Source of the DNA: a virus
IMG/VR virus record: IMGVR_UViG_3300017727_000182
Span: 1-22,220 of that record
Direction: 5' to 3' (one strand)
DNA: 22,220 nucleotides
This document shows positions 1 to 22,220 of this stretch, piece by piece; the first letter of the stretch is position 1; each line of letters begins with the position of its first letter. Both the position numbers and the translations under genes were made by a program. Under the pieces are notes generated by a model. The model was not told where the DNA came from, did no database searches, and saw nothing but the letters and a program-made list of their open reading frames with translations.

Positions 1-1
1 A

Positions 2-487
2 TTAGTTAAGGCATTAGAATATGAGGTAGAATTTATTAATTATAAGTTTACTACTGAACGATCTAAATATTTAAGAGATTTAGGTATTCCATTAAATACT
101 GATTCTACAGTAAAGGGTCAATCTATATTCTTAGCAGAGAGAGCTAGTGAACTGTTGAATGAAAGTATTATTACAGATAGAACTATTATTGATGTAATGG
201 CATTTGCTAAATGTGCTGATTCAATTAATGAAGGTGATGCTAAGAAATTTTGTGATTTTGCTTCTACTATGTTAGGAGATTATGATCATATTTTTTATGT
301 TTCTACTGAAGGTACTATTATAGAAGATAATGGTGTTAGAACTGTAGATGTTGAGTATAGAGAAAAAATTGATGATACTATTAGAGGATTATTGTTTGAG
401 TATAGGGATCAAATTAAAGATTTCACTACTATTAGTGGTACTACAGAACAAAGGTTGAAGCAAATAAATGAGGTGTTATTCCCTTAA
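2..487 (+). CDS. NadR/AAA_28-like P-loop kinase, C-terminal part (5' end outside window)
   Basis: The reading frame is open from base 2 to the TAA at 485-487, so the gene starts upstream and the in-frame TTG at 155 is probably not its start. The visible 161 residues carry hallmarks of the AAA_28 / NadR C-terminal kinase family: an early F-x(5)-RSKYL segment, a TD followed by a GQ, the ITDRTIIDVMAFAKC segment resembling the DR-x(2)-D-x(2)-A signature, then IIEDNGVRTVDVEYREKID, matching the 'D/N-G-V-R ... EYR' segment of these kinases. The Walker A loop must lie in the missing N-terminus. Members phosphorylate small nucleoside-like substrates such as nicotinamide riboside, so a role in nucleotide or NAD metabolism is possible, but the substrate cannot be read here. 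It ends 20 bases before the next gene. Confidence 0.6.
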   Translation, partial: LVKALEYEVEFINYKFTTERSKYLRDLGIPLNTDSTVKGQSIFLAERASELLNESIITDRTIIDVMAFAKCADSINEGDAKKFCDFASTMLGDYDHIFYVSTEGTIIEDNGVRTVDVEYREKIDDTIRGLLFEYRDQIKDFTTISGTTEQRLKQINEVLFP

Positions 488-496
488 TATTTATAA
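488..496 (+). promoter_or_regulatory. Late-promoter-like motif TATTTATAA (gene at 508)
   Basis: TATTTATAA begins right after the upstream stop codon and ends 11 bases before the ATG at 508. It overlaps an exact T4 late element TATAAATA (492-499) on the same strand; that element would leave almost no leader if used. Confidence 0.45.
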
Positions 497-507
497 ATAA
501 ACTTATA

Positions 508-858
508 ATGGGATTAACAAAATCACAATTAAAAGAAACTATCCGAGAAGAAATTTTAGAAATTTTATCTGAACAATCCTCCGAAGAAGCTACTAAAACT
601 GCAGATGAACTTGAAAGAGCTGCTGTAGCTGCCGAAAAGCTAAAAGCTGCATTAGGTGAACAAGAAGAAGAACCTAAAGCATCTGACCTTAAGAGTGATT
701 CTGTTTCATCCCTAGCTAGGGAATTAGGTAAAATTACTCGTGAAATGAAAACAGTAGTTAACCAGTGGAAAAAATCCGAAGGTGAAGAAAAACAAGAATT
801 ACTTAATAGATTAAAAGAGCTCACCGCTATGAAAAAAGAGGTAGAAGCTCTTCTCTAA
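508..858 (+). CDS. Small charged coiled-coil protein; candidate small terminase (gp16-like)
   Basis: This 116-residue protein is predicted to be almost wholly helical and rich in Glu, Lys and Ala, with an acidic first half (residues 8-60) and a Lys/Glu-rich heptad-like C-terminal half (residues 70-116). It has no signal peptide or membrane segment. It lies directly upstream of the large terminase gene, three bases from its start, the place where T4 and its relatives keep gene 16, whose product is also a small helical protein that recognises DNA and stimulates gp17. I infer a small-terminase candidate from position and size; there is no diagnostic motif. Its N-terminal helix (LKETIREEILEILSE) resembles a helix in the protein at 6008-6799. 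It could instead be a head or scaffold accessory protein. The ATG at 508 follows a TATTTATAA motif. Confidence 0.5.
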   Translation: MGLTKSQLKETIREEILEILSEQSSEEATKTADELERAAVAAEKLKAALGEQEEEPKASDLKSDSVSSLARELGKITREMKTVVNQWKKSEGEEKQELLNRLKELTAMKKEVEALL

Positions 859-861
859 ACT

Positions 862-2430
862 ATGTCACAGGATCTTAAAAAAATAATTCGTCAAGAATAT
901 ATTAAATGTGCAACAGATCCTGTACATTTTATGAAAAAATACTGTTTTATTCAACATCCCCAACGAGGTAAAATATTATTTACCTTATATCCTTTTCAAG
1001 AAAAAGTATTAAATCTATTTAAGGATAACCCTTATTCTTTAATATTAAAATCCAGACAGTTAGGTATTTCTACTTTAACAGCAGGGTATTCTCTTTGGTT
1101 AATGTTATTTCATGAAGGTAAAAATGTATTATGTGTTGCTACTAAGCAAGAAACAGCCAAAAACCTAGTAACTAAGGTTAAATTTATGTATGATAATTTA
1201 CCCTCTTGGTTACAAATATCAACAGAAGAAAATAATAAATTAACATTAAGGTTAGCTAATGGTTCACAAATAAAAGCCACTTCGGCTGCTTCAGACGCGG
1301 GTAGATCGGAAGCTGTATCTATGTTAGTAGTTGATGAAGCTGCATTTATTGAAGGTATAGATAATATATGGGCCTCAGCACAACAAACACTATCAACTGG
1401 AGGGGGTGCAATTGTACTTTCCACCCCTAATGGAACTGGTAATTGGTTTCATAAAATGTGGACTAAAGCCGAGGCTAAAGAAAATGAATTTCTACCTATC
1501 AGATTACCTTGGATGGTACACCCCGAAAGGGACCAAACATGGAGAGACAGGCAAGATGATTTATTAGGCGATCCTCGTATTGCAGCCCAGGAATGTGATT
1601 GTGATTTTAATACATCAGGTGATATCGTATTTTATAGTGAATGGATTGAATTTTTAAAAGAAACAACTATCCAAAACCCTGTTGAAAGAAGAGGTGTCGA
1701 CCAAAATTTATGGATATGGGAATCCGCAGATTATGCCCGGGAATATTTAATAACTGCTGATGTTGCCAGGGGTGATGGAAAAGATTTTTCTGCGGCTCAT
1801 GTCATAGACATTGAAACAAATACCCAAGTAGCAGAGTTTAAGGGTCAATTACCTCCTAAAGAATTTGGTTATTTTTTAGTTGGACTAGCAGCAGAGTACA
1901 ATAATGCAATGTTATGCCCTGAAAATGCTAATATTGGGTGGGCAACACTTGACGCAATAAGAGAAAGAGGATATAGAAATCTATATCATTCTCCTAAATC
2001 GGATAAACTAACAGCAGAATCATATCTTCAATCTTATGAGGGTAACTCTGAAATGGTCCCTGGTTTTACAATGTCTATGAGGACTAGACCTTTAATCATT
2101 AATAAATTTAGGGAATTTGTAGGAGATAGAAGTGTAACCATTCGTTCCAAAAGACTCTTAGAGGAAATGAGAGTATTTATATGGAAAAATGGTAGACCAG
2201 AAGCTCAAGTAGGTTATAATGATGATTTAATTATGGCTTTTGGCATTGCAATGTTTTTAAGAGATACATCATTAAAATTTCAACAAGAATCTTTAGATAG
2301 AGCAAAAGCCGCTCTTGGGAATGTTAGTAAAAATGATTACCATACCCCAGGTGTAGTAAGTGGAAAAACCCAAAACCCTTACTCAATGGAGATTAATGGA
2401 AAAAAAGAAAATATAACTTGGCTTATTTAA
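862..2430 (+). CDS. 17: Terminase large subunit, gp17-like packaging ATPase/nuclease
   Basis: This is the motor that pumps phage DNA into the prohead and cuts concatemers. The 522 residues show both expected domains. ATPase: a Walker A-like SRQLGIST (64-71), Walker B MLVVDEA (154-160) with the catalytic Glu, and the coupling motif STPNG (187-191). RNase H-fold nuclease: TADVARGDGKD with its first acidic residue near D300, CPEN with E354, and GYNDDLIMA with D454/D455. T4 gp17 is 610 residues, so this is a compact version of similar architecture. The ATG at 862 lies three bases after the upstream stop, which suggests coupled translation, and no Shine-Dalgarno is visible. The portal gene, its docking partner, follows after 9 bases. 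Confidence 0.95.
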   Translation: MSQDLKKIIRQEYIKCATDPVHFMKKYCFIQHPQRGKILFTLYPFQEKVLNLFKDNPYSLILKSRQLGISTLTAGYSLWLMLFHEGKNVLCVATKQETAKNLVTKVKFMYDNLPSWLQISTEENNKLTLRLANGSQIKATSAASDAGRSEAVSMLVVDEAAFIEGIDNIWASAQQTLSTGGGAIVLSTPNGTGNWFHKMWTKAEAKENEFLPIRLPWMVHPERDQTWRDRQDDLLGDPRIAAQECDCDFNTSGDIVFYSEWIEFLKETTIQNPVERRGVDQNLWIWESADYAREYLITADVARGDGKDFSAAHVIDIETNTQVAEFKGQLPPKEFGYFLVGLAAEYNNAMLCPENANIGWATLDAIRERGYRNLYHSPKSDKLTAESYLQSYEGNSEMVPGFTMSMRTRPLIINKFREFVGDRSVTIRSKRLLEEMRVFIWKNGRPEAQVGYNDDLIMAFGIAMFLRDTSLKFQQESLDRAKAALGNVSKNDYHTPGVVSGKTQNPYSMEINGKKENITWLI

Positions 2431-2439
2431 AAATGAATT

Positions 2440-4353
2440 ATGGCGGATAAAGGACTTTTTCCTAGACTACAGAGATTATTTTCCTCTGATGTTATTATAA
2501 GAAATGTTGGTAATAACCAACTTAGAACATTTGATACTCAACATATACAAGTGTCGGGAGATATTCAAACTAATTCTTTAATAGATAGATTTAATAAAGT
2601 TTATACTAATAATTTAACATCTTTATATGGCCAACAGGTTTCATTTAATTATAGAACATTAAGACCTACTTTATATTCTGAGTATGATGCTATGGATACT
2701 GATGCCATTATTGCCTCTGCCTTAGATATTATTGCCGATGAATCTACTTTGAAGAATGATATGGGAGAAGTCCTCCACATCAAATCCCCGGATGAGGATA
2801 TTCAAAAAATTCTATATAATTTATTTTATGATGTTTTAAACATTGAATTCAACCTTTGGCCTTGGATTCGTAATATGTGTAAATATGGTGATTTCTTTTT
2901 AAAACTAGAAATTGCCGAAGATTTTGGAGTTTATAATGTAATACCCTATTCAGCTTTTAATATTGAAAGACTAGAACATTCTGACCCAGAAAACCCTTCA
3001 AAGGTAATATTTAAGTTTGATCCTGATGGAGTAGTAGCCAGTGATTATGGATATTATAATGTCCCAGATCAACAAAATTATCAACAAGCAGGATCAATTT
3101 ATTTTGACAATTATGAAATGGCTCATTTTAGGTTATTAACTGATGTTAATTTCTTACCTTATGGTAGAAGTTATATTGAACCCGCCCGTAAGTTATTTAA
3201 ACAATACACATTAATGGAGGATGCGATGTTAGTTCACCGTATTGTAAGAGCTCCTGAAAAACGTATTTTTTATTTAAACATTGGTTCCATCCCACCTAAT
3301 GAGGTAGAAGCCTTTATGGAAAAAACTATTTCTAAATTGAAAAGAACTCCATATGTTGACCCACAAACAGGTGATTATAACCTAAAATATAACATGCAAA
3401 ATTCTCTAGAGGATTTTTATATCCCTGTTAGAGGAAATGATTCGTCTACCAAAATAGAAACAACCCCCGGTTTGCAATATGATGGTATTCAAGATGTTAC
3501 TTACTTAAGAGATAAATTATTTGCAGCCCTAAAAGTTCCTAAGGCATTTATGGGTTATGATGAAAATCTTGAAGGTAAAGCTACATTAGCAGCCCAAGAT
3601 ATTAGATTTGCTAGAACAATTGAAAGAATTCAAAGGATTATGACTTCTGAATTGTATAAAATTGCTATGGTTCATTTATACTCCCAAGGCTATACGGGCG
3701 AACAGTTAGCTAATTTTGAAATTTCATTAACAAATCCTTCTATTATTTATGATCAGGAAAGAATTGCATTGCTGACTGAAAAGACTAATCTAGCAAATGA
3801 ATTAATTAATAACGGGTTATTACCTACTGATTGGATTTATGAAAATATTTTCCATTTATCTGAGGACCAATATGATGAATATAGGGATTTAATCCTACAA
3901 GATAAAAAACGTAAGTTTAGACAAAATCAAATGGAAAATGAAGGTAACGATCCTATGGAATCTGGTAAGTCCTACGGAACACCCCATGATTTAGCTTCAT
4001 TATATGGCAAAGGAAGAACATATTCTGATCCTAATAATTTACCGGATGGATATAATGAAAATGTTCCTTTAGGTAGACCCCAAGAAAAAGTTACTAATCG
4101 TAATACTCAGGATGATAATTTTGGTAAGGACAGATTAGGTGTTCAAAGAATGAAAGATGCTGATAAAAATGATGGTAATGATCTCAATCCTAAGTTTAAG
4201 GGGGGATCTGCTTTATCTTTAGAAGCTAAGTCTTATTATCAAAAAAATAGTGAAATGTTTAAAGATATACCATCTTTTGATAAAAAACGTATGATTTTTG
4301 AAGATGATAAATCAGGTGAATCCTTATTAGATGAGTCTAACATTAAGGGTTAA
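2440..4353 (+). CDS. 20: Portal vertex protein, gp20-like, with long C-terminal tail
   Basis: The portal dodecamer forms the unique head vertex through which DNA enters and leaves; it nucleates prohead assembly and docks the terminase. The 637-residue product has the gp20-type layout: an N-terminal clip/wing region with 'YSEYDAMDTDAIIASALDI' near residue 80, and a stem/crown region with the VPKAFMGYDE segment near residue 365 followed by an amphipathic helix with FARTIERIQRIM. T4 gp20 is 524 residues; the excess is a polar, low-complexity C-terminal tail from about residue 490 rich in Asn, Asp, Lys and Gly. Placement after the large terminase and before the protease/scaffold/capsid genes is the standard one. 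A pair of TATTTATAA motifs follows the stop. Confidence 0.93.
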   Translation: MADKGLFPRLQRLFSSDVIIRNVGNNQLRTFDTQHIQVSGDIQTNSLIDRFNKVYTNNLTSLYGQQVSFNYRTLRPTLYSEYDAMDTDAIIASALDIIADESTLKNDMGEVLHIKSPDEDIQKILYNLFYDVLNIEFNLWPWIRNMCKYGDFFLKLEIAEDFGVYNVIPYSAFNIERLEHSDPENPSKVIFKFDPDGVVASDYGYYNVPDQQNYQQAGSIYFDNYEMAHFRLLTDVNFLPYGRSYIEPARKLFKQYTLMEDAMLVHRIVRAPEKRIFYLNIGSIPPNEVEAFMEKTISKLKRTPYVDPQTGDYNLKYNMQNSLEDFYIPVRGNDSSTKIETTPGLQYDGIQDVTYLRDKLFAALKVPKAFMGYDENLEGKATLAAQDIRFARTIERIQRIMTSELYKIAMVHLYSQGYTGEQLANFEISLTNPSIIYDQERIALLTEKTNLANELINNGLLPTDWIYENIFHLSEDQYDEYRDLILQDKKRKFRQNQMENEGNDPMESGKSYGTPHDLASLYGKGRTYSDPNNLPDGYNENVPLGRPQEKVTNRNTQDDNFGKDRLGVQRMKDADKNDGNDLNPKFKGGSALSLEAKSYYQKNSEMFKDIPSFDKKRMIFEDDKSGESLLDESNIKG

Positions 4354-4373
4354 TATTTATAATATATTTATAA
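4354..4373 (+). promoter_or_regulatory. Tandem late-promoter-like motifs (gene at 4387)
   Basis: TATTTATAA occurs at 4354-4362 and again at 4365-4373, 13 bases before the ATG. It is the only doubled copy in the window, between the portal gene and the prohead-core block. Confidence 0.5.
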
Positions 4374-4386
4374 AAAAATATACTCA

Positions 4387-5232
4387 ATGAAAATCAAACA
4401 TTCCAAGTACAAAAACACAGGGCTTTTGTTTGAATTGCTGGTGAGGAGAATTACCTCTGATACTCTTTCTGGTAAACCTTCTCCAGCATCCGTAATTTTA
4501 AAAAAATATTTTGTTAATACTGAATTAGGGAAAGAATATAAGTTATACGAATCTTTCTTTTCCAAGAAAGGAGTAAGTGAGGTTAAAGCATCCACTATAA
4601 TTTCAGTAATTTTAGAATCTTCTAAAAAACTTAATAAACAAAAACTTCGCAAAGAAAAGTACAACCTTATTAAGGAACTAAAACAACATTATAGTGTTGA
4701 GGATATTTTTAAAACCAAAATATCTGAGTATAAAGAAATAGCTTCTTTGTATAAATTAATTGAGTGTTACAACTCGGATTTAGCTAATAATCCTAATGAA
4801 TTAATTGATATTAAGGTTAATCTAATGGAGCATTTAACCCAATCATCAGTTGATAAGGATAAAGTAGCAAATACTATTTTAGAGGAATTTGGAACATATG
4901 ATAAAGATTTAAGAGTATTAACCTATAAGATCCTACTAGAAAAATTCAATAGTAAATATTCCGAATTAAATTCCAATCAAAAACGCATTTTACGGGAATA
5001 TATTAATTCAATTGATTCAACATCATATTTAAAAGAATTTTATAATACAGAAATTGCACAATTGCGTATCCAATTAACTGAAAGATCCAAAAAAGTAAAT
5101 GACAAAGTTTTAAAAATTAAATTAGATGAAGTTAAAAAATTTCTTACTCCATTAAGTAAAACTGATAAGGTTTCGAGTGAAAATTTAGTTGATCTTTTAC
5201 AATTTTATTCACTTACTGAAAAATTAAACTAA
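4387..5232 (+). CDS. Unrecognised helical protein in the prohead-core position (between gp20 and gp21)
   Basis: I do not recognise a named family. The 281-residue product is Lys-, Leu- and Glu-rich, looks predominantly helical, and has no Cys-rich, membrane or nucleotide-binding motif. The N-terminus (KHSKYKNTGLLFELLVRRIT) is the most distinctive segment, and I have the impression that similar sequences occur in uncultured aquatic T4-like phages. In T4 the corresponding interval between genes 20 and 21 encodes the small prohead core proteins gp67 and gp68, so a role in the internal core or in portal/core attachment is an inference from position only. The ATG at 4387 lies 13 bases after the second of two TATTTATAA motifs, and its TAA shares a base with the next ATG (TAATG). 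Confidence 0.75.
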   Translation: MKIKHSKYKNTGLLFELLVRRITSDTLSGKPSPASVILKKYFVNTELGKEYKLYESFFSKKGVSEVKASTIISVILESSKKLNKQKLRKEKYNLIKELKQHYSVEDIFKTKISEYKEIASLYKLIECYNSDLANNPNELIDIKVNLMEHLTQSSVDKDKVANTILEEFGTYDKDLRVLTYKILLEKFNSKYSELNSNQKRILREYINSIDSTSYLKEFYNTEIAQLRIQLTERSKKVNDKVLKIKLDEVKKFLTPLSKTDKVSSENLVDLLQFYSLTEKLN

Positions 5233-6008
5233 TGCCTGCAGTTAAAGCATCAGAAATAGATCCTAAATTCATTAAAAAAATAGAGGATCAATATGGTGAA
5301 GTGGATATGGTCAATGACTATTTTGACTTAGAAGATAGTACCTATTATAAAACTGTAGACATTAATAAGGAAACAGGTGGGATCAAACATAAACTGATCC
5401 AACTCCCCTCTTTTAGCGAATCCCTAAAAAAACTATCTATAGCCCTAAAGTCTATGAGAAAACTTGCATCTACTAAAGCAGGTAAAGACGATCCAAAAAT
5501 AGCAGAACTATTAGGTAAAGTTAGAGATACTTTTAATTTATATAGAACACATTTAAGAAAAAATTACCCTGATTTATATACGGGTATAAAAAACCAACTA
5601 GAAGAAGTTTCAATTACAGGGGGAACAGCAACTTTCACTCCGGGCATAGGTGCTCAGTATGCAACCCCATTTGCCTTTAATAAAAATAAAAAAGCTAAAG
5701 GTACTGCTAGAAATTATTATTATAAGTTAGGATTTAAACCTGTTCCTAAAAAAATTAAAGGATCTGGATTAGAAGTTAAACAACTTTTTCAGGAAGAAAG
5801 TAAAGAACAATCTTTTCAAAAAAAAAGAATGAATGCGTTTGATTCAATTACTACACAACTGAACGATATTTATAAATTGATATCAAATGCCAAAAACGAA
5901 ACTATAGAGTATTATAAAACTAATCCCGAATCTTACACAGTAGTAAAACCTACAGATTTAATTCAGGATTACTTAAAAGATATAAAAAAACTACTAACTG
6001 TAAAATAA
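5232..6008 (+). CDS. Unrecognised protein in the prohead-core position
   Basis: No known family is recognised. The 258 residues begin with an acidic helix-rich section (1-45), a basic helical section around residues 60-115 with KKLSIALKSMRKLAST, a Gly/Thr/Ala/Phe segment at about 132-150 (GGTATFTPGIGAQYATPFAF), then a basic stretch (KNKKAKGTARNYYYKLGFKP) and a helical C-terminus. The central GGTATFTPG.G.QYATP segment stands out as conserved-looking and might be a folding or binding element. The start overlaps the upstream stop by one base (TAATG at 5230-5234) and its own stop overlaps the next start in the same way, so the block is probably translated as a coupled unit. A role in the prohead core is inferred only from position. 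Confidence 0.75.
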   Translation: MPAVKASEIDPKFIKKIEDQYGEVDMVNDYFDLEDSTYYKTVDINKETGGIKHKLIQLPSFSESLKKLSIALKSMRKLASTKAGKDDPKIAELLGKVRDTFNLYRTHLRKNYPDLYTGIKNQLEEVSITGGTATFTPGIGAQYATPFAFNKNKKAKGTARNYYYKLGFKPVPKKIKGSGLEVKQLFQEESKEQSFQKKRMNAFDSITTQLNDIYKLISNAKNETIEYYKTNPESYTVVKPTDLIQDYLKDIKKLLTVK

Positions 6009-6799
6009 TGAAACTTAGAACACTCCAACAACAATATAATTTGATTAAGGAAGGAAAAGGCCATAAGGGTGTTTTTCTAAATGAGGCTAAAAGATTATTT
6101 CCTCAATATATTCCTAATCACTTTGGATTCAAAGACTCAGTTAATATCTTAAAACAAAAATCTGTAATTTCTGAAAATATTTGGGGGATTGCAACTGGTA
6201 AAAAAGATCAACCTGAATGGTTCAAAATTTTCAATGATAACATGAAAACTATTTCCGAAGAAGCTAAAGCAGAGGAAAAAGAACCTACTAAGGAAGTAGT
6301 AGATCAAGAAATAGCTGGATATGATTATAAAGATAGGGAAAATATTGATAACCAAAATGGTGGAGAATTTTTAACTGGATTCTACGCTGAAATGCAAAAA
6401 ACCGAAAATAAAGATAAATCCATAGGTGAGTTAAAAGATATAGTAAGAAAAAATTTAGCTAAAGATGAACTTTATTATGTTAAAAATGGTCAATTTGGTT
6501 TAGAAGGGATAGGTTATACTGAGGACGCTCCGGGTTTAGGTAAACCTGAAGAATCTAAGGGTAAATATAAATCATCAGGATATGGAGATTTGAAAGAATC
6601 TATTAGAAAAATTATTAGGGAAGAAATGAAATCTAAATTTCCTTCAGAATCCCAACTCTCTAAAATGAAAGATTCTTTAGAGAATATTGTAGATATGGTA
6701 GGTAATGCTGAGGAAGCAGTTACCCTAGTAATTGATATGGAACCTATGTATGGTAAATATGAGGTTCAATTGCGTCAACTTGCAGATCCTATGTTTTAA
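6008..6799 (+). CDS. Unrecognised protein in the prohead-core position, with a conserved-looking amphipathic helix
   Basis: No known family is recognised. The 263-residue product has a basic N-terminal part (1-60) with KRLFPQYIPNHFGF, an acidic middle (about 75-110), a Gly-rich linker around residues 165-195, then an amphipathic helix LKESIRKIIREEMKSK near residue 197, followed by a helical C-terminus ending in LADPMF. The amphipathic helix resembles the N-terminus of the protein at 508-858. Its TAA overlaps the protease start codon (TAATG at 6797-6801), so its synthesis is probably tied to gp21. Prohead core or scaffold-associated function is an inference from its position beside the protease and scaffold. 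Confidence 0.75.
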   Translation: MKLRTLQQQYNLIKEGKGHKGVFLNEAKRLFPQYIPNHFGFKDSVNILKQKSVISENIWGIATGKKDQPEWFKIFNDNMKTISEEAKAEEKEPTKEVVDQEIAGYDYKDRENIDNQNGGEFLTGFYAEMQKTENKDKSIGELKDIVRKNLAKDELYYVKNGQFGLEGIGYTEDAPGLGKPEESKGKYKSSGYGDLKESIRKIIREEMKSKFPSESQLSKMKDSLENIVDMVGNAEEAVTLVIDMEPMYGKYEVQLRQLADPMF

Positions 6800-7398
6800 T
6801 GAAAAATTTACTTGTAGAAACTACCAACTTCCACCCTATTAGCTCACTTACAGAGTCAAAAATCTCTAAAAGAGGAAATCCTATAGTGGGGGGTGTCATG
6901 GCTACCGCAGAAGTTAAAAATGGTAATGGTAGATATTATTCTAAAGGTTTATGGGATCGAGAAGTAGATAAATATCAAATGTTAATAAATGAAAGCAGAG
7001 CATTAGGAGAATTAGACCATCCTGATTCTCAGATAATTAATTTAAAAAATGCATCCCATAATGTTACTAAATTATATTGGGATGGAGATAATCTAATGGG
7101 TTTTATAGAAATCTTACCTACACCGTCAGGTAATATTTTAAAAGCACTTATTGAAAGTGGTATTACTGTTGGTGTATCATCAAGAGGAATGGGTTCATTA
7201 GAGCAACGAGGGGATTTATTAGAAGTACAAGATGATTTTGAATTATTATGTTGGGATTTTGTATCGACACCCTCTAACCCAGGTTCATTTATGCATACAA
7301 TAAAAGAGGGCAAAGAAACACCTTTTAACACTTACAAAGAAGCACATGATGTGGTTAGAGAAATTCTTTGTAGTAAGGGTCAGTGCCCTATTCTTTAA
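6799..7398 (+). CDS. 21: Prohead core protease, gp21-like serine peptidase
   Basis: In T4-like phages this enzyme sits in the prohead core and, once activated, cleaves scaffold, core and capsid proteins, typically after an (I/L)-x-E motif, clearing the interior for DNA. The 199-residue product is close to the T4 gp21 size. The GGVMATAEVKNGNGRYYSK strand region (31-49), the ELDHP motif with the likely catalytic His74, and GVSSRGMGS with the likely catalytic Ser at 127 or 128 match the herpes-like assemblin fold of this peptidase family. The start overlaps the upstream stop by one base. It is followed by a 111-bp spacer with several dyads before the scaffold gene. Confidence 0.93.
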   Translation: MKNLLVETTNFHPISSLTESKISKRGNPIVGGVMATAEVKNGNGRYYSKGLWDREVDKYQMLINESRALGELDHPDSQIINLKNASHNVTKLYWDGDNLMGFIEILPTPSGNILKALIESGITVGVSSRGMGSLEQRGDLLEVQDDFELLCWDFVSTPSNPGSFMHTIKEGKETPFNTYKEAHDVVREILCSKGQCPIL

Positions 7399-7410
7399 AT
7401 TTTTTTTACA

Positions 7411-7506
7411 TACGTATTAGCGAATATACCATCTCTTATATGGTATCGAATTAATATATTTTTATTACGTTTCCGAATAAACGTATTTCACTAAGTTTAA
7501 TTTAGT
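7411..7506 (+). promoter_or_regulatory. Dyad- and repeat-rich spacer ahead of scaffold/capsid genes
   Basis: Between the protease and scaffold genes there are three consecutive inverted repeats. The first is 7426-7446 (ATACCAT/ATGGTAT, 7-nt loop), the second 7466-7485 (TACGTTT/AAACGTA, 6-nt loop), and the third 7490-7506 (ACTAA/TTAGT, ending four bases before the scaffold ATG). There is also an 8-bp palindrome ATACGTAT at 7410-7417. A degenerate direct repeat links TACGTATTAGCGAATA (7411-7426) with TACGTTTCCGAATA (7466-7479). No T-run follows the hairpins, so they are not classical terminators. This is the longest spacer in the window apart from the one after gp23. I infer a regulatory region, either a promoter or operator or an mRNA leader raising scaffold and capsid output; the mechanism is unknown. 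Confidence 0.45.
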
Positions 7507-7509
7507 AAA

Positions 7510-8742
7510 ATGAGTAGAAATCTCTTAAAAGAGGCTATCGCTGATGCTAAAGCTATTAGAGAGTCTGCAATTGCTAACGCAAAGGCTGCTCTGGAAGAAG
7601 CATTTACACCCCACCTAAAAGACATGTTGGCTCAAAGAATCAACGAACTTGAGGAAGGAGAAGTAGATGAGGCTTATCATGGTAAAAGCAAAGACGAAAA
7701 GTCTAAAGAAATGGAAGAAGGTTATAACAAGAAATCTATGTATGAAGAAGAAGTAGAAGAAGGACACATGTCAGATCCTGTGATGAGACGTGGTATGAAA
7801 GGCGACGATGCTGCTGAACGCGAAACAGAAATGATGCGTGAAGAAGACGAAGTTGACTTAGAAGAACTTCTTTCTGAAATGGCAGACGAAGTCAAGGAAG
7901 GTGAACATGAGGAGGTAAAAGAAGCTGCACACGAAGAAGAAGTTGAAACTGAGGAAACCGAAGAAGTCGAAACCGAGGAAGATGCTATTGATATCGAAGA
8001 TATGACTGAAGATGAACTTGCTAAGTTCGTAGAGGAAGTTATCAAGGATATGGTAGATGCTGGTGAACTTGTAGCTGGAGAAGAAATGGAAACTGAAACC
8101 GAAGAGGAAGAAGTTGAAGTAACTGAAGCCCATTGTGGAAGCATGGAAGAAGATGCTGAAAAAATGGAAGAAGCTGCCCATGAAAAAATGGAAGAGGGAG
8201 CCCATGAGGAAGTGGAAGAAGGTATGCATAAAGACAAAATGGAAGAGGAACTTTCTGATTCTGATGTCGAAAAAGTTGATAAAGAAGTTGATGCCGTCAG
8301 AGACGATCTTGATCAAATAGCTAAGTTAGCTAAAGATGCTGGAGAGGATGCTGAGGACATTAAGGATGTTATTGACGAAGATGTAAACGAAGACCTTAAG
8401 GAAGCTTACGATGTCATCTCTACTTTAAGAAAAGAAATTAATGAAGTTAATTTATTAAATTCTAAATTGTTGTATACAAATAAGATTTTCCGAAATAAAA
8501 ATCTTACTGAATCACAAAAAGTACAAGTTTTAAATTCTTTCGATAAAGCCGAAACAGTAAAAGAAGTTAAATTAGTATTTGAATCACTTTCTACAGCATT
8601 AACTGCTAAGAAATCAAATATTAAAGAATCTATGGGATTCGCTTCTAAACCTACTGGAAAAGCTCCTATCACTGAATCTAAAACTGAAGTGATTCATGAA
8701 AACGAAATGGTCGCAAGATTTAAGAAACTTGCTGGCCTCTAA
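7510..8742 (+). CDS. 22: Prohead core scaffold protein, gp22-like
   Basis: The major internal scaffold directs capsid shell assembly and is then degraded by gp21. The 410-residue product has an N-terminal helix typical of the family (LLKEAIADAKAIRESAIANA, 5-24), a long very acidic middle (about residues 70-250) rich in Glu and His, and a helical C-terminal domain (about 250-370) followed by a short basic end (VARFKKLAGL). T4 gp22 is 269 residues; the excess lies mostly in the acidic middle, which contains imperfect repeats of the type H-E-x-(M/V)-E-E-G at 224-242. Possible gp21 sites of the (I/L)-x-E type include LSE at 121-123 and ITE at 387-389. Codon choice is less AT-biased than in neighbouring genes. 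The capsid gene follows within 25 bases. Confidence 0.88.
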   Translation: MSRNLLKEAIADAKAIRESAIANAKAALEEAFTPHLKDMLAQRINELEEGEVDEAYHGKSKDEKSKEMEEGYNKKSMYEEEVEEGHMSDPVMRRGMKGDDAAERETEMMREEDEVDLEELLSEMADEVKEGEHEEVKEAAHEEEVETEETEEVETEEDAIDIEDMTEDELAKFVEEVIKDMVDAGELVAGEEMETETEEEEVEVTEAHCGSMEEDAEKMEEAAHEKMEEGAHEEVEEGMHKDKMEEELSDSDVEKVDKEVDAVRDDLDQIAKLAKDAGEDAEDIKDVIDEDVNEDLKEAYDVISTLRKEINEVNLLNSKLLYTNKIFRNKNLTESQKVQVLNSFDKAETVKEVKLVFESLSTALTAKKSNIKESMGFASKPTGKAPITESKTEVIHENEMVARFKKLAGL

Positions 8743-8766
8743 TTTTTTAATTTTTAATTTTTGACA

Positions 8767-10404
8767 ATGTCACAATTAAATTCATTACTCGAAAGTGCTA
8801 ATCAGTACAAATCACTACAAAGTGATGCTACTAGATTAGCCTCAAAATGGTCCAAAACTGGACTTCTTGAAGGCCTCAATGGTGAAGCCGACAAGAACAA
8901 TATGTCAATGATTCTTGAGAACCAAGCTAAGCAATTAGTTCAAGAATCTTCACTATCAGGTGGTGGTGTTGACGGTGCTAGCTTTACAGCTGGAACTGGT
9001 GAACAATGGGCTGGTGTAGCTCTTCCATTGGTAAGAAAAGTATTTGGTCAAATTGCTGCTAAAGAATTTGTCTCAGTACAACCAATGAACCTACCTTCAG
9101 GTCTTGTATTTTACTTAGATTTCCAATATGGTACTAGTAAGAATCCTTTTACTGCTGCTACTTCTATGTATGGTGATAAAGGTGGAAATGAGCCTTTTGG
9201 TAACACTAACACTGGTGGTCTTTATGGTGCTGGTAGATATTCTTATTCTATCAACAGTACTGGATCCGTAACAAATGCTGCAATTGCAACAGCTTCTTGG
9301 TCTGATGCAGACTATGATGCTGATTTTTCAGCTTCTGCTACAGGTGATCAATTAAGAACTGTAACTGTTCTTTCTGCTTCTACAGTATTCCCTAACGTGG
9401 ATACTGAAGCTGTAAGATCATTTAGATTATTCTTAGATGGTACTGAAGCAACCCAATATCCAGCATTTACTGAATATGCAGCATCAACTGATGCTATTAA
9501 GTTTGTTATCAGTTCTGCTTCATTAGCAAATAATGATGTTGATGATGTATTCTCTATCTCAGGTTCATTGCAACCAACTGATGCTATGAGAGGTGATTTC
9601 GAAGATAGAAACACTAGGCTTAATGACACTAATAACCCAATTTCTATTCCAGAAATCAACGTTCAGATGCAATCATCTGCGATTGTTGCTAAAACACGTA
9701 AGCTTAAAGCTGTATGGACTCCTGAGTTCGCACAAGACTTGAACGCTTACCACGCATTGGATGCTGAAGCTGAATTGACTTCTGTCATGAGTGAGTATAT
9801 CTCATTAGAGATTGACCTCGAAATTCTTGACATGTTGATCGAATCAGCGGCTGCTGGTACTGAAGTATGGAGTGCTGTTAATAACAGATCTATTGTTGAT
9901 AATGGTGCTGATGGAACAGTTACTGACCTTGGATTTTATAATACACAAGGACAGTGGTTCCAAACTCTTGGTACTAAAATCCAAAAGCTGAGTAACGCTA
10001 TCCATCAAAGAACACTTCGTGGTGGTGCTAACTTCCTCGTATGTTCCCCAACTGTAGCTACAATTCTTGAGTCTATCCCAGGATTTGCTGCAGGAAATAA
10101 TGGCGATGCTGCTCAAATGTCTTATGCATTTGGTGTACAGAAAGCAGGTCAGTTGAACTCACGTTATACTGTCTACAAAAATCCTTACATGACTGAAAAT
10201 ACAATCTTGTTAGGATTTAGAGGAGGACAGTTCTTGGAAGCTGGTGCAGTATTTGCTCCATATATTCCATTAATCATGACACCTCTTGTGTACGATCCAG
10301 AAACATTTACGCCACGTAAAGGTCTCTTGACTCGCTACGCTAAGAAAGTAGTTCGTCCTGAATTCTATGGTAAGATTCTATGTGATGGTTTGAATACTCT
10401 CTAA
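8767..10404 (+). CDS. 23: Major capsid protein, gp23-like
   Basis: This forms the hexameric capsid shell. The frame is open from a TTG at 8761, but I prefer the ATG at 8767, giving MSQLN and 545 residues (T4 gp23 has 521). The N-terminal region of about 60 residues resembles the T4 propeptide: WSKTGLLEGL (28-37) matches T4's WKPLLEG, and ILENQAKQL (49-57) matches T4's FENQ. Propeptide removal is expected near LVQE (57-60), with alternative (I/L)-x-E sites at 33-35 and 49-51. SVQPMNLPSGLVFYL corresponds to T4's GVQPMNSPTG. The C-terminus includes LLTRYAKKVVRPEFYGKIL. Frequent CGT Arg and C-ending codons fit very high expression. Tandem stops TAA TAG are followed by a strong terminator. Confidence 0.95.
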   Translation: MSQLNSLLESANQYKSLQSDATRLASKWSKTGLLEGLNGEADKNNMSMILENQAKQLVQESSLSGGGVDGASFTAGTGEQWAGVALPLVRKVFGQIAAKEFVSVQPMNLPSGLVFYLDFQYGTSKNPFTAATSMYGDKGGNEPFGNTNTGGLYGAGRYSYSINSTGSVTNAAIATASWSDADYDADFSASATGDQLRTVTVLSASTVFPNVDTEAVRSFRLFLDGTEATQYPAFTEYAASTDAIKFVISSASLANNDVDDVFSISGSLQPTDAMRGDFEDRNTRLNDTNNPISIPEINVQMQSSAIVAKTRKLKAVWTPEFAQDLNAYHALDAEAELTSVMSEYISLEIDLEILDMLIESAAAGTEVWSAVNNRSIVDNGADGTVTDLGFYNTQGQWFQTLGTKIQKLSNAIHQRTLRGGANFLVCSPTVATILESIPGFAAGNNGDAAQMSYAFGVQKAGQLNSRYTVYKNPYMTENTILLGFRGGQFLEAGAVFAPYIPLIMTPLVYDPETFTPRKGLLTRYAKKVVRPEFYGKILCDGLNTL

Positions 10405-10425
10405 TAGTAATTTTCCTTAATTAAG

Positions 10426-10454
10426 AAGGGGGTGCCGTAAGGCACCCCTTTTTT
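10426..10454 (+). terminator. Strong intrinsic terminator after the major capsid gene
   Basis: GGGGTGCC (10429-10436) pairs perfectly with GGCACCCC (10441-10448) around a GTAA (GNRA-type) tetraloop. Outer A/T pairs extend the stem, and six T residues (10449-10454) follow. It lies 21 bases after the gp23 stop and should end the scaffold/capsid transcript. Confidence 0.93.
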
Positions 10455-10469
10455 ATGCTTATGTTCTAG

Positions 10470-10478
10470 TATTTATAA
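10470..10478 (+). promoter_or_regulatory. Late-promoter-like motif (phoH)
   Basis: TATTTATAA lies 15 bases after the capsid terminator and 32 bases before the phoH ATG, in the right place to restart transcription. Confidence 0.5.
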
Positions 10479-10510
10479 GTGTAATTAAGTTACTAATTTA
10501 ATATTTTTAT

Positions 10511-11200
10511 ATGGCGGATAATCAATTAACTGTAAAAAGAAAACCAAAAAACCCAATAAAATTTAAAGTTCAACTAAATGAAGAACAAAAGATTGCAAAA
10601 CAAATAGTACTAGATAATACTTTAACCATGTTAGCGGGTTCGGCAGGATCGGGTAAAACCTTTTTAGCTTGTCAAATCGCACTAGATGGTTTATTTTCAA
10701 GAAGATACGAAAAAATTATTATAACAAGGCCAACTGTATCTAAGGAAGATATAGGATTTCTACCAGGTAATTTAAGAGAAAAAATGGATCCTTGGCTACA
10801 ACCCATTTATGAAAATATGTATTCCTTATATGATAAAGATAAGGTTGCTAAATGTCTTGCAGATGATCAAATTAAAATTGTTCCCCTTAGTTTTATGCGT
10901 GGTAATACATTTTTAAATAGTATGGTTATTGTTGATGAAGCACAAAATGTCACTCACAACCAAATGGAAATGATTGTAACTAGAATTGGTTTAAATTCAA
11001 AAATGATTGTTTGTGGTGATAAAAAACAAGTAGATTTAAAAAGAAAATCCGATTCGGGTTTTAATTTTTTATATAAAGCAGCAGACCACATAAATGGATT
11101 AGCGTCTGTTACCTTAACAACAAACCATAGAAGTCCAATAGTTGAAGAACTAATTGATTTTTATACTAATTCACATAAACAGGGACTCATAAAACTCTAA
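10511..11200 (+). CDS. phoH: PhoH-like P-loop ATPase
   Basis: This belongs to the PhoH family of ATPases, common as auxiliary genes in marine phages; the cellular role is not settled (phosphate starvation or RNA metabolism have been proposed). The 229-residue product has the complete ATPase core: Walker A GSAGSGKT (43-50), the IITRPTVSKEDIGFLPG segment (70-86), Walker B MVIVDEAQN (138-146), GDKKQVDL (169-176) and a terminal NHRSP arginine motif. It lacks the extra N- or C-terminal domains of cellular PhoH proteins. It lies between the capsid terminator and the neck genes, with its own TATTTATAA motif at 10470, so it is probably transcribed separately from gp23. It is not a virion part in T4, so its presence in the structural block is notable. 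Confidence 0.93.
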   Translation: MADNQLTVKRKPKNPIKFKVQLNEEQKIAKQIVLDNTLTMLAGSAGSGKTFLACQIALDGLFSRRYEKIIITRPTVSKEDIGFLPGNLREKMDPWLQPIYENMYSLYDKDKVAKCLADDQIKIVPLSFMRGNTFLNSMVIVDEAQNVTHNQMEMIVTRIGLNSKMIVCGDKKQVDLKRKSDSGFNFLYKAADHINGLASVTLTTNHRSPIVEELIDFYTNSHKQGLIKL

Positions 11201-11209
11201 TATTTATAA
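11201..11209 (+). promoter_or_regulatory. Late-promoter-like motif (gp13)
   Basis: TATTTATAA begins immediately after the phoH stop codon and ends nine bases before the gp13 ATG. Confidence 0.5.
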
Positions 11210-11218
11210 AGAAACAAC

Positions 11219-12370
11219 ATGGCAAACGTACCTATATGGCCTGGATCATCCTCATTCTTTCCTGGAGAAACTCCTTTTGGGTTTTACGATGGTGATTTAG
11301 ATTTCCAAACTGATGCTGATAAATTTGCAAAATTTGCATCTCAAAGATTGGGTTACCCTATTGTTGATGTAGAATTACAGGATATTCAATTTTATACAGC
11401 ATTAGAAGAAGCAGTTACTACCTATGGGAATGAAGTTTATGCTTATAGAGTAAGACAAGACTATTTAACTTTAGAAGGAGGACCTACGGGTTCTAATCTT
11501 AATAATACTCTTATTACACCTAATATGGGTACAATAGTGAGATTATCTCAACAATATGGGGAAGAAGCGGGTACAGGTGGGAATGTAACGTGGAGAACGG
11601 GTTCATTACCTTTATCAAGAGGCACCCAAAAATATGATTTGAATGCTTGGGCAAATGCAAGTGCTTCATTGGGTACTAATGACAGTATAGAAGTAAAAAG
11701 AATATTTTATTACCCACCACCAGCAGTAGTAAGGTACTTTGACCCCTATGCATCCTCGGGATTAGGGTTTAATAGTATGATGGATGGTTTTGGTTTTGGA
11801 AGTTATTCTCCTGCTATTAACTTTCTTCTAATGCCCTTGAGTTTTGATTTACAAAAACTTCAAGCTATAGAAATGAATGATCAAGTTAGAAAATCTAACT
11901 ATTCATTTGAACTTATAAATAACCAATTAAAAATCTTCCCTATTCCCCAAGAAGATGGGACTTTATATTTTGAATATATAAAAACTCAGGATAGATACTC
12001 TTCATCTTTTAATAATGCTTATAGTGGTATAACTAATGTGTCTAATGTACCATATACAAATCCAATCTATAGTCAAATAAACTCAGTAGGTAGAAGTTGG
12101 GTTTATGAGTATGCTTTAGCATTAAGTAAAGAAATGTTAGGATATGTAAGGGGTAAATATTCGAGTGTACCAATTCCTGAAGCTGAAGTAACTTTAAACC
12201 AATCTGATTTAATTGCAGCTGCTACAGATGAAAAAAATAATTTAATTGAAAGACTAAGGGGTTATTTAGATGAAACCTCAAGAGATAAGTTATTAGAAAG
12301 GAGAGCTCAAGAAGCTGAGTATAAACAAAAAGAACTGGCTCAAGTACCTTACGTAATTTATATAGCATAG
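11219..12370 (+). CDS. 13: Neck protein, gp13-like (head completion/adaptor)
   Basis: In T4, gp13 and gp14 close the filled head and form the connector for the tail. The 383-residue product has the adaptor-type start: a helix KFAKFASQRLGYPIVDVELQ (35-54), in which 'LGYPIVDVE' resembles the 'LG-P-(I/V)-x-V-E' start of T4-like gp13 proteins, then FYTALEEAVTTYG (58-70). The rest is Pro/Tyr/Phe-rich and a charged helical C-terminus follows (about 335-375). T4 gp13 has 309 residues, so this version is longer, mostly in a Gly/Phe-rich middle near 190-215. The gp13 assignment rests on this motif plus the fact that gp14 and gp15 follow in T4 order. A TATTTATAA motif sits directly after the phoH stop, nine bases before its ATG. 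Confidence 0.78.
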   Translation: MANVPIWPGSSSFFPGETPFGFYDGDLDFQTDADKFAKFASQRLGYPIVDVELQDIQFYTALEEAVTTYGNEVYAYRVRQDYLTLEGGPTGSNLNNTLITPNMGTIVRLSQQYGEEAGTGGNVTWRTGSLPLSRGTQKYDLNAWANASASLGTNDSIEVKRIFYYPPPAVVRYFDPYASSGLGFNSMMDGFGFGSYSPAINFLLMPLSFDLQKLQAIEMNDQVRKSNYSFELINNQLKIFPIPQEDGTLYFEYIKTQDRYSSSFNNAYSGITNVSNVPYTNPIYSQINSVGRSWVYEYALALSKEMLGYVRGKYSSVPIPEAEVTLNQSDLIAAATDEKNNLIERLRGYLDETSRDKLLERRAQEAEYKQKELAQVPYVIYIA

Positions 12371-12371
12371 T

Positions 12372-12887
12372 ATGGCATTATTTGGAGGATCAAGAGATGT
12401 AGATTTAATTAGAAAGTTAAATAGAGAATTAATGGGTGATATAATCACCCAACAGGCTTCTTTCTATGTGCACCGACTTGAAGAAACAAAAGTTAACATG
12501 TATGGTGAGGCAGCTGATGGTTACTTCTTTGAGGGACCTTATATATTTAATTGTTTAGTTCAAAGAACACCTCAAGTATTCCAAGAAGCTGATATGATAC
12601 TTGAAACTCAATATGAGGTAACTTTTAGATTTTTTAGAGATGATTTAGTAGATGCTGATGTAGTACCTAAAGTAGGAGATTACATAATGTATGAAGATAA
12701 TTATCATATTGTAAATGACACTTACTCAAATCAATATTTTGTTGGTAAAAATCCCCAATATCCTAACAATAAAAACCCCCTCAACCCTGGATTGGAAAAT
12801 TTTGGAACTAATTTATCCGTAGTTTGTATAACAAATATTGTACCTGCTGATAGATTAGGAATAACTCAAGAAAGATATCAACAATAA
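12372..12887 (+). CDS. 14: Neck protein, gp14-like
   Basis: A head-closure component of the neck. The 171-residue product shows a T4 gp14-like arrangement: MYGEA (43-47), compared with the YGED-type segment of T4 gp14, followed by a 'VGDYIMYEDNYHIVNDTY' segment (101-118) corresponding to T4's GDLIYFPMDNSLFEI, then NQYFVGKNPQYP. T4 gp14 is 256 residues, so this is a shorter form. The gene starts one base after the gp13 stop and its own stop overlaps the gp15 start (TAATG), which fits coordinated production of the three neck proteins. The match is by eye and motif order, so a search is needed to confirm it, though the gene order strongly supports it. Confidence 0.8.
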   Translation: MALFGGSRDVDLIRKLNRELMGDIITQQASFYVHRLEETKVNMYGEAADGYFFEGPYIFNCLVQRTPQVFQEADMILETQYEVTFRFFRDDLVDADVVPKVGDYIMYEDNYHIVNDTYSNQYFVGKNPQYPNNKNPLNPGLENFGTNLSVVCITNIVPADRLGITQERYQQ

Positions 12888-13795
12888 TGGCACAAGAATT
12901 TAGAAAACCCATACCACCACGTCAAAAAGAACTTTCAAAAAGATTACAAGTCCCCTATAAGGATGGTGAAGGTAGATTTGATAGAGGAAATCCTAATAAT
13001 GCATCTTATAATAATCTTGAAAGGGGTAACCAAGTTTCATTTAAAGGAGATGATGTAAAGCCTTTTTCTATAGGTATTAAAGATATAGATGAAGCTATTC
13101 TCTATTATATGAAAAATGTTATTAAACCATCTGTCCAGCAAAATGGTACTAAATTAGATGTTCCCGTTTTATATGGGGATTCTGAAAGATGGAATCAAGT
13201 TCAGAAATTAGGATATATTAGGGATGGTAATGATAAACCAATGTTGCCCCTTATACTATTTAAAAGAACTAATCTTGCTAAAGAAAGATTCACATCTAAA
13301 ATTGATGCTAATAACCCTCACAACATTCAAGTTTTTACTAAAACTTATAATAAAAAAAATGCTTATAGTAGTTTTGATGTTTTGAATAGAAATTTTCCTC
13401 AAAAACAATATTATGTAACAGTAATGCCTGATTATGTAAATATTGATTATGATGTAATTATTTCTACTTACTTTGTAGAACAAAATAACAAAATTATAGA
13501 AGCAATGAATTATGCTTCTGATTCATATTGGGGTGATCCTGAAAGATTTAAATTTAGGGCTAGAATTGATAGTTTTGCTACTAATACTGAAGTACCTCTG
13601 GGAGCCGAAAGAGTAGTAAAAACCACATTTTCTATTAAATTATATGGTTACATAGTTCCAGATACATATCTAAGAGATATTAATGCCGCTAAGAAAATAG
13701 ATGAAAAGACTAAAATAACTATTACTACTGAAACACAAATTCCAGCTGATAATACACAAAGTATAAATCAGCGTATTTATAATAAAGAACTATAA
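12887..13795 (+). CDS. 15: Tail completion/sheath stabiliser protein, gp15-like
   Basis: In T4, the gp15 hexamer caps the finished tail and joins it to the head neck. The 302-residue product follows the T4 gp15 motif order: VPVLYGDSERW (92-102, T4 VPITYASKEHF), a strand region DYDVIISTYFVEQNNKIIEA (187-206, T4 SIFTRYEDDMFQIVEQ), and a hydrophobic KTTFSIKLYGYIVP (245-258, T4 LTFEVNGWMYP). A polar N-terminal extension of about 60 residues and a Thr/Asn-rich C-terminal tail lie outside the core. The start overlaps the gp14 stop by one base. A TATTTATAA motif inside its last codons (13774-13782) is placed to serve the following fibre gene. Confidence 0.85.
   Translation: MAQEFRKPIPPRQKELSKRLQVPYKDGEGRFDRGNPNNASYNNLERGNQVSFKGDDVKPFSIGIKDIDEAILYYMKNVIKPSVQQNGTKLDVPVLYGDSERWNQVQKLGYIRDGNDKPMLPLILFKRTNLAKERFTSKIDANNPHNIQVFTKTYNKKNAYSSFDVLNRNFPQKQYYVTVMPDYVNIDYDVIISTYFVEQNNKIIEAMNYASDSYWGDPERFKFRARIDSFATNTEVPLGAERVVKTTFSIKLYGYIVPDTYLRDINAAKKIDEKTKITITTETQIPADNTQSINQRIYNKEL
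13774..13782 (+). promoter_or_regulatory. Late-promoter-like motif inside the end of gp15
   Basis: TATTTATAA, followed by TAAAG, lies in the last codons of gp15 and 16 bases before the fibre-like gene ATG. It matches the spacing of the intergenic copies although it is inside coding sequence. Confidence 0.4.
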
Positions 13796-13798
13796 CAT

Positions 13799-15121
13799 AT
13801 GGCAAAGGTATTAAATTATGAATCCCAAATAAGTCAATCCTTAGTAATTCAGTCTTGGCATGTTTCTCAATCTGTTGATGCATTCACAGGTGCAGATGCT
13901 TTTGATATTACATTATCAGGATCATCAACTATTACGGGATCAACTAATATTTTAGCTTCAGATGCATCAAATCTAACTTTAGAGGTAAATGAATCTGCTT
14001 CATTTGAATTTTTAACCGGAGCACCTAATACAGGTTCATTTATAGTTCAAACTTCCCCAGATACAGGTAAAGGTGCTTTACAATCTTATTTTGGTCAAGG
14101 AACAGGAACAGTTTTTAGTGCAACTGTACCTAACCAGTTATTTGGGTTAAAATATACAACAGGCTCTAATGCATCAGAAGGCGAACTTGCCATGACATTT
14201 GGTAAGAGAGATTTATCTGGTTTAGGTTCACCAGCACTCAACATGAATAATTTTTATGTTGCTTATGAGCCAGGTGGGATATTTACAAATGCCCAAGGAG
14301 AATTAGAATTACATCTAGGTGAACACGACCAGGTTGGTTCTGGTATAGTATTACAATATAGAGGAGGACCTTCAGGAACATCACAAACATCATCATATGC
14401 AGGGTATTTTTCATCATCTGCATTTCCAAATCAACAACTCCACACAAGACCATTTGCAATCAGTGCAACCCAAACAACAGTAAATGATTCTAATCCTGCA
14501 TTTGTAATTAACACAGATATTACAGATTTAACTACATCTAATTTTAGTGTAGATTATGGGGGTAATGTAGTATTTAATGGTAATGTGAGTGGTAGTGGAG
14601 CTAATTCTTCATATACTGGAGATGAATATAATGCCCATGGGGATGATGCAAATTCGGGATTCACTTTATTATCGTTAACTAATAAACCTATTCTTTCTGC
14701 AGGTAATGGTAAAGTAAATCTAGGACCTCCAATTACTACAACTATACCAACTAAATTAACTTCTGATAATGTAGAAATTTCTGGACATGTATCGGGGTCA
14801 GGTTCAGCATGCTTTCAGGGTGGTAAACCTATAGTCACCCATACAACCGATTTAACTAACGCTTTAGCTAATGCTGGACGTTATCATATTGTAGGTGGTA
14901 ATTTAACCTGTTCTGTAGAAGAACTTCCAGCAGTCCCAACTGGGGCTGAATTTGAATTCTTTCAAACATCATCTACAGGCCAATTTTTATTTGAAACAGG
15001 TTCCGGAACTTCGATTTTATCTAAAGATGGAAATTTAAAATTAGTAGGTCAAGGTTCAGCAGCTACACTTAAAAAAGTAGCAGGTGCTACATATCATCTA
15101 GTAGGCGATTTAACTTCTTAA
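13799..15121 (+). CDS. Probable tail fibre or decoration protein
   Basis: I do not recognise a named family. The 440 residues are rich in Gly, Ser, Thr and Asn, with no long helices, as expected of a beta-rich fibre. The N-terminus (LVIQSWHVSQSVDAFTGADA, about 15-34) is a compact predicted beta segment. The middle contains alternating short strands and a GNVVFNGNVSGSGAN motif. The last 60 residues form an ordered-looking beta domain (GAEFEFFQTSSTGQFLFETG then KLVGQGSAATLKKV) and end in TYHLVGDL, a pattern I associate with C-terminal domains of phage fibres and adhesins. It follows the neck genes and precedes the lectin-like gene, which fits a virion surface protein. Attachment site and receptor are unknown. 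Confidence 0.65.
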   Translation: MAKVLNYESQISQSLVIQSWHVSQSVDAFTGADAFDITLSGSSTITGSTNILASDASNLTLEVNESASFEFLTGAPNTGSFIVQTSPDTGKGALQSYFGQGTGTVFSATVPNQLFGLKYTTGSNASEGELAMTFGKRDLSGLGSPALNMNNFYVAYEPGGIFTNAQGELELHLGEHDQVGSGIVLQYRGGPSGTSQTSSYAGYFSSSAFPNQQLHTRPFAISATQTTVNDSNPAFVINTDITDLTTSNFSVDYGGNVVFNGNVSGSGANSSYTGDEYNAHGDDANSGFTLLSLTNKPILSAGNGKVNLGPPITTTIPTKLTSDNVEISGHVSGSGSACFQGGKPIVTHTTDLTNALANAGRYHIVGGNLTCSVEELPAVPTGAEFEFFQTSSTGQFLFETGSGTSILSKDGNLKLVGQGSAATLKKVAGATYHLVGDLTS

Positions 15122-15122
15122 T

Positions 15123-15932
15123 ATGTCGTCATTAGGAATTATAGCTTTATCAGGCGCTAAAATGGTAGATAAATATAGAGCTAATATTAGATTAGCATAT
15201 TCTATAAGAAAACTATCCTCAGCATATACCGGAGATGTGATCAGAGTAAGAGAATCATCAGGTAATGCTGAAGCAGATATTGGATTTGATAGTAGTGGTA
15301 ACCTTGATGAAGCTGCATTGTTAACGCATTGTGGAAGTAATGATGGTTTTATTACAAAGTGGTATGATCAAAGTGGTAATGGTGGAAATTTAGAGCAAAC
15401 TACAACAGCAAATCAACCACAAATAGTATCAAGTGGTGCAGTATTAAAAGAAAACGGAAAGCCCATAATCACAGGCCTAGCTGCAAGTAATGGATCACAT
15501 TTAGATTTGATATCATCAAAAACTACATACTTACCATCAACAGGACAACATTATTTCTTCTCAGTAAGTAAGGTATCAACAGATAGAGCTATTTTATATC
15601 GAGAGGATACAAGATTTCAATTGATAGCACAAAACGGTAACACATCAACAAATACAAGAAATGATCCTAATTACTTGTCAAACACTTACAGAAAAAATTC
15701 CGCTGCATATACACCAACTAATAGAGGAGAAGTACGTACGAGTTTCAGTTCACAACATTTATTAACTATTAATGGTAGTTTAGATAACGGGGTCAGTTCT
15801 TTTGTATTAGGATATGGTGCATCTGAATTTGCTAATTATAATATGCAAGAATTTATCGTTTATGAAGGTGATTTATCAAATATACAGATCGGCTTGGAAA
15901 AAGAAGTAAATAACTATTATTCTATATTTTAA
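15123..15932 (+). CDS. ArfB/LamG-like carbohydrate-binding protein, probable adhesin
   Basis: The 269-residue product has an N-terminal segment with LAYSIRKLSSAYTGDVIRVR (24-43) and DIGFDSSGNLDEAAL (52-66), then FITKWYDQSGNGGNLEQ (76-92) and TANQPQIV (95-102). This pattern matches the concanavalin-like beta-sandwich of the ArfB (alpha-L-arabinofuranosidase B catalytic-type) family widespread in phage and bacterial surface proteins. I do not see enough to say that catalytic residues are kept, so binding rather than cleavage is the safer reading. The C-terminus (NYNMQEFIVYEGDLS) is also typical of LamG-like folds. It starts two bases after the preceding fibre-like gene and is probably part of the same tail-surface unit. 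Receptor or glycan specificity is unknown. Confidence 0.7.
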   Translation: MSSLGIIALSGAKMVDKYRANIRLAYSIRKLSSAYTGDVIRVRESSGNAEADIGFDSSGNLDEAALLTHCGSNDGFITKWYDQSGNGGNLEQTTTANQPQIVSSGAVLKENGKPIITGLAASNGSHLDLISSKTTYLPSTGQHYFFSVSKVSTDRAILYREDTRFQLIAQNGNTSTNTRNDPNYLSNTYRKNSAAYTPTNRGEVRTSFSSQHLLTINGSLDNGVSSFVLGYGASEFANYNMQEFIVYEGDLSNIQIGLEKEVNNYYSIF

Positions 15933-15934
15933 CT

Positions 15935-16213
15935 ATGTATTTATATTACGAATATCCAAACTCTAGCTCCGCATATGAAGCATCTGCAGATGTTTATGAT
16001 CTGAATGCTCCTCCAAGAGATCAAAGAACATCTTTATATGCTTATGTTGTATATCCTCATACGGGAGATGATGATCCTAGATGTGTTATTTTGTATGAAG
16101 ATGATATACCTGGTTCAGTTTTTACAACCGGTTCTATATTTAATGGGGTAACTTCTTATACTAAAGCAGAAGCTATATTAGCTGGATTTGATGTTGAAGA
16201 TAAAGAAATTTAA
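15935..16213 (+). CDS. Small hypothetical acidic protein
   Basis: This 92-residue protein is acidic and Tyr-rich (for example YLYYEYP at the start and YAYVVYP near 35-41), with short strand-like segments, and matches no family I know. It starts two bases after the adhesin gene stop and ends 58 bases before the glycosyltransferase gene. Its location in the tail-surface cassette suggests a small virion accessory or adhesin-associated protein; this is inference only. Confidence 0.6.
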   Translation: MYLYYEYPNSSSAYEASADVYDLNAPPRDQRTSLYAYVVYPHTGDDDPRCVILYEDDIPGSVFTTGSIFNGVTSYTKAEAILAGFDVEDKEI

Positions 16214-16246
16214 GATTTAGATAGGTTTTTTAAAAAAAAATTATTA

Positions 16247-16264
16247 TATTTATTATAGTAAAAA
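16247..16264 (+). promoter_or_regulatory. Late-promoter-like motif, extended copy (glycosyltransferase)
   Basis: TATTTATTATAGTAAAAA, seven bases before the glycosyltransferase ATG at 16272. It differs at one position from the copy at 17157-17174 on the other side of that gene. Confidence 0.5.
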
Positions 16265-16271
16265 GTTATGA

Positions 16272-17150
16272 ATGAGTAGTTATAGTATATTCCATCTGGA
16301 AGGTGGGTTAGGTAAACATATAGCAGCTACAGCAGTAGCAAAATGTATTAAAAACAATCATCCTAAAAGAAAATTAATTATAATTTGTGCTTATCCTGAA
16401 TCATTTATTAATTTAGATTTTGTAGATAGAGTTTACAGAATAGGAAATACACCTTATTTTTATAATGATTATATTAAAGATAAAGATACTTTAATCTTTA
16501 AACATGAACCTTATTTTACAACCGAACATATAGTTCATCGTGAACCATTAATTAAAAATTGGTGTAATTTATATAATTTAGAATATAATGGAGAATCTCC
16601 ATCTTTAGTATTTAATTTAAGACAACAACAATTAGCATACGATAAATGGACTCGTGAAAAACCTATCATGGTTATGCATACTAATGGAGGCCCATTAGAA
16701 GAACAAAATCAACCTTATAGTTGGACTAGAGATATGCCCTATGATTTAGCTTGTGCCATAGCTGATCATTATAAAAAAGATTATCATATTATTCAAATCT
16801 GTAGAGAAGAATATAATTTTATTCCTGATGTAGAACATCATAAAGATCCTATGACTAATATGGAGTTATTTGGTCTATTACTATTTTCCCAGAAAAACCT
16901 TTTGATTGACTCTTCACTGCAACATGCAGCTGCAGCCTTACAGAAAAAATCCACTGTATTGTGGGTAGGAACTTCAAGTTCTATATTTGGTTATTCTTTT
17001 CATAATAATATCCAAGCTAACCTACCAGATAATTTTATATTACCAGATAGTTATTTATTTGATTATTCATTTGATGGAAGACCCCATGAATGTCCTGTAA
17101 TTGATACCCCTATGTTTGATTTATCTTCTATAGTTAATTCTTTGGGTTAA
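16272..17150 (+). CDS. GT9-like glycosyltransferase (heptosyltransferase-type fold)
   Basis: The 292-residue product resembles ADP-heptose:LPS heptosyltransferase-type (GT9) enzymes. It has a glycine-rich N-terminal loop EGGLGKHIAATAV (10-22) in the first Rossmann domain, a hydrophobic strand KLIIICA (34-40), and a second domain with HIIQICREE (172-180) and a C-terminal LIDSSLQHAAAAL (211-223) segment, which corresponds to the donor-binding helix of GT9. I cannot tell the sugar donor or acceptor. In a structural gene block it could glycosylate virion proteins or host surface glycans; neither is shown. An ATG four bases upstream (16268) opens a 3-codon frame (ATG AAT GAG TAG), so 16272 is the start. 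Near-identical 18-bp motif copies flank it. Confidence 0.7.
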   Translation: MSSYSIFHLEGGLGKHIAATAVAKCIKNNHPKRKLIIICAYPESFINLDFVDRVYRIGNTPYFYNDYIKDKDTLIFKHEPYFTTEHIVHREPLIKNWCNLYNLEYNGESPSLVFNLRQQQLAYDKWTREKPIMVMHTNGGPLEEQNQPYSWTRDMPYDLACAIADHYKKDYHIIQICREEYNFIPDVEHHKDPMTNMELFGLLLFSQKNLLIDSSLQHAAAALQKKSTVLWVGTSSSIFGYSFHNNIQANLPDNFILPDSYLFDYSFDGRPHECPVIDTPMFDLSSIVNSLG

Positions 17151-17156
17151 ATTTAA

Positions 17157-17174
17157 TATTTATCATAGTAAAAA
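17157..17174 (+). promoter_or_regulatory. Late-promoter-like motif, extended copy (coiled-coil gene)
   Basis: TATTTATCATAGTAAAAA, six bases before the ATG at 17181. It is a near copy of 16247-16264. Confidence 0.5.
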
Positions 17175-17180
17175 TAAGTC

Positions 17181-17438
17181 ATGATTAAAGAAAAAAAAGT
17201 TTTAACTGAAGAAGAAATTAAAGAACTAAAAGAATTAAAAGCTAATTTTGATAATATAATTTATTCATTAGGTACTATTGAAGCTGAAATTACGTCGTTA
17301 GAAAATAGTAAAAATGAATTAAAATCAAAATTAACAGAAATAACTAATAAAGAAAAAACCTTAGCCAAAAAATTAGAAGATAAATATGGTGAAGGTAAGT
17401 TATCATTAGAAACGGGAGAAATCGAACCAATCCCATAG
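17181..17438 (+). CDS. Small coiled-coil protein upstream of the sheath gene
   Basis: The 85-residue product is almost wholly helical with a heptad-like pattern over residues 8-70 (EEEIKELKELKANFD then SLENSKNELKSKL and KTLAKKLEDKYG), ending in an acidic tail (ETGEIEPIP). No enzyme motif is visible. It lies between the glycosyltransferase and the sheath gene. Small coiled-coil proteins in this position might be tail assembly factors, but I recognise no family. Confidence 0.65.
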   Translation: MIKEKKVLTEEEIKELKELKANFDNIIYSLGTIEAEITSLENSKNELKSKLTEITNKEKTLAKKLEDKYGEGKLSLETGEIEPIP

Positions 17439-17458
17439 TTTTTTTAGAAAGGTTTTGA

Positions 17459-17467
17459 TATTTATAA
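17459..17467 (+). promoter_or_regulatory. Late-promoter-like motif (sheath)
   Basis: TATTTATAA ends 20 bases before the sheath ATG. Confidence 0.5.
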
Positions 17468-17487
17468 CAAAACTTAAATAAAGACTA

Positions 17488-19230
17488 ATGGCCGAAACTC
17501 TTTTATCACCCGGTGTACTCGCTAACGAAAATGATCAGTCCCAAATTAGATCACTGCCTGTAACCGCAGGTGCCGCTATTATAGGACCTACAGTAAAAGG
17601 TAAACCCAATATTCCAAGATTAGTTACTACATTTAGTGAATATGAAGCTGAATTTGGTACTACTTTTGTTAGTGGTTCTACTGAAGAATATTCATTTTTA
17701 ACTTCAATTTCAGCAAATAACTATTTCACCCAAGGAGGTACTTCATTATTAGTAACTAGAGTAGCTACGGGTTCATTCACTCCTGCTACTAGCTCATACA
17801 TTTCATCTAGTTTATCTCAAAGTCAACAATCCTTTGTACTAGAAACCCTATCTGAAGGTGCTATTCTAAATAATGATGATGGAACTCATGGAGTAACAGG
17901 TTCTTCTTCCACAACAGGTTCTAATGGAACTTTATTAAGTGGTTCAAAAGATAATATTAGATGGGAAGTAGTATCACCTAACACATCTTCAGGAGTATTT
18001 TCTCTTTTAATTAGAAGAGGGGATGATAGAAATAATGCTAAAACCGTTTTAGAAACATTTACAAATCTTTCATTAGATCCTAGACAGTCTAATTATATTG
18101 AAAGAGTAGTAGGAAACCAAGTTCAACAATTAGTAGGATCTGGAACTGATGTTTATGTTGGAACTTCAGGATCTTACCCAAATGGTTCAAGATATGTAAG
18201 AGTAAAATCCGTTAATTTACCTACACCTGATTATTTTGATAATAATGGTGCTGCTAAGACTGAATTTACAGCATCAATTCCTCTGGCTTCTAGTGGTACA
18301 TTTGGAGCTGCAACTGGAGAAGTATTTGAAGGAGCTAATAATTTATATGAAAGTATTGGAACCCGAACTCAAGGATTAACAGATGGTAATTATACAGATG
18401 CTATTAACTTATTAGCTAATAGAGACGAGTATAGATTTAATATAATTTCTGCACCAGGTATTTACCAAGCTGATCATCCAACCCCAGTAGGAAACTTAAT
18501 TGAGATGGTAGAAAATAGAGGTGATGCCATTGCAGTAGTAGATTTAGTTAAGTATGGTTCTACTGTTTCAGTAGTTACTACGGAAGCAGGTGAAAGAGAT
18601 TCTTCTTATGGAGCTGCATATTGGCCATGGTTACAAATAAGTGAACCAAACAATGGCCAACTTGTATGGGTCCCAGCTTCAACATTGATCCCAGGGGTAT
18701 ATGCTAATACGGATGCCACAGCTGAAACTTGGTTTGCACCTGCAGGATTTAACAGAGGGGGATTAATAGGAGTAGCACAGGCTGAAAGAAAATTATCTCA
18801 ATCTCAAAGAGATACTCTTTATGTAGGAAAAGTTAACCCAATTGCTACATTCCCAGGACAAGGAGTAGTTGTATTTGGGCAGAAAACATTACAACAACAA
18901 GCTTCTGCTCTTGATAGAGTAAACGTAAGAAGATTATTGATTGCCTTGAAATCATTTATTTCACAAGTATCTGATAATCTTGTATTTGAGCAAAATTCAG
19001 CGGCAACTAGAAACGATTTCCTATCTCAAGTTAATCCTTATTTATCTTCAGTTCAACAAAGACAAGGATTATTTGCCTTTAAAGTAGTAATGGATGATAC
19101 AAATAACACTTCAGATGTTATTGACAGAAATCAATTAGTAGGTCAGATATTTATTCAACCAACTAGAACAGCTGAATTTATATTATTAGACTTTAATGTG
19201 TTGCCAACGGGAGCTACATTCCCATCTTAA
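17488..19230 (+). CDS. 18: Tail sheath protein, gp18-like
   Basis: The sheath forms the contractile outer tube; its contraction drives the inner tube into the host. The 580 residues begin with LLSPGVLANENDQSQI (5-20) and SLPVTAGAAIIGPTVKGKPN (22-41), the usual N-terminal pattern of sheath proteins, followed by an FSEYEAEFG segment. The C-terminal domain has the conserved LDRVNVRRLLIALKSFI region (about 473-489), which forms the sheath core, and the end (PTRTAEFILLDFNV) also fits the family. T4 gp18 is 659 residues, so this is a somewhat shorter version. The ATG is preceded by a TATTTATAA motif 20 bases away, and the tube gene follows after 38 bases. Confidence 0.95.
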   Translation: MAETLLSPGVLANENDQSQIRSLPVTAGAAIIGPTVKGKPNIPRLVTTFSEYEAEFGTTFVSGSTEEYSFLTSISANNYFTQGGTSLLVTRVATGSFTPATSSYISSSLSQSQQSFVLETLSEGAILNNDDGTHGVTGSSSTTGSNGTLLSGSKDNIRWEVVSPNTSSGVFSLLIRRGDDRNNAKTVLETFTNLSLDPRQSNYIERVVGNQVQQLVGSGTDVYVGTSGSYPNGSRYVRVKSVNLPTPDYFDNNGAAKTEFTASIPLASSGTFGAATGEVFEGANNLYESIGTRTQGLTDGNYTDAINLLANRDEYRFNIISAPGIYQADHPTPVGNLIEMVENRGDAIAVVDLVKYGSTVSVVTTEAGERDSSYGAAYWPWLQISEPNNGQLVWVPASTLIPGVYANTDATAETWFAPAGFNRGGLIGVAQAERKLSQSQRDTLYVGKVNPIATFPGQGVVVFGQKTLQQQASALDRVNVRRLLIALKSFISQVSDNLVFEQNSAATRNDFLSQVNPYLSSVQQRQGLFAFKVVMDDTNNTSDVIDRNQLVGQIFIQPTRTAEFILLDFNVLPTGATFPS

Positions 19231-19246
19231 TTTTTAATTTTTATAA

Positions 19247-19262
19247 TATTTATAATAAAATA
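19247..19262 (+). promoter_or_regulatory. Late-promoter-like motif (tube)
   Basis: TATTTATAATAAAATA, ending six bases before the tube ATG at 19269. It is identical over 16 bases to the copy at 21445-21460. Confidence 0.5.
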
Positions 19263-19268
19263 TAAAAC

Positions 19269-19757
19269 ATGCCAGTAATAGATCCAAACGAAATATTTTT
19301 TACCCCCTTTGAACCTAAACAACCTAATAGGTTTATAATGGTGATGAATGGATTTCCTTCCTTTATGGTGAAAGGAATAGGTGCGGTTAGTTTAACCCAA
19401 GGTTCAGTCGCTTTGAATCACATCAATATCCAAAGATATGTAAAAGGCAAAACTGTATGGAATCCTATTTCTTTTACTTTATTTGATCCAATTACTCCTT
19501 CAGGCGCTCAGGCTGTAATGGAGTGGGTACGCTTACACCATGAATCCGTTACAGGTAGAGATGGGTATTCTGATTTCTATAAAAAGCAATTAACCTTCAG
19601 AGTATTAGGACCTGTAGGAGATATCGTTTCTGAATGGATTATTGAGGGTGCAATGATTACTGAAGCATCATTTGGAGATTATAATTATGATACTGTTGAT
19701 GCTGCTGTTGAAATCTCAATGACAGTACAACCAGATTATTGTGTATTGAATTTCTAA
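19269..19757 (+). CDS. 19: Tail tube protein, gp19-like
   Basis: The tube protein makes the hexameric rings of the inner tail channel. The 162-residue product is almost exactly the T4 gp19 length (163). It has the beta-sandwich pattern of the family: PKQPNRFIMVMNGFPSFMV (16-34), a TLFDPITPSGAQAVMEWV segment (70-87), and WIIEGAMITEASFGDYNYD with the final ISMTVQPDYCVLNF. The order sheath then tube is standard. Its leader contains a TATTTATAA motif 13 bases upstream, and a strong terminator follows the stop by about 25 bases. Confidence 0.95.
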   Translation: MPVIDPNEIFFTPFEPKQPNRFIMVMNGFPSFMVKGIGAVSLTQGSVALNHINIQRYVKGKTVWNPISFTLFDPITPSGAQAVMEWVRLHHESVTGRDGYSDFYKKQLTFRVLGPVGDIVSEWIIEGAMITEASFGDYNYDTVDAAVEISMTVQPDYCVLNF

Positions 19758-19782
19758 TTTTATTATTTATTTATATTTAAAG

Positions 19783-19814
19783 ATGTCCGGTATTTATTAC
19801 CGGACATTTTTTTT
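19783..19814 (+). terminator. Strong intrinsic terminator after the tube gene
   Basis: TGTCCGGTA (19784-19792) pairs with TACCGGACA (19798-19806) around a 5-nt loop, with one further A-T pair outside. Eight T residues (19807-19814) follow. It begins 25 bases after the tube stop and its T-run ends two bases before the next ATG, so the following gene must get its transcripts by readthrough, or from a promoter not visible here. Confidence 0.93.
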
Positions 19815-19816
19815 CT

Positions 19817-20329
19817 ATGGCAAGAGCAAAATTCATAAAACCAGCTATACAGGATCAACCTGCTAGTTTTGGGAGAACTACAGTAAATGGTGTGTTGTCT
19901 ATAACAGGCATAGAAAATGTATCCCAGTCTATAGCTGCGGCTGGTGGTGGTACTCCCACATTACAACAAGTAACAGACCAGGGTTCTTCAACAACAACCC
20001 CAATCACATCTTCTATCATAAGTGCAAGCGGTCATATTATAGGTGATATTATAGATACTAGTTTTGAAACTTTTGTAAATTTTGAAGCCGCTGCTTCATT
20101 TACATTTGTAACACCATTTGAATTAACAATTAATTTTACGGGTTCATCAACCTCTTCAATGGAAGTTGTTGGGTTATTTACAGCAAGTGCCAACACTGAA
20201 ACTTTTTCAACACAACAAACCCCTCCTATTGAATTGAACGTGTTTGATAAACTAAAAATTTCCCCTTCTTCTTCAGGGTTATTTATATTTAGTGGATCAA
20301 AAGGTGTTAGTGCATTTCCTTCTCCATAA
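19817..20329 (+). CDS. Small fibre-like virion protein, probable
   Basis: The 170-residue product is Ser/Thr/Gly-rich and looks beta-structured. It starts with a basic stretch (MARAKFIKPAI) and contains a repeat-like GTPTLQQVTDQGSSTTTPI segment (45-63), then ISASGHIIGDI, a composition and pattern common in phage tail-fibre and whisker-type proteins. The rest (INFTGSSTSSMEVVGLFTAS) continues the same style. I recognise no family. It begins only two bases after the terminator T-run, which is unusual. Confidence 0.6.
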   Translation: MARAKFIKPAIQDQPASFGRTTVNGVLSITGIENVSQSIAAAGGGTPTLQQVTDQGSSTTTPITSSIISASGHIIGDIIDTSFETFVNFEAAASFTFVTPFELTINFTGSSTSSMEVVGLFTASANTETFSTQQTPPIELNVFDKLKISPSSSGLFIFSGSKGVSAFPSP

Positions 20330-20356
20330 TTTTTCATTTTTTCTTATTTTTTTATA

Positions 20357-20365
20357 TATTTATCA
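20357..20365 (+). promoter_or_regulatory. Late-promoter-like motif (gp26-like gene)
   Basis: TATTTATCA, 34 bases before the ATG at 20400, in a T-rich spacer. Confidence 0.4.
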
Positions 20366-20399
20366 CTGAATAAAAAGTTATTTTTTTAAATTGTAATCT

Positions 20400-21149
20400 A
20401 TGTCTGAAACTAAGTTTGACTTCCCTACTGAAACAGTAGAATTACCTTCCAAAGGTCTTTTATATCCTAAAGATAATCCTCTCTCCTCTGGCGTTGTAGA
20501 AATGAAATATATGACTGCTAAAGAAGAAGATATACTCACAAATCAAAATTATATTGAAAAAGGTACAGTAATTGATAAATTACTTGAATCCTTAATTGTA
20601 AGTAAAATTAAGTTTAGTGATTTATATGTGGGAGATAAAAATGCTTTATTAGTAGCTGCTAGAATTCTTGGTTATGGAAAAAATTATAAGTTTAGGTATA
20701 ATGATGAAGAAATTACAGTTGATTTATCTTCAGTTGAAAATAGAGAAATCGATTATAGCGCACTTGAAAGCGGTGTAAATGAATTCCCTTATACCCTCCC
20801 ACATTCTGGGGTAAACATTACTTTTAAATTTTTATCCCACAAGGATGAAAGAGAAATCGAAAATGAGTTAAAAGGATTAAAAAGACTAAAAAAAGATTCT
20901 TCAGCAGATATGTCAACTAGACTTAAACATATAATAGTCTCAGTTGATGGTGAAAGTGAAAGATCTCATGTTAGAAAATTTGTGGATAATCATCTCTTAG
21001 CTATGGATTCTAGAGAATTAAGAAAACATATTAGAGAAGTTCAACCTGATGTTAATCTTTCTACTACTATTGAAGTTGGGAGGGATAAGTATAAAGAAAT
21101 TGATATTCCAATTACACTGAATTTTTTTTGGCCAGACGCAGACTTATAG
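20400..21149 (+). CDS. 26: gp26-like baseplate hub / tail assembly protein
   Basis: This 249-residue product has the pattern of the T4 baseplate protein family (T4_baseplate, gp26). It shows VELPSKGLLYP (13-23), a KYMTAKEEDILTN segment (36-48), GDKNALLVAARILGYG (78-93), and a C-terminus ending NFFWPDADL. T4 gp26 is 208 residues. In T4, genes 26 and 51 act in hub assembly before the tape measure gp29. Position before a tape-measure-like gene, and the small chaperone reading frame overlapping its end, suggest that it is the first half of a tail assembly chaperone pair. The start is the ATG at 20400, preceded by a TATTTATCA motif 34 bases away. Confidence 0.8.
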   Translation: MSETKFDFPTETVELPSKGLLYPKDNPLSSGVVEMKYMTAKEEDILTNQNYIEKGTVIDKLLESLIVSKIKFSDLYVGDKNALLVAARILGYGKNYKFRYNDEEITVDLSSVENREIDYSALESGVNEFPYTLPHSGVNITFKFLSHKDEREIENELKGLKRLKKDSSADMSTRLKHIIVSVDGESERSHVRKFVDNHLLAMDSRELRKHIREVQPDVNLSTTIEVGRDKYKEIDIPITLNFFWPDADL

Positions 21150-21150
21150 A
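21121..21150 (+). other. Candidate +1 recoding site linking gp26-like gene to its extension
   Basis: The gp26-like frame ends FFWPDADL with TAG at 21147-21149. The +1 frame is open from 21121 to 21444 and contains conserved-looking sequence RNDLFSQIHSIVFHGKGGYD, beginning at 21148. Between the in-frame TGA at 21118 and the ATG at 21226 there is no ATG, GTG or TTG in that frame. A +1 shift at or just before TTA-TAG would give FFWPDADL-RNDLF or FFWPDAD-YRNDLF. A T8 run at 21122-21129 could allow a -2 slip into the same frame, but that would lose the WPDAD residues. Confidence 0.55.
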
Positions 21151-21225
21151 AACGATCTCTTTAGTCAAATCCATTCGATCGTATTTCATGGAAAAGGTGG
21201 GTATGATTTTCACACCGTTTATAAC

Positions 21226-21444
21226 ATGCCAATTTGGTTAAGAAACTATATAGCTTCTTCAATCTCAGAACATTATAAAAAAGAGGCTGAAGAAGTTAAA
21301 AAAGCTAGATCCGATAGTAATACTAAAAAATTCAATATGGGGGATACTAATAAAAGGAACATTCCAGATTTTTTAAAAAACCCTCCAAAATCCTCACCTA
21401 AACCAAGTTATTCAACTAAGTTCTCAAAAAACACAAAGAAGTAA
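21226..21444 (+). CDS. Tail assembly chaperone extension (frameshifted gp26 C-terminal part or gp51-like)
   Basis: The ATG at 21226 gives 72 residues, but this start is probably wrong or secondary. The open frame extends upstream to about 21121 and the residues before the ATG (LFSQIHSIVFHGKGGYDFHTVYN) are continuous with MPIWLRNY, making the pattern I/V-x-F-H-G-K-G-G-Y ... V-Y-N-M-P-I-W-L-R, which I recognise from small proteins that follow gp26 in T4-like phages and from tail assembly chaperones. After MPIWLRNYIASSISEHYKKE the rest is a Lys/Ser/Pro-rich tail. I infer that it is made as a fusion with the gp26-like protein, as is common for tail assembly chaperones upstream of a tape measure. 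A free 72-residue form from the ATG is also possible. Confidence 0.65.
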   Translation: MPIWLRNYIASSISEHYKKEAEEVKKARSDSNTKKFNMGDTNKRNIPDFLKNPPKSSPKPSYSTKFSKNTKK

Positions 21445-21460
21445 TATTTATAATAAAATA
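21445..21460 (+). promoter_or_regulatory. Late-promoter-like motif (tape measure)
   Basis: TATTTATAATAAAATA begins directly after the stop of the chaperone extension and ends five bases before the GTG at 21466. It is identical to the copy before the tube gene. Confidence 0.5.
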
Positions 21461-21465
21461 GTCTA

Positions 21466-22220
21466 GTGGCCGATTTTGGGGAATATAGAGATGTTCTTAA
21501 GGAGATAAATGCTGAATTTGGTAAGAATATTAGTAATGTAAAGGAAGCTACTAAAGCTATTAACACCCTAGGTTCAGTTTCTAAAACTCTTCAGAATCAG
21601 GAAGAAGCCATTACTAGATTAACTGATAAACAGTTAGATGCTCAAAGACAAAAAGCTGAAGTAGCAGTTAGGGAACTTCGAGCTAATGCTGATAAACTTG
21701 CTCAAGATAAATCATTATCCACTTTATCGGGTCAGATGCTTGCAAGGTCTATTGATAGACAACTTGCGGCAGGAAAATTAACCGAAGAAGAAGCTAACTT
21801 ACTAAGAGCTAGAGAACAAGGATTTGCTATAGAACAGGAAATCTTAGATCTGATTGATAAAGAAGTTGAAAAACGAAAAGCTTCTAATAGTATATTGGGG
21901 GTAACAGGAAATCTTTTAAAGGGAGCCAAGGAAATACTGGGGGGTAGTATAGCCTCCGCCCTAAAACTAGACGATGCCTTCGCCGCAGCACAGAAAAAAG
22001 CAGATAGTCTTGCTGAATCTGTAAGCAAGGGTGAGATATCAAAGGGTTTTGCTAAATTACAAGTGGCAGCTACAGGTATAGGACAAACTTTAAAAGGTTT
22101 AGCTACTACCCTAACTGATCCATTTGTTATTATATCTGCAATCATCAAATCCTTTACTGAATTTACTAAAGCTAATGCAGATTTAAGAAATCTTACAGGC
22201 CAAACTGCCAGTAACTTTGA
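21466..22220 (+). CDS. Tail tape measure-like protein, N-terminal part (runs off window end)
   Basis: The frame is open from GTG 21466 to the window end (251 full codons). TAA codons lie in the same frame at 21451 and 21454, so GTG is the only start candidate nearby (VADFGEYRDV). The protein is highly helical with coiled-coil-like Ala/Glu/Lys/Leu-rich segments (for example KLAQDKSLSTLSGQML at 77-92), then a hydrophobic segment LATTLTDPFVIISAIIKSF (212-230) that could be a membrane-active stretch, followed by FTKANADLRNLTG. Such layouts are typical of tape measure proteins, which set tail length and often act at the host membrane. Its place directly after the gp26-like chaperone genes matches T4 gp29 and tape measures in general. 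The full length is unknown. Confidence 0.7.
   Translation, partial: MADFGEYRDVLKEINAEFGKNISNVKEATKAINTLGSVSKTLQNQEEAITRLTDKQLDAQRQKAEVAVRELRANADKLAQDKSLSTLSGQMLARSIDRQLAAGKLTEEEANLLRAREQGFAIEQEILDLIDKEVEKRKASNSILGVTGNLLKGAKEILGGSIASALKLDDAFAAAQKKADSLAESVSKGEISKGFAKLQVAATGIGQTLKGLATTLTDPFVIISAIIKSFTEFTKANADLRNLTGQTASNF

Follow-up and report, generated by a model that had tools for sequence, protein, structure and literature searches.

The locus considered here poses the question of how a conserved reading frame without a start of its own could be translated from behind a putative tail-assembly chaperone gene. It lies in a 22-kb virus record of IMG/VR (IMGVR_UViG_3300017727_000182, positions 1-22,220), and this whole stretch of 22,220 nucleotides is called the window throughout. 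The upstream gene, A, reads ...N F F W P D A D L before a TAG, and the extension that follows in the +1 frame is called T. The relevant features are as follows.

17488..19230, + strand: tail sheath protein (PF04984, E 2.1e-12; phrog_23, E 9.1e-75)
19269..19757, + strand: tail tube protein (phrog_4542, E 1.3e-23)
20400..21149, + strand: gene A, gp26-like, G-like tail-assembly chaperone, 249 aa unshifted (phrog_150, fold matches)
21118..21120, + strand: TGA closing the +1 frame upstream (read from the sequence)
21123..21134, + strand: shift site TTT TTT TGG CCA, within the T8 run 21122-21129 (invariant YTT_T in relatives)
21130..21444, + strand: T extension, +1 frame, 104 aa past the shift (conservation, dN/dS)
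21147..21149, + strand: frame-0 stop TAG, overlapping the conserved TAT AGA (Tyr-Arg) of the T frame
21466..22218, + strand: probable tape measure protein gene, GTG start, running off the window (position, coiled-coil-like sequence)

The +1 frame is open from the TGA at 21118 to a TAA at 21442-21444, and the residues RNDLFSQIHS... begin in it at 21148. No ATG, GTG or TTG is present in this frame of the window upstream of the ATG at 21226 (MPIWLRNY), and since the frame is closed by the TGA at 21118-21120, T is left without its own start. These points and the frame-0 stop at 21149 had been put forward by a sequence-only reading, the coordinates of which proved right on direct reading. A shift within the T8 run would yield a fusion of 243 + 104 = 347 aa. 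The -1 frame of the window, also read from the sequence, is open for only about 36 codons and is without T, and the classical -1 arrangement, in which a -1 extension stands behind a tandem slip heptamer X_XXY_YYZ, is absent here.

The observed gene order is tube (19269-19757), one small ORF (19817-20329), A/T and the probable tape measure. The pair satisfies the position expected of lambda G/GT-type genes, between tail tube and tape measure genes, and the order tube, A/T, tape measure is also seen in Flavobacterium phage immuto and in SP-15, in both of which the gene at the tape measure place is annotated as tail tape measure protein. The earlier placement of the pair directly ahead of a tape measure gene is matched by this order. 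The probable tape measure ORF begins with GTG at 21466 with no evident Shine-Dalgarno and translation of T ends at 21444; coupling of this start to T translation is possible. Elsewhere in the window, a 292-aa ORF among the structural genes (16272-17150) has a glycosyltransferase-like look (weak phrog_8954, E 0.0012), and an ORF at 15123-15932 with a phrog_10356 'virion structural protein' domain (E 2e-18) is perhaps a lectin-like decoration or fibre part.

Conservation of the split and selection on T

Using tblastn, A and a +1 T were found adjacent and in the same frame relation in nearly all of 160 IMG/VR loci, and the same split is observed in about 150 related loci. With isolates included, the frame relation is +1 in 153 of 162 loci and -1 in 8, with one broken contig. 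Statistics of the site and of T are based on 103 non-redundant +1 loci. In these, the frame-0 stop (TAG in 46/103) lies 5-13 codons past the first slip-site codon, T is 72-106 aa long, and stop density in T's frame upstream averages 10.5%. Across relatives, the stop that closes T's frame upstream and the stop of frame 0 confine the overlap to the same few bases. The locus therefore has what defines a lambda G/GT-type arrangement, namely a conserved overlapping downstream frame without its own start and a slip site before the upstream stop. Recurrence of the split in some 150 relatives excludes chance and assembly error, and on this comparative evidence the split is conserved biology.

The whole T alignment is saturated (median dN/dS 0.53), so the ungapped core of T ahead of the first Met was used instead. 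Its median dN/dS is 0.275 (0.28) in the +1 frame, compared with 1.28 and 1.76 in the other two frames of the same DNA, and differences are concentrated at the third codon position, a translation-like pattern. Before the Met, Arg9, Phe13, Ile16-His17, Ile19, Gly23, Gly25-Gly26 and Tyr33 are either invariant or conserved in 90% or more of the sequences (Arg, Phe, Ile-His-x-Ile, Gly-x-Gly-Gly, Tyr). These substitution patterns indicate purifying selection on the +1 frame of T ahead of its first ATG. Homologues beginning at MPIWLRNY without upstream conservation, which had been named as the finding that would refute recoding, are not what the alignment contains. Recoding in the +1 direction, as originally suggested, is instead supported by the split in about 150 relatives, by selection on T and by the invariant site described below.

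The slip site and the ways of joining the frames

The two frames overlap at one invariant site, YTT_T, in 103/103 non-redundant loci; in every one the overlap consists of TTT or TTC, then TTT or CTT, then T. Four slip nonamers account for all loci: TTTTTTTGG (TTT TTT TGG) in 81, TTTCTTTGG (TTT CTT TGG) in 13, TTTTTTTTC (TTT TTT TTC) in 8 and TTCTTTTGG (TTC TTT TGG) in 1. None of the four is found at any of the 24360 other in-frame positions of A. The site of the window is AAT TTT TTT TGG (21120-21131), 6 codons ahead of the stop, with a run of T8 where most relatives have T7. Sites are less clear in far relatives, e.g. CTA TTC CCT in LR756508 and TTT TTT AGT in LIS04. A variant of the slip site that is silent in frame 0 is TTCTTCTGG. 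The sequence-only reading had located recoding near the stop, at 21138-21150; the recoding is upheld, and conservation moves the slip upstream to the T8 run at 21122-21129. A shift at the stop codon itself (TTA_TAG) was rejected, as the position of the stop varies among relatives and YTT_TGGCC is constant.

Constraint extends beyond the T run. Codon choice was compared with each gene's own usage by a G test, and mean G/df reaches 30 for codons 231-240 and 66 for codons 241-250, against a gene median of 2.3. Asp246 is GAC in 95/97, although the window prefers GAT; Pro245 is CCT in 95/103, Asn241 AAC in 49/59 and Glu232 GAG in 54/63. The downstream motif CCTGAC is conserved as strongly as the T run. 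Around the site no conserved RNA structure was found by RNAalifold, with mean folding z-scores of 0 to -1.1. Upstream, GGAGG stands at the fixed distance -31/-28 in 59/103 loci (10.7 expected), in the column of Glu232 of A, and arises from GAG codons that these genes otherwise avoid, which points to strong selection for it; it is absent from the window and its clade. Shine-Dalgarno stimulation by this GGAGG was considered and set aside, because at about 29 nt upstream it is too far for a P-site effect and the clade of the window lacks it.

The site was also sought without protein information, by scanning IMG/VR with the 19-nt DNA pattern YTTTYTTTGGCCTGACGNC. At least 79 new loci with at least 79 sites were recovered. 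Among the matches listed, 79/79 sites stand at the end of an A-like frame followed by an open, T-like +1 frame, and identity of A to that of the window falls as low as 34% with the motif unchanged. In 78 of the 79 loci listed, phmmer identifies the upstream frame as an A homologue, the 79th being interrupted by a contig end and having a clear T; the +1 T frame is interrupted by contig ends in 3.

Slippage of the P-site tRNA by +1 at YTT_T fits every variant found in the 103 loci. The short T runs of TTT CTT TGG and TTC TTT TGG favour this route, and tandem -1 slippage is disfavoured by the base preceding the slip pair, which is T in just 11/103. The A-site codon is TGG in 95/103 and TTC in 8/103; at 7.9 per 1000 in the window TGG is not especially rare, which counts against the proposed +1 slip. 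Programmed +1 frameshifting that yields a lambda G/GT-like pair of tape-measure chaperones is accordingly held to be highly probable. Most ribosomes would read A to its stop and make the 249-aa G-like chaperone. In the remainder the P-site tRNA would slip from TTT at 21126-21128 to TTT at 21127-21129, and GGC at 21130 would be the next codon. As with lambda gpG/gpGT, the model for these roles being taken from PMC5009743, A may coat the product of the neighbouring tape measure gene, and tube subunits or the tube initiator may be recruited by T when it is present in the rare fusion. Frameshifting in A/T appears to occur on the strength of sequence and models; there are no peptide, ribosome-profiling, reporter or efficiency data. 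That the shift is ribosomal and not transcriptional, that it is +1 and not -2, its efficiency and the binding partners are inferences only. G/GT-like binding (both products to the tape measure, T to the tube), absence from the virion and a fixed ratio are traits of the lambda class that A/T would share by analogy alone, without protein data.

Other ways of accounting for the divided frames can be weighed against these observations. A sequencing or assembly indel in the T8 run could divide a single gene, the alternative to which the sequence-only reading had given most room; homopolymers are error-prone and one relative (L142) does look broken in A. However, the same split occurs in about 150 independent contigs and in the isolates immuto, Mel-JY01, RM378 and SP-15, T3CT3 sites have no long homopolymer, and T replaces frame 0 only past a stop that is kept within 5-13 codons, so that an error of this kind is ruled out for practical purposes. 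That T is a separate small protein begun at the internal ATG at 21226, in line with the annotation of cyanophage gp51 and immuto ORF 233, draws on a Met conserved in 96% of sequences and on the choice of such starts by annotators. It is made very improbable by the 30 preceding codons, conserved and under purifying selection in the T frame, by the Phe that immuto has at the Met position, and by T4 gp51, in which a G-like domain and what is probably the T segment form a single chain.

Two further rivals are transcriptional slippage on the T run and -2 ribosomal frameshifting. The former would produce mixed mRNAs, some of which join the frames, and the T8 of the window and T7 of most relatives would allow it, a loss of one base or a gain of two being sufficient. 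It is nevertheless improbable: the 13 relatives with TTTCTTTGG and the one with TTCTTTTGG have runs of 3-4 T, too short for such slippage, and CCTGAC downstream is as strongly conserved as the run itself. A -2 shift as in phage Mu would lead into the same reading frame and add one residue. Such shifts have precedent in tail genes (PMC5009743), and TTT TTT T would permit re-pairing two bases back. At TTT CTT TGG, however, the CTT tRNA would be placed on TTC with a first-position mismatch, whereas a +1 slip gives TTT in the manner of RF2. The frame entered is the same; -2 slippage is only argued against, and it is considered quite improbable.

Family, fold and the T4 group

A matches phrog_150 'baseplate hub' (E 2.7e-14), which gives it a sequence match to the models of the T4 gp26/gp51 family. 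Pfam PF12322 does not match the protein of the window or its record, though it matches the T4, cyanophage and Atu_ph07 relatives. The structures of A and T were modelled separately. The AlphaFold model of A (pLDDT 90.5) has three best PDB matches, each covering residues 1-97: YqbN (3klu) at Z 5.7, the tail-assembly chaperone of HK97 (2ob9) at Z 4.7 and a protein of a PICI-like element (5ir0) at Z 3.8. The remaining list scores Z 2.3 or less. These Z-scores are modest (3.8-5.7), and the three chains are tail-assembly chaperones or look-alikes. A search of the PDB by sequence with the A profile gave no match. T alone models weakly (pLDDT 69), and its model has no significant match in BFVD. The modest fold similarity of A and its place ahead of the tape measure gene make a G/GT-type chaperone pair the simplest reading, and lend support to the initial comparison with lambda G/GT.

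The direction of the shift is not fixed in the wider group. In a sub-clade of five relatives (L140, L145, L148, L152, L156) the site is AAT TTT TTC TGG, containing the classical heptamer T TTT TTC, and the -1 frame gives YRVKIFHTIHEIVFHGGGGYDFHTVYNMPIWLR, nearly the same T. This sub-clade has switched from the +1 site to a -1 heptamer with T retained, and the near identity of T implies that the fusion itself is kept, whatever the route. Extensions in +1 are found in Flavobacterium phage immuto, Microcystis phage Mel-JY01, Rhodothermus RM378, Bacillus SP-15, Listeria LIS04, Streptococcus GXN1 (TTC TTT CGT) and LR756508. Extensions in -1 are found in Methylophilales Melnitz, cyanophages Syn1 and S-RIM8, Sinorhizobium phiN3, Stenotrophomonas Yut2, Aeromonas Aeh1, Vibrio PG216, the Ackermannviridae, XacN1, RAS14, Atu_ph07, PA5oct and LR756511; cyanophages, Aeh1, schizoT4, Ackermannviridae and several jumbo phages are thus represented. 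A scan of IMG/VR with XacN1 A gave no match. In Syn1-related IMG/VR loci T TTT TTC stands three codons before the stop in 80/80; the -1 T that follows measures 58-66 aa in 79 of them and is incomplete in the other. For cyanophages S-RIM8/Syn1 the junction is:

Predicted -1 junction sequence: ...SFFRIALLHSNLR

In Ackermannviridae and a Vibrio phage (L180, L181, L182, L184) the shift falls at ATT TTC or CTT TTC. This is an unusual site for -1, one at which good re-pairing would be open to a single tRNA only. Small annotated ORFs ('gp51' or hypothetical; L175:2268-2399, L176:1962-2099, L161:3851-3961) are the 3' part of T called from an internal ATG, and such gene calls need correction in many genomes.

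PF12322 spans T4 gp26 and residues 1-201 of gp51, and what remains of gp51 can be aligned to the T domain of cyanophages (hhalign 97%, E 2e-11, against values close to 0 for column-shuffled controls). Two PF12322 genes, 26 and 51, are present in T4, with no slip site in either, and Syn1, S-RIM8, phiN3, Aeh1 and PG216 have one each. The T of the window scores 24% with cyanophage T and under 1% with gp51 directly. Because its connection to gp51 runs through intermediates alone (first Thornevirus-type T, then cyanophage T), its homology to the gp51 C-terminus, inferred from profile comparisons, is probable and not proven. Sullivan et al. 2010 (PMC3037559) described cyanophage gp51 as without about 200 N-terminal residues (~20% of usual length) and Aeh1 as without gp51, facts that had since stood unexplained. 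Supply of the N-terminal part by gp26 through frameshifting would explain both. A likely reading is that the short 'gp51' of marine cyanophages and the one 'missing' from Aeh1 represent the frameshifted T domain, and that the whole T4 supergroup was ancestrally G/GT-frameshifted. In most branches the single PF12322 gene would gain its extension by a -1 shift; a large branch made up of uncultured phages and Flavobacterium phages would use +1 instead, at a 19-nt cassette that hardly varies. The gp26/gp51 pair of T4 would derive from a duplication, with T kept in one copy, that replaced the frameshift. The hub-assembly factors gp26 and gp51, of unclear action, would thereby gain a testable role as tape measure chaperones, and YTTTYTTTGGCCTGACGNC offers a strongly conserved +1 cassette for studying the forward shift of bacterial ribosomes at a sense codon. 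No report of gp26/gp51 frameshifting or of the YTTTYTTTGGCCTGACGNC cassette was found in the open literature, subscription journals being outside its scope.

Comparison with known recoding systems

Like A/T, lambda gpG/gpGT and HK97 gp13/14 are encoded directly before the tape measure gene and comprise a short product and a frameshifted fusion, and the N-terminal part of A resembles the HK97 chaperone at a modest Z-score. They differ in shifting -1 at a slippery heptamer, whereas A/T would shift +1 at the sense-codon site YUU_UGG, and A has an extra C-terminal part of about 150 residues.

The +1 shift of RF2 (prfB) is closer in mechanism, a P-site tRNA slip at YUU_U, exactly CUU_U in some members; the RF2-type YUU_U slip codon is present in 103/103 loci. 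In A/T, by contrast, the A site is UGG and not a stop codon, and there is no Shine-Dalgarno 3 nt upstream, GGAGG standing at -31/-28 and not at -8. In influenza PA-X (UCC_UUU_CGU), too, a tRNA slips +1 on UUU while a sense codon occupies the A site (PMC3498833), and the TTC TTT CGT of Streptococcus phage GXN1 resembles it, although PA-X belongs to a eukaryotic virus and an unrelated gene. In tail morphogenesis genes, +1 frameshifting is recorded for Listeria phages PSA, A118 and A500 and for haloarchaeal HSTV-2 (PMC5009743). In the Listeria phages the shift occurs at CCC_UGA in the major tail protein and not in a chaperone, with +1 shifts also in capsid protein genes; HSTV-2 is a chaperone case, single and inferred.

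The 2016 recoding review (PMC5009743) describes G-T frameshifting as widely conserved in long-tailed phages 'except T4', and A/T falls within the T4 group, the exception so named. A is gp26-like through phrog_150, and the C-terminal segment of gp51, like gp26 a PF12322 hub assembly chaperone, is homologous to cyanophage T. T4 has two separate genes and no slip site, in contrast to its frameshifting relatives with one PF12322 gene; the relatives of T4 would thus frameshift, and T4 itself would have divided the job between two genes.
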